A DNA stretch of 64,000 nucleotides from assembly GCA_026386805.1 (NCBI GenBank), contig JAPLMX010000205.1, forward strand, positions 1 to 64,000, written 5' to 3'. Shown here one piece after another: positions 1 to 64,000 of the stretch. Both the position numbers and the translations under genes were made by a program. Source of the DNA: Phycisphaerae bacterium (GTDB taxonomy: Bacteria; Planctomycetota; Phycisphaerae; Sedimentisphaerales; Anaerobacaceae). Under the pieces are notes generated by a model, which saw only the letters and a list, made by a program, of their open reading frames with translations, was not told where the DNA came from and searched no databases. How positions within the stretch are numbered: the first letter of the stretch is position 1; every line of letters begins with the position of its first letter.

Positions 1-71
1 ATGTGCCATTGTTCGTCGCTGACCTCCCAAATGGTGGGAAGCGGTTTGACCTTACGTTTCTGTTTGCCCAT
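1..71 (-). CDS. IS5-type transposase, N-terminal fragment cut by window edge
   Basis: Read on the minus strand from an ATG at 71, the first residues are MGKQKRKVKPLPTIWEVSDE, followed by QWH at the window edge. This opening resembles that of small IS5/IS4-superfamily (DUF4096-type) transposases (family knowledge). A GGAG ribosome site lies 6 bases before the ATG. Only 23 residues are visible, so activity, element length and terminal repeats cannot be judged. It is too short for a firm family call, but the motif match and ribosome site make a chance ORF unlikely. Confidence 0.6.
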   Translation of the reverse strand, partial: MGKQKRKVKPLPTIWEVSDEQWH

Positions 72-629
72 CCGTGGCTCCTTTCAAAAGGTTCCTACAG
101 ATGGTTATCGGCCAAACCTACCCTTTTGAGATAGTTACTAAAGGTACGCGGTCCTTCTTCCAGGTTTGCTCATCCGAGCCAGGTAGTCCGGATACTTCGG
201 GACACCGCACTCAGTTCAAGAGCGGAGTGAGATGTCTCCGGGATCTGAGCCCCTGGCCGCCGGTTTCCTATGCCAACGAAGCCACAGCCTTGGCCCTCTT
301 CCCTCTTCCCTATCTCCTTCTCCCTCTCCGGCTCATTAACTATCGCTGATACCCAAGAAACGGCCTTGCTTTCTGCCGGCCCGTGCCGTATACTACAACG
401 TGCGGATGGTTGTATCCGGGTGCAGAATAGGGACTGTGTTTCCCACAGTCTGGCTCTCAGGAGGCTGGCCGCACATTTCGGTTGGTGACACTCGACTTCT
501 TCAAACGGCGGCCGGCAGGATGGGATGCCCGGAATAACGGCAGCAAATACATCGAACTCGAGAGGCGTTTGATCCGTGAGCGCAACCGGTTCATGTTTGC
601 CCATCACTCTTGTTGGAAGGAGGATCACC
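72..629. other. Gene-free stretch
   Basis: No reading frame here has a convincing start, ribosome site or recognisable protein. The part next to the transposase start must contain that insertion sequence's terminal repeat, but its boundary cannot be fixed without the other end. The longest ORF (minus strand, 170-862) is antisense to the following gene. A pyrimidine-rich tract lies at about 297-330. Confidence 0.5.
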
Positions 630-2963
630 ATGGAACGAAAACAGCTCGTCGTATGGTACTGGGCCGCCGCCGTTGTCCTGGCCCTGGGATATACGGCTGC
701 CGCCGGCCCGGTCGGCCTGGTCGGGCACTGGACGTTTGACGAGGGGCAGGGCGCGATCGCGCATGACTCCTCGGGCAACGGCCTCGACGGCACCCTGCGC
801 GGCAACCCAACGTGGGTCACAGGAGGCCAGGTGGGCGGGGCCCTGGATTTCAACGGCAGCACCGCCTACGTGGAGATTCCAAACAACTCGTTGCTCTCCC
901 TGACGACGGAAATCACCATTGCCGCCTGGACCAACATGCGAACCACCGCCAGCGGGGAAATGGCGATTCTCAGCAAGGGCTCGTGGGCGGCCAACAACCT
1001 GCCGTATGAAGTCACGGAGGACGCCGGGGGCGTGATCTACTGGCAGTTCTACAATGATGCGGGCCGAGACACCTGCTCTCCCACTTCGCCATCGGTGGGC
1101 GAGTGGCACCATATTGCGGCCACCTACGATGGGAAGGTCTTCAAATGCTACATCGACGGGGCGCTGGGAGAAGAGTGGGCCTACGTGGGAACGATGCCGA
1201 AAAACACGGCTTCCGTCACCATCGGAAGAAGAAGCGGAGGCGGGACCTACTTCAACGGTATGATCGACGACGTGCAGCTTTGGGCGCGGGCGCTGTCGGC
1301 TGCCGAGATCGCGAAGATCATGCCGGGCCTGGCGGATGCTTCTATCGCCCAGGACCCCGATCCCGAGGACCAGGCGGCGGACGTGCCTTGCGACACGGTG
1401 CTGAGCTGGAAGGCCGGCGAGACCGCCGCCGCGCACGATGTGTACCTCGGCAAGACCTTTGCCGACGTGAACGAGGCCGGCCGGGCTGTGCCGAGAGGCG
1501 TCCTGGCCAGCCAGGACCAGGCGGCGACAACGTATGATCCGGAGGGCCTGCTCGAATATGGCCGGACCTACTACTGGCGAATCGATGAGGTCAACGGGGC
1601 GCCGGACTCCACCATTTTCAAAGGCCAGACCTGGAGTTTCACGACCGAGCTGTTCGGCTATCCAATTACGGGCGTCACGGCCACGGCGTCCAGCTACCAG
1701 ACCGACATGGGACCCCAGAACACGGTCAATGGCTCCGGGCTCGACGGCATTGACCAGCACTCGACCGAGTCGAAGGATATGTGGCTGACCACCGGCGCCA
1801 AGCCGGCCTGGATCCAATATGAGTTCGCGACGGCCTACAAGCTGCATGAAATGTGGGTTTGGAACTCGAACCAGTTGGTCGAGAGCTTCCTGGGCTTCGG
1901 CGCCAAGAACGTCACAATCGAATACTCCTCCGATGGCCAGGCATGGACACGATTGGGGGGAGTGCCCCAGTTCGCCAAGGCGACCGGCCTGCCGACCTAC
2001 ACCGCGAATACGACCGTCACCTTCGGCGGCGTCACGGCGAAGTACGTCAAGCTGACGATCGACGGCAACTGGGGCGGCATGGCGCCGCAGACCGGCCTCA
2101 GTGAGGTGCGGTTCTTCTATGTCCCCGTGCAGGCGTTCGGGCCCCAGCCGGCGGCCGCTACAACGGGCGTCAGCGTTGAGACCGAGCTGGATTGGCGGCC
2201 GGGCCGCGAGGCGACGTCGCACACCGTGTACCTTGGCACCGACAGGAACGCCGTGGCGGATGGCACCGCTGGGGCCAAAACCGTGGCCGATCACGGCTAC
2301 AGCCCTGCGTCCTTGACCTTCGCGACCGAGTACTTCTGGAAGGTCGATGAGGTTGGCGCCACCGGCACCTATTCGGGCAACGTCTGGAGCTTCACGACCG
2401 AGGAATTCGCTCCGATCGATGGCTTCGAGAGCTACAATGACGAGGACGACCGCATCTATGATACCTGGATCGACGGCATGACCAACGGCGCCAGCGGCTC
2501 GACCGTCGGACACATACAGGCCCCGTTCGCGGAGAAGGCCATCGTCCACGGCGGACGCCAGTCCATGCCCCTGACGTATGACAATACGGCTTCCCCATTC
2601 TACTCCGAGGCCGAGCGGACCTTCGACACACCCCAGAACTGGACCGCTCATGGGGCCGACACCCTGTCGGTATACTTCCAGGGCGTCGCGCCAGCAGCAG
2701 GCAGCTCGGGACAAGGCCTGTACGTCACCGTCAAAGACAGCTCCGGCAAGTCGAAGACGGTGGCGCACCCGGATGCGGCGGCGGCGGCGAAAACGGGCTG
2801 GCAGCAGTGGAAGATTCCGCTGAGCGAGTTCACCTCGGCCGGCGTGAAAATGAATGCCGTCAAGATGATGACGATCGGCGTCGGCAACCGAGCCAGCCCG
2901 ACGAAGGGTGGCACCGGCATCCTGTACATCGACGACATCGCGTACGGGCGTTCCTTCCCGTAG
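630..2963 (+). CDS. Secreted LamG / discoidin-domain protein
   Basis: A 777-residue exported protein, probably a carbohydrate- or surface-binding component. The ATG at 630 is chosen because GGAAGGAGG lies just upstream and a signal peptide follows at once (MERKQLVVWYW to TAAAGP). Domains in order: LamG/concanavalin-like fold at about 25-225 (GHWTFDEGQG, FNGMIDDVQLWARALS); a Fn3-like module at about 240-340 ending in the WSFTTE signature; an F5/8 type C (discoidin) domain at about 345-500; a second Fn3-like module ending in WSFTTEEF; and a C-terminal beta-rich domain (IDGFESYNDEDDRIYDTW) common at the end of planctomycete surface proteins. No catalytic domain is visible. It stands alone, with the next gene on the opposite strand. 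The substrate is unknown. Confidence 0.85.
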   Translation: MERKQLVVWYWAAAVVLALGYTAAAGPVGLVGHWTFDEGQGAIAHDSSGNGLDGTLRGNPTWVTGGQVGGALDFNGSTAYVEIPNNSLLSLTTEITIAAWTNMRTTASGEMAILSKGSWAANNLPYEVTEDAGGVIYWQFYNDAGRDTCSPTSPSVGEWHHIAATYDGKVFKCYIDGALGEEWAYVGTMPKNTASVTIGRRSGGGTYFNGMIDDVQLWARALSAAEIAKIMPGLADASIAQDPDPEDQAADVPCDTVLSWKAGETAAAHDVYLGKTFADVNEAGRAVPRGVLASQDQAATTYDPEGLLEYGRTYYWRIDEVNGAPDSTIFKGQTWSFTTELFGYPITGVTATASSYQTDMGPQNTVNGSGLDGIDQHSTESKDMWLTTGAKPAWIQYEFATAYKLHEMWVWNSNQLVESFLGFGAKNVTIEYSSDGQAWTRLGGVPQFAKATGLPTYTANTTVTFGGVTAKYVKLTIDGNWGGMAPQTGLSEVRFFYVPVQAFGPQPAAATTGVSVETELDWRPGREATSHTVYLGTDRNAVADGTAGAKTVADHGYSPASLTFATEYFWKVDEVGATGTYSGNVWSFTTEEFAPIDGFESYNDEDDRIYDTWIDGMTNGASGSTVGHIQAPFAEKAIVHGGRQSMPLTYDNTASPFYSEAERTFDTPQNWTAHGADTLSVYFQGVAPAAGSSGQGLYVTVKDSSGKSKTVAHPDAAAAAKTGWQQWKIPLSEFTSAGVKMNAVKMMTIGVGNRASPTKGGTGILYIDDIAYGRSFP

Positions 2964-3009
2964 AGACGTAGAGTCCTGTGCCGCCATTGTCGGTGGTGGG
3001 CATGACGTG

Positions 3010-3181
3010 ATACGGATTCGAAGAAACTCGTGCGCGGCACGGATCTTGTCATCCTGAGGCAAAGCCGAAGGATCTGGCCACCGAATCGGAGGTTTCTCTC
3101 GCTCGCAGCCCAGATCCTTCACTCCGTTCCGCTCCGCTCAGGATGACAAGTGGGGGCGCAAGAGTTAGCCAGAATCCGTAT
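3010..3181. repeat. Nested palindromic element, outer ATACGGATTC shell
   Basis: Outer inverted repeat ATACGGATTC (3010-3019) / GAATCCGTAT (3172-3181). Inside it is a second perfect 14-base pair, CTTGTCATCCTGAG (3045-3058) / CTCAGGATGACAAG (3137-3150), and inside that GAAGGATCTGG / CCAGATCCTTC. The inner element belongs to the same family as 17061-17156 and 51457-51565. The outer shell recurs at 62136-62257 around a different core. It fills the gap between two convergent genes. Confidence 0.85.
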
Positions 3182-3316
3182 AAGGCCTGCTGTCGAGCCC
3201 TTGCGCCGGGATGCAGCCGAAAGCGCACATCGTGACCTAGGTCTGCAAGACACAGGGGGAAATGGGGTGCACTCGGCCGCCATTCAAATCCTGGCTGTCT
3301 GTCCAACCGCGGGTCG

Positions 3317-4348
3317 TCACCCGGTGGTTTCGGCGGCGGCTTGGTTGACTAAGAACAGGACCGCCATGCGGACGGCCAAGCCATTGGCAACTTGGCGGAG
3401 GATGACGCTGTTGCGGCCGTCGGCGACCTCGCTTTCGATCTCCAAGCCCCGATTGATCGGGCCGGGGTGCATTACGAGGATGTCCGGCTTGGCGCGTTGC
3501 ATCCGCTCGGCGGTCAGGCCGAAGTAACGCGAGTATTCCCGCGTGGAGGGGAAGGGACTGCCGCCCAGACGCTCGAACTGGATGCGGAGCATGTTGATGA
3601 CATCCACTTCCTCGATCACCTTGTCGAGGTTGTAGCTGACTTTCACCGGCAGCCGGCCGACCTCGGCGGGCATCAAAGTGGGGGGGCCGACGAACGTGAC
3701 TTCGGCGCCCAGCTTGGTCATGGCCCACATGTCGCTGCGGGCGACGCGGGAATGGGCGATATCACCGACGATCGCGATTTTGAGCCCTTCGAGCGAGCCT
3801 TTCATCTGGCGGATCGTGTACACGTCAAGCAGGCCCTGCGTCGGATGCTCGCAGAAGCCGTCGCCCGCGTTGACGACGCAGGCCTTGATGTTGCGGCTCA
3901 GGAGCGTCGGGGCGCCGGCCGCGTTGTGCCGAATCACGACGATGTCGATGCCCATCGCTTCGAGATTTCGGGCGGTGTCGAGCAGGGTCTCGCCCTTGCT
4001 GACGGAGCTGGTCTTCTGCGTGAACTCGATGACGTCGGCACTGAGCCGGTTCGCCGCCAGGGTGAAGCTGTTGCGGGTCCGGGTGCTGTCCTCGAAGAAG
4101 AGGTTGACGACGACCTTGCCGCGCAGCGGGGGGGCCTTCTTCACCGAGCGGGTGCTGATTTCTTCGAAGCCCTTGGCCGTATCGAGAATGTGCGTGATCT
4201 CTTCCACGCTCAGGTCCCGCAGGCCGAGCAGGTGCTTTCGCTGCCACTGGAACGGTTTGCCTCTATGGATAATCGACATACTTGTCCCAAGCCGCCTTAG
4301 GGTCCTTCCCGGTGTGTAGTGCTCCACGATGTCCAGGATGCGGTCCAT
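3317..4348 (-). CDS. pyrB: Aspartate carbamoyltransferase, catalytic subunit
   Basis: Condenses carbamoyl phosphate with aspartate, the first committed step of pyrimidine synthesis. The 343 residues carry the carbamoyl-phosphate motif in FFEDSTRTRNSF, the HPTQGLLDVYTI segment and HPGPINRG near the C-terminus, all typical of catalytic chains. The start at 4348 has an AGGAG site 3 bases upstream inside the end of pyrR. An alternative start at 4279 (MSIIHRG) would give 320 residues, closer to the usual ~310. It lies 6 bases downstream of pyrR and is surely co-transcribed. No pyrI-like regulatory chain or adjacent dihydroorotase is present; pyrC is 4.5 kb away on the other strand. Confidence 0.95.
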   Translation of the reverse strand: MDRILDIVEHYTPGRTLRRLGTSMSIIHRGKPFQWQRKHLLGLRDLSVEEITHILDTAKGFEEISTRSVKKAPPLRGKVVVNLFFEDSTRTRNSFTLAANRLSADVIEFTQKTSSVSKGETLLDTARNLEAMGIDIVVIRHNAAGAPTLLSRNIKACVVNAGDGFCEHPTQGLLDVYTIRQMKGSLEGLKIAIVGDIAHSRVARSDMWAMTKLGAEVTFVGPPTLMPAEVGRLPVKVSYNLDKVIEEVDVINMLRIQFERLGGSPFPSTREYSRYFGLTAERMQRAKPDILVMHPGPINRGLEIESEVADGRNSVILRQVANGLAVRMAVLFLVNQAAAETTG

Positions 4349-4354
4349 ACGCTC

Positions 4355-4906
4355 CTATTCGACCACGACTTCGTCCTTCCCATCCGATTCTACCAGGTTG
4401 ACTTGGATTGACTGTTCCGGCCGCACATCGGCCTTCTTGCCGTAGTAGTCCGCCTGGATGGGCAGCTCCCGGCCCGTCCTCTCGATGAGGACGGCCAGCC
4501 GGATTGCCTTGGGCCGGCCCAGGTCGATCAGGGCATCCATTGCCGCCCTGGCCGAGCGGCCCGTATACAGTACGTCATCGACCAGGATGATGGTCTTGCC
4601 GTCGATGTCGAAGCCAATTTCGGTGGTGCGGACCTGGGGCTGATTGTCCCCGTGCGGGGCGTTGAGGTCATCCCGGTAGAGCGTGATGTCCAAAGTGCCG
4701 CACGGAATGGACTTACGGAGCTTTTGCGACAAGCGGTCCGCCAGCCTCTGGGCCAGGATTTCGCCCCGGCTGCGGATACCGATGATCGCCAGTTCATTAT
4801 CGGACGGTTGACCGCCGGCTGGTCGAGGGGGCTCGCAACCGGCGATTTGGTCGGCCACACTGCCCAGGGCCCGCTCGATCTGTTGGGCGTTGAGAATTAC
4901 CTTCAT
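4355..4906 (-). CDS. pyrR: Bifunctional pyrimidine regulator / uracil phosphoribosyltransferase PyrR
   Basis: 183 residues, normal length for PyrR. The PRPP-binding motif is clear (IILVDDVLYTGRSARAAM, about residues 106-123), with IIGIRSRGEILAQRL near the N-terminus and DITLYRDDL in the middle. In Bacillus-type systems PyrR binds pyr mRNA leaders in response to UMP and has weak uracil phosphoribosyltransferase activity. Here it heads a pyrR-pyrB pair with a strong promoter 94-122 bases upstream. The leader can fold through a dispersed-repeat hairpin (4925-4971), but the conserved PyrR-binding loop sequence is not visible, so RNA-level control is unproven. Confidence 0.95.
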   Translation of the reverse strand: MKVILNAQQIERALGSVADQIAGCEPPRPAGGQPSDNELAIIGIRSRGEILAQRLADRLSQKLRKSIPCGTLDITLYRDDLNAPHGDNQPQVRTTEIGFDIDGKTIILVDDVLYTGRSARAAMDALIDLGRPKAIRLAVLIERTGRELPIQADYYGKKADVRPEQSIQVNLVESDGKDEVVVE

Positions 4907-4924
4907 AAGAATGCTTCAGGTTTC

Positions 4925-4984
4925 AAGTTGGAAGGCTCAAGAAAGTCACAGTTTGAAGTCTCTTCCAACTTCCTACTTCAAACG
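4925..4984. repeat. Dispersed AAGTTGGAAG / CTTCCAACTT repeat, in the pyrR leader
   Basis: Perfect 10-base inverted repeat AAGTTGGAAG (4925-4934) and CTTCCAACTT (4962-4971), followed by CCTACTTCAAACG. The same word pair occurs at 7077-7139 and in degenerate form at 38035-38117 and 56601-56646. Here it lies between the pyrR promoter and start codon, so it is transcribed as a leader hairpin. Confidence 0.75.
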
Positions 4985-4999
4985 TGGCACCAACTCCTC

Positions 5000-5028
5000 A
5001 GTATACCGGCGCCGGTTCCGCAAGGCAA
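5000..5028 (-). promoter_or_regulatory. Sigma70-like promoter of pyrR-pyrB
   Basis: On the minus strand TTGCCT (5028-5023), 17 bases, then TATACT (5005-5000). Transcription would start near 4993, giving a leader of about 87 bases before pyrR. Confidence 0.7.
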
Positions 5029-5108
5029 GTTTTCTGCGCGTGGTTCCGGGAATCTGCTTTACCAGTAGTGCCGCCCGCAGTATGCTAAGGCCAAAAGCTG
5101 GATTTTTC

Positions 5109-5137
5109 TTGAAAGCAGGGCGGTTTTCTGCTATCAT
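5109..5137 (+). promoter_or_regulatory. Sigma70-like promoter of the S8 protease gene
   Basis: TTGAAA (5109-5114), 17 bases, TATCAT (5132-5137). The predicted start is about 5144, some 72 bases before the ATG at 5216. It is divergent from the pyrR promoter about 80 bases away. Confidence 0.65.
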
Positions 5138-5215
5138 AAGCCCAGTTGCTTCAGGGATGGGGATCACCGGCGACGGAGGTCGGTAACTGGGGGTAAGGCA
5201 GCGTGCACGAGGAGC

Positions 5216-6997
5216 ATGTTCGCCATGTTGGGGATTCACGGGCTGAGGATGATTGAAAAAGCGGCAATCCTGCTCTCGCAATTATGGGTCGTAGCCCTTC
5301 TGACCGGCTCTGTTGCTGCCGGTGCGACGGAAGGCGCCGGTCCGGCCCTTCAGCCGCAGGCCCTCAACTGGGCGGGTGTCTACAACTTGCGGCAGATCGA
5401 TCCGAATCTGACCGGGGCCGGCGTACGTGTCGGTGTCATTTGTCGCAGCCTCACGTACGTGAACGGCAATCCGCAGAACGATTACCAGCCGAACACCAAG
5501 CATGCCAGCTTCCGCAACGCTCAACTGCAATTCCATGACGGCCGGACATTGGTGGCGCGGGAATCCGCCCATTCGACGGCGGTCTGCTCCATCCTGTTCG
5601 GCGACGATCCGGCGGGAGTGACGCCGTACCTGGACCCGTTCTCGTACCAGGGGGTCGTGCCGGCCGCTGAGGGCCACGTCTACGAGATGATTCACTTCGT
5701 GACGCAGAACGTGCACCCGCAGAATGCACCGAAGGTGGACGTGGCGACCGCCAGTTTCGGCCAAGAGCTGGAAGATTGGTGGACGCGGGGCATCGAGGCC
5801 CTGATCGAGCACCAGGGCATGGTTTTTGTGGCCAGCATCGGCAACGGGTCGAACGCGTCCGAGCCGCCGTTTTATCCCGGCGCCGGGGCCAATTCGATCG
5901 GCGTGGGCGTGGTCAGCTCCGTCAGTGCCGTCAATCCCGCGACGAAACTCTCGCATTTTGCCCTCGCCTACCCGCAAGAGTCGAGCGCGGGGCCGACGGA
6001 TGACGGGCGGTGCAAGCCGGACATCATCGCGCCCGGCAACTGCCTCGTCGCGGCCGCCGACGGCAATGACGGATACGCGATGGCGGGCAATTGGTCGAGC
6101 TTCTCGACACCGCTGGCCGCCGGTGTGGTGGGCCTGCTCATCCAGGCGGCCAAGCAGAATGAGAGTCTCCAGTTGGCCGTATCGCCCGAGGGCGGCAATT
6201 GCGTGCTCAAGACGATCCTGATGAGCTCGGCCACGAAGCTGCCATACTGGCACAAGGGCCGGCTGAGCGTCGAAGACGACCACGAGGTGCCGCTCGACTA
6301 CGTGCAGGGCGCCGGGGTGGTCAATGCGGCCCGTGCGTATCGGCTTCTGACGGCGGGGCGGGGCAAGCCGGGCGACGTGGCGAAGGCGGGCTGGGACCTC
6401 AATCAGCTCGACCTCCAGCGGGCGTTTCAGCAGGTGTACCGCGTCGCGGTCGATGAGCCGGCCGGCAAGGTCCTCACCGCCACGCTGGCCTGGAACCGCC
6501 ATTACAGTGAGAAGTACCCGTTCGAGCATCTGTCCGACACGGACAGCGACCTTCGGCTCGAAGTATGGGCGGTGAACCCGGCCCATCCGAGCCAGGATAT
6601 CCTGTTCGACTACAGCGATAGCCGCCTGGACAACGTGGAGCACGTCTCCTTTGCCACGCTGGCCGAGTATACCCAGTACAAGGTTGTGGTTTCGTACTCG
6701 AACCTCAATGGGCGAATGCCGGCGGTGGCGAGCGAGCGGTATGCGTTGGCCTGGACCGTGGACGACAAGCCCCGCGAGGAGAGTATCCTTTGGTACGACC
6801 TCAATGGCGACGGCATCGTGGACGGGCAGGATCTTGCCATTCTGATGGGCAACCTGACGGCGGAGCGGGAATCGTCGCAGGCCTATCTCATCGGTGACGT
6901 CAACGGGGACGGCACCATCGACGATCTCGACGTGCAGCAGATGCTGGTGCGTCAGAATCGCACGGCGGATTGGTACGCCAACAACGTGGCGAAATAG
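5216..6997 (+). CDS. Secreted subtilisin-like (S8) peptidase with C-terminal dockerin
   Basis: 593 residues. GAGGAG precedes the ATG, and a signal peptide follows (about 12-36, ending VAAGA). The S8 fold is recognisable: the histidine segment ESAHSTAVCSIL with His119 and the serine segment NWSSFSTPLAAGVVGLL with Ser295 matching GTSMATP. The position where subtilases carry Asp (V-x-x-I-D) reads VGVICRS with Cys76, so the catalytic triad is non-canonical or another Asp is used. A beta-sandwich-like region follows. Residues ~525-585 form a type I dockerin with two Ca-binding loops, DLNGDGIVDGQDL and DVNGDGTIDDLDV. Dockerins normally dock to cohesins; none is seen here. It is likely an extracellular or surface protein, possibly an inactive protease. 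Confidence 0.85.
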   Translation: MFAMLGIHGLRMIEKAAILLSQLWVVALLTGSVAAGATEGAGPALQPQALNWAGVYNLRQIDPNLTGAGVRVGVICRSLTYVNGNPQNDYQPNTKHASFRNAQLQFHDGRTLVARESAHSTAVCSILFGDDPAGVTPYLDPFSYQGVVPAAEGHVYEMIHFVTQNVHPQNAPKVDVATASFGQELEDWWTRGIEALIEHQGMVFVASIGNGSNASEPPFYPGAGANSIGVGVVSSVSAVNPATKLSHFALAYPQESSAGPTDDGRCKPDIIAPGNCLVAAADGNDGYAMAGNWSSFSTPLAAGVVGLLIQAAKQNESLQLAVSPEGGNCVLKTILMSSATKLPYWHKGRLSVEDDHEVPLDYVQGAGVVNAARAYRLLTAGRGKPGDVAKAGWDLNQLDLQRAFQQVYRVAVDEPAGKVLTATLAWNRHYSEKYPFEHLSDTDSDLRLEVWAVNPAHPSQDILFDYSDSRLDNVEHVSFATLAEYTQYKVVVSYSNLNGRMPAVASERYALAWTVDDKPREESILWYDLNGDGIVDGQDLAILMGNLTAERESSQAYLIGDVNGDGTIDDLDVQQMLVRQNRTADWYANNVAK

Positions 6998-7076
6998 TCA
7001 CGGTGGGATTCGTCGGACGGCAGCGGTCGCGAAGCTCGTTCGTGGTGACGCCGTAAGGCGTTGCTTGGAAAGTGTG

Positions 7077-7139
7077 AAGTTGGAAGTGGGAAGTGCCAAG
7101 AGAGGCGACCCGATACTTCATCCGGGACGCTTCCAACTT
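7077..7139. repeat. Dispersed AAGTTGGAAG / CTTCCAACTT repeat
   Basis: AAGTTGGAAG at 7077-7086 and CTTCCAACTT at 7130-7139, the same pair as at 4925-4971. It lies in the gap between the protease and phosphoesterase genes. Confidence 0.7.
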
Positions 7140-7215
7140 GAGACTCCCTTCCGATGCCCTTGCGGGCACACGACAAACGGGAAGACACGAGCCTCATAAC
7201 CGATGGACGGGAATC

Positions 7216-8631
7216 GTGAATAGAGCCAATCTCTTCCTCTGTGCTCTGTTGATTTGTCTGGCCGGGGTCGTCAACGCCTCGGCAGCCGAGCGCTGGCGGT
7301 TCATCATCACCTGTGACAGCCGGGGCAGCGTTCTGGCCGGTGTCAACGACCCGATTCTCTCGGAGATGGCTCGCGAGACGCTGCGGTCGGACGCGGATTT
7401 CGTGATCTTCGCCGGGGACCTGGTGTACGGGGCTGGCGTCCCCCCCGAGCGGTTTGAGCGGCAACTGTGGACTTGGGTCGCGCTCATGCGGCCGGTCTAC
7501 GACGCCGGGGTCGGCGTCTACGTCTGCCGGGGCAACCACGAGCAGGGCGATACGTGGTACACCGATCCCAATGAGCCGCCCGACCCGGTAGACAACTACG
7601 CCCTTCGCTGGCTGAACGTCTTCGGCAGCGACGAGCACCCCGAGTTGAAGCTTCCCGACAACGGCCCAGCGGGCGAGAAGTACATGTCCTACGCGGCGGT
7701 GCACAAAAACGCCTTGGTCATCGGGCTGGACCAGTACGCGGGGATGTGGCATCACGCCGTTCATTCCGTGAACCAGAAGTGGCTGGACTCCCAACTGCAA
7801 GCCAACACGAAGCCTCATGTGTTCGTCTTCGGTCACGAGGAGGCTTTTCGCACCCTGCACACGGACTGTCTGGACGCCCACCCGGATCAGCGCGATGCCT
7901 TCTGGCGCAGCCTCAAGGCGGCGGGGACCCGGCTGTACACCTGCGGCCACGACCACTATTACGATCACGCCTGGGTGGATGACGGCGACGGCGACCCCAA
8001 CAACGACATTCACCAGCTCATCGTGGCGACGGCGGGAGCTCCCCTGTACACGTGGAGTCCTCCGTACCGCGGGGACAATGGGGACTTCTGGGTGTCGCAG
8101 CTTTACCACGCCGAGCGCTGGGGCTACGTAATTGTGGATGTGAACGGTTTTGACGTCACGACCACCTGGATGGAGCGGCAGAACAGCGATGCGTTGCACC
8201 CCGGCGTCTACAAGGCGGCATACGTGTGGCGCTACACGGTCCCGGCCGGGCCCGTGGTCCTACAGCCCAACGGCGGCGAGCAGCTTGCAGCCGACCGGTC
8301 GTACACCATTCAGTGGCGAGTTGTGGAGGGAACGCCCGTCGCGCGCGTCGCCATCGAGTATTCCCTGGACGGTGGCACAACGTGGGTATCGGGGGGCGAA
8401 ACGGACAACACCGGCTCGTACCTATGGTCTGTGCCGTCAGTCATTTCCGACACGTGTCTTGTGAGAATCCGCGACGCGCACGACCCGTCCATCGGAGATG
8501 CGAGCGACCGGCCGTTCGCCATCGTCGAGTGGCAGGGAGGCGAGCCCGCTGTTGACTCGAATGACTGCCATGAGAGTACAAAGACGAGCGATGCCCAAGT
8601 AGGTCGTGCGTCCCCGCACGACAACCGTTAG
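7216..8631 (+). CDS. Exported metallophosphoesterase with C-terminal Ig-like domain
   Basis: The GTG at 7216 is chosen because it opens a signal peptide (VNRANLFLCALLICLAGVV to SAAERW), giving 471 residues; longer frames upstream lack one. The calcineurin-like metallophosphoesterase motifs are in order: FIITCDSRGS (D-x-R rather than the usual D-x-H), FAGDLVYGAG, CRGNHEQGD, FGHEEAF and CGHDHYYDH. These would hold two metal ions and cleave a phosphoester; the substrate is unknown. From about residue 350 comes an Ig-like domain (VVLQPNGGEQ, VAIEYSLDGGTTWVSGG) common in secreted proteins. The last ten residues and the approach to the stop codon are encoded by a dispersed palindromic repeat (8601-8624), so the original C-terminus may have been replaced. 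Confidence 0.85.
   Translation: MNRANLFLCALLICLAGVVNASAAERWRFIITCDSRGSVLAGVNDPILSEMARETLRSDADFVIFAGDLVYGAGVPPERFERQLWTWVALMRPVYDAGVGVYVCRGNHEQGDTWYTDPNEPPDPVDNYALRWLNVFGSDEHPELKLPDNGPAGEKYMSYAAVHKNALVIGLDQYAGMWHHAVHSVNQKWLDSQLQANTKPHVFVFGHEEAFRTLHTDCLDAHPDQRDAFWRSLKAAGTRLYTCGHDHYYDHAWVDDGDGDPNNDIHQLIVATAGAPLYTWSPPYRGDNGDFWVSQLYHAERWGYVIVDVNGFDVTTTWMERQNSDALHPGVYKAAYVWRYTVPAGPVVLQPNGGEQLAADRSYTIQWRVVEGTPVARVAIEYSLDGGTTWVSGGETDNTGSYLWSVPSVISDTCLVRIRDAHDPSIGDASDRPFAIVEWQGGEPAVDSNDCHESTKTSDAQVGRASPHDNR
8601..8624. repeat. Palindromic half-element at the 3' end of a gene
   Basis: GTAGG followed by TCGTGCG-TCCC-CGCACGA. The 24-base stretch recurs exactly inside the FtsX permease gene at 20924-20947, in the same reading frame (VGRASPHD). 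It encodes part of the C-terminal tail of the phosphoesterase. Confidence 0.85.
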
Positions 8632-8687
8632 CCGAGTGAGGGCGCCAAGATGCGGTCGGAATGCAGGGGGCAGTCCATGCGGTTCTT

Positions 8688-8792
8688 GTAGGACGAGCGT
8701 CCTCGCTCGTCTATCCTGAGAACCCACAATCACAGGGGAGATGTCGTGCGAAGACGCACGACCGGGGTGGCGAGCGGGGACGCTCGCCCTAC
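8688..8792. repeat. Nested palindromic element with three inner hairpins
   Basis: Outer ends GTAGGACGAGCG (8688-8699) and CGCTCGCCCTAC (8781-8792) match in 11 of 12 positions. Inner hairpins: GACGAGCG/CGCTCGTC, GTCGTGCG/CGCACGAC, and GGCGAGCG/CGCTCGCC. The half-units match those at 8601 and 26561. It lies between the phosphoesterase gene and pyrC. Confidence 0.8.
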
Positions 8793-8873
8793 CAAGAAAC
8801 CGCTTTCTTTCGCCCGGCGTTTCTGGTATGAGTATCCCTGTTATTGTGGTCTTTGCAGGGGCATAGGTGCGCT

Positions 8874-10163
8874 ATGGCGAATCAGCTTTTGATCAAGAAC
8901 GGGCGGGTGATCGATCCGGCCAATCAACTCGACAAGACGTGCGATGTCCTGCTTGTGGACGGCAAGGTGGCCGAGGTCGGCAATCTCAACGGGGCTGTCG
9001 AGAAAACCGTTACGCGGGTCATCGATGCCACGGGCAAGCTGGTCACGCCCGGGTTGATCGATATCCACGTCCATTTCCGCGACCCGGGCGACGAGGAAGA
9101 GGAGACGATCGCCAGCGGCTCGACGGCGGCGGTAGCGGCCGGTTTCACCTCGGTTGTCTGCATGCCGAACACGAACCCGGCTATCGAGAGCGAGACCGAC
9201 GTCGAGTACGTCCATCGCAAAGGCCGCCAGACCCGCAAGACCCATGTCTACGTCATGGGCGCGATCACGAAGAAGCGGGAGGGGGTCGAACTGGCCGAGA
9301 TGGGGATGATGGCCGAGGCGGGGGCTCGCGGATTCACCGACGACGGCAACGGCGTGCAGAACTCCGCCGTCATGCTGCAGGCCTTGAAGTACGCCAAGAT
9401 GTTCGACGTGGTCGTCGCCCAGCACTGCCAGGACAACAGCTTCGCGGCCAACGGCGTGATGAACGCTGGGTATTGCTCGACGATCCTGGGCCTGCCCGGC
9501 ATGGACGCCCTCGCGGAAGAGGCCATGCTGTGGCGGGACATCCAACTGGTTCGAAAGACGCAGGGCCGCTACCACGCCCAGCACATCTCCACGATGGGTT
9601 CCGTCGAGATCGTTCGGCAGGCGAAAAAAGACTCCCTTCCGGTTTCCTGCGAGGTCACGCCGCACCATCTGCTGCTGACCGAAGAATGCTGCTCCGAGTA
9701 CGACACGAATTACAAGGTGAACCCGCCATTGCGGAGCCGAAAGGATGTGGACGCTCTGAAAGCGGCGATGGCGGAGGGCCTGGTCGATGCCCTGGCGACG
9801 GACCACGCGCCGCACCTGCAAAGCGAAAAAGAGCTGGAATTTCTGGCCGCACCTTTCGGGATCGCCAGCTTGGAGTGTGCTCTCGGGCTTTACGTCAAGG
9901 CGTTGATCGAGCCGAAGATCCTCGACTGGCCCGGCTTGATCCGGCTGATGACCGCCAATCCCGCTCGCATCATCGGCGTGGACAAAGGCACCCTCACCCG
10001 CGGCAAGCAGGGCGATGTCACGATCATCGACCCAAACGCGGAGTGGCAGATCGACGTGAACAAGTTCGTCTCCAAGAGCCGCAACTGCCCCTATCACGGC
10101 TGGACCATCAAAGGCAAAGTCGAAAAGACCATCGTCGGCGGCGAGGTGCGCTTCGAACTGTAG
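8874..10163 (+). CDS. pyrC: Dihydroorotase, class I
   Basis: Cyclises carbamoyl aspartate to dihydroorotate, the step after PyrB. The 429 residues have the amidohydrolase metal motif DIHVHFRDPG (about residues 60-69), the MPNTNP segment, CEVTPHHLLLT, and DALATDHAPH with the catalytic Asp. APFGIASLE and ARIIG near the C-terminus complete the signature. The ATG at 8874 begins the usual LLIKNGRVIDP opening; the upstream extension to 8844 is not conserved-looking. It is monocistronic, separated from pyrR-pyrB, with a repeat element in its 5' gap. No clear promoter was found. Confidence 0.95.
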   Translation: MANQLLIKNGRVIDPANQLDKTCDVLLVDGKVAEVGNLNGAVEKTVTRVIDATGKLVTPGLIDIHVHFRDPGDEEEETIASGSTAAVAAGFTSVVCMPNTNPAIESETDVEYVHRKGRQTRKTHVYVMGAITKKREGVELAEMGMMAEAGARGFTDDGNGVQNSAVMLQALKYAKMFDVVVAQHCQDNSFAANGVMNAGYCSTILGLPGMDALAEEAMLWRDIQLVRKTQGRYHAQHISTMGSVEIVRQAKKDSLPVSCEVTPHHLLLTEECCSEYDTNYKVNPPLRSRKDVDALKAAMAEGLVDALATDHAPHLQSEKELEFLAAPFGIASLECALGLYVKALIEPKILDWPGLIRLMTANPARIIGVDKGTLTRGKQGDVTIIDPNAEWQIDVNKFVSKSRNCPYHGWTIKGKVEKTIVGGEVRFEL

Positions 10164-10169
10164 GGTGCC

Positions 10170-10198
10170 TTGGCAAACACAGAGCGTGGAGCTATAAT
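10170..10198 (+). promoter_or_regulatory. Near-consensus promoter giving a leaderless transcript
   Basis: TTGGCA (10170-10175), 17 bases, perfect TATAAT (10193-10198). Only 6 bases separate the -10 box from the ATG at 10205, so the mRNA should begin at or next to the start codon. No ribosome site is present. It begins right after the pyrC stop codon. Confidence 0.75.
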
Positions 10199-10204
10199 CT
10201 CTGC

Positions 10205-10519
10205 ATGGATCGCGATACGCTGCTTAGGCAAGTAAAAGAAACCGTTTTGACGATCGAACCGGCGGCCGAAATCATCCTCTACGGCTCTCGTGCGCGGGGC
10301 GATTCGCATGTTGAGTCGGATTGGGACTTTTTGGTTCTGGTGCACGGACCTGTCGATGATGATCGCGTTGACAGAATTCGGCACCGGCTTTACGAGATTG
10401 AGTGGGAGTCCGACCAGGTTCTCTTGTCAATTGTGCGCAGTCGTGAGCAATGGAGTAGCCAGCCGCTGAGCGGTACGCCGTTTCACCGAAATGTCGAACT
10501 TGAGGGAATCGCGTTGTGA
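10205..10519 (+). CDS. MNT-type nucleotidyltransferase domain protein
   Basis: 104 residues with the minimal nucleotidyltransferase signature GSRARGDSHVESDWDFLVLV (about residues 27-46): G-S, then D-x-D separated as in the Pol-beta superfamily, with a further acidic residue expected downstream. Proteins of this size are usually antitoxin halves of HEPN/MNT modules that AMP-ylate or otherwise modify the HEPN toxin (family knowledge). No HEPN partner (R-x4-6-H) is visible on either side, so it may be an orphan. It has its own strong promoter and a probably leaderless mRNA. The longer frame opening within pyrC is a coincidence of frame. Confidence 0.85.
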   Translation: MDRDTLLRQVKETVLTIEPAAEIILYGSRARGDSHVESDWDFLVLVHGPVDDDRVDRIRHRLYEIEWESDQVLLSIVRSREQWSSQPLSGTPFHRNVELEGIAL

Positions 10520-10593
10520 CGACAGCGATCTTCTCTGGTTGAGGGGATCGAGGGGAAGAACATCAACCGAGGTGTTCAGTGGAGGGAAAGACC

Positions 10594-11658
10594 ATGGTGT
10601 GGGCACGGAAAGACTGGACAGTAGGGGTAGCGATTGGGCTGGGGATTCTGAGCGTGGTCTGCGGACCCGCGCTGGGGCGGGAGGGGAAGCCGGTGATTCC
10701 CCCACAGGATGTGAAGTTGGTGATTCACCCACAGAAGATATCTGCCGAGGCGGGCAAATACGTGTTGTTGCCGCCGCCGGCGTCGCTGACCGACGGGGAT
10801 GCGGTCCCATGGTACGAGAAGGCGGCGAAGACGCTGCCGGAAAAGAAAAGCGACGATCAGATCCGCCAATGGTTGAAGATGCCTATCGATCAGTTGCCGG
10901 CCGATCAGGTGGAGCAGACATTGACGCAGTACGTGGAGAGCTTCAAAGGCGTTGCCAAGGCGATCAAGTGCCGGGACTGCAACTGGCCCGCATGGAAGCC
11001 GGGGACACAGGTGGCGAACGCCGAGGAATATCACAGGCTTGCTTTAGGCATCCGGCTCTGGGCCAGACTCGAATTGTCGCGGGGCGAATACGAAGGGGCG
11101 GTGCTCGCCATGCAGACGGGATTTGGGATGGCCAGGCAGTTTGGGCAGGCACCAGCACTCGCGCAGCTACAGTTCGGGGTGGCGATCGCCGGCACTTCGT
11201 GCAGGGAGATCGAAGAACTCGTGCAGATGGAGGGTTCGCCGAACCTGTATTCGGCACTGGCTGGTTTCCCGAAGCCATTTGCGGATGTGGAAAAGGCCAT
11301 TGAAAGCGAGAAGAAGGCGGCATCATCGGCGGGGCTGTTGGGCCGATTGGCCAGTAGGCAGTCCGAGAGTGTGATGAAACCGGCGTACGATGCAATGCGA
11401 GCCTTTGTGAAAAGACTGGACAGAGATCTGGCTGCTTTGCAGTGTATCGAGGCGATCCGCGCTTATGCGGCTTCGCACGGCGGGCAACTGCCGCAGACTC
11501 TGGCCGAGATCACGGAGGTCTCTGTGCCCAAAGATCCTACCAGTGGCGCGGCGTTTCGCTACTCTCGGACGGGAGCGACGGTGGTACTCGAATCGCCCGC
11601 TCCGCCCGGCGGCGAGAAAAGGGAAGAACTCCGTTACGAGATCACCGTGAAGAACTGA
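10594..11658 (+). CDS. Exported protein of unknown function
   Basis: 354 residues; the ATG at 10594 follows GGAGGG by 7 bases. A signal peptide ends near CGPALGREG. The middle is helical (VPWYEKAAKTLPEK, residues about 155-260 rich in Ala/Leu), resembling the scaffold of planctomycete proteins that report a per-row calculation. The last ~75 residues (ALQCIEAIRAYAASHGGQLP, VPKDPTSGAAFRYSRTG) match the C-terminal style of pseudopilin-like exported proteins of this phylum. No catalytic motif is seen. It is not obviously linked in function to its neighbours. Confidence 0.75.
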   Translation: MVWARKDWTVGVAIGLGILSVVCGPALGREGKPVIPPQDVKLVIHPQKISAEAGKYVLLPPPASLTDGDAVPWYEKAAKTLPEKKSDDQIRQWLKMPIDQLPADQVEQTLTQYVESFKGVAKAIKCRDCNWPAWKPGTQVANAEEYHRLALGIRLWARLELSRGEYEGAVLAMQTGFGMARQFGQAPALAQLQFGVAIAGTSCREIEELVQMEGSPNLYSALAGFPKPFADVEKAIESEKKAASSAGLLGRLASRQSESVMKPAYDAMRAFVKRLDRDLAALQCIEAIRAYAASHGGQLPQTLAEITEVSVPKDPTSGAAFRYSRTGATVVLESPAPPGGEKREELRYEITVKN

Positions 11659-11660
11659 GG

Positions 11661-11690
11661 GTGGACGGCTCGGGCGGAATACGGCATAAT
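11661..11690 (+). promoter_or_regulatory. Possible promoter close to the NYN-domain gene start
   Basis: A CATAAT -10 box (11685-11690) ends 6 bases before the ATG at 11697, the same spacing as at 10193-10205. The -35 region (GTGGAC at 11661) is poor, so this is a weak call. Confidence 0.35.
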
Positions 11691-11696
11691 TGGCTT

Positions 11697-12176
11697 ATGA
11701 CGATTATTGACGGGGACAACCTGTTGTGGGCGCTGCGCGAGGCGTTTGACGAGCGGGAGATTGCGACCGAGATCGAGATGTGCCGGGTCTTGAGCCGTTA
11801 CTTTGCATCGACCGGCGAACCGGGGCAAGTGGTCTTCGACGGGGCTGGGCCGGCGGACCGAAGCGAGTTCGACACGATCGCGAACCCGGAGATCATCTTT
11901 GCCGGCTTCAGCCGGGACGCCGACAGCGTCATTGAGGAGCGGCTCAAGGCGAATACCTCGCCCCGGCGTGTGACGGTGGTCAGCAGCGACCGCAGGCTGC
12001 GAAAGGCGGCCGCCATGCGAAAGGCCGCGGGGGTCAAATCCGAGGACTTCTGGGAGCTGGTTCGAAAAGAGCTGGCTCGCAAGAAGCCGCGAAAGAAAGA
12101 GCCCGAAGAGAAGAGAGAAGGGCTCACGGACGGCGAGACGGACCAGTGGATGGAAGCCTTCGGCCTGGACGAGTAG
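11697..12176 (+). CDS. YacP-like NYN (PIN-fold) domain protein
   Basis: 159 residues. The N-terminus TIIDGDNLLWAL carries the conserved Asp of NYN/PIN ribonucleases, and further acidic positions follow in VVFDGAGPAD, IIFAGFSRDADSVIEE and VVSSDRRLRKAA, as in YacP/Rae1. That family cleaves RNA, in Bacillus on the ribosome (family knowledge). The C-terminal tail is Lys/Glu-rich. No ribosome site precedes the ATG; a CATAAT box 6 bases upstream suggests a leaderless message. The frame is open further upstream (to 11442), but that overlaps the previous gene and has no conserved sequence. Confidence 0.8.
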   Translation: MTIIDGDNLLWALREAFDEREIATEIEMCRVLSRYFASTGEPGQVVFDGAGPADRSEFDTIANPEIIFAGFSRDADSVIEERLKANTSPRRVTVVSSDRRLRKAAAMRKAAGVKSEDFWELVRKELARKKPRKKEPEEKREGLTDGETDQWMEAFGLDE

Positions 12177-12204
12177 ACAGACGGTTCTGGGCAGGACTGC
12201 TGGG

Positions 12205-12299
12205 CTGGGTGGCACGGCCAAACTTGTTTGACCGTGCTTGGATGGAAGCGTTCCGTGGCCCAGGAAGACACGCTCAAGCTGCGCTTGGGCGTGGCACCC
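12205..12299. repeat. GGGTGGCAC-type palindromic element
   Basis: Ends GGGTGGCAC (12207-12215) and GTGGCACCC (12291-12299) are inverted with one mismatch. Inner hairpins are ACGGCCAAAC/GTTTGACCGT and GCTCAAGC/GCGCTTGGGC. It is in the same family as 34571-34667 and related to 62479-62559. It lies upstream of the nifJ promoter. Confidence 0.75.
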
Positions 12300-12329
12300 A
12301 TCACAGGGCTTGTCCGCCGGAAATTTGTA

Positions 12330-12358
12330 TTGCCTGAGCCGGCGAGACGGTGTATAAA
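12330..12358 (+). promoter_or_regulatory. Sigma70-like promoter of nifJ
   Basis: TTGCCT (12330-12335), 17 bases, TATAAA (12353-12358). The predicted leader is about 150 bases. Confidence 0.7.
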
Positions 12359-12378
12359 AGCCTTTTCTTCGCATGCCT

Positions 12379-12421
12379 GGATCTGCGTGAAGACAGGGAG
12401 GACCAGCTCTTACGCAGATCC
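12379..12421 (+). promoter_or_regulatory. Strong hairpin in the nifJ leader
   Basis: GGATCTGCGT (12379-12388) pairs with ACGCAGATCC (12412-12421); with one bulged G the stem continues by AAGA/TCTT. It lies in the transcribed leader, about 90 bases before the start codon. It matches no riboswitch class I recognise, and no T-tract follows, so it is not a simple terminator. Confidence 0.5.
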
Positions 12422-12513
12422 GCACATTGGGATGGGTCCAGAGGCCACCTGCGAGGGGATTTATTTTGAGCTAAGTTGTTTGGGGTTCGGTCCTTATAGG
12501 AATTGGAGATTCT

Positions 12514-15177
<2,664 letters not shown>

Positions 15178-15195
15178 GACAACGCCGAATTCGCG

Positions 15196-16143
15196 ATGGG
15201 CATGAGGCTGACGGTCGATCAGTTCCGTCAGACGGCACTTTTCCTTCTGGACAAAGTCGTCGAGACCGGTTGCGTGGACAAAGCCCTCGCGGCTGAGATC
15301 CGAGCGGCCACCTTGGCCGATGACCCGGAGCAAGTTGCCATTGAGGCGCAGCGTGGCCGGATCGAGCAGTTGAAGAAGCAGTGCGGCAAGCAGGGCGATT
15401 GTGCCGACTGCAAGCAGTTACTCACCGTGGCCGACTACCTCGTTCGCAAGAGCGTCTGGGCGGTCGGTGGCGACGGCTGGGCCTACGATATCGGCTACGG
15501 TGGCCTGGACCACGTGCTGGCCTCCGGCAAGAAGGTCAACGTTCTGGTGCTGGACACCGAGGTTTACTCCAACACCGGCGGCCAGATGTCGAAATCGACG
15601 CCCCGGGCGGCCGTGGCGAAGTTCGCGGCGGCCGGCAAGCAGGCCCCGAAGAAGGACCTGGGCCTGCTCGCGATGGTGTACGGGAGCATCTATGTGGCCA
15701 AGGTGGCGATGGGCGCCAACGCGAGCCAGGCCGTCAAGGCGTTTGCCGAGGCCGAGGCGTACACGGGTCCGTCGCTGATCATCGCGTACTCGCATTGCAT
15801 CAATCATGGCTTCAACCTGACGACCGGCTACGAAGAGCAGAAGAAGGCGGTGGCGAGCGGGCATTGGCCGCTGTACCGGTTCGACCCGAGGCTCAAGGAG
15901 CAGGGCAAGAACCCGCTGCAGCTCGATTCGAAGCCGCCGACCATCGAGTTCTCCGAGTACGCCTACAACGAGGATCGGTACAAGTCCCTGAAGCAATCGA
16001 AGCCGGAGGTCGCAGCCGAGCTGATGAAGCTGGCCAATCGCGACGCCGTCGAGCGATACGTGTTGATGGAGCAGTTGGCGGGCCTCAAGTGCGGACAGTG
16101 TCAGCCGGGGGCCGCCGAGCCGAGTCCTGAAACCAAAGAATAG
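15196..16143 (+). CDS. nifJ: Pyruvate:ferredoxin oxidoreductase, C-terminal part, in frame with nifJ
   Basis: Continuation of nifJ in the same frame, 18 bases after its TAG. The first possible ATG is 15196 (MGMRLTVDQ), giving 315 residues. It holds the rest of the TPP domain: GDGWAYDIGYGGLDHVL (G-D-G-W, Mg/TPP site), VLDTEVYSNTGGQMSKSTP, and IAYSHCINHG with the cysteine that ligates the proximal cluster in known PFORs. It cannot act alone, since TPP and cluster ligands are shared with the N-terminal part. Read-through would give 1209 residues, close to the normal ~1170-1200. No ribosome site is obvious, so expression would need read-through or coupled re-initiation. Confidence 0.88.
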   Translation: MGMRLTVDQFRQTALFLLDKVVETGCVDKALAAEIRAATLADDPEQVAIEAQRGRIEQLKKQCGKQGDCADCKQLLTVADYLVRKSVWAVGGDGWAYDIGYGGLDHVLASGKKVNVLVLDTEVYSNTGGQMSKSTPRAAVAKFAAAGKQAPKKDLGLLAMVYGSIYVAKVAMGANASQAVKAFAEAEAYTGPSLIIAYSHCINHGFNLTTGYEEQKKAVASGHWPLYRFDPRLKEQGKNPLQLDSKPPTIEFSEYAYNEDRYKSLKQSKPEVAAELMKLANRDAVERYVLMEQLAGLKCGQCQPGAAEPSPETKE

Positions 16144-16159
16144 ACGGTAGGGGCAAAGT

Positions 16160-16993
16160 ATGGTCGCACGGGTGATGCAGAGTGCCGTTTTGATCGTCCT
16201 GACCAGTTTGACGTTGACCGGCTGTGGTCGGCAGGTTTTGAAGGAGTCTTCACCGAACTTCGACCTGCTGGCCACAGGCCCGGCTCAGAAGGTGCTGCCG
16301 ACGGTGCGGCCCGGCGTCTCGGAGGCGGTTGACGCCGCCGGCGGCCTGGAGACCTGGAAGCAGTGTACGAGAATCGAGTTCGGCGCCGTCGTGAAGGCGT
16401 GCGCTCGCGACGGCAGCTTCTATCTGACCCAGCAGGACTTGGTCCTGTGCCCCTGGTCGGACGCGCTCCAGGTCACGGCCCACGAGCCGCAGGCGGATTT
16501 CGTTTGGCAGGTGGTGGGCGGGCGGTATTACCTGCCCCAGGCGGACCCAAATTTGGATGTGTCGCCCTTGGGTAGCGAACGGTGCGACTATGCCTATGCC
16601 GTGCTCCAGATCGTCACGGCCCCCGCACGCATGCTCGAAGATGGACTCGTGTTGACGCCCAGGCCGGCGGTCGTGCAGATCGACGGCCAGTGGTATCTTC
16701 CCATTGACGCCAAGCACGCCGAGAAGGACAATTCCGGCGCGAAGGCCCGCGACAAAGGGGGCGTCGAGCCCCACTGGACGCAGAGCATCTTCTTTCAGGA
16801 TCAGAGCCGGCCTTTGGTGGACATGATCTGGTGTGGCGACCCTGACGCGAAGAAGTTCCTCATCGTTCGCGGCTACGACTACGCCAAAATCACGGTCGGC
16901 GGCGTGAAGGTTCCCACCAAGATCGAGGTATTCCAGTCCGATTCTGATGCCAACCTCGGGCCGCGTCTGGCCTTGGTTGACCTGAAGCGATAG
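16160..16993 (+). CDS. Lipoprotein of unknown function
   Basis: 277 residues with a lipoprotein signal: hydrophobic stretch then LTLTGC, lipidated Cys at about 22. TAGGGG precedes the ATG. The mature part is beta-rich (DGSFYLTQQDLVLCPWSDAL, FVWQVVGGRYYLPQ, QIDGQWYLPID) and ends with ITVGGVKVPTKIEVFQSD, reminiscent of planctomycete outer-envelope lipoproteins that evaluate a small periplasmic beta-sheet domain. It begins 16 bases after nifJ and is probably co-transcribed; a functional link is not evident. Confidence 0.8.
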   Translation: MVARVMQSAVLIVLTSLTLTGCGRQVLKESSPNFDLLATGPAQKVLPTVRPGVSEAVDAAGGLETWKQCTRIEFGAVVKACARDGSFYLTQQDLVLCPWSDALQVTAHEPQADFVWQVVGGRYYLPQADPNLDVSPLGSERCDYAYAVLQIVTAPARMLEDGLVLTPRPAVVQIDGQWYLPIDAKHAEKDNSGAKARDKGGVEPHWTQSIFFQDQSRPLVDMIWCGDPDAKKFLIVRGYDYAKITVGGVKVPTKIEVFQSDSDANLGPRLALVDLKR

Positions 16994-17060
16994 ACCGATG
17001 GCACATGTCGGCGATGGCTTGATGCCGCCGCGCGACTGTGTGACCCAGCCTTATCGGGTC

Positions 17061-17156
17061 TGTCATCCTGAGCGCCAGCGAAGGATCTGGGCTTGACACG
17101 CCAACGGGCATGGGCTTCATTTGTTGCCCAGATGCTTCGCTTCGCTCAGCATGACA
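17061..17156. repeat. Palindromic element of the TCATCCTGAGCG family
   Basis: TGTCATCCTGAGCG (17061-17074) and CGCTCAGCATGACA (17143-17156), 13 of 14 paired. Inside are GAAGGATCTGG and a matching CCAGATGCTTC. The core of 3045-3150 and 51457-51565 is the same. Confidence 0.8.
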
Positions 17157-17199
17157 AAGGGGGGCTTGGCTTGCCACAAAGGTAGTCGCGCCCAGGCGG

Positions 17200-17228
17200 T
17201 TGCGTCGCTCGGGGCCGCGAACTATTAT
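17200..17228 (+). promoter_or_regulatory. Probable promoter of the PQQ-GT4-ABC operon
   Basis: TTGCGT (17200-17205), 17 bases, TATTAT (17223-17228), leaving a leader of about 70 bases to the ATG at 17306. Confidence 0.5.
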
Positions 17229-17305
17229 GGTCGGGCGGCCGTAGGGAACGTAGCCGTACAGAAGTCGCGTTTTCAGGTTAAGCCGGGCGGGTCGTTGCGC
17301 TACGA

Positions 17306-18565
17306 ATGTCAACACGGACCACAATCTGGACTTCCTACATTAGTGCTCTTGTTATCGCACTGATAGCCTTTTTCGCCATCCGAGCCACGCGGATGGCGCC
17401 GAAGGAGGCCGGGCAGAAGGCACAAGACAGGACAACGATTGCGATTCCCGCCCCGAATCCGCAATCCGCAATTCGCAATCCGCAATCGACCGACAGTTGG
17501 CCCATGTTTCACGGCGGCCAGGGCCTGCTGGGACGAGCGGAAGGGGACTTGGCTGACTCCCTCAAGTTGCTGTGGAAGTTCAAAACGGGCGCCGAGGTCA
17601 AGTCATCTGCGGCCATCTCGCAAGGGCGGGTCTTCATTGGCTCCTCCGATGAGAATGTCTACGCCCTCGATCTATCGACCGGCCAAAGGCTTTGGTCTTA
17701 TAAAACCGGGGGCAGTGTGGAGGCGGCCCCCTGCGTTCTGGATAGGCGCGTGTTCATAGGCTCCGCCGACGGCTTCCTTTACGCCCTGGATGCGGGGACG
17801 GGCGCGCTGAAGTGGAAGTACGAGACGGGCGGCCAAATCCTGGGCTCGGCGAACTGGACCCGCGCGCCGGATGGGCAGAAAACGTGGATTCTCGTCGGCA
17901 GCTACGACAACAAGCTGCACTGCGTCGATTCCCAAACGGGCCAGCTCATCTGGGCGTTCGAGACGGGCAACTACGTCAATGGGTCGCCCGCCGTGGCCGA
18001 TGGCAAGTGCGTCTTCGGCGGGTGCGACGCGCTGATCCACGTCGTGTCCCTGGCCGACGGCGCCAAGGTGACGGAGATCGACAGCGGCTCTTACATCGCT
18101 GCCTCCGCCGCGTTCCTGGATGGCGAGGTCTACGTGGGCAACTACGGCAACGTCTTGCTCAAGGCGGATCTGAAGACGGGGCAGGTCGTCTGGAAGTACG
18201 CGCAGAGCGATGCCCCGTTCTTCTCGTCGCCCGCCGTCGCGGATCAGGTGGTGGTCATCGGGGGGCGCGATGAGTACGTTCACTGTGTTCGCCGGGACAA
18301 TGGCGGGAAGGTTTGGACGTTCAAGACCCAAGGCGAGGTGAACAGCTCGCCGGCGCTCTGCGGGGACAAGGTCGTCGTGGGCAGCGACGACGGCCGGCTC
18401 TATATGTTGGCCGTGGCGGACGGCAAGCTGCGTTGGTCCTACGAGATGGGCAAGCCCGTCACGTCATCGCCGGCGGTGGCCGGCGCGGTCGTCGTGGTCG
18501 GATGCGACGACGGGTATGTCTATGCGTTCGCTCCGAAAGCGGCGGAGGGGAGAAAAACGCGATGA
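17306..18565 (+). CDS. PQQ-like beta-propeller protein, membrane-anchored
   Basis: 419 residues. One N-terminal hydrophobic segment (about 9-26) anchors it, with the propeller outside. Blade repeats contain the WKFKTG / WSYKTGG / WKYETGG / WAFETGN / WTFKTQG / WSYEMGK series alternating with VFIGSSDENVYALDLSTG-type strands, six to eight blades. PQQ residues cannot be confirmed; such proteins usually act as BamB-like scaffolds (family knowledge). The linker at about residues 51-61 (PQSAIRNPQS) is encoded by the AATCCGCAATCC dispersed repeat. First gene of a tight run: the next start overlaps its stop (ATGA). No clear ribosome site. Confidence 0.88.
   Translation: MSTRTTIWTSYISALVIALIAFFAIRATRMAPKEAGQKAQDRTTIAIPAPNPQSAIRNPQSTDSWPMFHGGQGLLGRAEGDLADSLKLLWKFKTGAEVKSSAAISQGRVFIGSSDENVYALDLSTGQRLWSYKTGGSVEAAPCVLDRRVFIGSADGFLYALDAGTGALKWKYETGGQILGSANWTRAPDGQKTWILVGSYDNKLHCVDSQTGQLIWAFETGNYVNGSPAVADGKCVFGGCDALIHVVSLADGAKVTEIDSGSYIAASAAFLDGEVYVGNYGNVLLKADLKTGQVVWKYAQSDAPFFSSPAVADQVVVIGGRDEYVHCVRRDNGGKVWTFKTQGEVNSSPALCGDKVVVGSDDGRLYMLAVADGKLRWSYEMGKPVTSSPAVAGAVVVVGCDDGYVYAFAPKAAEGRKTR
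17456..17488. repeat. AATCCGCAATCC repeat inside a coding sequence
   Basis: Three to four tandem copies of a CGCAATC-type word on the plus strand, read in frame as part of the propeller protein's linker. The same word forms the perfect 18-base inverted repeat at 32813-32862. Confidence 0.75.
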
Positions 18566-19860
18566 GAATAGTCCAAATCTGTCCCAGTTCGGGAGACAGT
18601 TTCTACTGCGAGAACTGCCTCCGCGACGCCGCCTTGGTCAAGGCGATGCGAAAGCTGGGGCACGATGTCCTGATGGTGCCCCTCTATCTGCCCCTGGCGG
18701 CCGACAAGACCGAGCCGCTGAGCAACGCCCCGATTTTCTTCGGCGGGATCAACGTTTATCTCCAGCAGAAGCTGACGCTTTTTCGGAAAACGCCGCGCTG
18801 GATCGACCGATGGTTCGATTCCCGCCGGCTGCTCGAATGGGCCGGCCGCCAGGCGGGTATGACCAGCGCGCGGGACTTGGGGGAAACGACGATCTCCATG
18901 CTCCAGGGCGAGGACGGGTGGCAGGTGAAGGAACTGGACCGATTCGTCGACTGGCTCCAAACGGAGCCGCAGAAGCCCGACGTGGTGTGCCTGTCCAACA
19001 TTCTGCTCGCGGGCATGGCCCGGCGGATCAAGGAGAGGCTTGGCGTTCCGGTCGTCTGTCTGCTCCAGGATGAAGACGGCTTTCTCGACGGGTTGTCCTC
19101 GCCCTATGCTGAGCGGGCCTGGGAGGTTGTTCGCGATCGGGCTCGCGACATCGACGCGTTCCTGGCCGTCAGCAAGTACTACGCGGATGCCATGTCGCTG
19201 CGGCTGGGACCCCACGCCTCACGCGTACGCGTGGCTTACATGGGGGTGGAGCTGGGCGAATACGTGGGGGGCGACCGCGGGCCCGTGGCACCGACGATCG
19301 GCTTTCTTTCGAGGATGTGTCCGGAACGCGGGTTGGAGAGACTGGTCGATGCCTTCCTCCTCCTCAAGAGAAACGAAAAGCTGTGGCCGGCGAAGCTGCG
19401 GATTTGCGGCGGCAAGATGACCTGCGACGAGCCTTTCGTCGAGCGGCTGCGGAGCAAGCTGGCGGCCGCCGGCGTTCTGGCGGACGTGGATTTTGTGCCG
19501 GGTTTCGACCGCGAGTCCAAAGTGGGTTTTTTGCAGAGTCTTTCCGTGTTGTCCGTGCCGGAGGAAAAGCCCGTGGCCTACGGGCTGTACGTGTTCGAAG
19601 CCTTGGCGATGGGGATCCCCGTGGTCGAGCCGGCGCTGGGCTGCTTCCCGGAGATCCTCGCCATGACGGGCGGCGGCGTGCTGTACGAGCCGAACACGGC
19701 GGAAAAGCTCGCCGAGGCGCTGGCGCCGCTGTTGCTGGACCCACCGGCCGCTCGGCGGCTCGGAGCGGAGGGTCGCGCGGGCGTGGCTAAGTCGTTCGAG
19801 ATTGGGCAGACGGCGCACCAGATGATCGGCGCCTATGAACGAATCATTCAACGGGTATAG
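18562..19860 (+). CDS. Glycosyltransferase family 4 protein
   Basis: 432 residues. The N-terminus RIVQICPSSGDSFYCENCLR and the C-terminal domain (PTIGFLSRMCPERGLERLVD; FVPGFDRESKVGFLQSLSVL; GLYVFEALAMGIPVVEPALG with the E-x7-E motif region; GGGVLYEPNTAEKLAEAL) define a GT-B fold GT4 enzyme that transfers a sugar from a nucleotide donor. The acceptor is unknown. It overlaps the previous stop by 4 bases and is followed 11 bases later by an ABC ATPase gene. The unusual N-terminal Cys pair (FYCENCLR) is conserved-looking and might bind metal. A longer frame starts at 18313 but overlaps the propeller gene. Confidence 0.88.
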   Translation: MRIVQICPSSGDSFYCENCLRDAALVKAMRKLGHDVLMVPLYLPLAADKTEPLSNAPIFFGGINVYLQQKLTLFRKTPRWIDRWFDSRRLLEWAGRQAGMTSARDLGETTISMLQGEDGWQVKELDRFVDWLQTEPQKPDVVCLSNILLAGMARRIKERLGVPVVCLLQDEDGFLDGLSSPYAERAWEVVRDRARDIDAFLAVSKYYADAMSLRLGPHASRVRVAYMGVELGEYVGGDRGPVAPTIGFLSRMCPERGLERLVDAFLLLKRNEKLWPAKLRICGGKMTCDEPFVERLRSKLAAAGVLADVDFVPGFDRESKVGFLQSLSVLSVPEEKPVAYGLYVFEALAMGIPVVEPALGCFPEILAMTGGGVLYEPNTAEKLAEALAPLLLDPPAARRLGAEGRAGVAKSFEIGQTAHQMIGAYERIIQRV

Positions 19861-19871
19861 CGGGGACAGGG

Positions 19872-20561
19872 ATGGTTGAGCTGGTTGAGGTAACGAAAGC
19901 CTATGGCGAGCCGGGCGGGGCCGGCGCGGTGAGTGTGCTCAAAGGGATCACGCTCAAGATCGAGCCGGGCCGGTCCGTTGTGATTGTCGGTCCTTCCGGC
20001 TGCGGCAAAAGCACGCTGCTCAATATCATCGGAGGGCTGGACCATCCGACGAGCGGCCACGTGCTGCTGGACGGCAGGGACCTCGCGGGACTGAACGATG
20101 AGGAACTCGCACGGATTCGCAATCGTCAGATTGGGTTCGTGTTCCAGTTGCACCACTTGCTGCCTCAGTGCACAGTGCTGGAGAATGTGCTGATCCCCAC
20201 CTTGGCCGAGCGGGACGGCTCGTCGCGTAATGAGGTCCGCGAGAGAGCGAAGGCCCTACTCGCCCGCGTCGGTTTGGAAGACCGCACGTCGTATCGGCCG
20301 GGCGAGCTGTCGGGCGGGCAACGGCAGCGCGTGGCCGTCGCGCGGGCGCTCATCAATACGCCGAAGTTGCTGCTGGCCGATGAGCCGACCGGCTCGCTGG
20401 ATGAGAGCACGTCCCAGAGCATTGCCGAGCTGCTGGCCGAGCTGAACCGGGACCAGGGCGTGACGTTGGTGGTTGTGACCCACTCCCGCGAGCTGGCTGC
20501 GCGGATCGGGCACGTGATGGAGCTCCGCGGCGGGACTCTGCGTGATCGAGGCCAATCATGA
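19872..20561 (+). CDS. ABC transporter ATPase, LolD/MacB type
   Basis: 229 residues, the usual length for this group. Walker A GPSGCGKSTLLN, Q-loop FVFQLHHLLPQCTVLENV, signature LSGGQRQRVAVARAL, Walker B LLLADEPTGSLDE and the H-loop VVVTHS are all present. The LHHLLP segment is typical of LolD-like ATPases, which power lipoprotein release or mechanotransmission from the inner membrane without moving substrate through it. Its stop overlaps the start of the FtsX-type permease by 4 bases, so the two form one transporter. Confidence 0.95.
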   Translation: MVELVEVTKAYGEPGGAGAVSVLKGITLKIEPGRSVVIVGPSGCGKSTLLNIIGGLDHPTSGHVLLDGRDLAGLNDEELARIRNRQIGFVFQLHHLLPQCTVLENVLIPTLAERDGSSRNEVRERAKALLARVGLEDRTSYRPGELSGGQRQRVAVARALINTPKLLLADEPTGSLDESTSQSIAELLAELNRDQGVTLVVVTHSRELAARIGHVMELRGGTLRDRGQS

Positions 20562-23500
20562 GTCTGTGGCGGCTGGTCACACGCAGCATCGGGTTCTACT
20601 GGCGGACGAACCTGGCCGTCCTGCTGGCCGTCGTTGTCGCGACGGGCGTGCTCACCGGGGCGCTGGCGGTTGGCGATTCGGTGCGATACACGCTCCAGAA
20701 GACCCTGGAGGCTCGCCTGGGACAAGTCGAGTTGGCCGTCCTGCCGCAGGGCCGATACTTTCGGGCGGCGTTGGCGGAAGATCTGGAACGGCCGCTCGGC
20801 GGAACCGTTGCGCCGGTTCTGCAAGTGTCCGGCATCATCACGAATGACGATGGCTCGCAGCGCGTCAACCGGGTCCAAGTCCTCGGTGTGACGGACAAGT
20901 TCTATGCGGTTGGTCCCGGCGCAGTAGGTCGTGCGTCCCCGCACGACGTCGTAGCATGGGCGTCCCGCCCATGGATTGGGGATCACGGGCAAGATGCCCG
21001 TGCTACGGGCGAAGACGGGGCGGCGGGAGTAGTCCTGAGCGAGCCTGTGGCACGTAGGCTTGGCGTTGCGGTTGGGGAGGAGGTGGTGCTTCGGGTCGAG
21101 AAGCCGGGACTGATGCCTCGCGATGTGCCCTTGGTCTCCGACAAGGACCGGACGGTTGCCTTCCGACTGAAGGTGCAAGCCATTGCCGACGATTCCACCT
21201 TCGGCCGGTTCGATCTTCAGGCAAACCAGGCATCGGCGCTCAACATTTTCGTCCCCTTGTCCTGGCTGGGCGAACAGATCGAGCAGCCGGGTCGGGCCAA
21301 TATGTTGCTCGCGGCCCATCTCAAGAGCGGCGTCTTGGCGGATCAGATGAGCACGGCTGTGAAGAGAGCCTGGCAGCTTGCCGATGCGGGGCTGGAGTTG
21401 GAGCGGCTCTCGAAGCAGGACGTGCTGGAGCTTCGCAGCCGGCGGGTCTTCGTGGATGAGTCGATCGGTGCCGAGGCGTTGAAGGCCGGCGCGAAGGCCC
21501 AGGGCATTCTCACCTACTTCGTCAATGAGGTCCGCCTGGGGGATAAGACGACGCCGTATTCGATGGTGGCGGCGCTGGCCGACGGGCGGGTGGTTCCGGC
21601 CGACATGCACAGCGACGAGATCGCCATCAACCAGTGGCTCGCGGACGATCTTGGCGTCAAGGTCGGCGATTCGGTAGATGTCACGTACTTCGTCATTGGT
21701 CCCCGGCGGCAATTGCTGGAGCAGCACAGCCGGCTCAAGGTCATCAGGATCGTGCCGACGGATGATCCGGCCTGCGATCCCACACTGATGCCGCGATTCC
21801 CCGGCCTGGCCGATGTCAATAACTGCCGGGATTGGAAGCCGGGGATTCCAGTCGATCTGAACAAGATCCGCCCGAAGGATGAGCAGTACTGGAACGAGCA
21901 CCGTGGCACGCCCAAGGCTTTCGTCACTCTGGAGGCCGGCCAGCGGATGTGGCGCAATCAGTATGGAAGCCTGACGGCCGTGCGGTATCCCTGGCGACAG
22001 GGGCTTGCCGAGGAGATCGAGCGGCACCTGATGAGCAGTATCGACCCGGCCTCGCTCGGGCTGTTCTTTCAGCCGGTGCGCGATCGCGGCACACAGGCCA
22101 GCCGCCAAGGAACCGACTTCGGCGAGCTGTTTGGCGGCCTGAGCATGTTCCTGATTGCCTCGGCGGTGATCCTGATCGGTCTGCTCTTCGTGTTCGGTGT
22201 CGAGAGCCGCCGCGGGCAGATTGGCATGCTGATGGCGGTTGGATGGCCGGCCAAGCGGGTGAGGCGATTGCTCCTGGCGGAAGGCGGGATCGTAGCACTG
22301 CTTGGGACGATAGCCGGTGTCGGCGTTGGCCTGCTCTACACTCGATTGATGGTCTATGGCCTTGCCACTCTGTGGAGCGGCGCGGTCGGCGGGGCTCAGA
22401 TTTACTTTCATGTACGCGACTTGACACTCCTGGGGGGCGGTCTCGGCGGCCTTGGTGCGGCGCTGGTGGCCATCTGGCTGACCCTCCGCACGCAGGCGAC
22501 ACAGCCCGCGCATCAGTTAATGACTGGCAGCTCGGAGGATGCCTTTTCCCGAGGGATTCGGCGGTCGCGAGGCAGGTTCGGTGTCGTGGCAGCCATCGTC
22601 TCGTTTGTCGGGGTGGCGATCCTCCTGCGGATGATGCCCACCGGTGGCGGCGAGGCGACGGCCGGGGCTTTCTTCGGGGCCGGGGCGCTGCTTCTCGTCG
22701 GGACGTTGGGCCTGAGCCACGCCGTACTGCGGATGGCGGCCGTGGGCTGGAATAGACCTATGGTCTCGCTCCAGGGGTTGGGTTTGCGGAACGCGGCACG
22801 GCGCAGCGGGCGGAGTCTGGCGATCATTGGGCTCTTGGCATGTGGTGTATTCATGGTCGTCGCCGTCGGGGCCAATCGTCACGATCCATCGAAAGAGGCG
22901 ACAGGCAGGGACTCCGGCACGGGGGGCTTTGCCCTCTACGGCGACTCGTCCATCCCGATCCTGCACGATTTGAGCACCGAATCGGGGCGAAAGGCGCTCG
23001 GACTGGCGGGGCAGGAGTTGGATGACCTCCAGGTGGTCCAATTCCGGGTCCGCGACGGAGACGATGCGAGCTGTCTGAACCTCAATCGGGCCCAGCAGCC
23101 TCGTTTAATGGGCGTGCAGGCGGATGCTCTGAAGCAGCGGAAGTCCTTCCAGTTCACGGCCACCGTCGACGAGGACCAGGAGAAAAAAGGATGGGGTTTG
23201 CTGCGGATGGACCTGGACAAGGGGGCCGTGCCGGCGATCGGCGACTACCCGACCGTTTCCTGGGCTTTGGGCAAGAACATCGGTGACGAGGTTGAGTATA
23301 CCGATGAGATGGGCCGGCCGTTCTGCGTGCGGATCGTCGGCATCTTGGCGAATTCGGTCTTGCAGGGGAGCCTGGTCATCGCCGAGAATGAGTTCGTCGC
23401 GCGGTTTCCGTCAGTCGATGGGTATCGGGTCTTGTTGGTCGATGCCCCGGCGGATAAGGTAGACGCCGTCGCGCAGAGGCTGTCGTCCGGCCTTCGTGAC

Positions 23501-23941
23501 TATGGACTGGTGCTGACGCCGACCGGCGAGCGGGTGGCTGCTTTCGGGGCGGTGGAGAACACATACTTGTCTATCTTCACGGTCCTGGGCGGCCTGGGAC
23601 TCATCCTCGGCAGCGTCGGCTTGGGCATGGTCGTGCTTCGCAACATGCTGGAAAGACGCGGCGAGCTGGCGATGCTCCGGGCCGTGGGCTTTGGCAAGGG
23701 GCAGCTCAAACGCATGGTCTTCTACGAGCATTGGGGCTTGATGCTCGCGGGGCTGGCCTGCGGCGTGATCTCCGCCATCGTGGCGGTGATTCCCGCAGTG
23801 CAGTCGCCGGGCGGGCAGGTTCCGTACCTGTCGCTGCTGGTGACGGTTGCTGCGATAGGGCTCAGCGGGGCCGTCTGGGTGTGGATCGCGGGGACAGGGG
23901 CTTTGCGCGGTGCGTTGTTGGATGCGCTAAGACAAGAATAG
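20558..23941 (+). CDS. FtsX/MacB-type ABC permease with in-frame repeat insertion
   Basis: 1127 residues, membrane partner of the preceding ATPase. Layout: one N-terminal membrane segment (about 20-42), a large periplasmic domain, an FtsX core of three segments at about 530-660, further segments at about 670-770, a second periplasmic part and a final FtsX triple at about 1000-1120 (FTVLGGLGLILGSVGLGMVV; MLRAVGFGKGQLKRM). This duplicated design is common in large lipoprotein- or peptide-handling ABC permeases. Residues 122-151 are a foreign in-frame insertion encoded by the palindromic element at 20924-21005; they sit in the first periplasmic domain, between VTDKFYAVGPG and EDGAAGVVLSE. The frame stays open through it. 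Confidence 0.92.
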   Translation: MSLWRLVTRSIGFYWRTNLAVLLAVVVATGVLTGALAVGDSVRYTLQKTLEARLGQVELAVLPQGRYFRAALAEDLERPLGGTVAPVLQVSGIITNDDGSQRVNRVQVLGVTDKFYAVGPGAVGRASPHDVVAWASRPWIGDHGQDARATGEDGAAGVVLSEPVARRLGVAVGEEVVLRVEKPGLMPRDVPLVSDKDRTVAFRLKVQAIADDSTFGRFDLQANQASALNIFVPLSWLGEQIEQPGRANMLLAAHLKSGVLADQMSTAVKRAWQLADAGLELERLSKQDVLELRSRRVFVDESIGAEALKAGAKAQGILTYFVNEVRLGDKTTPYSMVAALADGRVVPADMHSDEIAINQWLADDLGVKVGDSVDVTYFVIGPRRQLLEQHSRLKVIRIVPTDDPACDPTLMPRFPGLADVNNCRDWKPGIPVDLNKIRPKDEQYWNEHRGTPKAFVTLEAGQRMWRNQYGSLTAVRYPWRQGLAEEIERHLMSSIDPASLGLFFQPVRDRGTQASRQGTDFGELFGGLSMFLIASAVILIGLLFVFGVESRRGQIGMLMAVGWPAKRVRRLLLAEGGIVALLGTIAGVGVGLLYTRLMVYGLATLWSGAVGGAQIYFHVRDLTLLGGGLGGLGAALVAIWLTLRTQATQPAHQLMTGSSEDAFSRGIRRSRGRFGVVAAIVSFVGVAILLRMMPTGGGEATAGAFFGAGALLLVGTLGLSHAVLRMAAVGWNRPMVSLQGLGLRNAARRSGRSLAIIGLLACGVFMVVAVGANRHDPSKEATGRDSGTGGFALYGDSSIPILHDLSTESGRKALGLAGQELDDLQVVQFRVRDGDDASCLNLNRAQQPRLMGVQADALKQRKSFQFTATVDEDQEKKGWGLLRMDLDKGAVPAIGDYPTVSWALGKNIGDEVEYTDEMGRPFCVRIVGILANSVLQGSLVIAENEFVARFPSVDGYRVLLVDAPADKVDAVAQRLSSGLRDYGLVLTPTGERVAAFGAVENTYLSIFTVLGGLGLILGSVGLGMVVLRNMLERRGELAMLRAVGFGKGQLKRMVFYEHWGLMLAGLACGVISAIVAVIPAVQSPGGQVPYLSLLVTVAAIGLSGAVWVWIAGTGALRGALLDALRQE
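20924..21005. repeat. Double palindromic element inserted in frame in the ABC permease
   Basis: First part: GTAGG plus TCGTGCG-TCCC-CGCACGA, identical to 8601-8624. Second part: GTAGCA (20951) to TGCTAC (ends 21005), enclosing GGGCG/CGCCC and CACGGGCA/TGCCCGTG hairpins. It is translated in frame (contains VGRASPHD and GQDARATG). Confidence 0.88.
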
Positions 23942-23946
23942 TACAA

Positions 23947-23990
23947 GAAATCGCGAAATTCGAATATCGAAATTCCGTGCTTCGGATTTC
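23947..23990. repeat. AT-rich palindromic stretch
   Basis: Imperfect palindrome around GAAATTCGAATATCGAAATTC between the permease and the next propeller gene. Similar AAATTCGAAT words are common repeats in related genomes, but only one locus is seen here. Confidence 0.4.
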
Positions 23991-24004
23991 TCTTCGAGTG
24001 TTTG

Positions 24005-25423
24005 ATGAAGAAGTTTCTGATAGCCGATTGCCTGCCGATGACCGTTGTCGTGGCGGGGGTGGCTGCGCTGATGTATCTGTGGCTCAGCGCCGATGCCGCC
24101 GTGAGCGTGGTGGAGCGACTGCCCGGCGGGGACAACAAGCCCAAGGATGTGGCGGGCGGGAATGGGCCGGTTAAGATCGCCGGTACGTTGGTCAAGTCCG
24201 ACGGTGTCCCGGCGGGTTTTCCCGGCGCGTGGCCTCGATTTAGAGGCCCGAACTACGATGCTGTCAGTACCGAAAAGGTGACGCTCGCTAAGGCATGGCC
24301 TGCGGAGGGGCCTCGCGTGCTGTGGTCCGTCGACGTGGGCGAGGGGTACGCCGGGGCGGCGGTCCTCGAAGGCAGGGTCTATCTGCTCGACTTTGACCAG
24401 GACAAGCAGGCCGATGTCGTCCGATGCCTTTCCCTCAACGATGGCAAGGAGATCTGGCGATACTCCTACCCGGTGAAGATCAAGCGATTCCACGGCATGA
24501 GCCGGACCGTGCCGGCGGTGACGGACAAGTACGTCGTGACTCTGGGCCCCAAGGGCCACGTCACCTGCCTCGATTCGAAGACGGGCGAATTCCGGTGGAT
24601 GCTGAACTTGGTCAAAGAGTACGGCACGACCATCCCCCAGTGGTACACGGCCCAATGCCCGCTGATCGACGACGGCAAGGCGATCATCGCCCCGGCGGGA
24701 ACCGTCCTGATGATGGCCGTCGATTGTGAAACGGGCAAGGTCGTCTGGCAGACCCCTAATCCCGATAAGTGGGTGATGACACATTCATCCATTGTGCCGA
24801 TGGAGTTAAAGGGCAATCGCTTTTACCTCTACTGCGGCGGATCGACCGAGGCCGGCGGCGTTGTCGGCGTCTCGGCGAAAGATGGGCAGGTCCTCTGGAA
24901 GACGGACGAGTGGAAGGTGCGAACCAATGTCCCGATGCCGCTGGTGATTGGCGAAGATAGGATCTTCCTGACCGCCGGCTATGGCCAGTACGACAGCGGC
25001 TGCATGATGCTACGGCTGACAGAATCCGACGGCAAGATCACCGCCAAGAGCGAATTCAAGCATCCGACGGCCGTCTTTGGCTCGATGCAGCACACGCCCA
25101 TCTTCTACAACGGCCACATCTACGGCGTCGGTATGGACAAGCAGTTGATTTGCCTCGACCTGGAGGGCAAGCCGGTCTGGACCAGCACGAGCGCGAACAC
25201 GTTCGGCAGCGGGCCTTATGTAGTCGCCGGCGGGCTGCTCTATGTCCTCAACGACTTCGGCGTCCTGACGCTGGTCGAGGCCGGTTCCTCCGGATACGTC
25301 CCGTTGGCCAAAGCGAAGGTTCTGGATGGGATTGACTCCTGGGGGCCGATGGCCATCGCTTCCGGCAGGCTGATTGTCCGCGATCTGACCCATATGGTCT
25401 GCCTTGATATTGCCCAGCCGTAG
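24005..25423 (+). CDS. PQQ-like beta-propeller protein
   Basis: 472 residues with an N-terminal membrane segment (about 10-28, FLIADCLPMTVVVAGVAALM). The mature part opens with the WPRFRGPNYDAVS motif typical of planctomycete outer-membrane-biogenesis-like propellers. Blade signatures such as GEIWRYSYPVKI-type strands, GKVVWQTPNPDKW, GQVLWKTDEW and GKPVWTSTSA follow. The ATG at 24005 is taken; a TTG one codon earlier is possible. It lies 63 bases after the permease and could be the last gene of that operon. Paralogous in design to the propellers at 28656, 35490 and 36756. Confidence 0.85.
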   Translation: MKKFLIADCLPMTVVVAGVAALMYLWLSADAAVSVVERLPGGDNKPKDVAGGNGPVKIAGTLVKSDGVPAGFPGAWPRFRGPNYDAVSTEKVTLAKAWPAEGPRVLWSVDVGEGYAGAAVLEGRVYLLDFDQDKQADVVRCLSLNDGKEIWRYSYPVKIKRFHGMSRTVPAVTDKYVVTLGPKGHVTCLDSKTGEFRWMLNLVKEYGTTIPQWYTAQCPLIDDGKAIIAPAGTVLMMAVDCETGKVVWQTPNPDKWVMTHSSIVPMELKGNRFYLYCGGSTEAGGVVGVSAKDGQVLWKTDEWKVRTNVPMPLVIGEDRIFLTAGYGQYDSGCMMLRLTESDGKITAKSEFKHPTAVFGSMQHTPIFYNGHIYGVGMDKQLICLDLEGKPVWTSTSANTFGSGPYVVAGGLLYVLNDFGVLTLVEAGSSGYVPLAKAKVLDGIDSWGPMAIASGRLIVRDLTHMVCLDIAQP

Positions 25424-25430
25424 GGCGGCG

Positions 25431-25459
25431 TTGATTGGGCCGCGTGGATTGCGTATAAT
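25431..25459 (+). promoter_or_regulatory. Promoter of the electron-transfer operon
   Basis: TTGATT (25431-25436), 17 bases, perfect TATAAT (25454-25459). The leader to 25502 is about 36 bases. Confidence 0.75.
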
Positions 25460-25501
25460 GCAGTGCGTGCAAGTTGTTGCCGCATAAGGATATAGGATTT
25501 A

Positions 25502-26548
25502 GTGGTGCACAGAATACCCAGGAGAATAGACAGCAGCCTGATTGTCGCGGCCTTGCTGATCGCGGCTGTCGTCACCGGCGCTGTCTCGATTTTGCGGCTC
25601 GATACGACGGGCCGGTCAGGCAGCGGCCTCAGCGAGGAATTCGCGTACAACCTCCAGAAGTTGGCCGCCGTAGATCCAGATCTGATCCTCTATGCGGAAT
25701 CGGGCCTGCGCGTGAGCACGGGCTTTCGCCAGTCGCGGGCCATTGCTTTGGACTCGAGCGGTCGGATGTACGTCGCCGGGGACCGCGCGATCGGCGTGTT
25801 CGGCGCGGCCGGCAACCCGGAGAAACTGGTTGAATTGTCAGGCGAACCGCGATCTCTGACGGTCTCCGACGATGGGAAGATCTACGTCGGTGTGGGGGAT
25901 CACGTGGAGGTTCTCAGTGCAGAGGGCCAACAAGTGGCGTCCTGGAACCCTCTGGGCGATGAAGCGGTTTTGACGAGTATTGCCAAGCACAAAGACGATG
26001 TCTTTGTGGCGGACGCCGGCCATCGAATCGTGCTGCACTATGATGCCGCCGGTACGCTCGTTGGCCACATCGGCGCGAAGAACCCGGACAAGAACGTCCC
26101 GGGCTTCGTCATTCCCAGTCCGCATTTCGATCTGGCTGTTTCGCGGGATGGCCTGCTTCGGGTAGTCAACCCCGGCCGGAACCGGATCGAGACATACACC
26201 CGCGATGGCGATCTTGAATTCGCATGGGGCGAGCGCTCGGTCGATATCAAGGGCTTCTGTGGGTGCTGCAACCCGGTGAGTCTCGCGATTGGGCCCGATG
26301 GCGGCTTTGTCACCGCCGAGAAGGGCCTGGACCGGGTGAAGGTCTACAACAGTGACGGTGGGTTCGTGGGCGTGGTCGCCGGCCCGGCCCAGTTGGGTAA
26401 GGAAGGGCAGCTCAAGGTTTGTAACACCCCCGAGGAATGCCAAGGCGGCGGTCTGGACGTGGCCGTCGGGATGGACGGGCGAGTCTACGTCCTGGACGTG
26501 ACGGACAATGTGATCCGGGTGTTTGCGAAGAAAGAGGCGGGCCGATGA
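25502..26548 (+). CDS. NHL-repeat beta-propeller protein, membrane-anchored
   Basis: 348 residues starting at GTG (25502 or the adjacent GTG at 25505), preceded by AAGGATATAGG. One membrane segment at about 12-33. The rest is an NHL-type propeller (RQSRAIALDSSGRMYVAGDR, GEPRSLTVSDDGKIYVGVGD, VNPGRNRIETYTRDGDLEFAWG, GLDVAVGMDGRVYVLDVTDN). A Cys motif, GFCGCCNPVSLAIGPDG (about 252-268), may bind metal or form a disulfide. First gene of an operon whose next members carry iron-sulfur clusters; it may be a periplasmic scaffold or sensor for that chain. Confidence 0.85.
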   Translation: MVHRIPRRIDSSLIVAALLIAAVVTGAVSILRLDTTGRSGSGLSEEFAYNLQKLAAVDPDLILYAESGLRVSTGFRQSRAIALDSSGRMYVAGDRAIGVFGAAGNPEKLVELSGEPRSLTVSDDGKIYVGVGDHVEVLSAEGQQVASWNPLGDEAVLTSIAKHKDDVFVADAGHRIVLHYDAAGTLVGHIGAKNPDKNVPGFVIPSPHFDLAVSRDGLLRVVNPGRNRIETYTRDGDLEFAWGERSVDIKGFCGCCNPVSLAIGPDGGFVTAEKGLDRVKVYNSDGGFVGVVAGPAQLGKEGQLKVCNTPEECQGGGLDVAVGMDGRVYVLDVTDNVIRVFAKKEAGR

Positions 26549-26796
26549 GAGAGTCTCTTCGTAGGGCGAGCGTCCCCGCTCGCCGCCAACTTATCACACG
26601 TTTGCTGCGTAATGCGAGCTTGGCCGTGCTTGGCCTCGCCGGCGGGGCGGTCGCGGTGAAGCGGCGCCGGCTCTTACGCGAAGGCAAGTGCCTCAACCAG
26701 GGGGGCTGCCGCGACTGCGGCGTGTTTGGCGACTGCGGCCTGCCCCGGGCGCTCTCGACCAGGAGCGTATTGGCGAGGATTCGCGATGGCCAATGA
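26545..26796 (+). CDS. Small Cys-rich membrane-anchored protein
   Basis: 83 residues, too small and overlapped for many gene callers. The ATG at 26545 overlaps the previous stop (ATGA), and its end overlaps the next start by 11 bases. A hydrophobic segment at about 23-37 is followed by a tight Cys motif, CLNQGGCRDCGVFGDCGLP, with C-x5-C-x2-C-x5-C spacing that could bind an Fe-S cluster or zinc. Residues ~6-14 (RRASVPARR) are encoded by a palindromic half-element (26561-26586), so the N-terminus looks altered by repeat insertion. Function unknown; its place between an NHL protein and a Tat ferredoxin suggests a role in the same electron path. Confidence 0.75.
   Translation: MRESLRRASVPARRQLITRLLRNASLAVLGLAGGAVAVKRRRLLREGKCLNQGGCRDCGVFGDCGLPRALSTRSVLARIRDGQ
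26561..26586. repeat. Palindromic half-element in the 5' end of a small gene
   Basis: GTAGG then GCGAGCG-TCCCC-GCTCGC, the same design as 8601-8624 and the outer units of 8688-8792. It is translated. Confidence 0.75.
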
Positions 26797-27355
26797 CAAA
26801 GAAAACCTGACCCGACGTAAATTCCTCCGGGAAGGTCTCTGGGGCGCCTGCTTGGCGGGGACGGGGACGGCCGCGGGCCTGAGCATTGCCCGGAACAACC
26901 GGGACAACACCGTCTGGCAGATCGACCCTTACAAATGCATCGCGTGCGGCAACTGCGCGACGTTTTGCGTGCTGGAGAACTCCGCCGTCAAATGTGTCCA
27001 AGCCTACGCGATCTGCGGGTACTGCGACCTTTGCACGGGCTACCTCGTGCCGGAGCCCAAGGCGTTGGACACCGGCGCCGAGAACGAGCTTTGTCCGACC
27101 GGGGCCATCAAGCGGACCTACGTCGAGGACCCTTATTACGAGTACACGATCGACGAGTCGCTCTGCAACGGCTGCGGCAAGTGCGTCAATGGCTGTGCGG
27201 CCTTCGGCAACGGGTCGCTCTTCCTCCAGGTCCGTCACGACCGGTGCAAGAACTGCAATGAGTGCGCCATCGCGGCCGCCTGTCCCTCGCAGGCGTTCAA
27301 GCGTGTTCCCGCCGACCAGCCGTATTTGCTCAAGAAGGTGGACGCCAAGGAATGA
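26786..27355 (+). CDS. Tat-exported multi-[4Fe-4S] ferredoxin-like protein
   Basis: 189 residues. A twin-arginine signal is at the N-terminus (TRRKFLREGLWGACLAGTG), so it is exported folded. Cys motifs: CIACGNCATFC, CGYCDLC, CPTGAI, CNGCGKCVNGC and CKNCNECAIAAACP, enough for about four clusters, resembling NapG/NrfC-type electron carriers. The ATG at 26786 overlaps the preceding gene by 11 bases, and the stop overlaps the next start (ATGA). It likely passes electrons between the NapH-like membrane protein encoded next and a periplasmic partner. Confidence 0.9.
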   Translation: MANDKENLTRRKFLREGLWGACLAGTGTAAGLSIARNNRDNTVWQIDPYKCIACGNCATFCVLENSAVKCVQAYAICGYCDLCTGYLVPEPKALDTGAENELCPTGAIKRTYVEDPYYEYTIDESLCNGCGKCVNGCAAFGNGSLFLQVRHDRCKNCNECAIAAACPSQAFKRVPADQPYLLKKVDAKE

Positions 27356-28656
27356 CACGCCTCGCCCGCATCACAGCTTTCATAGTGGCCTTGCTGGTCC
27401 CGTGCCTTAGTGCACTGGGCGAGTTGCGGTTTCCGCCGCCGGAATTCGAGAGCGGCTATCGATTTCCCGAAATGGCTCCTCTGCCTGTGGCACGGCCAGC
27501 CCTCTATGAATACATCGATGCGGCGCTGCTGGTGGTTGCACTGTTGCTCGCGTCCTATCTGATCCTCAGGAGGCGCAGCCGTCGCGCGATCTTTGGTCTC
27601 ATGATTCTTGCCCTCTTCTACTTCGGTTTCGTGCGGGATGGCTGCATCTGTCCCATCGGGGCCATCCAGAACGTGACTCTGACGGTCTTCGACAGCACCT
27701 ACGCCATCCCGCTTGCCGCGGCGGCGTTCTTCGTGATTCCCCTCGTCTTCACGCTGTTCTGCGGCCGGGTCTTCTGCGGGGCGGTGTGTCCCTTGGGAGC
27801 GATTCAGGACGCGGTGCTGATTCACCCGGTCCGCGTGCCTCGCTGGCTGGAGAGCGGGCTGCGGCTGCTGGCCTACACGTATCTCGGTGCGGCGGTGCTC
27901 TTCGCCGCCATCGGCAGCGCGTTCCTCATCTGCCGATACGACCCATTCGTCGGGTTCTTCCGGCTGAACGGCAACTGGAATATCCTGGTCCTCGGCGTCA
28001 GCCTGTTGGTGATCGGACTATTCGTGGGCCGGCCGTACTGTCGGTTCTTATGCCCGTATGGTGTGATCCTGCGGCAGTTATCACGGCTGTCCAAGCGGCG
28101 CGTGACCATCACGCCCAGCGAATGCATCAAGTGCCGTCTGTGCGAAGATGCGTGCCCATTCGGCGCGATTCGCGAGCCTACGGAGGACTGGCCCGAGGGC
28201 GAGTACAAGATCGCGAAGAGAAGGCTTACGCTGTTCCTCCTGCTGCTGCCAGTTCTGGTTGCCGCCGGCGGCTGGGCCGGCTACTCGCTCAAGGAGCGAT
28301 TGGCCCGGGTGCATCCGAGGGTGCGGACTGCTGAGCGGGTCTACCTCGAAGAGACCGGGCAAGTCACGGGGACGACCAATGCCAGCGACGCGTTCCGAAC
28401 GACCGGCCAAACGAGCGAGGCACTCTACAAGGAGGCAACGGAGATTCGCGGTCAATTTGCCGTCGGCGGGGCCTGGCTCGGTGTGTTCATCGGATTCGTC
28501 GCGGGAGGCAAGCTCATGGCACTGTCCGTCCGCCGCCGGCGCACGGAATACGAGGCCGATCCCGCGAGCTGTCTTGCGTGCGGGCGATGCTACAAGTACT
28601 GCCCGAAAGAGCATGAGCGACGGAAAAAGACCAGAGAGGCGGTGGGAGGGCGCTGA
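27352..28656 (+). CDS. NapH/NosR-like membrane [4Fe-4S] protein
   Basis: 434 residues. Membrane segments are at about 5-24, 58-74, 82-98, 122-142, 165-185, 205-225, 287-305 and 372-390. Cytoplasmic-face Cys motifs typical of NapH/NosR/RdxA proteins are present: DGCICPIGAIQN, FCGRVFCGAVCPLGAIQD, YCRFLCPYGVILRQL, then ferredoxin motifs CIKCRLCEDACPFGA and, unusually, a further CLACGRCYKYCP at the C-terminus. Such proteins carry electrons across the membrane from quinol or ferredoxin to periplasmic acceptors. It is translationally coupled on both sides (ATGA upstream, TGATG downstream). Confidence 0.9.
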   Translation: MTRLARITAFIVALLVPCLSALGELRFPPPEFESGYRFPEMAPLPVARPALYEYIDAALLVVALLLASYLILRRRSRRAIFGLMILALFYFGFVRDGCICPIGAIQNVTLTVFDSTYAIPLAAAAFFVIPLVFTLFCGRVFCGAVCPLGAIQDAVLIHPVRVPRWLESGLRLLAYTYLGAAVLFAAIGSAFLICRYDPFVGFFRLNGNWNILVLGVSLLVIGLFVGRPYCRFLCPYGVILRQLSRLSKRRVTITPSECIKCRLCEDACPFGAIREPTEDWPEGEYKIAKRRLTLFLLLLPVLVAAGGWAGYSLKERLARVHPRVRTAERVYLEETGQVTGTTNASDAFRTTGQTSEALYKEATEIRGQFAVGGAWLGVFIGFVAGGKLMALSVRRRRTEYEADPASCLACGRCYKYCPKEHERRKKTREAVGGR

Positions 28657-30407
28657 TGACGCAGACGACGGAACAAGCTCGCACTTGTGACACAAACCCG
28701 TGGTATCAGGCTGCGCGAACGACGGCGATTGTCGGGGCGGTCTTTTCGGCGATCTTCACGGTGTTGCTGGTGGTCAACCTCGTCGGCAGCGGCATCATTG
28801 GGCCTTGGCGCGAGAACAAGCTCGCGGCGATGAAGGTCCAGGTCCAGAAGGATTCGACGAACCAGGAGTTGCTGGCCGAAATCCGCCAACTGGACCTCAA
28901 GACCAGGCGCGACAGGTTCTGGCGACTGGAGTTCGCTGACAAGGCGACGCACATGCTGCTTGTCAGCATCATCGTCCTTGTGGTGGCGGGCAAATTGGCC
29001 GGTGGCATGGCGAAGGAGCCGCCGCGGCCGCAGCCGGTAGTAGAAAGGGGTGAGTGGCAAGTGAGAGAGGCGAAACAAGCTCGGCGAGCCGTGGCCGGCG
29101 GCTTGGCTGTTGTGGCTGTCGGGATGCTGCTTCTGGCCATGACCCAGTGGGTGAGTTTCGTGCAGGGTGACGATGGTGGTTCGCCCTATGCGTCCGCCGA
29201 GGAGAAACACGGGCAGTGGCATCGTTTCCGAGGGCCGGGCGGCGCGGGCGTCAGTGCCTATACCAATGTTCCCACCTCGTGGAACGGCAAGACGGGAGAG
29301 GGGATTCTTTGGAAGACGCCGGTGCCTCTCAAGGGCCACAATTCACCGGTGGTCTGGCAGGACCGGGTCTTTCTCTCCGCAGCGGACCCGAACGCGCGAC
29401 AGGTTCTGTGCTTTGACGGCAAATCGGGCCGGTTGCTCTGGACGGGCGACGTGCCGACCGTACCGCCGGCTTCCGGCGAGAAATTCGAGATCATGGAAGA
29501 CACCGGCTACGCGGCCTGCACGGTCGCCACCGATGGCCGGCGGGTCTATGCGATCTTCCCTACCGGCGACGTGGCCGGCTTCGATTTCAACGGCCGGCGG
29601 CTTTGGCACAAGAGCCTCGGCCGGCCGGACAGTGCCTATGGTTATGCGTCATCCCTGGAGACCTACGAGAAGTTCGTTCTCATTCAGTACGACCAGGGCG
29701 ACGGTAAAGAGGGCAAGTCCCGTTTCTTCGCGTTGGATGGATTGACCGGGCAGGTTGCCTGGGAGACGAAGCGCCAGTTGCCGAGTACGTGGACAACGCC
29801 CATCGTGGTGGACGTGGCGGGCAAGCCGCAGTTGATCACCGTCGCGAACCCGTTCGTCGTCTCGTACAACCCGGCGGACGGCAAGGAACTCTGGCGGGCC
29901 GACTGTGTGGGCGGGGACCTGGCCCCCTCGCCGATCTATGCGGGCGGCCTGGTCTTTGCGGTCCAGCCGTACGCGCAGATGGTCGCGATCAAGCCCACCG
30001 GCCAGGGCGACGTCACGAAGACGCACGTCGCCTGGAAGGCGGAAGACGGCATCCCCGACATCTGCTCGCCCGTTAGCGATGGCACGTATGTGTACCTACT
30101 GGATAGCGAGGGTCTGATCACGTGCTACAAAGTGGAGGACGGGAAGAAGGTTTACGAGCATGAGCTAAAAGAGCAGTGCCGGGCCTCGCCGAGCGTGGTG
30201 GGCGACAAGCTCTATATTCTGACCCTCAAAGGGGTCATGCACATCGTCCAGGCTGGACCCGAGTACAAGGAGCTTGGCAAATGCGAGCTGGGTGAGGAAT
30301 GCTTTGCCTCGCCGGCCTTCGTTGACGGCCGAATCTACCTTCGTGGGGCGAAGAACCTCTATTGTATCGGCCAAGCCCTGGCCGGCGGAGGATCGGGCAC
30401 GAAATAG
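28656..30407 (+). CDS. PQQ-like beta-propeller fused to an N-terminal membrane domain
   Basis: 583 residues. The first ~175 hold three hydrophobic segments (about 23-46, 106-124, 145-160) with a charged helical stretch between the first two, then a propeller starting at HRFRGPGGAGVSAYTN. Blades include GKSGRLLWTGDVPTV, FNGRRLWHKSLGRPD, LTGQVAWETKRQL, ADGKELWRADCVGGD and THVAWKAEDGIPD. Its start shares one base with the preceding stop. Position in the operon suggests a periplasmic partner of the Fe-S proteins, but no haem or PQQ ligand set can be confirmed. Confidence 0.85.
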   Translation: MTQTTEQARTCDTNPWYQAARTTAIVGAVFSAIFTVLLVVNLVGSGIIGPWRENKLAAMKVQVQKDSTNQELLAEIRQLDLKTRRDRFWRLEFADKATHMLLVSIIVLVVAGKLAGGMAKEPPRPQPVVERGEWQVREAKQARRAVAGGLAVVAVGMLLLAMTQWVSFVQGDDGGSPYASAEEKHGQWHRFRGPGGAGVSAYTNVPTSWNGKTGEGILWKTPVPLKGHNSPVVWQDRVFLSAADPNARQVLCFDGKSGRLLWTGDVPTVPPASGEKFEIMEDTGYAACTVATDGRRVYAIFPTGDVAGFDFNGRRLWHKSLGRPDSAYGYASSLETYEKFVLIQYDQGDGKEGKSRFFALDGLTGQVAWETKRQLPSTWTTPIVVDVAGKPQLITVANPFVVSYNPADGKELWRADCVGGDLAPSPIYAGGLVFAVQPYAQMVAIKPTGQGDVTKTHVAWKAEDGIPDICSPVSDGTYVYLLDSEGLITCYKVEDGKKVYEHELKEQCRASPSVVGDKLYILTLKGVMHIVQAGPEYKELGKCELGEECFASPAFVDGRIYLRGAKNLYCIGQALAGGGSGTK

Positions 30408-30413
30408 GGTTGT

Positions 30414-32771
30414 ATGGAGCAGTTGGATCTAACATTTGTTGACCAGACGGTCGCGAAGGTAGGCACCGGCCCAGAGAAGGTGCTGGAGATTCTACAGGCG
30501 ATCCAGGGTCACTACGGCTATCTGGCAGTCGAGGCGTTACGGCGTGTGTGCGAGTTAACGAGGATCACGCCGGCCTCGATTGCCGGAGTTTCCTCGTTTT
30601 ACGACCAGTTCCGGCACCGGCCCGCCGGCCGCCACATCATCCACGTCTGTGTGGGGACCGCCTGCCACGTCAAGGGGTCCGACCAGGTTCTGGAGGAGTT
30701 CCTCCGGCATCTTGAAATCCCGGATGGCGAGGATACGGACGCCCAGAAGCTGTTCACCGTCGAGAAGATCGCATGCCTCGGCTGCTGCACGCTGGCCCCG
30801 GCGGTGCAGATCGACGGGATCACCTACGGCCATCTGACCCGAGAGTCCGTTGCGAAAGTCGTGAAGGATTTCCTCAGGCATGAGCAGGCCCGCGCCACTG
30901 GGCGTCAGGAGTCTCGCCGGTTGCGTCCTTGGAAACGTGGTTTTCGCGGCGAGGTGCGCATCGGCCTGGGCTCGTGCTGCCAGGCTCGCGGCAGCGGCAG
31001 GCTGCACGTCGCCTTGCAGGATGCCTTGGCTCAGATCGGCGCCAAGGTGCCGGTCAAGCGAGTCGGATGTGTCGGCATGTGCCACCAGACGCCTTTGCTG
31101 GAGGTGGTGCTGCCGGATCAGTCGTCGTTTCTCTATGCCCGGGTGCAGCCGGAGGATGCGAAGGCCATCGTCGTGCGGCATTTCGGCGTGAAAGGGCCTC
31201 ACAAGAAGCTCTCGAACGCCATCTCCGGGGCGCTGGACCGCCTGCTGACGGATGAGAAATGGGAGCCTGTCACACGCTACTCGATCCACGCGCGGGACCA
31301 GGCCGTGTCGGATTTTCTCGGCCGGCAGATTCACGTTGCCACGGAGCACTGCGGCCACATCGACCCGACCGACCTGGACGAATACGTGCGCAACGACGGC
31401 TTCCAGGCGTTGGAGAGAGTGCTCCAGGAGTTGACGCCCGAGGCCGTGATTGCGCAAATCGAGACCAGCGGACTTCGCGGACGAGGCGGCGCGGGTTTTC
31501 CCACGCATCTCAAATGGTCGGCCGTGCGTGCGGAAAAGTCGGAGAAGAAACACATCATCTGCAATGGTGACGAGGGCGATCCCGGCGCGTTCATGGATCG
31601 GATGCTGATGGAGTCGTACCCCTACCGGATCATCGAGGGGATGATCGTCGCGGCCCGGTGCGTGGGGGCCGATGAAGGCTTTCTCTACATTCGCGCCGAG
31701 TATCCACTGGCGATCAAGCGTGTCACGGAGGCATTGGAGAAATGCCGGGAGCGGGGATTCCTGGGGGACCACATCGTCGGCACGGATTTCTCGCTTCAGT
31801 TGAAAATCGTGGCGGGGGCGGGCGCCTTTGTCTGCGGCGAGGAGACGGCGTTGATGGCCAGTATCGAAGGCCGTCGCGGCATGCCCAGACTGCGGCCGCC
31901 GTTCCCCGCTCAGAAGGGGCTTTGGGGCCGGCCCACCCTGATCAATAACGTCGAGACTTATGCGTGCGTGCCCTGGATCATCCGCAACGGCGCCGAGGCG
32001 TTTGCCGGGATCGGCGTGGGCAAGAGCAAGGGGACGAAGGTCTTCGCCCTGGCCGGCAAAATCGCTCGGGGCGGGCTGATCGAAGTGCCGATGGGTATCT
32101 CGATCCGGCAAATTGTGGAGGAGATCGGAGGTGGCATCGCGGGCGGACTGAAGTTCAAGGCCGTGCAGGTCGGAGGACCCTCGGGCGGCTGCATTCCCGC
32201 GACGCAGGACAACCTGTCCGTGGACTATGAGACGCTGACGGAGGCCGGGGCCATGATGGGTTCCGGCGGCTTGGTCGTCCTCGACGAGACCGACTGCATG
32301 GTCGATATTGCACGGTATTTCCTCCAGTTTACGCAGAATCAGTCGTGCGGCAAGTGCACGTTCTGCCGGATCGGAACAAGGCGGATGCTGGATATCCTGG
32401 AGCGGCTGTGCACGGGCAAAGGCGAGGCGGCGGACCTCCCCGAGCTGGAACACCTGGCGACGATGATTAAGAAGGGGAGTCTGTGCGGCCTGGGCAAGAC
32501 CGCTCCAAACCCGGTCCTGACGACCATGCGATACTTCCGCGAGGAGTACGAAGCCCACGTGGCGGGGCGCTGTCCGGCAGGCAAGTGCAAAGCCCTCGTC
32601 AAGTATTCGATCACGGACGATTGCATCGGCTGCACGATCTGCGCCCAGCATTGTCCGGCCGACGCCATTGCCATGAAGCCGTATGAGAAACACGAGATTG
32701 ATCTCGAAAAGTGCACGCGGTGCGGGACGTGCAAGACCGTCTGCCCCGCCCAGGCGGTCCGAGTGGAGTAG
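30414..32771 (+). CDS. NuoE-NuoF fusion with C-terminal ferredoxin domain
   Basis: 785 residues, a soluble NADH-oxidising flavoprotein. Order: NuoE-like thioredoxin fold with [2Fe-2S] Cys (HVCVGTACH ... CLGCC, about 75-125); a second thioredoxin-like [2Fe-2S] domain (GSCCQARGSG ... CVGMC, about 185-230); the NuoF core with FMN/NADH motifs (GLRGRGGAGFPTHLKW, CNGDEGDPGAFMDR, GAGAFVCGEETALMAS); SLBB-like region; the N3-type cluster motif SCGKCTFCRIGTRRM; and two ferredoxin motifs CIGCTICAQHCP and CTRCGTCKTVCP. This layout matches HydB/HndC-like subunits of bifurcating hydrogenases and NADH:ferredoxin enzymes. It begins 6 bases after the propeller gene. No hydrogenase or formate dehydrogenase lies nearby. 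Confidence 0.92.
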   Translation: MEQLDLTFVDQTVAKVGTGPEKVLEILQAIQGHYGYLAVEALRRVCELTRITPASIAGVSSFYDQFRHRPAGRHIIHVCVGTACHVKGSDQVLEEFLRHLEIPDGEDTDAQKLFTVEKIACLGCCTLAPAVQIDGITYGHLTRESVAKVVKDFLRHEQARATGRQESRRLRPWKRGFRGEVRIGLGSCCQARGSGRLHVALQDALAQIGAKVPVKRVGCVGMCHQTPLLEVVLPDQSSFLYARVQPEDAKAIVVRHFGVKGPHKKLSNAISGALDRLLTDEKWEPVTRYSIHARDQAVSDFLGRQIHVATEHCGHIDPTDLDEYVRNDGFQALERVLQELTPEAVIAQIETSGLRGRGGAGFPTHLKWSAVRAEKSEKKHIICNGDEGDPGAFMDRMLMESYPYRIIEGMIVAARCVGADEGFLYIRAEYPLAIKRVTEALEKCRERGFLGDHIVGTDFSLQLKIVAGAGAFVCGEETALMASIEGRRGMPRLRPPFPAQKGLWGRPTLINNVETYACVPWIIRNGAEAFAGIGVGKSKGTKVFALAGKIARGGLIEVPMGISIRQIVEEIGGGIAGGLKFKAVQVGGPSGGCIPATQDNLSVDYETLTEAGAMMGSGGLVVLDETDCMVDIARYFLQFTQNQSCGKCTFCRIGTRRMLDILERLCTGKGEAADLPELEHLATMIKKGSLCGLGKTAPNPVLTTMRYFREEYEAHVAGRCPAGKCKALVKYSITDDCIGCTICAQHCPADAIAMKPYEKHEIDLEKCTRCGTCKTVCPAQAVRVE

Positions 32772-32800
32772 CGGACTTCTGCAAGAAGGAGACCGGGGAA

Positions 32801-32877
32801 TTTCGGATTACGGATTTCGGATTGCGGATTCGACGCGCGGCGCTAATCCGCAATCCGAAATCATCAATCCGCAATCG
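32801..32877. repeat. Perfect 18-base inverted repeat of the AATCCGCAATCC family
   Basis: GATTTCGGATTGCGGATT (32813-32830) and its exact complement AATCCGCAATCCGAAATC (32845-32862), with further copies of the words on both sides. It occupies almost the whole gap between two co-transcribed electron-transfer genes. The ribosome site GGAG of the next gene (32880) abuts its end. Confidence 0.85.
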
Positions 32878-32888
32878 CCGGAGTAGTT

Positions 32889-34568
32889 ATGCCGAAGATT
32901 ACGATCGATAACCGCGAAGTGGAAGTGGCGGTCGGTGCGACGGTCCTTGATGCCGCACAGAAGCTGGGGATTCCGATCCCCACGATGTGCTACCTGCGCG
33001 GCCACGACGCCACGACGAGCTGCATGGTGTGCGTTGTCAAGCTGGCTGGGGCGAGCGGGCTTGTGCCGGCGTGCGGCACCGTCGCGCGGGACGGCATGCG
33101 GGTGGAAAGCAGCAGCGAAGAGGTGCGCGAGGCAAGAAGAGCGGCGTTGGAGCTATTGCTTAGCGACCATGTGGGCGACTGCGTGGGTCCTTGTCAGATG
33201 GGCTGCCCGGCCCACATGAACATCCCCCAGATGATCCGCCAGATTGCGGCGGGCGATTTGAAAGCGGCCATCGCGACCGTCAAGCAGGATATCGCTTTGC
33301 CGGCGGTGCTGGGACGAATCTGTCCCGCCCCCTGCGAGAAGGCATGTCGGCGAAAGCAGCACGACGAGGCTGTTTCCATTTGTCTCCTGAAGCGATACGT
33401 TGCCGACGTGGACCTGCAATCGCCGTCACCCTATCTGCCGCCACGGCGAGAGAATCGCGGCCAGCGCGTGGCGGTCATCGGCGCCGGTCCGGCGGGCTTG
33501 GCGGCGGCCTACTATCTGCAGCAGGACGGTTTCGAATGCACTGTGTTCGACGATCACGATGAGCCGGGCGGCATGCTTCGATGCGGCGTGCCGGAAACGA
33601 GCCTGCCTCGCGACGTGCTGGCGGCTGAAATCGCACAAATTCAAAAGCTGGGTGTGACGTTCAGGCTGGGTACGCGTGTAGGCGTCGCCATCTCGATGGA
33701 CGAACTCCGCAGGCAATTCGATGCTGTATTCATCGGCGGCGGCGAATTGAAGCCGACCGACGCTGCGACCTTCGGGGTCGAGATGTCACCCGATGGGATC
33801 AAGATCGATAGCCAGACCCATGCGACGAACGTGCCGGGCGTGTTTGCGGGCGGTGACGCCGTTCGCAAGCGACGACTGGCGGTGCGTGCCGTGGCCGATG
33901 GGAAAGAGACAGCGGAGTCGATTCGGCAGTATCTGGTGGGTGGCAGCCTCAAGGCCGAAGGCCTTGGGGATGGCCAGGCGGTAGGATGGGCTTTAGCCCA
34001 TGCGGATGATGCCGGCGCGGTCGGTCAAGAGCAGGATGGGCTAAAGCCCATCCTACAAGTACAGCCCGGCAAGACCTTCAATAGTCGCATGGGTAAGCTC
34101 GAAGACGGTGAGATGGAGATATTCCTCCAATCGGTGAGTCCCGAGCCGCGACGTAAGCCTTCCGGTCCTGGTGGCGGGTACACGGATGAGGAGGCTCGTG
34201 CAGAATCGCTTCGCTGTCTGCACTGCGATTGCCGCAAGCTGGAGGCGTGCCTGCTGAGGCGGCACGCCCGAGCGTATGATGCCCGGCAGACGCGATATAG
34301 GGCCAACCGGCGGAGACTCGTTCAGCGGACGGAGCACCCGGATGTCCTCTACGAGCCGGGCAAGTGCATCGACTGCGGTATCTGCGTCCAGATTGCGTCA
34401 CAAGCCGGCGAGAAGCTGGGCTTGGCGTTCGTCGGTCGTGGATTTGACGTGCGAGTCGCGGTGCCATTCGACGAATCGCTGGCCGAGGGTCTCAAGGTTG
34501 CGGCGGCACAATGCGTTCAAGCCTGTCCCACCGGCGCGCTGGCCTTCAGGGACGGACACAGAGAGTAG
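32889..34568 (+). CDS. NuoG/GltD-like iron-sulfur flavoprotein with in-frame repeat insertion
   Basis: 559 residues, probable partner of the NuoEF fusion. N-terminus: [2Fe-2S] ferredoxin domain (PTMCYLRGHDATTSCMVCVV, about 36-55), a His-Cys cluster segment (SDHVGDCVGPCQMGC), then the GltD-type Fe-S domain (GRICPAPCEKACRRKQ) and an FAD Rossmann motif, VAVIGAGPAGLAAAYYLQ (about 197-214). The GltD NAD(P)-binding second Rossmann domain is not visible: FIGGGELKPTD runs almost directly into GVFAGGDAV. Residues 365-390 are encoded by the palindromic element 33981-34056. The C-terminal part has further Cys (CLHCDCRKLEAC; CIDCGICVQ). Together the pair could be a bifurcating or NADH-ferredoxin enzyme (inference). 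Confidence 0.85.
   Translation: MPKITIDNREVEVAVGATVLDAAQKLGIPIPTMCYLRGHDATTSCMVCVVKLAGASGLVPACGTVARDGMRVESSSEEVREARRAALELLLSDHVGDCVGPCQMGCPAHMNIPQMIRQIAAGDLKAAIATVKQDIALPAVLGRICPAPCEKACRRKQHDEAVSICLLKRYVADVDLQSPSPYLPPRRENRGQRVAVIGAGPAGLAAAYYLQQDGFECTVFDDHDEPGGMLRCGVPETSLPRDVLAAEIAQIQKLGVTFRLGTRVGVAISMDELRRQFDAVFIGGGELKPTDAATFGVEMSPDGIKIDSQTHATNVPGVFAGGDAVRKRRLAVRAVADGKETAESIRQYLVGGSLKAEGLGDGQAVGWALAHADDAGAVGQEQDGLKPILQVQPGKTFNSRMGKLEDGEMEIFLQSVSPEPRRKPSGPGGGYTDEEARAESLRCLHCDCRKLEACLLRRHARAYDARQTRYRANRRRLVQRTEHPDVLYEPGKCIDCGICVQIASQAGEKLGLAFVGRGFDVRVAVPFDESLAEGLKVAAAQCVQACPTGALAFRDGHRE
33981..34056. repeat. Palindromic element inserted in frame in the GltD-like gene
   Basis: Perfect 12-base terminal inverted repeat GTAGGATGGGCT (33981-33992) / AGCCCATCCTAC (34045-34056). 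Each end is itself a hairpin (ATGGGCTTTAGCCCAT; ATGGGCTAAAGCCCAT). The whole element is open in the gene's frame. Confidence 0.9.
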
Positions 34569-34570
34569 GG

Positions 34571-34667
34571 CCGGGTGGCACGGGCAAAACTTGTTTGCCC
34601 GTGGGCTTTCGGACAGTGAAATCCAGCACAACGAGCACCGTCAAACGAGTTTGGCGGTGCCACCCGG
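34571..34667. repeat. GGGTGGCAC-type palindromic element with perfect ends
   Basis: CCGGGTGGCAC (34571-34581) and GTGCCACCCGG (34657-34667), 11 of 11 paired. The left half contains CACGGGCAAA...TTTGCCCGTG, the right CCGTCAAACGAGTTTGGCGG. It fills the gap between two convergent genes. Confidence 0.85.
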
Positions 34668-34673
34668 CGCCGA

Positions 34674-35375
34674 TCAACTCACGCCGGCCACGCGTAAGGC
34701 GACCTCGGCGACCCGCTGACCGAGACCTTTGGTTGTCCCCATGCCGAATTCGTCTTTGAGCGCGCCGCCCGGGGCGCCGCTCCATACGGTCGCGCCAAGA
34801 CGGGGGCTGGGATGTCCGTTGCCGACCACAATCATCTCCTGGCAAAAGAGCGAGATCTGCACGGATTGGATCGTGACTTCCTGCCCGCCATTGCGCGTGC
34901 CGCCGACCGCGACCACGCCGGCGACCTTATTGTGCAGCGTGAACTTGTTCTGGTACAGGACGATACACCGCTCCAGGAACGCGCGGCACAGAGAGCTCAT
35001 ATTGCCGAAGTAGACGGGTGTCCCAATGATGATGCCCCGGACCTTGGGGTCGGCCAGCTTGGGGACGAGCGTGGGAAAGTCATCCCGCTCACCTTCCGCA
35101 AGGGCGATGCCCGCCGCGACGCTGCCGTTGATGCGGAGGCCGGCCAACTCGATCAGCTCCGTCTCGATCCGGGGGCTGACCTCTCTGGCGGCCTGCAGGC
35201 AGACCCCCAGTGCGCCGGCGGTCGATTGGCCTTTGCGCGGGCTGCACGAGATCGCGATGATCTTGACCGACCCATCCGATGACGCGGCGGGTTGCGAGGC
35301 AGCGGCGGGTGCGACGGCCGCCGCGCCGGCTGCCACGGATTTTCTCACAAAATCGCGACGTGTGACGCTGTCCAT
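34674..35375 (-). CDS. Tat-exported flavodoxin-fold (NADPH-dependent FMN reductase-like) protein
   Basis: 233 residues from the ATG at 35375, which has a perfect AGGAGGT site. A twin-arginine signal (VTRRDFVRKSVAAGAAAVAP) leads into a flavodoxin-like domain: KIIAISCSPRKGQSTAGAL (FMN phosphate loop), IIIGTPVYFGNMSSLCRAFLER and VAGVVAVGGTRNGGQEVT, as in iron-sulfur flavoprotein/NAD(P)H-FMN reductase families. The usual C-x2-C-x2-C cluster motif is missing. Substrate unknown. It is divergent from the next propeller gene. Confidence 0.88.
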   Translation of the reverse strand: MDSVTRRDFVRKSVAAGAAAVAPAAASQPAASSDGSVKIIAISCSPRKGQSTAGALGVCLQAAREVSPRIETELIELAGLRINGSVAAGIALAEGERDDFPTLVPKLADPKVRGIIIGTPVYFGNMSSLCRAFLERCIVLYQNKFTLHNKVAGVVAVGGTRNGGQEVTIQSVQISLFCQEMIVVGNGHPSPRLGATVWSGAPGGALKDEFGMGTTKGLGQRVAEVALRVAGVS

Positions 35376-35424
35376 GAGGGACCTCCTTTGCTGTGAAGAT
35401 TCGACGAACACACTTGCCGTAGCG

Positions 35425-35454
35425 AGTATATATGACTACTATAGTCGCAAGCAA
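35425..35454 (-). promoter_or_regulatory. Probable promoter of the flavodoxin-fold gene
   Basis: On the minus strand TTGCTT (35454-35449), 18 bases, TATACT (35430-35425). A TATAGT on the other strand in the same AT-rich block may serve the divergent gene. Confidence 0.5.
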
Positions 35455-35489
35455 GCCAAAGGGGGCTTGACGCACTTGGAAGGGGCCGG

Positions 35490-36743
35490 ATGGTGACAAA
35501 GTCACGACAACTTGGTCTTGGTGGTATCGCTGTCATCACAGGGATTCTGTGGGCATTGAGTTCGAGTGCCGTGCGCGCCGAGGACTGGCCCAACTGGCGC
35601 GGCCCGGATCACAACGGCATCTCGCGCGAGACCGGCTGGGACGCCAACAAGCTCAAAAAGGGGCCGCTCTTCTTGTGGCGAAAGCAGATCGGGACCGGCT
35701 TCGCCTCCGTGGCCGTCAGCGAGGGCCGTGTCTATGCGATGGGCAATGCGGCGAAGCAGGGGGATAAGAGCGAAAAGGAGCAGAAGGACACCCTCTGGTG
35801 CCTCAATGCCAAGACCGGCGAAGAGATGTGGAAGCATACCTATCCGTGCCTCTTGGAACCCAAGAGCCATGAAGGGGGTCCCAGTGCTACGCCCACCGTG
35901 GAGGCGGGTCGCGTCTATATCGTGAGCAAGCAGGGGCATGTGTTCTGTCTGGATGCCAAGAGCGGGGCCGTGGTCTGGCAGAAGCATCTGACGAATGATT
36001 ACGGCGTCAAGCCGCACGAGTGGGGATTCTCATGCTCGCCGATCATTGTGGACGACCTGATCGTTCTCAACGCAGGCACATACGGGCTGGCGTTGCGAAA
36101 GCAGGATGGCGGGTTGGCGTGGGTCAATGAGAAAGGCGCCTCGGGATATTCCTCCGCCGTGCCCTATGAGCAGCAGGGCAAGAAGTGCGTGGCGGTCCTT
36201 GGCAACAAGGAGGTCTACGGGGTCGTCGCGGCGACGGGGCAAGTCCTGTGGAAGCAACCCTGGAAGACGATGTACGATGAGAACATTCCGGATGCGATCA
36301 TCGCGGGCGACAAGCTGTTCATGTCCTCCGGCTTAGGGACCGGGGCGGCATTGTTCCAGATTCAGAAGGAAAAACTGGTCCCAATCTGGAGCCACAAGGA
36401 AATGCAGAACTGGCTCAGTACGTCTATCTTGTGGCAAGACCACATCTATGGTGTGGACACCAAGGATGGGGCGCTGAAGTGCCTCGATTTTCAGACGGGT
36501 GCGGTGAAGTGGGCCCACGAGGGCCTGGGAGTCGGCAGTGTGGCATTGGCTGGCGGCCGGCTCATCGCACTGAGCGACAAGGGCAAGCTGATGATTGCTC
36601 CAGCTTCGCCCGCCGGGTACGTGGAATTGGCGGCCTGCCAGGTTCTCGAAGGCAAGTGTTGGACGGTGCCCGTGCTGGCCGACGGGCGGATTTATGTGCG
36701 GAACGCCGACGGAGAGTTGGCGTGCATCGATGCAATTCAGTAA
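35490..36743 (+). CDS. Secreted PQQ-like beta-propeller protein
   Basis: 417 residues. GGAAGGGG precedes the ATG, and a signal peptide ends at SAVRA before EDWPNWRGPDHNGIS, the opening motif of this propeller group. Blades: GEEMWKHTYP, GAVVWQKHLTNDY, GGLAWVNEKGASG, GQVLWKQPWKTM, GAVKWAHEGLG. Periplasmic or outer-membrane-attached scaffold or enzyme of unknown role. It is followed 12 bases later by a paralogue of the same size, probably in one operon. Confidence 0.87.
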   Translation: MVTKSRQLGLGGIAVITGILWALSSSAVRAEDWPNWRGPDHNGISRETGWDANKLKKGPLFLWRKQIGTGFASVAVSEGRVYAMGNAAKQGDKSEKEQKDTLWCLNAKTGEEMWKHTYPCLLEPKSHEGGPSATPTVEAGRVYIVSKQGHVFCLDAKSGAVVWQKHLTNDYGVKPHEWGFSCSPIIVDDLIVLNAGTYGLALRKQDGGLAWVNEKGASGYSSAVPYEQQGKKCVAVLGNKEVYGVVAATGQVLWKQPWKTMYDENIPDAIIAGDKLFMSSGLGTGAALFQIQKEKLVPIWSHKEMQNWLSTSILWQDHIYGVDTKDGALKCLDFQTGAVKWAHEGLGVGSVALAGGRLIALSDKGKLMIAPASPAGYVELAACQVLEGKCWTVPVLADGRIYVRNADGELACIDAIQ

Positions 36744-36755
36744 AGGGGTTTGCGA

Positions 36756-38027
36756 ATGTCGAGATTGATCCGAATGGTTCTGATGGCCTGCATGTTTATC
36801 GTAACTCTGGGTGGTAGTCTGTGGGCGGCGGATTGGCCGCAGTGGCGCGGGCCGAATCGGGATGGTGTATGTAACGAAACGGGCCTGCTCCAGCAGTGGC
36901 CGAAGGATGGTCCCAAGCTGTTGTGGGAGATCTCCGGTCTGGGGCCGGGGTATTCCTCGGTCGCGATTGCCAAGGGCCGGCTCTATACGATGGGCGACCG
37001 TGGGAAGGAGCAGTTCGTCTATGCCTACGATCTGGATACGCACAAAGAACTGTGGGCGGCCAAGGTAGGCGGGTCGCATGACGATGGTCCCCGGTGCATC
37101 CCGACGGTGGACGGCGATTTTGTTTACGCGATCGGCACGAGCGGGGACGTCGTCTGCGTTGCCATCGACGGCGGCAAAGTGGTTTGGACGAAGAATCTTT
37201 TGAAGGACCTCGGCGGGGCCTCGAACCCGGGATGGAAGTTCAGCGAATCTCCCCTGATCGACGGCGACAAGCTGCTGTGCACCCCCGGCGGGCACAAGGA
37301 CGTCATTGCCGCTCTCAACAAGAAGACGGGAGAGGTGATCTGGCAGTGCCCGATGCCCGATATCGGCTCCAACGGCAAAGACGAGGCCGGGTACGCCTCC
37401 CTCGTGATCAGTAACGGGGCCGGCGTCAAGCAGTACGTGACACTGACGAACGAAGGCACGGTCGGCGTCTCGGCCGACGGCAAGTTCCTATGGGGCTACA
37501 ATCGCGTCGCCAACCGCGTGGCCAATATCTCGACCTGTGTCGTGGACGGCGATTACGTTTTCACCTCCAGCGCCTACGGAACCGGCTCGGCCCTGCTCAA
37601 GCTCGTGCCGGATGGTGCGGGCGTGAAGGCCGAAGAGGTGTATTGGCTGGACCAGAGCAAGTTTCAGAATCATCACGGCGGCTTCGTCAAGGTCGGCGAC
37701 TACATCTACGGCGGCCACAACCACAACAAGGGCGAGCCGACGTGCATCGAGATGAAGACCGGCAAGGTCCTATGGCATGCCGACCAGCCCGGAAAGGGGT
37801 CGGGTTGCGTGCTGTACGCGGACGGGAACCTCTATTTCCGGTATGAGGATGGTCTGATGGCCCTGGTCGAGGCGACGCCGACGAAGTACAACCTCAAGAG
37901 CACCTTCATGCCGCCGGCCCGTCCGGGGGCGAAGCAGACGGCCTGGGCGCACCCGGTGATCTCCGACGGCAAGCTCTACCTCCGCCATTGGGACGTCCTG
38001 TTCTGCTACGACGTGAAGGCCCAATAG
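36756..38027 (+). CDS. Secreted PQQ-like beta-propeller protein (paralogue)
   Basis: 423 residues from the ATG at 36756 (AAGGGG 7 bases upstream). The signal peptide runs MSRLIRMVLMACMFIVTLGG to LWA, then ADWPQWRGPNRDGVCNETG, nearly the same opening as its neighbour at 35490. Blades: DTHKELWAAKVGG, GKVVWTKNLLKDL, GEVIWQCPMPDIG, GKVLWHADQPGKG. The pair looks like an old tandem duplication. No catalytic residues can be assigned. Confidence 0.87.
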   Translation: MSRLIRMVLMACMFIVTLGGSLWAADWPQWRGPNRDGVCNETGLLQQWPKDGPKLLWEISGLGPGYSSVAIAKGRLYTMGDRGKEQFVYAYDLDTHKELWAAKVGGSHDDGPRCIPTVDGDFVYAIGTSGDVVCVAIDGGKVVWTKNLLKDLGGASNPGWKFSESPLIDGDKLLCTPGGHKDVIAALNKKTGEVIWQCPMPDIGSNGKDEAGYASLVISNGAGVKQYVTLTNEGTVGVSADGKFLWGYNRVANRVANISTCVVDGDYVFTSSAYGTGSALLKLVPDGAGVKAEEVYWLDQSKFQNHHGGFVKVGDYIYGGHNHNKGEPTCIEMKTGKVLWHADQPGKGSGCVLYADGNLYFRYEDGLMALVEATPTKYNLKSTFMPPARPGAKQTAWAHPVISDGKLYLRHWDVLFCYDVKAQ

Positions 38028-38034
38028 GAAGTAA

Positions 38035-38117
38035 GAAGTGTGAAGTGTGGTTTCTGATTTGTGAATCCGCGCTCAACAGTCAAAAATCGAACTTCAATCA
38101 TCGCACTCTGAACTTCG
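38035..38117. repeat. Degenerate GTGTGAAGT / ACTTC repeat
   Basis: AGAAGTGTGAAGTGTGG at the left and GAACTTCAATC, CTGAACTTCGC at the right resemble the 4925, 7077 and 56601 repeats but are too worn for a clean stem. Confidence 0.4.
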
Positions 38118-38200
38118 CGACCGAGTATTCTCCCTATCGGCCCCTTCCCGCAGGGGGGCGATCACAAGAGGGGTCTGCGCGCGATTGGGGGATTTCAGCG

Positions 38201-39232
38201 ATGAAAGCAGCGGTGATTCACGAGTACGGGGATTTGGACGTCGTGCGGGTGGAGGAGATCGAGGAGCCGAGACCGGGACCGAGGCAAGTCGTACTGAAGG
38301 TCCTGTGTGCCGGGCTGAATCATTTGGATGTCTGGGTGCGCAAGGGCCGTCCGGGGGCCAAGCTGCAAGCGTCTCACGTTCTCGGCTCCGACGCGGTCGG
38401 CATCGTGATGGCGGCGGGCAAGGATGTGCAAAGCCCGAAAGCGGGGGAGCAGGTCATCGTCAATCCCGCCTTGAGTTGCGGCTGTTGTGAGTTCTGCCTC
38501 CGGGGCGAGCAGAGCACGTGCGTTTCGTTTGGGATTATGGGACTGAGCCGGTCCGGGACTTTCGCCGAGCAGGTGGTGGTGCCGGCGGGCAACTGCCACC
38601 CCAAACCGGCCCACCTGAGCGAGGAGGAGGCGGGCGCCTTCGCCCTCTCGCATGTGACGGCTTGGCGAATGCTCATGACGCGCTGTGCACTCAGGCCCGG
38701 TGAGACCGTCCTGATCCACGGCATTGGCGGCGGCGCCGCCCTGGCGGCTTTGCAGCTTGCCAAGCGGATCGGAGCGGAGGTCTTTGTCGCGTCATCGTCC
38801 GACGACAAACTGGCGCGCGCCGAAGAAATGGGGGCCGATCACACGCTCAACTATGGGAAAGAGAACGTCACCGAGTGGATCAGGCGCGAGACTTCAGGGC
38901 GGGGCGTCGACGTGGCCGTGGACACCGTCGGGGCGGCCACGTGGCCGCTGGACTTTGCCTGCGTTCGCAAGGGCGGCCGGGTCGTTCTGTGCGGGGTCAC
39001 GACCGGCTCGAAGGCGGAATCGGACCTGCGGGCTCTCTACTGGAACCAGCTCACAATTCTGGGCTCGACGATGGGGTCGGCCGAGGATTTTCGCCAGATG
39101 CTCCGGGCGGTGAACGCGAACCAGCTCAAGCCGGTGCTCGACAAGGTCTATGGGCTGGGACAAGTCCGTGACGCCATGGCGCGGATGGAGACGGGCCGAC
39201 AATTCGGGAAGATCCTGCTGAGAATGGCGTAG
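38201..39232 (+). CDS. Zinc-type alcohol dehydrogenase / quinone reductase (MDR family)
   Basis: 343 residues from the ATG at 38201. GroES-like N-terminal domain with the structural-zinc Cys set CGCCEFCLRGEQSTC (about 92-106), a catalytic-site segment GLNHLDVWVRKG, and a Rossmann NAD(P) motif in VLIHGIGGGAALAALQLA. Ends KILLRM as usual. Oxidoreductase acting on alcohols or quinone-like substrates; specificity cannot be told. GGGG lies about 10 bases upstream. Not clearly linked to neighbours. Confidence 0.9.
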   Translation: MKAAVIHEYGDLDVVRVEEIEEPRPGPRQVVLKVLCAGLNHLDVWVRKGRPGAKLQASHVLGSDAVGIVMAAGKDVQSPKAGEQVIVNPALSCGCCEFCLRGEQSTCVSFGIMGLSRSGTFAEQVVVPAGNCHPKPAHLSEEEAGAFALSHVTAWRMLMTRCALRPGETVLIHGIGGGAALAALQLAKRIGAEVFVASSSDDKLARAEEMGADHTLNYGKENVTEWIRRETSGRGVDVAVDTVGAATWPLDFACVRKGGRVVLCGVTTGSKAESDLRALYWNQLTILGSTMGSAEDFRQMLRAVNANQLKPVLDKVYGLGQVRDAMARMETGRQFGKILLRMA

Positions 39233-39389
39233 GAGCCCAGCTTGTGACATGCCTCGGGCGATCTCGCACGAACGTGGTTTCGGAGACTCTGAACGGGCCG
39301 TGGCCGGGGACTCCGCGAACGCCGGCCTCGCCACGTCGTATACGGAATACGGAGTCGTGCAAGAGAAACGTGCTTGGAAAGGGCCGATT

Positions 39390-39965
39390 ATGGTGATGAC
39401 AGCCTCGACAATGCTGCCGCTCGGGACGGGGGCGCCCCCGTTTACGCTGCCGGACGCCGAGGGCAACTTGGTGTCGCTCTCCGACTTCGACGATGCCAGG
39501 GCACGGGTGGTGGTGTTCATGTGCAACCATTGTCCCTTCGTCAAGCACGTCATCGACGGATTCGTCAAACTGGTGAGGGAGTACCAGCCCAGGGGCGTTG
39601 CGTTCCTCGGGATCAATGCGAACGACGTGACGGATTTTCCGGAGGACCGGCCGGAGAAGATGGTCCAGTTCGGGCGGGAGAAGGGCTTCACGTTCCCGTA
39701 CCTCTATGATGAAACGCAGGATGTGGCCAAAAGATACCACGCCGCCTGCACGCCGGACTTTTTCGTGTTTGACGGGGATCGCAGGCTCGTCTATCGTGGG
39801 CAGATGGACGACAGCCGGCCCGGGAGCAAGGTGCCGGTCACCGGGGCCGATCTGCGGGCCGCACTGGACGCCGTCCTGGAGGGTGGGCCGGTCCCGGAAG
39901 AACAGAAGCCGAGCATGGGCTGTAACATCAAATGGAAAGCCGGTAACGAGCCGGACTATTTCTGA
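39390..39965 (+). CDS. Thioredoxin-fold protein (AhpC/TSA-like)
   Basis: 191 residues from the ATG at 39390 (GGAAAGGG upstream); the longer frame to 39249 adds no conserved sequence. Peroxiredoxin/thioredoxin-like fold: GAPPFTLPDAEGNLVSLSDF, VVVFMCNHCPFVKHVIDGF with a CNHC redox pair, LGINANDVTDFPEDR, and FFVFDGDRRLVYRGQMDD. This CNHCPF group is common in bacteria and has no signal peptide. Probably a cytoplasmic thiol oxidoreductase. Confidence 0.88.
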   Translation: MVMTASTMLPLGTGAPPFTLPDAEGNLVSLSDFDDARARVVVFMCNHCPFVKHVIDGFVKLVREYQPRGVAFLGINANDVTDFPEDRPEKMVQFGREKGFTFPYLYDETQDVAKRYHAACTPDFFVFDGDRRLVYRGQMDDSRPGSKVPVTGADLRAALDAVLEGGPVPEEQKPSMGCNIKWKAGNEPDYF

Positions 39966-40076
39966 GGCCGTGACGTGCGACCCCAGGTTTTTCCGAGTCC
40001 GACACCCGGGGAGAACCGGCGCGTTTTCTTGAACGGCGTGCCTTGGGCTGACGATGGTTGAGAGCAAGGAGTGCGC

Positions 40077-41381
40077 ATGGTCCAGCGAATGATGTTCGTG
40101 CCGGTGGTTCTTATCCTGGGGGCCGCTGTTGTCTTGGGGGCGGACGAGTCTCCCGCCGATGCGAACGTTCCCCAGACCCTGACGGAGTATCTACAGTATG
40201 CCGCCCTGCACAACGCCGGCCTCAAGGCGGCGTTCGAGGACTGGAAAGCGGCGTTGGAGCAAATCCCGCAGGCGAAGGCCCTTCCGGACCCGAAATTCAC
40301 GTACGACTATTTCATCGAGCAGATTCAGAACCGCCAACAGGTGGGGCTCATGCAGATGTTTCCGTGGTTCGGCAAGATCGCCGCACGGACGGATGCCGCC
40401 GCGGCCGCGGCCAACGCGGCACAGAGACGCTACGAGGCTACGAGGCTGCAATTGCTCTCTGATGTCAAACAAGCATTCTACGAGTACACCTATCTTGGCG
40501 GTGCGACCGGCGTCGCAAAAGAGAACCTGGCACTGATGCAGCATTTTGAAGAAGTGGCCCGCACGAAGCATCTCACGGCCACGGCCACTCATCCGGATAT
40601 CCTCCGGGCGCAAATCGAAGTGGCCAAGATGCAGAACGAGTTGATTACGCTCGAGCGGTCCAGAAGTCCAACCGTCGCCCGGCTCAATGCGGCCCTCAGT
40701 CGTCCGGCCGAGGCGCCGCTGCCATGGCCTCGTGAGGAGCCGGGGCAGCCCGTGAAGGTGAACCGAGACGTCCTGATGGCGACGCTCAGAGAACGCAATC
40801 CGGAGGTTCAAGCCATGGGCTTCGATATCGAGCGGCTCGATAAAGAGGTGGCCGTGGCCAAGCGGAACTTCTACCCCGATGTTGGGGTGGGCGCAGAATG
40901 GATGCAGATGCCGATGGGCGGGGGAGGCAGCGACAACGATGTGAGGGTGGGCGTGGAACTGAACCTGCCCATCTGGCGCAGCAGCTATAGGGCCGGCGAA
41001 TTGCAGGCTCGGGCGATGGCCCGCCGGGCCCGATACGAGAAAAAGGACCTGGAGAACAACCTTGCCGCACGGACCCAGCGCGCCCTGTACGAGTTCGAGA
41101 ATAGTGGACGCCAGGTGAAGCTCTATGATGATGCGCTCATACCCAGGGCCCAGGAACTGATCGGGGCCTCCGAGGCGGCCTACATGGCGGGGACGGTTGA
41201 CTTCCTTAACCTGATCAGTGCGCAGCAGGCCTTGCTGCAATTCCGACTTGAGCGTGAACGGTCCTGGGCCGATCAGCAACAGAGGTTGGCCGAACTGGAG
41301 ATGCTGGTCGGAGCCGATCTGTCGCAAATGGCGAGCAACTTGAAATCAGACGGCCAGACGGCAGGCGAGCCAACGCAGTAA
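40077..41381 (+). CDS. TolC-family outer-membrane efflux protein (CusC/CzcC type)
   Basis: 434 residues; AAGGAG 5 bases before the ATG at 40077. Signal peptide to about VLGADE. Two repeats of the OEP fold with long heptad-like helices (about 100-190, 300-390). The segment NPEVQAMGFDIERLDKEVAVAKRNFYPDVGVGAEW is typical of metal-efflux outer-membrane factors. It forms the outer duct for the CusB/CusA-like genes downstream and is the first gene of the metal-efflux set. Confidence 0.88.
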   Translation: MVQRMMFVPVVLILGAAVVLGADESPADANVPQTLTEYLQYAALHNAGLKAAFEDWKAALEQIPQAKALPDPKFTYDYFIEQIQNRQQVGLMQMFPWFGKIAARTDAAAAAANAAQRRYEATRLQLLSDVKQAFYEYTYLGGATGVAKENLALMQHFEEVARTKHLTATATHPDILRAQIEVAKMQNELITLERSRSPTVARLNAALSRPAEAPLPWPREEPGQPVKVNRDVLMATLRERNPEVQAMGFDIERLDKEVAVAKRNFYPDVGVGAEWMQMPMGGGGSDNDVRVGVELNLPIWRSSYRAGELQARAMARRARYEKKDLENNLAARTQRALYEFENSGRQVKLYDDALIPRAQELIGASEAAYMAGTVDFLNLISAQQALLQFRLERERSWADQQQRLAELEMLVGADLSQMASNLKSDGQTAGEPTQ

Positions 41382-41432
41382 GTCCCAAAGGAACAGAATG
41401 TCTGAGGTTTTCCTGGCAGACGATTCCATGTA

Positions 41433-41462
41433 TGAACACTAATCCTATGGGAATAGTATAAA
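41433..41462 (+). promoter_or_regulatory. Possible promoter of the YHS-CusBA genes
   Basis: TGAACA (41433-41438), 18 bases, TATAAA (41457-41462), 92 bases before the next ATG. The -35 is weak. Confidence 0.35.
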
Positions 41463-41554
41463 TGGCGAGTACAGGGATGTCTTCGTGAGGATTTTGGATG
41501 GATGAGCCCGTGGGTGAGGCGGCTTGCCTGCCTCGAAAATGAAAGGACGGTAGT

Positions 41555-41902
41555 ATGAGCAGGAGATCGGTTGGTTTGCGGAGTCTTATCGTTGTGGTGA
41601 GTCTGGGGCTTGGCGTGGTTGTGCTGGTGACTGGCGGTCAGAAAGAAAAACCGGTGGCCCGGCAACAGGCACAAGCGATGGAGAAGATGTCCGCGGAGGA
41701 GCATGCCTCGATGGACCAGGCACAGGCCAAGGCCGTGGCCGTCGAGCAGACCACCTGCCCGGTCATGGGCGGGGCCATCGACAAGAACATCTTCGTGGAA
41801 TACAAGGGCAAGAAGGTCTACTTCTGCTGCAAGGACTGCGTGGAGAAGTTCCAGGCCGACCCGGAGAAGTACGTCTCCAAGCTGCCGCAATTTGCCAAGT
41901 GA
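41555..41902 (+). CDS. YHS-domain metal-binding protein, membrane-anchored
   Basis: 115 residues. N-terminal membrane segment (about 10-27), a short polar linker, then a YHS/TRASH domain: TTCPVMGGAIDKNIFVEYKGKKVYFCCKDCVEKFQADPEKY spans about residues 66-106, with the C...C-C-x2-C set for soft-metal binding. Probably a periplasmic copper or silver carrier serving the adjacent efflux pump. It lies 20 bases upstream of the CusB-like gene. Confidence 0.88.
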   Translation: MSRRSVGLRSLIVVVSLGLGVVVLVTGGQKEKPVARQQAQAMEKMSAEEHASMDQAQAKAVAVEQTTCPVMGGAIDKNIFVEYKGKKVYFCCKDCVEKFQADPEKYVSKLPQFAK

Positions 41903-41922
41903 CGAGTCGTAGGAGCGAGTCC

Positions 41923-43179
41923 ATGAGAAAGGGCAGGGTACTTGCCGGCATTCTGGTGATCCTGATACTGGCGGCGGGGGCGGTCGCTTTCATTGAGCGA
42001 CAGCCCCTGATCGCCTGGTACCATACGGTCCAAGAGAGTGTGAAGGGTGCGAAGGGACAGGCGGGGGAGAAGGGATTGTACTACTGTCCTATGCATCCCT
42101 CGTTTACGTCGGACCGGCCGGGCAACTGCGCCATCTGTGGGATGAACCTGGTAAAGAAGACGGCGGCGGACGTTCCTGCGGGCGGACAGGAATCGGGACA
42201 GGGCGGCACGAAGGTACTCTATTATCGCAATCCGATGAACCCCCAGGTCACCTCGCTCGTCCCCATGAAGGACCAGATGGGGATGGACTATGTGCCCGTA
42301 TATGGGGAGCAGACGCCGCAGGCTCACCCCGGCGTCTACATCAGTCCCGAGAAGCAGCAACTGATCGGGGTCAAGAAGGGAAAGGTCCAGATACGCAAGC
42401 TGTCCGGGCAGATCCGGACGGTCGGCCGGGTGGCGTACGATCCCGATTTGTTTGTTGCACAGCAGGAGTACCTGCAGACGCAGAAGGGGCGCGCGTCCAC
42501 CCAAAAGGCCAACCTCGACTACTTGGATGAGCAATCGCAGTCGCTGCTGAAAGCCATGAGACACAAGCTTCTCCTTCTGGGCATGAGCAATGCCGAGATC
42601 GACGAGATGGAGAAGCGAGGCACACCCGAGACCGGCCTGTACCTGCCGAGTCCCGAAGACAAGAGCATCTGGGTGTACATCATGATCTATGAATATGAAG
42701 CGGGGCTGGTGAAAGAGGGTCTGGCGGTCCAGGTGGACGCGCTGGCCTATCCCGGCCAGACGTTCCAGGGCCGGATCGTCGCCATTGCGCCCTTGTTGGA
42801 GGCGGCAACCCGCACGTTGAAAGCGAGGGCATTGGTGGACAATACCGATGGCAAGCTCAAGGCGGAGATGTTCGTCAACGCCCGGATCGACTACGAGCTT
42901 GGTGAGAAGCTCGCTGTACCCGAGGATGCGGTGATGCACGCCGGCACGCGCGACATCGCTTTCGTCGTTGATCCCAACGGCTACTTCGAATCGAAGATGG
43001 TGTTGCTTGGGGCCAAGGCGCAAGGCTACTACGAAGTCCTGCAGGGTCTTGCGGCGAATGAGGAGGTCGTCACTTCCGCGAATTTCCTGGTCGATTCGGA
43101 ATCGAAACTCAATGCCGTTCTGAGTCGGACGACGGAACCCAATCAACCGCCCAGCCAACCGCATGGTGGTCGTCCATGA
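41923..43179 (+). CDS. RND efflux periplasmic adaptor, CusB/CzcB type
   Basis: 418 residues; the ATG at 41923 follows AGGAG by 7 bases. One N-terminal membrane segment, then two heavy-metal-binding motifs (YYCPMHPSFTSDRPGNCAICGM and the worn copy YYRNPMNPQ...QMGMDYVPVY), followed by barrel-sandwich, alpha-hairpin and beta-barrel parts typical of membrane-fusion proteins (GLYLPSPEDKSIWVYIMIYE; KAEMFVNARIDYELGEKLAVPEDAV). Links CusA-like pump to the outer-membrane factor. Stop overlaps the pump start by 4 bases. Confidence 0.92.
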   Translation: MRKGRVLAGILVILILAAGAVAFIERQPLIAWYHTVQESVKGAKGQAGEKGLYYCPMHPSFTSDRPGNCAICGMNLVKKTAADVPAGGQESGQGGTKVLYYRNPMNPQVTSLVPMKDQMGMDYVPVYGEQTPQAHPGVYISPEKQQLIGVKKGKVQIRKLSGQIRTVGRVAYDPDLFVAQQEYLQTQKGRASTQKANLDYLDEQSQSLLKAMRHKLLLLGMSNAEIDEMEKRGTPETGLYLPSPEDKSIWVYIMIYEYEAGLVKEGLAVQVDALAYPGQTFQGRIVAIAPLLEAATRTLKARALVDNTDGKLKAEMFVNARIDYELGEKLAVPEDAVMHAGTRDIAFVVDPNGYFESKMVLLGAKAQGYYEVLQGLAANEEVVTSANFLVDSESKLNAVLSRTTEPNQPPSQPHGGRP

Positions 43180-46100
43180 TTGACAGAATCATCGAGTTCT
43201 CGGCGAAGAACAAGTTCATCGTCATCTTCTTCACGATCGCGGCCATCGTCGGCGCCGTCTACGCCATCCGGAATATCCCGCTGGACGCCATTCCGGACCT
43301 GTCCGACACACAGGTCATCATCTACTCCCAGTGGGACCGCAGCCCCGACATCATCGAGGACCAGGTGACGTATCCGATCGTGACCGCCATGCTCGGTGCC
43401 CCCGGCGTCAAGGCGATTCGCGGCTTCTCCGATTTCGGCTTCTCCTACGTCTACGTCATCTTCCGCGACGGCACGGACATCTACTGGGCCCGCAGCCGGA
43501 CCGTGGAGTATCTCAGCAAGATCACGGCCCGGCTCCCGCCGGGCGTCCAGACGGAGATCGGGCCGGATGCCACCGGGCTGGGCTGGGTTTATCAGTACGC
43601 TCTGGTGGACAAGACCGGCAACAACAGCTTGGCGGACCTGCGGAGCTTTCAGGACTGGTATCTGCGCTATTGGCTCCAAAGCGTGCCGGGTGTCGCCGAG
43701 GTCGCCACCGTCGGCGGTTTCCAGAAGCAGTACCAGGTGAATGTGAATCCCAATGCTCTCTTGGCCTATAATATCCCGCTGACGAAGGTCGTGGAGGCCG
43801 TCCGACAAAGCAACAACGACGTGGGCGCCCGGCTGCTCGAAATGTCCGGCACGGAATACATGATTCGGGCCAAGGGCTACATCAAATCGCCGCAGGACCT
43901 GGAGAATACGGTCATCGGCACGGACAACGCGGGCACGCCCATCCTGGTGAAGAACGTTGCCGACGTCGTGCTGGGGCCGGATATCCGCCGGGGAGTTGCC
44001 GATTTGGACGGCCAGGGCGATACGGTCGGTGGAATTATCGTGATGCGGCAGGGCGAGAATGCCCTCAACGTCATCAATCGGGTCAGAGCCAAGCTCGACG
44101 ACGTCAAGCCCTCGCTGCCGAAAGGCGTCGAGGTCGTCACCACCTATGACCGTTCGGATCTGATTCACCGGGCCATCGACACCCTGCGGCACCAGCTCAT
44201 CGAAGAGATGATCATCGTCAGTCTCGTGATCCTACTTTTTCTGTGGCATTTCCCTTCCGCCATCATCCCGATCGTCACGATCCCGATCGCCGTGCTGCTG
44301 TCTTTCATCCCGATGTACGGCATGAAGCTGACCGCCAACATCATGTCGCTTTCGGGTATTGCCATCTCCATCGGCGTGCTCGTCGATGGGGCCATCGTGG
44401 AGGTGGAGAACGCATACCGCAAGCTGGAACTGTGGCAGCAGGGCGGGCGCCAGGGTGATTTTCACACCGTCCGGCTCAACGCCCTCAAGGAAGTCGGGCC
44501 GTCCGTATTCTTCTCGCTGCTGGTGATCGCCGTGGCCTTCCTGCCCGTGTTCACCCTGGTCGATCAGGAGGGCCGGTTGTTCAAACCGCTGGCGTACAGC
44601 AAGAACCTTGCGATGGCGATTGCCGCGATCCTGGCCATCACTCTCGATCCGGCCATCCGGATGCTCTTTACGCGGATGGACTACCGCCATTTCCGGCCCA
44701 GGCCGCTGGCGTGGCTGTACAATACGCTCACGGTCGGCAAATACTACCCGGAGGAGAAACATCCGGTCAGCCGGGTCCTGTTCGCGGTGTATGAGCCGGT
44801 CTGCAATTTCGTCCTCAATCATTGCAAGCTGACGATCCTTGGTGCGATTCTCCTGATGGCGGCCACGGTGCCCGTGTACTTTCGCTTGGGTTCGGAATTC
44901 ATGCCGCCGCTCAATGAAGGCACGATCCTCTATATGCCTACGACGCTGCCGGGCATCTCCGTCACGGAGGCGGCGAACCTACTGCAAATTCAGGACAAGA
45001 TCCTGATGACGGTGCCGGAGGTGGAGCGCGTGTTTGGAAAGGCCGGCCGCGCCAATACGCCCACGGACCCGGCGCCTTTTTCCATGATGGAGACAACGGT
45101 CGTTCTCAAGGATAAGCCTTACTGGCGGCCGGGGCTGACGTGGGAGCGGTTGATCGACGAACTGGACGCCAAGATGCAGATCCCCGGCGTCACCAACGCC
45201 TGGACCATGCCGATCAAGGCGCGGATCGACATGCTGACGACCGGCGTGCGCACCCCCGTCGGCATCAAGATCTTCGGTCCCAAGCTCGATGAAATCGAGA
45301 AGATCGGCATGCAGCTTGAGCAGATCGTCAAGCCGCTGCCCGGTACCCGCAGTGTGTACGCGGAGCGGGTATCCGGAGGCTACTTCGTGGACTTCACTCT
45401 CAAGCGGGAGCAACTGGCCCGCTACGGGGTGACTATCGAGGAGGCCGAGATGATCATCATGTCGGCCGTCGGGGGAGAGAATGTGACCACGGCTATTCAA
45501 GGGCCGGAACGCTACGGGGTGAACGTGCGCTACGCCCGCGATTACCGCGACGATCTCGAGAAACTCCAGCGAGTTCTCATTCCGACCGCGTCGGGCGCCC
45601 AGATCCCCCTGGGGGCGGTGGCGGAAACAAGCGTCTCTCTCGGCCCGGCGATGATCCGGGACGAGAATGGAATGATGGCCGGCTACGTGTACGTGGACCT
45701 GGAGAGTCAGGACATTGGCGGCTATGTTGCCCGGGCGAAGCAGGCGGTTCTCACCCAGTTGCAGTTGCCGCCGGGTTATGCTCTGCAATGGAGCGGCCAG
45801 TTCGAGAACATGCTGCGGGTGCGGGAGCGTCTGAAGCTGGTGATCCCGCTGACGGTTCTGATCATCTTCGTGCTGCTCTACCTGAACACGAAAAGTGCGG
45901 TCAAGGCCGGGATCGTTATGCTCGCGGTCCCCTTCTCGCTGATCGGGGCGATTTGGCTGCTGTACTTCCTGGGCTACAATATCTCGATTGCGGTTTGGGT
46001 CGGGATGATCGCCTTGATGGGACTGGACGCCGAGACGGGCGTGTTCATGCTGCTGTTCCTGGACTTGTCCTATCACGAGAGATTGAGTCAGGGCCGGCTC

Positions 46101-46355
46101 AAGACCTTCGCCGATCTGAAGGAGGCTGTGATCCACGGGGCGGTCAAGCGCATTCGACCCAAGATCATGACCGTCATGGCCATGTTCATGGGCCTGATTC
46201 CCATCATGTGGTCCATGGGTGCGGGGGCCGACGTGATGAAGCGGATCGCCGCCCCGATGATCGGCGGCATCCTCACGAGCTTTCTGCTGGAATTGCTCGT
46301 GTACCCGCCTTTGTACGCAACCTGGAAATGGAAAAATCGGGGCGAGTGGACTTGA
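43176..46355 (+). CDS. Heavy-metal RND efflux pump, CusA/CzcA type; 3' end overlaps a tRNA gene
   Basis: 1059 residues, normal for HME-RND pumps. N-terminus MIDRIIEFSAKNKFIVIF, ending of domain one VRAKLDDVKPSLPKGVEVVTTYDRSDLI, twelve expected membrane segments, and GMIALMGLDAETGVFMLLFLDL in the second half with the acidic relay residue. It exports Cu(I)/Ag(I) or divalent metal using the proton gradient; which metal is not clear. The last seven codons (NRGEWT-stop) are read through the 3' end of tRNA-Pro on the opposite strand (46337-46355), so the natural C-terminus was probably replaced when the cluster met the tRNA gene. Confidence 0.93.
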   Translation: MIDRIIEFSAKNKFIVIFFTIAAIVGAVYAIRNIPLDAIPDLSDTQVIIYSQWDRSPDIIEDQVTYPIVTAMLGAPGVKAIRGFSDFGFSYVYVIFRDGTDIYWARSRTVEYLSKITARLPPGVQTEIGPDATGLGWVYQYALVDKTGNNSLADLRSFQDWYLRYWLQSVPGVAEVATVGGFQKQYQVNVNPNALLAYNIPLTKVVEAVRQSNNDVGARLLEMSGTEYMIRAKGYIKSPQDLENTVIGTDNAGTPILVKNVADVVLGPDIRRGVADLDGQGDTVGGIIVMRQGENALNVINRVRAKLDDVKPSLPKGVEVVTTYDRSDLIHRAIDTLRHQLIEEMIIVSLVILLFLWHFPSAIIPIVTIPIAVLLSFIPMYGMKLTANIMSLSGIAISIGVLVDGAIVEVENAYRKLELWQQGGRQGDFHTVRLNALKEVGPSVFFSLLVIAVAFLPVFTLVDQEGRLFKPLAYSKNLAMAIAAILAITLDPAIRMLFTRMDYRHFRPRPLAWLYNTLTVGKYYPEEKHPVSRVLFAVYEPVCNFVLNHCKLTILGAILLMAATVPVYFRLGSEFMPPLNEGTILYMPTTLPGISVTEAANLLQIQDKILMTVPEVERVFGKAGRANTPTDPAPFSMMETTVVLKDKPYWRPGLTWERLIDELDAKMQIPGVTNAWTMPIKARIDMLTTGVRTPVGIKIFGPKLDEIEKIGMQLEQIVKPLPGTRSVYAERVSGGYFVDFTLKREQLARYGVTIEEAEMIIMSAVGGENVTTAIQGPERYGVNVRYARDYRDDLEKLQRVLIPTASGAQIPLGAVAETSVSLGPAMIRDENGMMAGYVYVDLESQDIGGYVARAKQAVLTQLQLPPGYALQWSGQFENMLRVRERLKLVIPLTVLIIFVLLYLNTKSAVKAGIVMLAVPFSLIGAIWLLYFLGYNISIAVWVGMIALMGLDAETGVFMLLFLDLSYHERLSQGRLKTFADLKEAVIHGAVKRIRPKIMTVMAMFMGLIPIMWSMGAGADVMKRIAAPMIGGILTSFLLELLVYPPLYATWKWKNRGEWT

Positions 46356-46411
46356 ACCACCGACCTCTTGCACCCCATGCAAGCGCGCTAGCCAAACTGC
46401 GCCACGCCCCG
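46337..46411 (-). tRNA. tRNA-Pro (anticodon GGG)
   Basis: The minus strand folds as a cloverleaf: acceptor CGGGGCG/CGCCCCG with discriminator A, D arm GCGC...GCGC, anticodon arm CTTGC-ATGGGGT-GCAAG with anticodon GGG at loop positions 34-36 (T33 before it), and T arm GGTGG-TTCAAGT-CCACT. No CCA is encoded (A then TTTTT). Its last 19 bases overlap the end of the efflux-pump gene on the other strand. Confidence 0.93.
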
Positions 46412-46424
46412 AGACACCACAGAC

Positions 46425-46453
46425 ATTGTAGTATGACCGGCAACGCCGGACAA
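46425..46453 (-). promoter_or_regulatory. Promoter of tRNA-Pro
   Basis: Minus strand TTGTCC (46453-46448), 17 bases, TACAAT (46430-46425); the tRNA 5' end is 13 bases downstream. Confidence 0.65.
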
Positions 46454-46558
46454 GTGTTTTTTTGCACAAATCGTTGCGGGACGCGACGGGAGGGCAGAAA
46501 TAACGCCGGCCGCCGGGCAGGATCTCTGTGCGGCACGTGAAAAAACACGAAAAAGGGC

Positions 46559-46588
46559 TTGACAAAGTTAGGCGTGACTAACTATACT
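46559..46588 (+). promoter_or_regulatory. Promoter of dtxR-like gene with overlapping operator
   Basis: TTGACA (46559-46564), 18 bases, TATACT (46583-46588). Its spacer is almost filled by the palindrome AGTTAGGCGTGACTAACT (46566-46583), a DtxR/IdeR-type box, so the regulator should repress its own promoter when metal-loaded. Confidence 0.75.
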
Positions 46589-46618
46589 ATAAACAAGTGA
46601 TCTGGGGTGGGCTGTACC

Positions 46619-47077
46619 ATGGGCAGTGGAGAAGATCGAAAACTCAGCGCCTCTCTGGAAGATTACCTGGAGGCGATCTTCAACCTGGCGGACGCATCGG
46701 GATGCGCGCGGAGCAAAGACATCGCTCGGACGCTCGGCGTGGCGAGGTCCTCCGTCACCGGCGCCCTGCGGCTGCTGCGGGAAAGAGGATTGGCGTATTA
46801 CGAGCCCTACGGCGGTGTGACGCTGACCCAGCAGGGGCGGGCCACGGCCAGGGAGGTCGCCCGCAAGCATGAGATTCTCCAGGCGTTTTTCATGAACGTG
46901 CTGGGGGTCGAGAAAGAGGCGGCGCAGCGTGCGGCTTGCCAGGCGGAACATGCCCTGGAATCGGAGATCATCGGCAAGCTGGTGAGCTTCACCGATGACG
47001 CGATGGCCCGCAGCGCGGGCGGTCGCGATGAGAAGAGTGAGTCTACGGGCCGCCGGAAACGGTCGGCGAAGGAGTAG
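46619..47077 (+). CDS. DtxR-family metal-dependent repressor
   Basis: 152 residues from ATG 46619. Winged helix (SLEDYLEAIFNLAD, RSKDIARTLGVARSSVTGAL, GLAYYEPYGGVTLTQQG), then the metal-binding/dimerisation helices (ARKHEILQAFFMNVLGVEKEAA; AEHALESEI). The SH3-like third domain is absent, as in MntR-sized members; the tail is basic. Next to feoAB it most likely senses Fe(II) and represses uptake. A matching operator lies in its own promoter and another before feoB. Confidence 0.9.
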   Translation: MGSGEDRKLSASLEDYLEAIFNLADASGCARSKDIARTLGVARSSVTGALRLLRERGLAYYEPYGGVTLTQQGRATAREVARKHEILQAFFMNVLGVEKEAAQRAACQAEHALESEIIGKLVSFTDDAMARSAGGRDEKSESTGRRKRSAKE

Positions 47078-47081
47078 TGGC

Positions 47082-47333
47082 GTGATACAGAGAGCTGTGG
47101 CGGAGGAATGCCAGGTTCGGCCCTTGTCCGTCGTCAAGACGGGTGACAAGGTGCTCTTGGTCCGCGTGGACGCCGGACGGGGACTGAACAACCGGCTGGC
47201 ATCGATGGGATTTGTGCCGGAGGTGGAAATCTCGGTCGTGAGCAACGGGCATCCGGGGCCGTTTGTCGTTGTCATCAAGGACGTCAAGATGGCCTTAGGC
47301 AGGGGGGTCGCTCACAAGATCCTGGTGAAATAG
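47082..47333 (+). CDS. feoA: Ferrous iron transport protein A
   Basis: 83 residues from a GTG at 47082 with GGAG 7 bases upstream overlapping the dtxR stop region. SH3-like FeoA fold: LSVVKTGDKVLLVRVDAGRGLNNRLASMGFVPEVEISVV and the end DVKMALGRGVAHKILVK. It assists FeoB. It lies 4 bases after dtxR and 58 before feoB. A longer frame (46995) overlaps dtxR and is not used. Confidence 0.9.
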   Translation: MIQRAVAEECQVRPLSVVKTGDKVLLVRVDAGRGLNNRLASMGFVPEVEISVVSNGHPGPFVVVIKDVKMALGRGVAHKILVK

Positions 47334-47355
47334 ACGTGACGAAGGACTCTTTTTT

Positions 47356-47384
47356 TTGTCGGGAAAGTTAGGCGTGCCTAACTA
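47356..47384 (+). promoter_or_regulatory. Internal promoter and DtxR-type operator before feoB
   Basis: TTGTCG (47356-47361), 17 bases, TAACTA (47379-47384). The perfect-arm palindrome AGTTAGGC-GT-GCCTAACT (47366-47383) sits in it just as in the dtxR promoter. The -10 ends 7 bases before the feoB ATG, so a transcript from here would be leaderless. The promoter is less certain than the operator. Confidence 0.6.
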
Positions 47385-47391
47385 TGGACCT

Positions 47392-49449
47392 ATGGAACGA
47401 ATCGTCGTAGCCCTCGCGGGCAATCCCAACAGCGGCAAGAGCAGCCTGTTCAATCTGCTCACGGGCGCCCGCCAGCACGTGGCGAACTATCCGGGCGTCA
47501 CCGTCGAGAAGAAGCAGGGAGTTTGCCGGTACCAGGATCACGAGATCGTCGTGGTCGATTTGCCCGGCACGTACAGCTTGACCGCCTACTCGATGGAAGA
47601 GCTCGTCGCCCGCCGCTTCGTCCTGGAGGACAAGCCCGACGTCGTGGTGGACGTCGTGGACGCCTCGAACGTCGAGCGGAACCTGTACCTGGGCACGCAG
47701 CTCATCGAGATGGCCCCGCCGCTGGTGTTCGCCTTCAACATGGCTGATTTGGCGAAGCGGCGCGGCCTGGTGTTCGATCTGGAGCAGTTGTCGCGGCTGC
47801 TGGAGACCCGGATCGTGCCGACCGTGGCCAGCAAGGGCGAAGGCCGAGCCGCCTTGCTGGAAGCGATTCTCCGGACGGCCCAAGAAGGCAGAAAGGCCCG
47901 CATCCACACGGTGCAATATGGAGACGAGATCGAAGAGCAGATCACCCGAATCGAAGGGGTTGTCCGTGAATGGGAGAAGGGATTGGCCGAGAGGTACGGC
48001 TCGCGCTGGCTCGCCGTGAAACTGCTGGAGCAGGATGAGGAAATCCTCGCTCAGGTGGGACGCCCGGAGGTGCTCGACGTTGTGGACAAGAGCGTCCGCC
48101 ACCTGCGTGGTCTCTTTCGGGACGAGCCGGAGATCGTCATGGCGGACCGGCGCTACGGCTTCATCTCGGGGGCGTGCCAGGAGACGATCAAGAATTCCGT
48201 CGAGCGGCGGCACGATGCGAGCGACACGATCGACGCGGTCGTCACCAATCGCGTTCTTGGCTTGCCGATTTTCCTGTTGCTGATGTACGCGGTGTTCTGG
48301 GCGACCTTCGCCCTGGGCGAATACCCGATGAAGGGTCTGGAATGGCTCTTCGGGTGGCTCACAGCCGCCGTGTCGGGACTCTGGCCGGTGGGAAGCGAGA
48401 GCTGGCTGCGGTCCTTGCTGGTCGATGGGGTGATCGCCGGAGTGGGAGGCGTCGTGGTCTTTCTGCCGAACATTTTGCTGCTGTTCCTGGCGATCGCGCT
48501 GCTGGAGGATACGGGCTACATGGCCCGGGCGGCGTTCGTCATGGATCGTCTCATGTACAAGATCGGCCTGCACGGCAAGAGCTTCATTCCCATGCTGATC
48601 GGCTTCGGCTGCTCGGTCCCGGCGATCATGGCGACGCGGATTCTGGAGAATCGCCGCAACCGGCTCACGACGATCCTGGTGATTCCGCTGATGAGCTGCG
48701 GGGCGCGCTTGACGATCTACTCGCTGCTGATCCCGGCCTTCTTCGCTCTCCACTGGAGAGGGCCTGTGATGTGGTCGATCTACCTGATCGGGATTCTTCT
48801 GGCCGTTATCTGCGCCAAGCTGCTGCGCGTGACGATCTTTCAGGGCGAGACGATGCCGTTCGTGATGGAGCTGCCGCCGTATCGCGTGCCCACGCCCCGC
48901 TCGGTCCTGATCCACATGTGGCAACGGGGCTGGATGTTCCTCAAGAAGGCCGGCACCGTGATCCTGGGCATTTCGATCGTCTTATGGGTCCTGGCCAGTT
49001 TCCCCAAGCCTGACGCCCGGGACCTGGCCGGACTGGATGAGACGCAGGCCCGGCAGGTGGCGATGTCCCATTCCGTCATGGGGCGCGTGGGGCACCTCAT
49101 CGAGCCGGCGATCCAGCCGCTGGGATTCGACTGGAAGATCGGGACGGCCCTGATCGGATCGCTGGCCGCCAAGGAAGTGTTCGTTTCGCAGTTGAGCATC
49201 GTCTATGCGGTGCACTCCCAGGATAGCAGCGACGTCTTGAGTGCCAAGCTCCGGGCCAGCTATACACCCTTGGTCGGGTTCTGTATCCTGCTCTTTTGCC
49301 TGATCTCGGCGCCCTGCGTGGCGACCCTGGCCATCACCCGGCAGGAAGCAGGCTCCTGGCGCTGGGCCGCCTTTCAATTCCTCGGCCTGACGGCTTTGGC
49401 CTATGGCGTGACTCTCGTTGTGTTTCAGTTGGGCAGAATATGGCTATGA
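47392..49449 (+). CDS. feoB: Ferrous iron transport protein B
   Basis: 685 residues. N-terminal G domain: GNPNSGKSSLFN (G1), VTVEKKQG (G2), DLPGTYSL (G3), FNMAD (G4), then a helical spacer and the membrane domain with two Gate motifs (FIPMLIGFGCSVPAIMATR; GTALIGSLAAKEVFVSQLSIVY). Imports Fe(II) under anoxic conditions. The ATG at 47392 opens the conserved MERIVVALAGNPNSGKS; a TTG at 47356 with GAAGGA upstream is an alternative that would place the operator inside the coding region. Co-transcribed with dtxR-feoA, and possibly also from its own promoter. Confidence 0.95.
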   Translation: MERIVVALAGNPNSGKSSLFNLLTGARQHVANYPGVTVEKKQGVCRYQDHEIVVVDLPGTYSLTAYSMEELVARRFVLEDKPDVVVDVVDASNVERNLYLGTQLIEMAPPLVFAFNMADLAKRRGLVFDLEQLSRLLETRIVPTVASKGEGRAALLEAILRTAQEGRKARIHTVQYGDEIEEQITRIEGVVREWEKGLAERYGSRWLAVKLLEQDEEILAQVGRPEVLDVVDKSVRHLRGLFRDEPEIVMADRRYGFISGACQETIKNSVERRHDASDTIDAVVTNRVLGLPIFLLLMYAVFWATFALGEYPMKGLEWLFGWLTAAVSGLWPVGSESWLRSLLVDGVIAGVGGVVVFLPNILLLFLAIALLEDTGYMARAAFVMDRLMYKIGLHGKSFIPMLIGFGCSVPAIMATRILENRRNRLTTILVIPLMSCGARLTIYSLLIPAFFALHWRGPVMWSIYLIGILLAVICAKLLRVTIFQGETMPFVMELPPYRVPTPRSVLIHMWQRGWMFLKKAGTVILGISIVLWVLASFPKPDARDLAGLDETQARQVAMSHSVMGRVGHLIEPAIQPLGFDWKIGTALIGSLAAKEVFVSQLSIVYAVHSQDSSDVLSAKLRASYTPLVGFCILLFCLISAPCVATLAITRQEAGSWRWAAFQFLGLTALAYGVTLVVFQLGRIWL

Positions 49450-49452
49450 ACC

Positions 49453-49677
49453 GTGAGGACCCAGCCAGCAACGAGCCAGCCAGGGCGCGTCGAGCGGGAG
49501 AATTGGTTCCTCATCAACCCCGGGATGCGGTTCGCCATCGACTTCGATGGGGGGCTTCAGATCGTTCCCGGCCTGAGCTTCCCCATCGGCGTTGGTCCGT
49601 CGGCCGGGGAATATGGGGTCTTCTTCTATCTGTCCTTTGAGCATCCGCTTTTCAGGCCCAAGGCTTCGTCTCGCTGA
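49453..49677 (+). pseudogene. Fragment of an outer-membrane-type protein (C-terminal remnant)
   Basis: From about 49498 the frame reads ENWFLINPGMRFAIDFDGG and then VPGLSFPIGVGPSAGEYG, ending YLSFEHPLF. This is alternating, aromatic and looks like the last strands of a beta-barrel protein. There is no plausible start, signal or N-terminal domain, and it follows feoB by 3 bases. It looks like the 3' remnant of a gene cut by rearrangement, with a short tail (RPKASSR) read beyond. Confidence 0.45.
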
Positions 49678-49771
49678 TTCCAGAAGGACTTTTCCATCCG
49701 AATGGTTGGAGACACGGCGCAAAAAGCCGTTCCGGCCCGCTGCTGTGGACACGCGACGTGACTCTTCCGCG

Positions 49772-50188
49772 TCAGCCTGGGTGTTCGACACGCCTAAAGC
49801 CCCGGTGGATAGACAGGTGCGGACGACGCGACGGGATTTGCGCTACGCGCTCAAGCACGGCGGAAATGAGCGATTGGGGTCGGCTTTTCATTCGGCGCCG
49901 TGATCGTGAGGTTGGCGGACGGGAGGCTTCGTCGGATTTCTCCGGGCTGTTCATCGCGACGATCAGGGCGCCCGCCGAAGCCCCGGCGGAATAACACACA
50001 GCCAAGACCCAGTTATTTGTGCGGATAAAATTCGACAGTACCCACAATCCCAAGAGATTTTCGATAAAGACAATGCAGACGAGAAGGGTCTTCTCCCCCC
50101 GGGCGCACGCTAGCGTACGCCGCAACGCGAGATACCATTCTCCGCAGCCGACAGCCAGGTAAAGGATCATCGCCAGGAGGAGGTTCAT
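49772..50188 (-). CDS. Small membrane protein (DUF5698-like), unknown function
   Basis: 138 residues; AGGAGG lies 6 bases before the ATG at 50188, with a promoter at 50250-50278. Three hydrophobic stretches (about 2-22, 33-52, 60-79): LLLAMILYLAVGCGEWYLAL, KTLLVCIVFIENLLGLWVL, NWVLAVCYSAGASAGALIV. The RRTLACARGEKTL segment followed by a helix resembles DUF2179/5698 N-terminal domains (tentative). After residue 82 the sequence is basic and of low complexity and may be a non-native extension caused by a lost stop. Confidence 0.7.
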   Translation of the reverse strand: MNLLLAMILYLAVGCGEWYLALRRTLACARGEKTLLVCIVFIENLLGLWVLSNFIRTNNWVLAVCYSAGASAGALIVAMNSPEKSDEASRPPTSRSRRRMKSRPQSLISAVLERVAQIPSRRPHLSIHRGFRRVEHPG

Positions 50189-50249
50189 TGTCGTCCTCCT
50201 TCCCGATGCCCCACCAGACCAGGATGTTCTGCATCGTCTCCATAATCTT

Positions 50250-50278
50250 AGTATACCAGATCATCAGCCCCGAGGCAA
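50250..50278 (-). promoter_or_regulatory. Sigma70-like promoter of the small membrane protein gene
   Basis: Minus strand TTGCCT (50278-50273), 17 bases, TATACT (50255-50250). Leader about 55 bases. Confidence 0.65.
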
Positions 50279-50434
50279 GGCGCCGGGGCGCCGGATTGAG
50301 TGGATTTGTCGTAACTTCTGTTTCAGGCGTAAGTTATGATTCATTTGAGCTCGGCATTGGCGATCCCAATATACCGAGTATTTCAACCTATACTTATACT
50401 ACCGTGGTTTTTACGAAGGCCGAGCGGGACGTGT

Positions 50435-51385
50435 TCATCGAAGTTGGGACTGCTTCAGCCAGGCGACGAAGCGGGCGAGGCCGGTCTGGATGCTGGTCGA
50501 GGGTTTGTAGCCGAGCTGGACTTCGGCTTTCGTCACATCGGCGTAAGTGCGCTCGACGTCGCCCGGCTGGGGCGGCAGGTAGTTCCTGATGGCCTTTTTG
50601 CCGAGGGCGTTCTCCAGTTCCGTGATGAGATCGGTGACGCTGATTGGCTGGGACTCGCCGAGATTGTAGATCTGGTAGTCGGTGCACCGGTCGATGGCCG
50701 CGACGACGCCGCTGAGGATGTCATCGATATAGGTGAAGTCCCGCATCATCGTGCCGTCGCCGAAGACGGGAATGGGTTTTCCCTCCTCGATGAGCCGGGC
50801 GAATTTGTGGATGGCCAGGTCCGGCCGCTGACGCGGGCCGTAGACGGTGAAAAAGCGGAGACAAGTGATCGCGATTCCGTAGAGGTGATGGTACGTGTGG
50901 CAGATCAGTTCGCCCGCCTTTTTGGTCGCCGCGTAGGGCGAGATCGGAAAATCGACGTTGTCCTCCTCGGAGAAGGGGACTTTTTCGTTGTTGCCGTAGA
51001 CGCTGGAGCTGGAAGCGAAGACGAAGCGGCCGATATTGCGCTGCCGGGCGATCTCCAGCAGCACGACGGTCCCGTTGATATTGACGTCCATGTAGAGCAC
51101 AGGCTCGGCGATGGAGGGCCGGACCCCGGCTCGGGCGGCCAAGTGGACGATCACATCGATGCCATCCTCAATCGCCTTCTCCATCGCGGCTTTGTCACGG
51201 ATATCGGCCTCGATAAGTCGGAAATTCGGATTCGACAGACAGCCGGCGATATTGGCTCGCTTGACGCGCGGATCGTAGAACCCGTCGAAGTTGTCCACGC
51301 CCGTCACGGTCCAGCCGTCCCGCAGGAGCCGCTCGCTCAGATGCGAGCCGATGAATCCCGCTGCCCCGGTCACAAGTGCTTTCAT
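50435..51385 (-). CDS. NAD-dependent sugar epimerase (UDP-glucuronate 4-epimerase-like)
   Basis: 316 residues. Rossmann motif VTGAAGFIGSHLSERLL, catalytic SSSSVYG and Y-A-A-T-K (YAATKKAGE), and LRFFTVYGPRQRPDLAI with the extended-SDR substrate loop. The VDNFDGFYDPRVKRANI segment is characteristic of UDP-glucuronate/UDP-galacturonate epimerases. With galU and a glucuronokinase-like kinase upstream on the same strand, a uronic-acid nucleotide-sugar route is likely. 218 bases downstream of galU, with a palindromic repeat between. Confidence 0.9.
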   Translation of the reverse strand: MKALVTGAAGFIGSHLSERLLRDGWTVTGVDNFDGFYDPRVKRANIAGCLSNPNFRLIEADIRDKAAMEKAIEDGIDVIVHLAARAGVRPSIAEPVLYMDVNINGTVVLLEIARQRNIGRFVFASSSSVYGNNEKVPFSEEDNVDFPISPYAATKKAGELICHTYHHLYGIAITCLRFFTVYGPRQRPDLAIHKFARLIEEGKPIPVFGDGTMMRDFTYIDDILSGVVAAIDRCTDYQIYNLGESQPISVTDLITELENALGKKAIRNYLPPQPGDVERTYADVTKAEVQLGYKPSTSIQTGLARFVAWLKQSQLR

Positions 51386-51456
51386 GCTTCTGTTACTCCC
51401 TTTGAAGACGCTCCCACTCGTGTGGGACTACGTTTGGTGGCGGAACAATCTGCGTT

Positions 51457-51565
51457 TGTCATGCTGAACGAAGTGAAGCATCTGGACGTCGCAAGAGAAG
51501 CCGCCACCGCATCGAGTCCACGTCTTCATCGGTGGCCAGATCCTTCGCTGCCGCTCAGGATGACA
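51457..51565. repeat. Palindromic element of the TCATCCTGAGCG family
   Basis: TGTCATGCTGAACG (51457-51470) and CGCTCAGGATGACA (51552-51565), 12 of 14 paired. Second-level pair GAAGCATCTGG / CCAGATCCTTC. Third locus of the family. Confidence 0.8.
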
Positions 51566-51603
51566 GAATAGGTGCACAGGCACCACAAAAGTCGGTCGCA
51601 CGT

Positions 51604-52470
51604 TCACATTCCTTTTGCCAGTTGCTTGATGAACTGCCGCAGGTCCTCCGCCATGTCGTCGCGCTTGAGGGCGAACTCGATGTTCGTCCGGATGAATCCT
51701 TCCTTGTTGCCGATGTCGCAGCGCTTGCCTTCGAGCTTGAGTCCGTACATCGGCCGGGTCCTCACGAGGGCCTTCAGGGCTTCGGTCAGTTGGATCTCGC
51801 CGTCTTTGCTGGGCGTCGTCTTCTCGAGGAAGCCGAAAATGTCCGGCGTCAGCAGGTATCGGCCGGCGATGACGAGATTGGAGGGAGCCTTCTCCGGCCT
51901 GGGCTTCTCGACGAAATCGCGGATCCGGTAGACGCCGGGGCGGATCTCCTGGCCGTCGATGACGCCGTAGAGACTGACCTTCTTGGGCTCCACCTCTTCG
52001 AGCAGGATCACCGGCTGCTGGAGCTCCTCGAACAACTCGACCATCTGGGCGGCCGCCGGCTTGACCGAATCGATCACCGTGTCGCCGAGCAGCACGACGA
52101 ACGGCTCCTCCTGGACGTGATGCCGGGCACAGTACACGGCGTCACCCAGGCCGAGCATCTCCCTTTGCCAGACGAAGTGAATGTCGGCCAACTCCGAGAT
52201 GCGGCGCATCGCCTGCAACTCCGCCGTTTTGCCCTTCGCTTCCAGCTGGGCTTCGAGCTGAAAGCTGCGGTCGAAATGCTCCTCGAGGGAGCGCTTGCCC
52301 TTGCCGATGATCATGAGCAGATCGGTGATTCCCGCTTGGACGGCCTCCTCCACGACGTATTGAATCACCGGCGTATCGACGATCGGCAGCATCTCCTTCG
52401 GCTGCGACTTCGTGGCCGGCAGAAAACGGGTGCCGAATCCGGCGGCGGGAATGACGGCCTTGCGAATCAT
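51604..52470 (-). CDS. galU: UTP-glucose-1-phosphate uridylyltransferase
   Basis: 288 residues. N-terminal nucleotide loop KAVIPAAGFGTRFLPATKSQPKEMLPI, ending in the QYVVEEA segment, with GLGDAVYCARHHV, LLGDTVID, and GRYLLTPDIFGFLE. Makes UDP-glucose, or another UDP-sugar. Its start overlaps the sugar-kinase stop by 4 bases, so it may accept that kinase's product (sugar 1-phosphate). Normal length. Confidence 0.95.
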   Translation of the reverse strand: MIRKAVIPAAGFGTRFLPATKSQPKEMLPIVDTPVIQYVVEEAVQAGITDLLMIIGKGKRSLEEHFDRSFQLEAQLEAKGKTAELQAMRRISELADIHFVWQREMLGLGDAVYCARHHVQEEPFVVLLGDTVIDSVKPAAAQMVELFEELQQPVILLEEVEPKKVSLYGVIDGQEIRPGVYRIRDFVEKPRPEKAPSNLVIAGRYLLTPDIFGFLEKTTPSKDGEIQLTEALKALVRTRPMYGLKLEGKRCDIGNKEGFIRTNIEFALKRDDMAEDLRQFIKQLAKGM

Positions 52471-53486
52471 GCTTTGGCGTTTCCCGTCCCGGGGACGATT
52501 TGCGGTTTGATAACCTTGATCTTCAGCCGGTGCAGCGTCTTTCGCAATTCCGTGAACATCCGCTCGTCCGCGTAGGCGCCGACGATGGCCCCGCCGGAGC
52601 CGGTGAACGTGGCGCTCGCGCCGGTGGAACGGGCGGCCTCGACCATCCGGATATTGTCGTTGCCGATTCGATAGATCTGTCTGCGCTTGTCGAAGCCGGC
52701 ATTGAGCAGACGGCCGATCCTGTCGAGGTCGCCGTCGAGCAGGCAGCGCTTGGCCTTGTCGGTCAGGTCGGCCCAGAACCGCATCGCGTTGACGACTTTT
52801 CGCTCCCCCTGCTCGAAGCGCTGACGGATGTCGTTATGGAATACCTCCGTCGGCTCGCTCAGGTCGTCGCGATAGGCGACATACAATCGGGGCAGCAATT
52901 GGGGATCGAGTGGCTCGTAATTGCCGTACCCTTGCTTTTCCATGATCTCCTTGGCGAAGTCCATGTAGACCAGGCCCTCGTAGGCCTGGATGACGCGGTC
53001 CTGAAGTCCGGCGGGAATGCGCAATTCTCCGGCCTCGGCGGCGAGGACCAGATTGGCCTGCACGTACTTCGGGATGCTGACCCCGTAGAAGGCCAGCAGC
53101 GCCCGCAGGCACGCCGTGATGATGGCACTGGAGCCGGCCAGACCTACGCCGTGGGGAATGTCCGAATTGTATCGGATCGTGAAGTTCTTGGCGTGCAGCT
53201 CGATCTGGTTTTCATGGCAATAGTCGTAGAATTTCTTGACGGTGGCCTTCAAGAGGCGGACCCCGCCGTAGTAGCCATGCAGCCGCACGTCGCTTACGAG
53301 GGCGGTGATGCTGTCGAAGTAGGAGCGATCCTTCTCGCTGGGCAGGATCTCCAGCTCCGGCGTCTCGTACAGGACGACCTCGGCGCGGAAATTGCTGAAG
53401 GCGAAGGAGATCGTCTTGCCGAAGTATCCATCCGAGGGATTACCCACCAGTCCGGCTCTCGGATAAGCCTTCGTTCGAATAATCAC
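52467..53486 (-). CDS. GHMP-family sugar kinase (glucuronokinase-like)
   Basis: 339 residues from a GTG at 53486 with AGAGGG 8 bases upstream; the frame extends to a TTG at 53513. Motifs: AYPRAGLVGNPSDGYFGKTIS (substrate loop, like plant glucuronokinase), the GHMP ATP loop PHGVGLAGSSAIITA, and C-terminal ATFTGSGGAIVG. Phosphorylates C1 of a free sugar; glucuronate is suggested by motif and by neighbours galU and the uronate epimerase (inference). Confidence 0.85.
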   Translation of the reverse strand: MIIRTKAYPRAGLVGNPSDGYFGKTISFAFSNFRAEVVLYETPELEILPSEKDRSYFDSITALVSDVRLHGYYGGVRLLKATVKKFYDYCHENQIELHAKNFTIRYNSDIPHGVGLAGSSAIITACLRALLAFYGVSIPKYVQANLVLAAEAGELRIPAGLQDRVIQAYEGLVYMDFAKEIMEKQGYGNYEPLDPQLLPRLYVAYRDDLSEPTEVFHNDIRQRFEQGERKVVNAMRFWADLTDKAKRCLLDGDLDRIGRLLNAGFDKRRQIYRIGNDNIRMVEAARSTGASATFTGSGGAIVGAYADERMFTELRKTLHRLKIKVIKPQIVPGTGNAKA

Positions 53487-53570
53487 ATTAAGGACCCTCT
53501 GCAACCGTGCCAATCGGAATCAATGGACCTGCGCCCGCAGTTTAGACGAACTGGCCGCCACGTGCAAGAG

Positions 53571-54161
53571 CTACCTGGGATTCTCCGGTTCCTGTGACGC
53601 CGGCTGTCGCGGGGCCTCCACCGGCTCGACCATGACGATGTCGATCTCGACGCTGGCCGCTTGGCCGAGCAGGTTGATCTGGAGCACCAGCCGCGTATCG
53701 CCCTTGGTCTGCAGGATGATCCCCTCCAACCCGAGCAGGGGGCCGGCAATGACCCGGCACCACTGTCCTTTGTTGAGGTACTTATGAGGTGTCAACGGCG
53801 CACCGGCCCGTAATGCCTGGTCGAACCGCGCCAGCTCGTGGATGAGATTCTCCTGGTTCTTCACCTCGATGAGATTCGCCACGCGGTTGGTCTTGAGCAG
53901 CTCGACCCGCTCGTTGTCGTTGCCGCAGAAGAACAAGTAGCCTGTGAATAGCGGGAGCAACGATTTGATCGTTCGCTCGCTGTGGCGGTGTACCCGCCAG
54001 GTCATTGGGAGGAAATAACTGATGTTCTTGGCCATCAGGTCGTGGGCCAGGGCTTTTTCGTTCCTGCTCTTGGTGTGCGCGACCCACCACAGGCCGTTGA
54101 ACTGCCGGATCGATTCGGCCTGAGGCCAAACCAGCGGCGGGTTTTCACTTATCTTAAGCAA
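53571..54161 (-). CDS. NusG/RfaH-like transcription antiterminator
   Basis: 196 residues starting at TTG 54161 with GGGAGAG about 7 bases upstream. NGN domain (GLWWVAHTKSRNEKALAHDL, YFLPMTWRVHRHSERTIKS, PLFTGYLFFCGNDNERVELLKTN), then a KOW-like part (GQWCRVIAGPLLGLEGIILQ). Specialised NusG paralogues of this size sit at the head of polysaccharide operons and let RNA polymerase read the whole cluster. Here it is the first gene of the minus-strand kinase-galU-epimerase run. Confidence 0.88.
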   Translation of the reverse strand: MLKISENPPLVWPQAESIRQFNGLWWVAHTKSRNEKALAHDLMAKNISYFLPMTWRVHRHSERTIKSLLPLFTGYLFFCGNDNERVELLKTNRVANLIEVKNQENLIHELARFDQALRAGAPLTPHKYLNKGQWCRVIAGPLLGLEGIILQTKGDTRLVLQINLLGQAASVEIDIVMVEPVEAPRQPASQEPENPR

Positions 54162-54400
54162 CTGCGCTCTCCCTAACTTACACCGATGTCGGAGTCATCG
54201 GGCATGAATGCCCTGCGATCCCCCGCATCCTCTAATCTGTAAACCAGCACGCGTCATCAGTCGATTCATCCGATAGAAGACATAGTGTATTGGTGTCGGC
54301 CGCGAAAGTCAAAGCAAATGGCGCCGGCTTGACCGCTATCGGCCTTCTCTTTACGATGGGGCCGCGTCGGGCAAGGACGCAGGAGTTCGCAGGAGAGATT

Positions 54401-55447
54401 ATGGGACGATCCGATCCGCCAAGGCAGGGCAGTTCTCATCCCCGGGTGGCCGTGCTGTTTACGTGCATTGGCCGGCGGGTATCCCTTCTACGCTGTTTCC
54501 AGACCGCCGCTTCGGACCTCGGCCTGGATGCCTTCTTCTGCGGCACAGACACCAGCAAGCTGAGTCCTGCCTTGCAGTTGTGCGACGAGGCATTCCTGGT
54601 TGAGCCGACGACCCATGATGGGTATATCGAGCAGCTCCTGTCGATCGTGCGGGGATATGGCGTGACTCTCTTGGTGCCTACCGTGGATTTGGACCTGCGG
54701 CTATTGGCCCAGCACAAGCCCCGGTTCGAGGAATTGGGCTGCCGCGTGCTCATCTCGGACCCCGACGTGATCGACACGTGCCAGGACAAGCGGCGGACGT
54801 TTGGGTTCCTGGCCAAGAGCGGCTTCGGAACCCCGGTGACGATGAGCGTTCGCACGGCCTTGGCGGCCGACCGTCGCGGCGAGCTGACGTGGTCGTGCTT
54901 TCTGAAACGCTGGGATGGCTACGCGAGCCGCGACAACGCCGTCGTGCACAATGCCGCTGAGATGCGCTTCTTTGCCCGCCGAATCCCGAACGCCCTGTGC
55001 CAGGAATACATCGAGGGGACCGAATATACGTGCGACGCCTACGTGGATTTCGAGAAAGAGGTCCGGTGCATCGTCCCGCGCCGGCGGATCGAGGTCCGCG
55101 CGGGTGAGGTGAGCAAGGGACGGGTGGTCAAGGACCCGGAAATCATGGGCCAGGCGAAGCGGGTGGTCGAGCTTCTCGGGGCGGGGCCGGGCGTCATTAC
55201 GCTGCAACTTTTCGTCACGAAGGACGGCCAAATCAAGTTCACCGAGATCAATCCCCGCTTCGGCGGCGGGGCGCCCCTGTCGATCCAGGCGGGGGCGGAC
55301 TTCCCCAAGTGGATTCTCCAGGAGTTGATCGGTCAGCGCCCACACATCGGCTTTGACGATTTCACGGACGGTCTGACGATGCTGCGCTACGACGCCGAGG
55401 TCTGGCTCAAGGATACTGACATCAAGGGCACGAAGGTCGATGTTTGA
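54401..55447 (+). CDS. ATP-grasp enzyme, carbamoyl-phosphate-synthase-like
   Basis: 348 residues from the ATG at 54401 (AGGAG 5 bases upstream). N-terminal Rossmann-like pre-ATP-grasp domain (VAVLFTCIGRRVSLLRCFQ, FCGTDTSKLSPALQLCDEAF), then ATP-grasp: DKRRTFGFLAKSGFGTPVT, LKRWDGYASRDNAV, QEYIEGTEYTCDAYVDF, and the metal site FTEINPRFGGGAPLS. Joins a carboxylate to an amine; substrate unknown. The stop overlaps the next gene by 8 bases. Genes like this often modify polysaccharide or lipid-linked sugar precursors next to GT genes. Confidence 0.88.
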   Translation: MGRSDPPRQGSSHPRVAVLFTCIGRRVSLLRCFQTAASDLGLDAFFCGTDTSKLSPALQLCDEAFLVEPTTHDGYIEQLLSIVRGYGVTLLVPTVDLDLRLLAQHKPRFEELGCRVLISDPDVIDTCQDKRRTFGFLAKSGFGTPVTMSVRTALAADRRGELTWSCFLKRWDGYASRDNAVVHNAAEMRFFARRIPNALCQEYIEGTEYTCDAYVDFEKEVRCIVPRRRIEVRAGEVSKGRVVKDPEIMGQAKRVVELLGAGPGVITLQLFVTKDGQIKFTEINPRFGGGAPLSIQAGADFPKWILQELIGQRPHIGFDDFTDGLTMLRYDAEVWLKDTDIKGTKVDV

Positions 55448-56606
55448 TTCGCTGATCGGGGACAAGAGGCCGCTGGGCTGGGTGCTCCAGTTCTGGCCCG
55501 TACTGCCGGCGGCGTTCTTCATCTCGCTGGCGGCCACGGCTCTGTGCAAGCGGGTCGCGGTCCGCTTCGGGATCGTGGACCGGCCCGACAACCGCGTCAA
55601 GACGCACAAAGAGCCTATCGCCTACCTGGGCGGGGTGGGCATGTTGATCGGCCTGATCATCGGCCTCCTCGCGGGAGTCTATCTGCTGCGGACGAACCCG
55701 GCGTTTGGCCACGAGCTTCGGTGGCTTTTGGGGGTGTTGGCCGGGGCGGTGATTGCATGTCTTGTGGGCTTGGCGGATGACATCCTGGACCTGCGGCCGC
55801 GTCACAAAATGCTTGGGCAGGTGCTGGCGGCGGGCGTCCTGCTGCTCGTCGGCATCAATCCCAATGTTCAGCAAGTCACAAGACCATATGGTCTGCCCAT
55901 ACCTGCGAACGTCGAGATCGTTCTTGATGTCCTTATCGTCACATTTTTCGTGCTCGGGGCGACGAACTCGCTGAATCTGCTCGACGGCCTGGACGGTCTC
56001 TGTGGCGGCATCACAGCCATCATCGCGGTTCCGATGCTGTTGCTGGCCACCCACTTGGCGACCTGGGGCTTCAGCGACTTCGGCGATCCCGTGCGGATCG
56101 TGATCTGCCTGGGCCTGGTGGGGAGCGTCTGCGGCTTCCTGCCCTTCAACCGGCACCCGGCCAAGATCTTCATGGGCGACGCCGGCAGTATGCTCCTGGG
56201 TTTTGTAGTGGCGGCCCTGATGATCCTATTTGCCGAGAAGGTGCCGCGCTGGTGGCTGGCGTCGATCATCGTATTTGGCCTGCCCATCCTCGACACCGGC
56301 GTGGCGGTCGTTCGACGCCTGCTCAACCACCGGCCCCTCTTCGTCTCCGACCGTGGGCACATTTATGACCAGATGATCGATCGCGGCATCCCGCTGAAAC
56401 GAACCGTAGCGATCTGCTACGGCTTGGCCGGTTTCTATGCCCTGCTCGGCGGAGCCATGAGCCAAATTCGGACGCGCTACGCGGCGATCGTCTACCTCGT
56501 CGTCATCGCCACCTCCGCCTTGATCGTCTGGCGAAAAGGCTACCTCAAGATGCAGGGCCTGCGCGGCGTCGTGCCGGAGAAGAGGAGCTTCAAGTTTGAC
56601 GTGTGA
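55440..56606 (+). CDS. Polyprenyl-phosphate sugar-1-phosphate transferase (WecA/MraY family)
   Basis: 388 residues, about ten membrane segments. Motifs: Mg-binding LADDILDLRP (about 104), NSLNLLDGLDGLCGG (about 180-194), FMGDAGSMLLGF (about 244) and HIYDQMIDRG, all diagnostic of the WecA/TagO/RgpG branch, which transfers a GlcNAc- or GalNAc-1-phosphate to undecaprenyl phosphate and starts glycan synthesis. Overlaps the ATP-grasp gene by 8 bases. Its stop codon lies inside the dispersed repeat 56601-56646. Confidence 0.93.
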   Translation: MFDSLIGDKRPLGWVLQFWPVLPAAFFISLAATALCKRVAVRFGIVDRPDNRVKTHKEPIAYLGGVGMLIGLIIGLLAGVYLLRTNPAFGHELRWLLGVLAGAVIACLVGLADDILDLRPRHKMLGQVLAAGVLLLVGINPNVQQVTRPYGLPIPANVEIVLDVLIVTFFVLGATNSLNLLDGLDGLCGGITAIIAVPMLLLATHLATWGFSDFGDPVRIVICLGLVGSVCGFLPFNRHPAKIFMGDAGSMLLGFVVAALMILFAEKVPRWWLASIIVFGLPILDTGVAVVRRLLNHRPLFVSDRGHIYDQMIDRGIPLKRTVAICYGLAGFYALLGGAMSQIRTRYAAIVYLVVIATSALIVWRKGYLKMQGLRGVVPEKRSFKFDV

Positions 56607-56646
56607 AGTTGCAAGCACTTCCAACCTCCAACTTCCGACTTCACAC
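56601..56646. repeat. GTGTGAAGT / ACTTCACAC repeat containing a gene's stop codon
   Basis: Perfect 9-base inverted repeat GTGTGAAGT (56601-56609) / ACTTCACAC (56638-56646), with CTTCCAACCTCC and CAACTTCC between. The TGA at 56604-56606 ends the WecA-like gene. Confidence 0.75.
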
Positions 56647-56650
56647 TTCG

Positions 56651-57688
56651 TTACATCGTCACCGTCAGATACTCCGTGTCCTGGGTGAACTGGGCTACCC
56701 CTTCGAACGCGGCGGGTATTACGAAGCAATCCCCGGCCCTGAACTCGACCGGCTCCGCCTCGCGGGACAGGATCGTGCCGCCGCCGGTGAGGAAGATCAA
56801 GACCCTCAAGCAGCCCCGCGCGAAGAACCGCTCACCATTGGCCGCCTGATGTCCCTTATCCACCCTGAAGAACACGCAATCGACTAACCGCCCCACCGTC
56901 GCGACGGGTAGCTCGTCCGGCGTTACGTTGAAATGGATGCTTTCGAGGGCCTCGTCAATGTGCAGCGGCCTGGGCTTGCCCGAGTCATCCACCCGATTCC
57001 AGTCGAAGACACGATAGGTCGTATCGGAGGGGGTCTGGACCTCGGCAATGAGCAGACCCGCCCCCAGGCTGTGGACAGTACCGGCGGGAATGAAATGGCA
57101 CTCCCCGGGCTTCACGGGTACTTCGGCGAGCAAATCGGCGGCTGTTCCGTCCTGAATCGCCGTGGCAAACCGCTCTCTCGTGACGCCTTTCTTGAACCCC
57201 TTGTAGATCACCGCCCCCGGCTCGGCTTGAACGACATACCAGCACTCGGTCTTGGGGTCACCCTTGCCCATCTGCCGACAGGTCTCGGCGTCCGGGTGAA
57301 CCTGAACGCTCAGCACATCTTGCGCATCCAGGAACTTGACCAATAGCGGAAAACGCTCCAGACGTGTGTCGCGGCCATCCTGGCCGCGCTGTGTCGAAGG
57401 CGTCCCGCCTTCGGATCGCGGGCGGGACGCCCGCGACACAAATCCATGGGGCACGCCTTGCGTCCCCGCGATCTCCTGCGCGTATCGGCGGACGACCTCA
57501 CCCAGCGTCTGTCCCGCCAGTGGCCCATTCCCAATTGTAGACTGGCCTTCGGGCAGGTCCGCGATTTCCCAACTCTCGCCGATCTTCTCCCCCGGCGGAA
57601 GCTCCTTGCCAAAGGCTTCTTCAAGGTTCCGCCCACCCCAAATCCGCGACTTGAACACCGGCACCGATTTCAAAGGATATGTTTTCAT
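56651..57688 (-). CDS. manA: Mannose-6-phosphate isomerase, class I, with in-frame repeat insertion
   Basis: 345 residues from MKTYPLKSVPVFKSRIWGGR (ATG 57688, or 57697 three codons earlier). Converts fructose-6-P and mannose-6-P. Cupin zinc motifs VLSVQVHPDAETC and ECHFIPAGTVHSLGAGLLIAEVQ; YRVFDWNR follows. Residues 84-108, between TQGVPHGFV and LERFPLLVKFLDAQDV, are an insertion encoded by the palindromic element 57366-57439; the family normally goes straight into FPLLVK. The frame stays open upstream through the repeat array to 58252, so automatic callers may add ~190 spurious residues. Confidence 0.9.
   Translation of the reverse strand: MKTYPLKSVPVFKSRIWGGRNLEEAFGKELPPGEKIGESWEIADLPEGQSTIGNGPLAGQTLGEVVRRYAQEIAGTQGVPHGFVSRASRPRSEGGTPSTQRGQDGRDTRLERFPLLVKFLDAQDVLSVQVHPDAETCRQMGKGDPKTECWYVVQAEPGAVIYKGFKKGVTRERFATAIQDGTAADLLAEVPVKPGECHFIPAGTVHSLGAGLLIAEVQTPSDTTYRVFDWNRVDDSGKPRPLHIDEALESIHFNVTPDELPVATVGRLVDCVFFRVDKGHQAANGERFFARGCLRVLIFLTGGGTILSREAEPVEFRAGDCFVIPAAFEGVAQFTQDTEYLTVTM
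57366..57439. repeat. Nested palindromic element in frame inside manA
   Basis: Terminal inverted repeat GTGTCGCGG (57366-57374) / CCGCGACAC (57431-57439), perfect 9 bases. Inner hairpins: GCGGCCATCCTGGCCGC, CGAAGGCGTCCCGCCTTCG and GCGGGCGGGACGCCCGC. Same family as 58773-58822. Confidence 0.9.
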
Positions 57689-57741
57689 AGCGTCCATTCT
57701 ACCAAAGCCGGCAGGTCTCTCGAAAGCCGCAGTCCCGCGGA

Positions 57742-58243
57742 AATTGGCTTTGTTTCGCAGAATCCCTCTGGGCTGCCGATGTGACACAACTCCTTTTCCA
57801 TAAAGCACTTGTCGGAAAATTGGCTTTGTTTCGCACGATTGGCTCCACCGGCGGCACTGGCGCCTTGCCGACCCTGGCCCATTGTTGTCCGCGTGGCAAT
57901 TGGCTTCGTTTCGCACGCTTTGACCCAGTGGTAACGGCATGGGCGATCTTGCCCGCCCTCGCCCACCGGTGCCCGCCGACGGAAATTGGCTTTGTTTCGC
58001 AGAATCCCCGTGGGCTGCCGACGTGGCGCAAATCCTTTCCCATAAAGCGCTTGTCGGAAAATTGGCTTTGTTTCGCACGATTGGCCCAATCGGCGGCACT
58101 GGCATCTTGCCGACCCTGGCCCATTGCTGTCCGTGCGGGAATTGGCTTTGTTTCGCACGCTTTGACCCAGCGGTAGCGGCATGGGCGACCTTGCCCGCCC
58201 TCGCCCACCGGTGCCCGCCGGAGGGAATTGGCTTCGTTTCGCA
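57742..58243. repeat. Higher-order tandem array: seven AATTGGCTTTGTTTCGCA cores, period 242
   Basis: Core starts: 57742, 57818, 57898, 57984, 58060, 58140, 58226. Spacings are 76, 80, 86, 76, 80, 86. The three intervals differ from each other but each recurs in the next block (GGGCTGCCGA..., GGCGGCACTGG..., GCCCGCCCTCGCCCACCGGTG-type; the last is 20+ bases shared), so the array is (A-B-C)x2 plus a final core. On the minus strand the cores read as CETKPI, RNKANF or AKQSQF depending on frame. Located directly upstream of manA. Confidence 0.92.
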
Positions 58244-58418
58244 CAATTGCATCCTCGGCCCCGGACGGTACGTTGGCCCGCGACGGGAACGATAGAATGA
58301 TGCAGGGTGTCAGTCACCCGACGGACGGAACACGCCAATTCTTTTTCAATCACGCGGTTGGCGAGAATGGTTGCCTCCCCGGGCATCGTGAAGCCCTCCA
58401 AATTGCGTTTCCGTTAAC
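58244..58418. other. Gap without recognisable gene
   Basis: Between the array and the IS200-derived element. It contains a short GGTGTCAGTCACC-type palindrome near 58308 but no supported coding sequence. Confidence 0.4.
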
Positions 58419-58607
58419 CACCGGCTCTGCCGGTGAGCATTCACAAGGCTCTGCCGTTTCGTGCGTGTTTTTGGGTAGGTAGTTCCCCTTGAGGAAGGCC
58501 CCGCCGGGCCCAGGAGAACTACCATGAAAGAACGGCATAGTCACGCGATGGCCCCTTTTAGGGGCCTTCCTCATACCACCGGCTCTGCCGGTGGTTCTGA
58601 TTCATAG
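58415..58607 (+). mobile_element. Miniature element derived from an IS200/IS605-type insertion sequence
   Basis: Hairpin CACCGGC-TCT-GCCGGTG at 58419-58435 and ACCACCGGC-TCT-GCCGGTGGT at 58575-58595 mark the two subterminal ends. Between them an ATG at 58524 with AGGAG upstream reads MKERHSHAM, like the first residues of IS200-type TnpA, then passes straight into the right-end hairpin and stops at 58607. It also holds GGAAGGCCCC/GGGGCCTTCC arms. The transposase body is missing, so it would need TnpA in trans. Confidence 0.6.
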
Positions 58608-58772
58608 TTCGCAACTCGCTATTCAATTGCATGAATATCATACTCAACGTGACATTGTGTGTCAAAAGAATTCGGGCCGGTTCTCGGAATTTCTGCATCC
58701 GTTCCGTTCGATGTAGGCAAACCATTGCTGGGAAAGGAGTTACGCAAATCCGACTTGGCCTTGACGATGGTT

Positions 58773-58822
58773 GTGTCGCGGGCATCCTGCCCGCGATTCG
58801 AGGGCGCTCGCGCCCTCGACAC
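58773..58822. repeat. GTGTCG-type palindromic element
   Basis: GTGTCG (58773-58778) / CGACAC (58817-58822) enclose CGCGGGC-ATCCT-GCCCGCG and CGAGGGCG-CTCG-CGCCCTCG hairpins. Same family as the element inside manA. 50 bases before the TIR gene promoter. Confidence 0.8.
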
Positions 58823-58871
58823 CTCAGATCAGCGGTCACATGCAACTGCCCCGCGTTTTCCGTCCGGTTCC

Positions 58872-58900
58872 TTGCCGATAGGCCGGTTTGATGGTATACT
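58872..58900 (+). promoter_or_regulatory. Promoter of the TIR-STAND gene, near-leaderless
   Basis: TTGCCG (58872-58877), 17 bases, TATACT (58895-58900). The ATG at 58910 is 9 bases after the -10, leaving room for only a few transcribed bases and no ribosome site. Confidence 0.65.
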
Positions 58901-58909
58901 TACGTCCCT

Positions 58910-61900
58910 ATGGAGAATGAAGCCCGGGAGAAACGACCGTTCGATGTTTTCCTGTCCCACAACAGGAAGGACAAGCCCGCTGTACGCGAGTTGGCCGCGG
59001 CGCTGCGCAAGCGAGGGATCAAGGTGTGGCTGGATGAAGATGAACTGATTGCCGGCGACAATTGGCAGCATGGCCTTGAGAATGGGATCACGGACTCCGA
59101 TACTTTTGCCGTGTGCATTGGTCCGGCGGGCATCGGTCCCTGGGAAGACCAAGAGATGCAGGCGGCGTTGGTGTTGGCGGTGGAACTGAAACGCCGGGTC
59201 ATCCCGGTTGTCCTGCCGGCCGCGCCCGAGAAACCTCAGATGTCCTTATTCCTCAGAACTCGAACTTGGGTTGACTTGCGTCCCTCCCTCACCGAAGAGG
59301 GATTGGCGAAACTGGAACGGGGTATCACCGGGCGGAGACCTGGCTCGGACACCACGAATGACATCCCGCGCTCCGGGCCGCCTTGCGACCGCCCGCCGCG
59401 AGCGCAGGCGGGGAAGCTCTTTGGCCGGGATGCTCAGCTTGATGACCTTATCGGCCGGCTCCGCCGGCGCGAGAGCACCTGTGTCTGGGGTCCGGCCGGA
59501 TTTGGCAAGACTGCCCTCGCCGCCGAGGCAATCCACCGCTTGCTCGCCGAAGTTGGCGACGATCTGGCCCGCAGCCCATTCCCCGGTGGCATTGTATTGC
59601 TTGATCTCTATCGGCTCAGCGATCATGGCGGGCGGCCCTGGGACCAGCTTGCCGAACAGGCCTGGCACACCCTGGCCGACAAGCTCGAGCCCGCGCAGCG
59701 GGCCGATCAGCCTGCGCGCGACCGTGCCCGGAAGGCCTGCGCCGGACGCCAAGCCCTTGTCGTCGTGGAAGGCGCCGAGGAAGCCGGAGATTGCGAGAAC
59801 TTGACCGACCTCCTCTCCGTCCTGGACGACGTGGCCCGTCGGCTTGTCCTGACACGCAGCAAAGGCCAGTGCGCCCTGCATGATTTCATTCACGTCGATG
59901 TTGAGCTTGAGCACTCGGAGGCGCTTGCCCTTCTGCGCAAGCTCGCCCAAGGCCGTGCGTCGGAAGACGTGTTGACCGGCGTTCTGCACGCCCTGGGCGG
60001 GCATCCGCTGGCGCTGACGTGGGCCGGCTGCCAGCTTGCCTTGGCGGAAGAACCGCCCACGCTCTTTCTCAAGGAACTCCAAGCCGAGAAACTGCCGCGA
60101 CTCCACGACCCCCAATACGAGAAACACACGTTGAGATGGCTCTACGACCGCAGCGTACGCCGACTGCCCGAGGACGCCCGCCGTGTACTGGCCGCTGCCG
60201 GCCTGCTCGCGCCCGCGCCCTTTGACGCCGGTGTCGCCGTCGCGGCGCTGTGGGAAACCGACACGCCGCAGACCCCGGAGACCGACGCGCGTGCCCATGA
60301 GGCTCTCAGGCAGCTTGTTCGGCAGGGCTTGCTACGTTTAGTGCCGGACGACGAACGTTGGGAATTCACCCATCCTTTGGCTGCCCGTTTCGCGACAGAT
60401 GAGGGGGCCTTTTCTATTTGCCTGCTCCAAGCGCTGAGCCGGTGGATTCCTCATGCCTTCCAGAATGCCGTAATGCACTTACGCCGGACGCAGGACTTTT
60501 CCTGTGTGCAGGCTGTTTCGCTCCACGCCAGCGCTTTGCTGGCCCACGACAAGACCCGTGACGCGGCTGGATGGCTTGCTGATTGGCTCCTTTATGATGG
60601 TCAGGACTTACTCTTCGCTTTGGGTCGAGTTGGCCATGCACGCGACAGCTTGAGCAGTGTGGAGACTTGGATGCTTCGCCAGGCGGAGGAGAAACGCGCG
60701 ACTTCACAGTGGCGACGGGAGTTTTCCTGCGTGTTGAACCGCCAGGGGGACATTCTACTTGCGCAAGGGGACTTGGCGGGGGCGCGAGCCAGTTATGAGC
60801 GGAGCCACAATATACGTGAGGAATTGGTGAGGGGCGATCCAACCAGCGCCCAGTGGCAGCGGGACCTGTGCGTCAGCCTGGAGAGGCTGGGTGACGTGCA
60901 GTTGGCGCAGGGGGACTTGGCAGGAGCACGGGCCAATTACGAGCAGAGCCGCAAGGTTCATGAGAAGCTGGCGCAGGGCGACCCGACCAACGCCCAGTGG
61001 CAACGGGACTTGAGCGTCAGCCTGGAGAAGCTGGGTGACATACAGATGGCGCAAGGGGACTTGGCGGGGGCGCGAGCCAGTTACGAACAGAGCTTCGCTA
61101 TTCGTGAGAAGTTGGCGAGGGGTGAACCGGCCAACGTCGTGCGGCTGCGGGACTTGACCATCAGCGTAGAGAGGCTGGGCGACGTGCGGTCGGCACAAGG
61201 GGACTTAGCGGGAGCACGGGTCAAGTACGAGTTAAGCCGCAAGGTTCATGAGAAGCTGGCGCAGGGTGATCCGACCAACGCCCAGTGGCAGCGAGTCCTG
61301 AGCGTCAGCCTGGAAAAGCTGGGCGACGTGCAGTTGGCGCAAGGGGACTTGGTTGGAGCGTGGGCCAGTTACGAGCAGAGCCACAAGATACGTAAGAAGC
61401 TGGCGCAAGGTGATCCGACTAACGCCCAATGGCAGCGGGACTTGGGCGTCAGCTTGGAGAAGTTCGGCAATGTGCAGTGGATGCGGGAGGATCTGGCGGG
61501 GGCGCGAGGCAGTTACGAGCGGAGCCGTAGGATTCATGAGAAGTTGGCGGCGAGCGATCCGACGAACGCGGAATGGCAGCGGGACTTGGGTATGAGTCTG
61601 ATCAAGCTGGGCGATGTTCAGTTGGCCCAGAGGGACTTGGCGGGAGCGTGGGCCAGTTACGGGCAGAGCCACAAGATACGTGAGAAGTTGGCGCGAGGCG
61701 ATCCAACCAACGCCTCACGGCAGTATGACTTGAGTGTCAGCAATGAGAGGCTTGGGACCGTTTTGCAGGAACAGGGGGACTTAGAGGGCGCTCTGGACGC
61801 CTTTCGAAAGAAATTCGGCATCATCAACAAGTTGACGCAGGGCGACCCGACCAACGCCGAGTGGCAGCGGGACTTGGTGGTCTCCCGGGGCAAGCTGGGT

Positions 61901-62062
61901 GACCTCGCGGCTAAAGCGGGCAACCCGGTCGCCGCCCGGCAGGAGTTCACTGCTGCATTGGCCATTGCCGAGCGTCTGACGAAGCTGGACCCCACCAATG
62001 CTACCTGGCGCAATGACGTTGCCTGGCTGCGTGACCGACTCGGACAACTCCCGCCGGTGTGA
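58910..62062 (+). CDS. TIR-STAND(NB-ARC)-TPR protein, probable anti-phage defence
   Basis: 1050 residues. TIR domain at about 8-145 (FDVFLSHNRKDKPAVRELA, VWLDEDELIAGDNWQHGLENGI); Glu57 sits where NADase TIRs have the catalytic Glu. STAND ATPase from about 165: FGRDAQLDDLI, Walker A VWGPAGFGKTAL with Lys200, Walker-B-like ALVVVEGAEEAGD, then helical and winged-helix parts. From about 603 come nine 48-residue TPR-type repeats, consensus GDVQLAQGDLAGARASYEQS plus IREKLAQGDPTNAQWQRDL, very alike at DNA level. By analogy with Avs-like and TIR-STAND proteins, the TPRs sense a phage cue, the ATPase oligomerises and TIR depletes NAD (inference). Single gene, own promoter. Confidence 0.9.
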   Translation: MENEAREKRPFDVFLSHNRKDKPAVRELAAALRKRGIKVWLDEDELIAGDNWQHGLENGITDSDTFAVCIGPAGIGPWEDQEMQAALVLAVELKRRVIPVVLPAAPEKPQMSLFLRTRTWVDLRPSLTEEGLAKLERGITGRRPGSDTTNDIPRSGPPCDRPPRAQAGKLFGRDAQLDDLIGRLRRRESTCVWGPAGFGKTALAAEAIHRLLAEVGDDLARSPFPGGIVLLDLYRLSDHGGRPWDQLAEQAWHTLADKLEPAQRADQPARDRARKACAGRQALVVVEGAEEAGDCENLTDLLSVLDDVARRLVLTRSKGQCALHDFIHVDVELEHSEALALLRKLAQGRASEDVLTGVLHALGGHPLALTWAGCQLALAEEPPTLFLKELQAEKLPRLHDPQYEKHTLRWLYDRSVRRLPEDARRVLAAAGLLAPAPFDAGVAVAALWETDTPQTPETDARAHEALRQLVRQGLLRLVPDDERWEFTHPLAARFATDEGAFSICLLQALSRWIPHAFQNAVMHLRRTQDFSCVQAVSLHASALLAHDKTRDAAGWLADWLLYDGQDLLFALGRVGHARDSLSSVETWMLRQAEEKRATSQWRREFSCVLNRQGDILLAQGDLAGARASYERSHNIREELVRGDPTSAQWQRDLCVSLERLGDVQLAQGDLAGARANYEQSRKVHEKLAQGDPTNAQWQRDLSVSLEKLGDIQMAQGDLAGARASYEQSFAIREKLARGEPANVVRLRDLTISVERLGDVRSAQGDLAGARVKYELSRKVHEKLAQGDPTNAQWQRVLSVSLEKLGDVQLAQGDLVGAWASYEQSHKIRKKLAQGDPTNAQWQRDLGVSLEKFGNVQWMREDLAGARGSYERSRRIHEKLAASDPTNAEWQRDLGMSLIKLGDVQLAQRDLAGAWASYGQSHKIREKLARGDPTNASRQYDLSVSNERLGTVLQEQGDLEGALDAFRKKFGIINKLTQGDPTNAEWQRDLVVSRGKLGDLAAKAGNPVAARQEFTAALAIAERLTKLDPTNATWRNDVAWLRDRLGQLPPV
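60718..62014 (+). repeat. Nine tandem 144-bp coding repeats (TPR units)
   Basis: Each unit encodes 48 residues, with GCGCAAGGGGACTTGGCGGG and CGATCCGACCAACGCCCA words repeated from unit to unit. The near-identity of middle units suggests recent expansion or gene conversion. Confidence 0.85.
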
Positions 62063-62135
62063 GAATCCCGTGGGACAGACCATGCCGCTTCAGAGTCTCT
62101 CCAATGCCCGCGCACTGCGGTAATCGGAGCCTCTA

Positions 62136-62257
62136 ATACGGATTCGGTCTAATTCGTGCGCTCGATCCGACCGTGGCATGGGCTTCCAGCCCATGTATCA
62201 TCGGCAGGATGCCGATGCCACAAAGTCGGACGCGCACGGACTCTTCCGAATCCGTAT
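62136..62257. repeat. Three-level nested palindromic element, ATACGGATTCG shell
   Basis: Shell ATACGGATTCG (62136-62146) / CGAATCCGTAT (62247-62257), perfect 11. Inside, GTGGCAT (62172) / ATGCCAC. Inside that, two hairpins, CATGGGCT-TCC-AGCCCATG and CATCGGCAGGATGCCGATG. The shell is shared with 3010-3181, whose core is unrelated. Confidence 0.9.
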
Positions 62258-62294
62258 AAGTCCCGAGTCTCCGGGAATTGGACCGAGTCGGGGG

Positions 62295-62489
62295 CTATGC
62301 GGTCGGGCCGCCGGCGGCGGGCGGGGTTGGGGCTTTCTTTTGCGGCTCTTCCATGTACCTTTGCCAGTTGGTGTTCTCGGTGGAGATCAGTTGCTCGACC
62401 CGCTGGACGAGAAGGCAGACCCGGTTCTCCGGGTCGTTGTAGGGTCCGCAGGAGGTCTCGTAGAAGAACTTCTCGTGGCTGGGTGCCAT
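62295..62489 (-). CDS. Small protein of unknown function
   Basis: 64 residues: MAPSHEKFFYETSCGPYNDP then ENRVCLLVQRVEQLISTENT and a Pro/Ala-rich tail. The central part looks like a genuine short helical protein with two Cys. Its ATG (62489) lies inside the terminal repeat of the palindromic element 62479-62559, so the start was supplied or changed by that element. No ribosome site was found. Function unknown; it may be a fragment of a longer gene cut by the element. Confidence 0.45.
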   Translation of the reverse strand: MAPSHEKFFYETSCGPYNDPENRVCLLVQRVEQLISTENTNWQRYMEEPQKKAPTPPAAGGPTA

Positions 62490-62559
62490 GCTTATGCCGC
62501 GTAAGCATGTCTTGTCTTTCGCGTGGAACATGTCTACGAGGCGTAGACATGGCACCCAG
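62479..62559. repeat. Palindromic element with perfect 12-base ends, overlapping a start codon
   Basis: CTGGGTGCCATG (62479-62490) / CATGGCACCCAG (62548-62559). Inner hairpins CATGCTTA...TAAGCATG and CATGTCTACG-AGG-CGTAGACATG. Related to the GGGTGGCAC elements at 12205 and 34571. Confidence 0.9.
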
Positions 62560-62687
62560 CAACAGGTGGGCCTGGATTACCGGTTTTGTCCGTCAAGACT
62601 CATTCGAGTGTCTTCCACGGAGACGCGAATAGGGATTCGTATGCCGGATTCCCGGAGTGCGGTCCTGGTATGCTTCCGTGTCTTGTG

Positions 62688-63611
62688 CTACCGCAGGCCG
62701 GCCAGGATGCCGTTGGCGATGGCTTGGGCGAGGCGGTTTTGGTAGGTACCGTCCCGGAGGCGGGCGCAGTCCTGGGTGTTGGAGAGGTAGCCGAGTTCGA
62801 CTAAGACGGCCGGACCGTTGGTGTTGACGAGGACCTTGTAGTCGGCCTCGCGGATGCCGTGGCTCTCGGCGCCGGTGGCGGCCATCGCCTGGTTGATCTC
62901 GCCGGCGACACGGTGGGCTTCGGGCGAGGCGGTCCGCGCGACGTAGACCGTGAAGCCCTGGAGGCTTCGGTTCGGGTTGGAGTCGGAATGGATGCTGACG
63001 AAAAGGTCGGCGTTGCGGCGGTTGGCGATATCGGATCGCTCCTCCAACTCGATGAACCGGTCATCCTGGCGGGTCATGACGACGCTGACCCCTCTTTGCT
63101 GGAGGAGACCGGCGACCCTGGTCGCCACCTCCAGGTTGATGCCTTTTTCGCGGAGGCCGTTGGTGCTGATCGTGCCGGGATCATGGCCGCCGTGGCCCGC
63201 GTCGATGACGACGAGCGCCTTGGTTTTGAGCGGGCCGGGCCGGGCGACCGGTGGCTGCTGCGGGGTGGTGGACCGAAGGTACTGGCGGATCTGGGGGATG
63301 AGGGAATCCGACACGTACACGGTGTCGCGTTGCCTCTTGACCTCGCCGACGGAGCCCATAGGCTTGCCGTTGACGAAGAAGCGGCCGCCCGTTTGGGTGA
63401 AGAGGATGACGGTATTGGCCGCGTTCTTTAGGACGACAAAGGCCTCATCCCGCTCGGTGATTTGCAGACCCAGGCGCAGGGCCAAGTCCTCAAGGGTCGT
63501 CGCGTGCTCCGCGACCACCGGTTTCGGCGTCTGTTTCTGCGGCTGCTCGCAACCAGCGACCCCCAAGGATACGAGGCCCAGAGCGATAATGATGTTCGTT
63601 CTCAGAGTCAT
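62688..63611 (-). CDS. N-acetylmuramoyl-L-alanine amidase (Amidase_3), lipoprotein
   Basis: 307 residues. Lipoprotein signal with lipobox LGVAGC (Cys about 21). A short copper-amine-oxidase-like beta domain (FFVNGKPMGSVGEVKRQRDT) precedes the zinc amidase: VVIDAGHGGHDPG (Zn His), REKGINLEVA (Zn Glu), FVSIHSDSNPN (Zn His) and VLVELGYLSN (catalytic Glu), the full AmiC/CwlM set. Cleaves the amide bond between MurNAc and the stem peptide, consistent with cell-wall remodelling at the outer or cytoplasmic membrane. Monocistronic. Confidence 0.93.
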   Translation of the reverse strand: MTLRTNIIIALGLVSLGVAGCEQPQKQTPKPVVAEHATTLEDLALRLGLQITERDEAFVVLKNAANTVILFTQTGGRFFVNGKPMGSVGEVKRQRDTVYVSDSLIPQIRQYLRSTTPQQPPVARPGPLKTKALVVIDAGHGGHDPGTISTNGLREKGINLEVATRVAGLLQQRGVSVVMTRQDDRFIELEERSDIANRRNADLFVSIHSDSNPNRSLQGFTVYVARTASPEAHRVAGEINQAMAATGAESHGIREADYKVLVNTNGPAVLVELGYLSNTQDCARLRDGTYQNRLAQAIANGILAGLR

Positions 63612-63670
63612 ACAGGGGCTATTATCGGAAATTAGGCAGCAAAGGGTTTAATCTAAGTAACAAAGGTAAC

Positions 63671-63689
63671 CCCCCGGCTCAGCCGGGGG
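63671..63689 (+). mobile_element. Left-end hairpin of an IS200/IS605 element
   Basis: CCCCCGGCT-C-AGCCGGGGG, perfect 9-base stem with one-base loop, about 85 bases before the transposase start. Subterminal hairpins of this kind are the recognition sites of Y1 transposases; none of its right end is in the window. Confidence 0.75.
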
Positions 63690-63773
63690 ACTCCCAGAGT
63701 TTGACAGATCCAGGAGTCGTCCACCAGACTCACGGACTGTGAACCGCTCAAAGTTTCACAGAAAGGAGATCTG

Positions 63774-64000
63774 ATGGACGACTAGGAGAGCCTAAAGCAT
63801 ACGAAATGGGAATGCAAATACCATGTCGTGTTCATTCCCAAGTGTCGGCGCAAGAAGCTGTACCAGCAGTTGCGTCAGGACTTGGGGGAGGTGTTTCGCC
63901 CGTTGGCTCAGCGGAAGGAAAGCCAGATTCTGGAAGGGCACTTGGTCGTGGATCACGTGCACAGGTTGATCTCGATCCCGCCCAAGTACGCCGTGGCCCA
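63774..64000 (+). pseudogene. IS200/IS605 TnpA (Y1 transposase), stop at codon 4, cut by window edge
   Basis: After AAAGGAG the ATG at 63774 reads M-D-D then TAG (63783-63785). The frame continues as ESLKHTKWECKYHVVFIPKC, then RRKKLYQQLRQDLGEVFRPL and ILEGHLVVDHVHRLISIPPK, the usual IS200-group protein. The HUH histidines (HVH) are intact. The family normally begins MDDY/MDEY, so TAG replaces a tyrosine codon. The catalytic tyrosine lies beyond the window edge. No alternative ATG exists in the visible frame, so the copy is probably inactive unless the stop is a sequence error. Confidence 0.85.

What the first reader, a model, noticed from the sequence alone, without database searches (positions are those of the whole stretch)
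57742..58243. Seven-core array with exact 76-80-86 spacing repeated twice
Seven copies of an 18-base core (AATTGGCTTTGTTTCGCA) occur at intervals 76, 80, 86, 76, 80, 86. The three spacers differ, but each is repeated in the second block, so a 242-base unit made of three sub-units was duplicated and a seventh core follows. The exact spacing despite base changes suggests selection on length or recent duplication. On the minus strand the core reads as the CETKPI/RNKANF-type peptides known from planctomycete hypothetical proteins. The role is unknown: recombination substrate, RNA, or binding array upstream of manA.
Basis: partly seen in the sequence, partly recalled or inferred. Interest (0 to 1): 0.8.

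Follow-up and report, generated by a model that had tools for sequence, protein, structure and literature searches.

The report
Decayed gene-derived repeat element beside manA
The seven-repeat array is the amplified remnant of a dispersed genetic element: an undescribed bacterial gene that carries its own 18-letter DNA tag at its tail has scattered hundreds of shortened copies through this genome, often parked just upstream of other genes' promoters.

Summary
The array is real: seven 18-bp cores at 76/80/86/76/80/86, a 242-bp tandem duplication (91% identical). It is one of many: the genome holds 334 cores against 3 reversed-control hits, mostly in short arrays with a recurrent module order. 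Most arrays sit inside a larger element: consensus sigma-70 promoter, leader, Shine-Dalgarno, start codon, then the array. Full-length copies show the source: an unnamed ~180-residue protein family ("NKSTG"; no Pfam, NCBIfam or PHROG match; dN/dS about 0.35) whose 3' tail carries the cores. Arrays are internally deleted, expanded copies keeping both ends; the window copy keeps promoter, start (MPGEATILANR) and repeats. The same 18-mer also follows this gene in Acidobacteriota and a Chlamydiae MAG, nearly always inverted, so the DNA, not the peptide, appears conserved. One element is absent from two relatives with collinear flanks, and no array lies upstream of manA in relatives. Many arrays end at a 26-bp motif 28 bp upstream of the neighbour's -35 box. 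Best reading: REP/RAYT-like logic with a non-HuH protein and non-palindromic sites. Mobilisation by the protein and core binding are inferred, not shown.

The parts
58637..58665 (-). Element promoter TTGACA-17-TATGAT, one of a family of 50 such promoters in the genome
   Evidence: 50 genome hits of TTGAC-N18-TATGATA, 0 in control; 44 of 45 inspected have cores downstream
58597..58636 (-). Start of the transcribed leader (GCAATTGAATAGCGAG..., the family leader sequence)
58416..58596 (.). Different repeat with hairpin ends (ACCACCGGCAGAGCCGGTGGT), inserted in the leader
   Evidence: same sequence in L103, L109, L110, L134
58394..58399 (-). Shine-Dalgarno GGAGGG, 7 nt before ATG
57685..58386 (-). 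233-aa frame; starts MPGEATILANR (remnant of the NKSTG N-terminus, compare MASEAQVLANR), reads through the array, stop overlaps the manA start (ATGA)
58158..58243 (-). Module E, copy 1 (86 nt): core 58226-58243 plus spacer
58078..58157 (-). Module B, copy 1 (80 nt): core 58140-58157 plus spacer
58002..58077 (-). Module A-like, copy 1 (76 nt, shortened against the usual 90-93): core 58060-58077 plus spacer
   Evidence: A-likeness judged by eye, the classifier left it unassigned
57916..58001 (-). Module E, copy 2 (86 nt): core 57984-58001 plus spacer
57836..57915 (-). Module B, copy 2 (80 nt): core 57898-57915 plus spacer
57760..57835 (-). Module A-like, copy 2 (76 nt): core 57818-57835 plus spacer
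57742..57759 (-). Seventh core; 53 bp gap to the manA start codon
57696..57701 (-). manA -10 box TAGAAT, conserved as TANAAT at the same place in same-genus manA genes

Best explanation
The array is the body of a shortened, non-autonomous copy of a dispersed element. A full-length copy consists of a sigma-70 promoter, a ~50-nt leader with Shine-Dalgarno, an open frame for the NKSTG protein (~180 conserved residues) and, in the frame's 3' tail, direct copies of the 18-bp core 75 or 90 bp apart. Short copies lost the domain-coding middle, kept the promoter and first codons at one end and the core modules at the other, and multiplied modules by unequal exchange between the cores. In this window a block E-B-A was duplicated once. 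I infer that the core is a DNA recognition site, most simply for the NKSTG protein, and that the short copies are spread in trans, as REPs are thought to be spread by RAYTs. Shown: the anatomy, the descent from the gene, the copy numbers, the gene-core linkage across phyla, and presence/absence at collinear flanks. Inferred: binding, mobilisation by the protein, and any effect on manA.
For: 334 cores against 3 control. 217 cores in 45 arrays in 339 kb against 1 control. Recurrent module order AB 14, BC 13, CT 9, CA 8. Homology extends about 300 bp 5' of arrays to a promoter with a sharp start about 10-30 bp upstream of -35. 50 promoters, 44 of 45 inspected followed by cores. Full-length copies with the same promoter, leader and start, and cores 592-820 nt after ATG. 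Purifying selection, median dN/dS 0.35. Core count tracks gene count over 41 genomes, Spearman 0.68, p=1e-6. In non-planctomycete loci fetched by the 18-mer alone, 8 of 30 hold the gene 5-280 bp away, all in opposite orientation. In Acidobacteriota loci fetched by protein alone, 12 of 30 have the core and 0 of 30 in each of two controls. Empty site between two collinear genes in G002 and G008. No core upstream of manA in eight relatives.
Against: No terminal inverted repeats or target-site duplication were found. No catalytic motif of a known transposase family was recognised, and the low-confidence model (pLDDT 68) matches no solved fold. Cores flank the gene on one side only. Some genomes hold 11-31 cores with no detectable gene (G017, G019; only fragments in G003, G020). 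The empty site could in principle be a loss in relatives. In Planctomycetota the core is usually part of the coding tail, so part of its conservation there could be protein-level.
Confidence: 0.68

Rival explanations
1. The arrays are regulatory: clustered binding sites kept because of their position upstream of promoters, where a regulator acts on the neighbouring gene.
For: In G000 the array points at a same-strand downstream gene in 30 of 38 cases (p=0.0005). Many arrays end 44 bp before a 26-bp motif that lies 28 bp upstream of a -35 box; promoter score peaks at offset 28 (7.0 against background 3.46, sd 0.60). The motif also occurs alone at the same offset in other genomes.
Against: In G009 arrays do not share this orientation. 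Array and motif are absent at orthologous promoters in relatives. The window copy lacks the motif. Core number and spacing vary widely.
Confidence: 0.25
2. The arrays are passive debris: an ordinary multi-copy gene family duplicated and decayed by host recombination, with no dedicated spreading mechanism.
For: Full, truncated and stop-containing copies coexist. No transposase signature or target duplication.
Against: The 18-mer is retained in opposite orientations across phyla. Short copies outnumber full ones many-fold and keep the same two ends. Docking is 28 bp from -35 boxes. Clean presence/absence at collinear flanks.
Confidence: 0.2
3. The window frame is a translated leader peptide coupled to manA through the ATGA overlap.
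For: Promoter, Shine-Dalgarno, ATG and a 233-aa frame ending on the manA start.
Against: manA keeps its own -10 box next to its ATG. Most other elements stop elsewhere. Module lengths are not multiples of three.
Confidence: 0.06
4. The array encodes a structured or CRISPR-like RNA.
For: Direct repeats with differing spacers and an upstream promoter.
Against: No consensus fold for module A (z near 0 for the full set). No Rfam match to the array. Spacers are homologous modules in recurrent order, not unique sequences.
Confidence: 0.03

Closest known systems
REP/REPIN sequences with RAYT (TnpA-REP) genes (PMC2817692, PMC3116915, PMC8266576)
   Same: A gene is linked to short dispersed repeats that occur hundreds of times, cluster in modular arrays in intergenic DNA, and are thought to be spread in trans.
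   Different: Cores are not palindromic and run head-to-tail. The protein has no Y1 transposase match and no HuH motif. Cores lie at one end of the gene. The gene is multi-copy, and the short copies carry its promoter and first codons.
MITEs (non-autonomous deletion derivatives of transposons)
   Same: Short copies keep both ends of a full-length copy and outnumber it.
   Different: No terminal inverted repeats or target duplication seen; no known transposase.
Mycobacterial interspersed repetitive units (MIRU; from my own knowledge)
   Same: Head-to-tail units of 46-101 bp in intergenic DNA, oriented with neighbouring genes, with frames that can overlap neighbours.
   Different: Here the source gene and an own promoter are identified, and several module types recur in order.
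Intergenic TAACTGA direct repeats of Beggiatoaceae (PMC4679880)
   Same: Many intergenic sets of short direct repeats before genes.
   Different: Those repeats are 7 bp and were linked to possible post-transcriptional regulation; no linked gene tail as here.

Membership tests
REP/RAYT system | Palindromic REP forming a hairpin, doublets in inverted orientation | tested here: not met
   Cores are non-palindromic and head-to-tail; no consensus hairpin for module A
REP/RAYT system | Y1 (IS200/IS605-type) transposase with HuH motif and catalytic tyrosine | tested here: not met
   No Pfam Y1_Tnp match; no HuH in the alignments, though one tyrosine is invariant
REP/RAYT system | Gene flanked by its repeats on both sides | tested here: not met
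   Cores only at the 3' side of the gene
REP/RAYT system | Repeat highly dispersed and specific to genomes with the gene | tested here: inconclusive
   Correlated over 41 genomes, but two genomes have cores and no detected gene
MITE | Terminal inverted repeats and target-site duplication | tested here: not met
   Neither seen at element ends or at the L108 empty site; the 5' flank there is too diverged to exclude a duplication
MITE | Internal deletion derivative of a full-length element | tested here: met
   Shared promoter, leader, start codons and 3' cores with full-length copies
CRISPR array | Near-identical repeats with unique, similarly sized spacers and cas genes | tested here: not met
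   Spacers are recurrent homologous modules of varying length; cas genes were not searched
MIRU | Tandem 46-101 bp intergenic units oriented with neighbouring genes | tested here: inconclusive
   True for many G000 arrays but not for G009; sequence kinship not tested

The most novel reading that the evidence does not exclude
A new class of bacterial mobile element: an all-helical, non-HuH protein family spread over at least three phyla recognises an 18-bp non-palindromic site carried in its own gene tail, and moves its short derivatives to a fixed place 28 bp upstream of the -35 box of sigma-70 promoters.
Probability: 0.25. Interest if true: 0.88.

Novelty: new variant of a known kind. Interest (0 to 1): 0.7.

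Why it matters
It explains a class of spurious-looking planctomycete proteins (CETKPI/KQSQF/RNKANF tails) as the tail of one undescribed gene family and its debris. It gives a testable pair, one protein and one 18-bp site, in which the DNA site stays linked to the gene across phyla although its orientation and reading frame change. If the protein spreads the repeats, this is a REP/RAYT-like arrangement built from unrelated parts. If the promoter-docked position is functional, many genes in such genomes could carry a portable regulatory module.

Tried and rejected
Protein-coding array as such: module lengths are not multiples of three in arrays, all three frames are used, and spacers show no sense-specific stop depletion. 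Structured RNA: no covariation-supported fold of module A, and no Rfam match in the array; weak sub-threshold hits only. CRISPR-like: spacers recur as module types. Known protein family: none in Pfam, NCBIfam or PHROGs, no PDB sequence or fold match. PADLOC was not run. Phage and plasmid collections: no phage match and five weak plasmid matches; six IMG/VR contigs carry relatives, two with core variants 167-170 bp downstream. Gene calls around arrays come from my own hexamer script, not from an annotation. Stop-free frames as a selected trait: considered and dropped. Literature: no paper found on these repeats, but only open-access full texts were searched.

Full report
1. The observation. The seven cores, their coordinates and the 76/80/86 spacing are as described; five are exact and two differ by one base. 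The two 242-nt blocks are 91% identical without a gap. Chance gives 0.02 matches in the window.

2. A genome-wide family. The window lies in an unnamed 5.55-Mb assembly (G000). The core, read as TGCGAAACAAAGCCAATT on the minus strand, occurs 334 times at up to 3 mismatches against 3 for the reversed control. Same-genus and same-family genomes carry from none to 359 copies, order-level relatives almost none; across the phylum 8 of 294 genomes have any match, all but G000 as single copies. Titled genomes with the exact 18-mer are mainly Phycisphaerae and Sedimentisphaerales MAGs, plus Bryobacterales and other Acidobacteriota, so the window's kinship to Sedimentisphaerales is an inference.

3. 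Modules. In 339 kb of G000, mostly chosen for holding cores, 217 cores form 45 arrays of 1-15 units, against one control hit. Spacers fall into recurrent types, and the commonest arrays read (D or E)-A-B-C, with A-B-C sometimes repeated, then T. The window reads E-B-x-E-B-x, where x is a shortened A-like module by eye. Lengths drift by several bases within a type, so the exact spacing in the window reflects a recent duplication. Module A has no conserved fold.

4. The larger element. Homology among loci continues about 300 bp 5' of the arrays. There lies a promoter TTGAC-18-TATGATA, present 50 times in the genome and 0 in control; 44 of 45 inspected are followed by cores within about 0.8 kb (the first set was picked for cores, the second 20 from the promoter list). 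Conservation starts 10-30 bp upstream of -35. In one subclass, about 60 nt after the -10 box comes GGAGGG and ATG or GTG, then codons resembling M-x-x-x-A-Q-V-L-A-N-R; a second subclass shares the promoter but has a different leader without a clear start. In the window the promoter is at 58665-58637 and the start MPGEATILANR at 58386, with another hairpin-ended repeat inserted between them.

5. The source gene. Two promoters of this set lead into a gene: MTSAAQVLANRSNAQKSTGPRTAQGKAVVSQNAVKHGLLAQEVV... of about 180 conserved residues. Its tail encodes CETNPI...CETNPI, that is core, module A and core in frame, 90 nt apart; other copies use 75 nt. G000 has 21 matches, whole or partial, and 16 of 41 genomes have the gene. 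No Pfam, NCBIfam, PHROG or PDB match was found. Nine largely intact G000 copies give a median dN/dS of 0.35, which points to a translated, constrained protein. A model from eight sequences is helical, of low confidence, and matches no solved fold.

6. The site is linked to the gene across phyla. Of 30 non-planctomycete loci fetched for the 18-mer alone, eight hold an NKSTG homologue 5-280 bp away: seven Acidobacteriota loci and one Chlamydiae MAG. In all eight the site is inverted relative to the Planctomycetota arrangement, so the gene strand reads AATTGGCTTTGTTTCGCA (IGFVSQ). In the reverse test, 30 loci from Acidobacteriota genomes fetched by protein gave 12 with the core at up to 4 mismatches (10 inverted, 2 not) and none for either control pattern. 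Closely similar DNA in both orientations and several frames argues for a DNA-level role. Bin contamination in MAGs is possible but would not create the linkage. Core and gene counts correlate over 41 genomes, with exceptions.

7. Gain and docking. In L108 the element lies between two genes that are collinear in G002 and G008, where the interval is about 400 bp shorter and the element is missing. No array lies upstream of manA in eight relatives or of the L098 gene in G002; at the L132 gene relatives' homology begins about 45 bp beyond the element's end. Many arrays end, 44 bp after the last core, in a 26-bp motif AATCCGCCACCGTATGCCGGCCACAC. Over 21 occurrences the promoter score peaks sharply 28 bp further on. 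The motif also occurs alone at that offset, without the array or its linker. It may be the element's end, inserted at a fixed distance from promoters, or a separate activator site; I cannot tell which. The window copy lacks it, and its last core ends about 17 bp before the probable manA -35.

8. Mechanism. I take as most likely that the core is a recognition site, probably of the NKSTG protein, and that short copies spread in trans. Steps shown: anatomy, descent, linkage, lineage-specific presence. Steps inferred: binding, mobilisation, effect on neighbours. The system works like REP/RAYT in its logic (PMC2817692, PMC3116915) but fails REP/RAYT membership on three tested features and MITE membership on one.

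9. Verdict. The finding is real and more interesting than a local duplication, although the local duplication itself is ordinary. Interest 0.7.

Noticed in passing
window 57353-57448: manA carries an in-frame insertion (about residues 81-112) of another dispersed hairpin repeat (GCGGGCGTCCCGCCCGCGACAC type) that is absent from the same-genus manA genes and recurs in many other open frames of G000; it resembles Rickettsia palindromic elements in behaviour.
   Followed up: partly
window 58416-58596: A repeat with hairpin ends ACCACCGGCAGAGCCGGTGGT sits in the leader of the window element; the same sequence borders arrays in L103, L109, L110 and L134.
   Followed up: partly
L129 4450-5088: A 16S rRNA fragment (model positions 874-1520) abuts the 5' end of an element, near a contig end; either an insertion into a 16S gene or an assembly chimera.
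   Followed up: partly
L287; L281: Some Acidobacteriota NKSTG tails contain a SEC-C-like stretch (GRNEPCPC...) next to RNEPN, whose DNA resembles the core; a possible origin of the site.
   Followed up: no
L258, L259: Contigs classified as viral (IMG/VR) carry an NKSTG relative with core variants 167-170 bp downstream.
   Followed up: partly
L255 (G000:C62): An NKSTG gene runs at about codon 99 into a frame that looks like an IS110-type transposase (by eye).
   Followed up: no
window 60761-61741: 144-bp tandem repeats inside a 1050-aa frame (58910-62062) that looks like a TIR-domain, NTPase and TPR-type protein (by eye).
   Followed up: no
L104 3216-3307: Sub-threshold match to Rfam DUF3800-V RNA (34.8 bits, cut-off 37.4), upstream of a nine-core array.
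   Followed up: no
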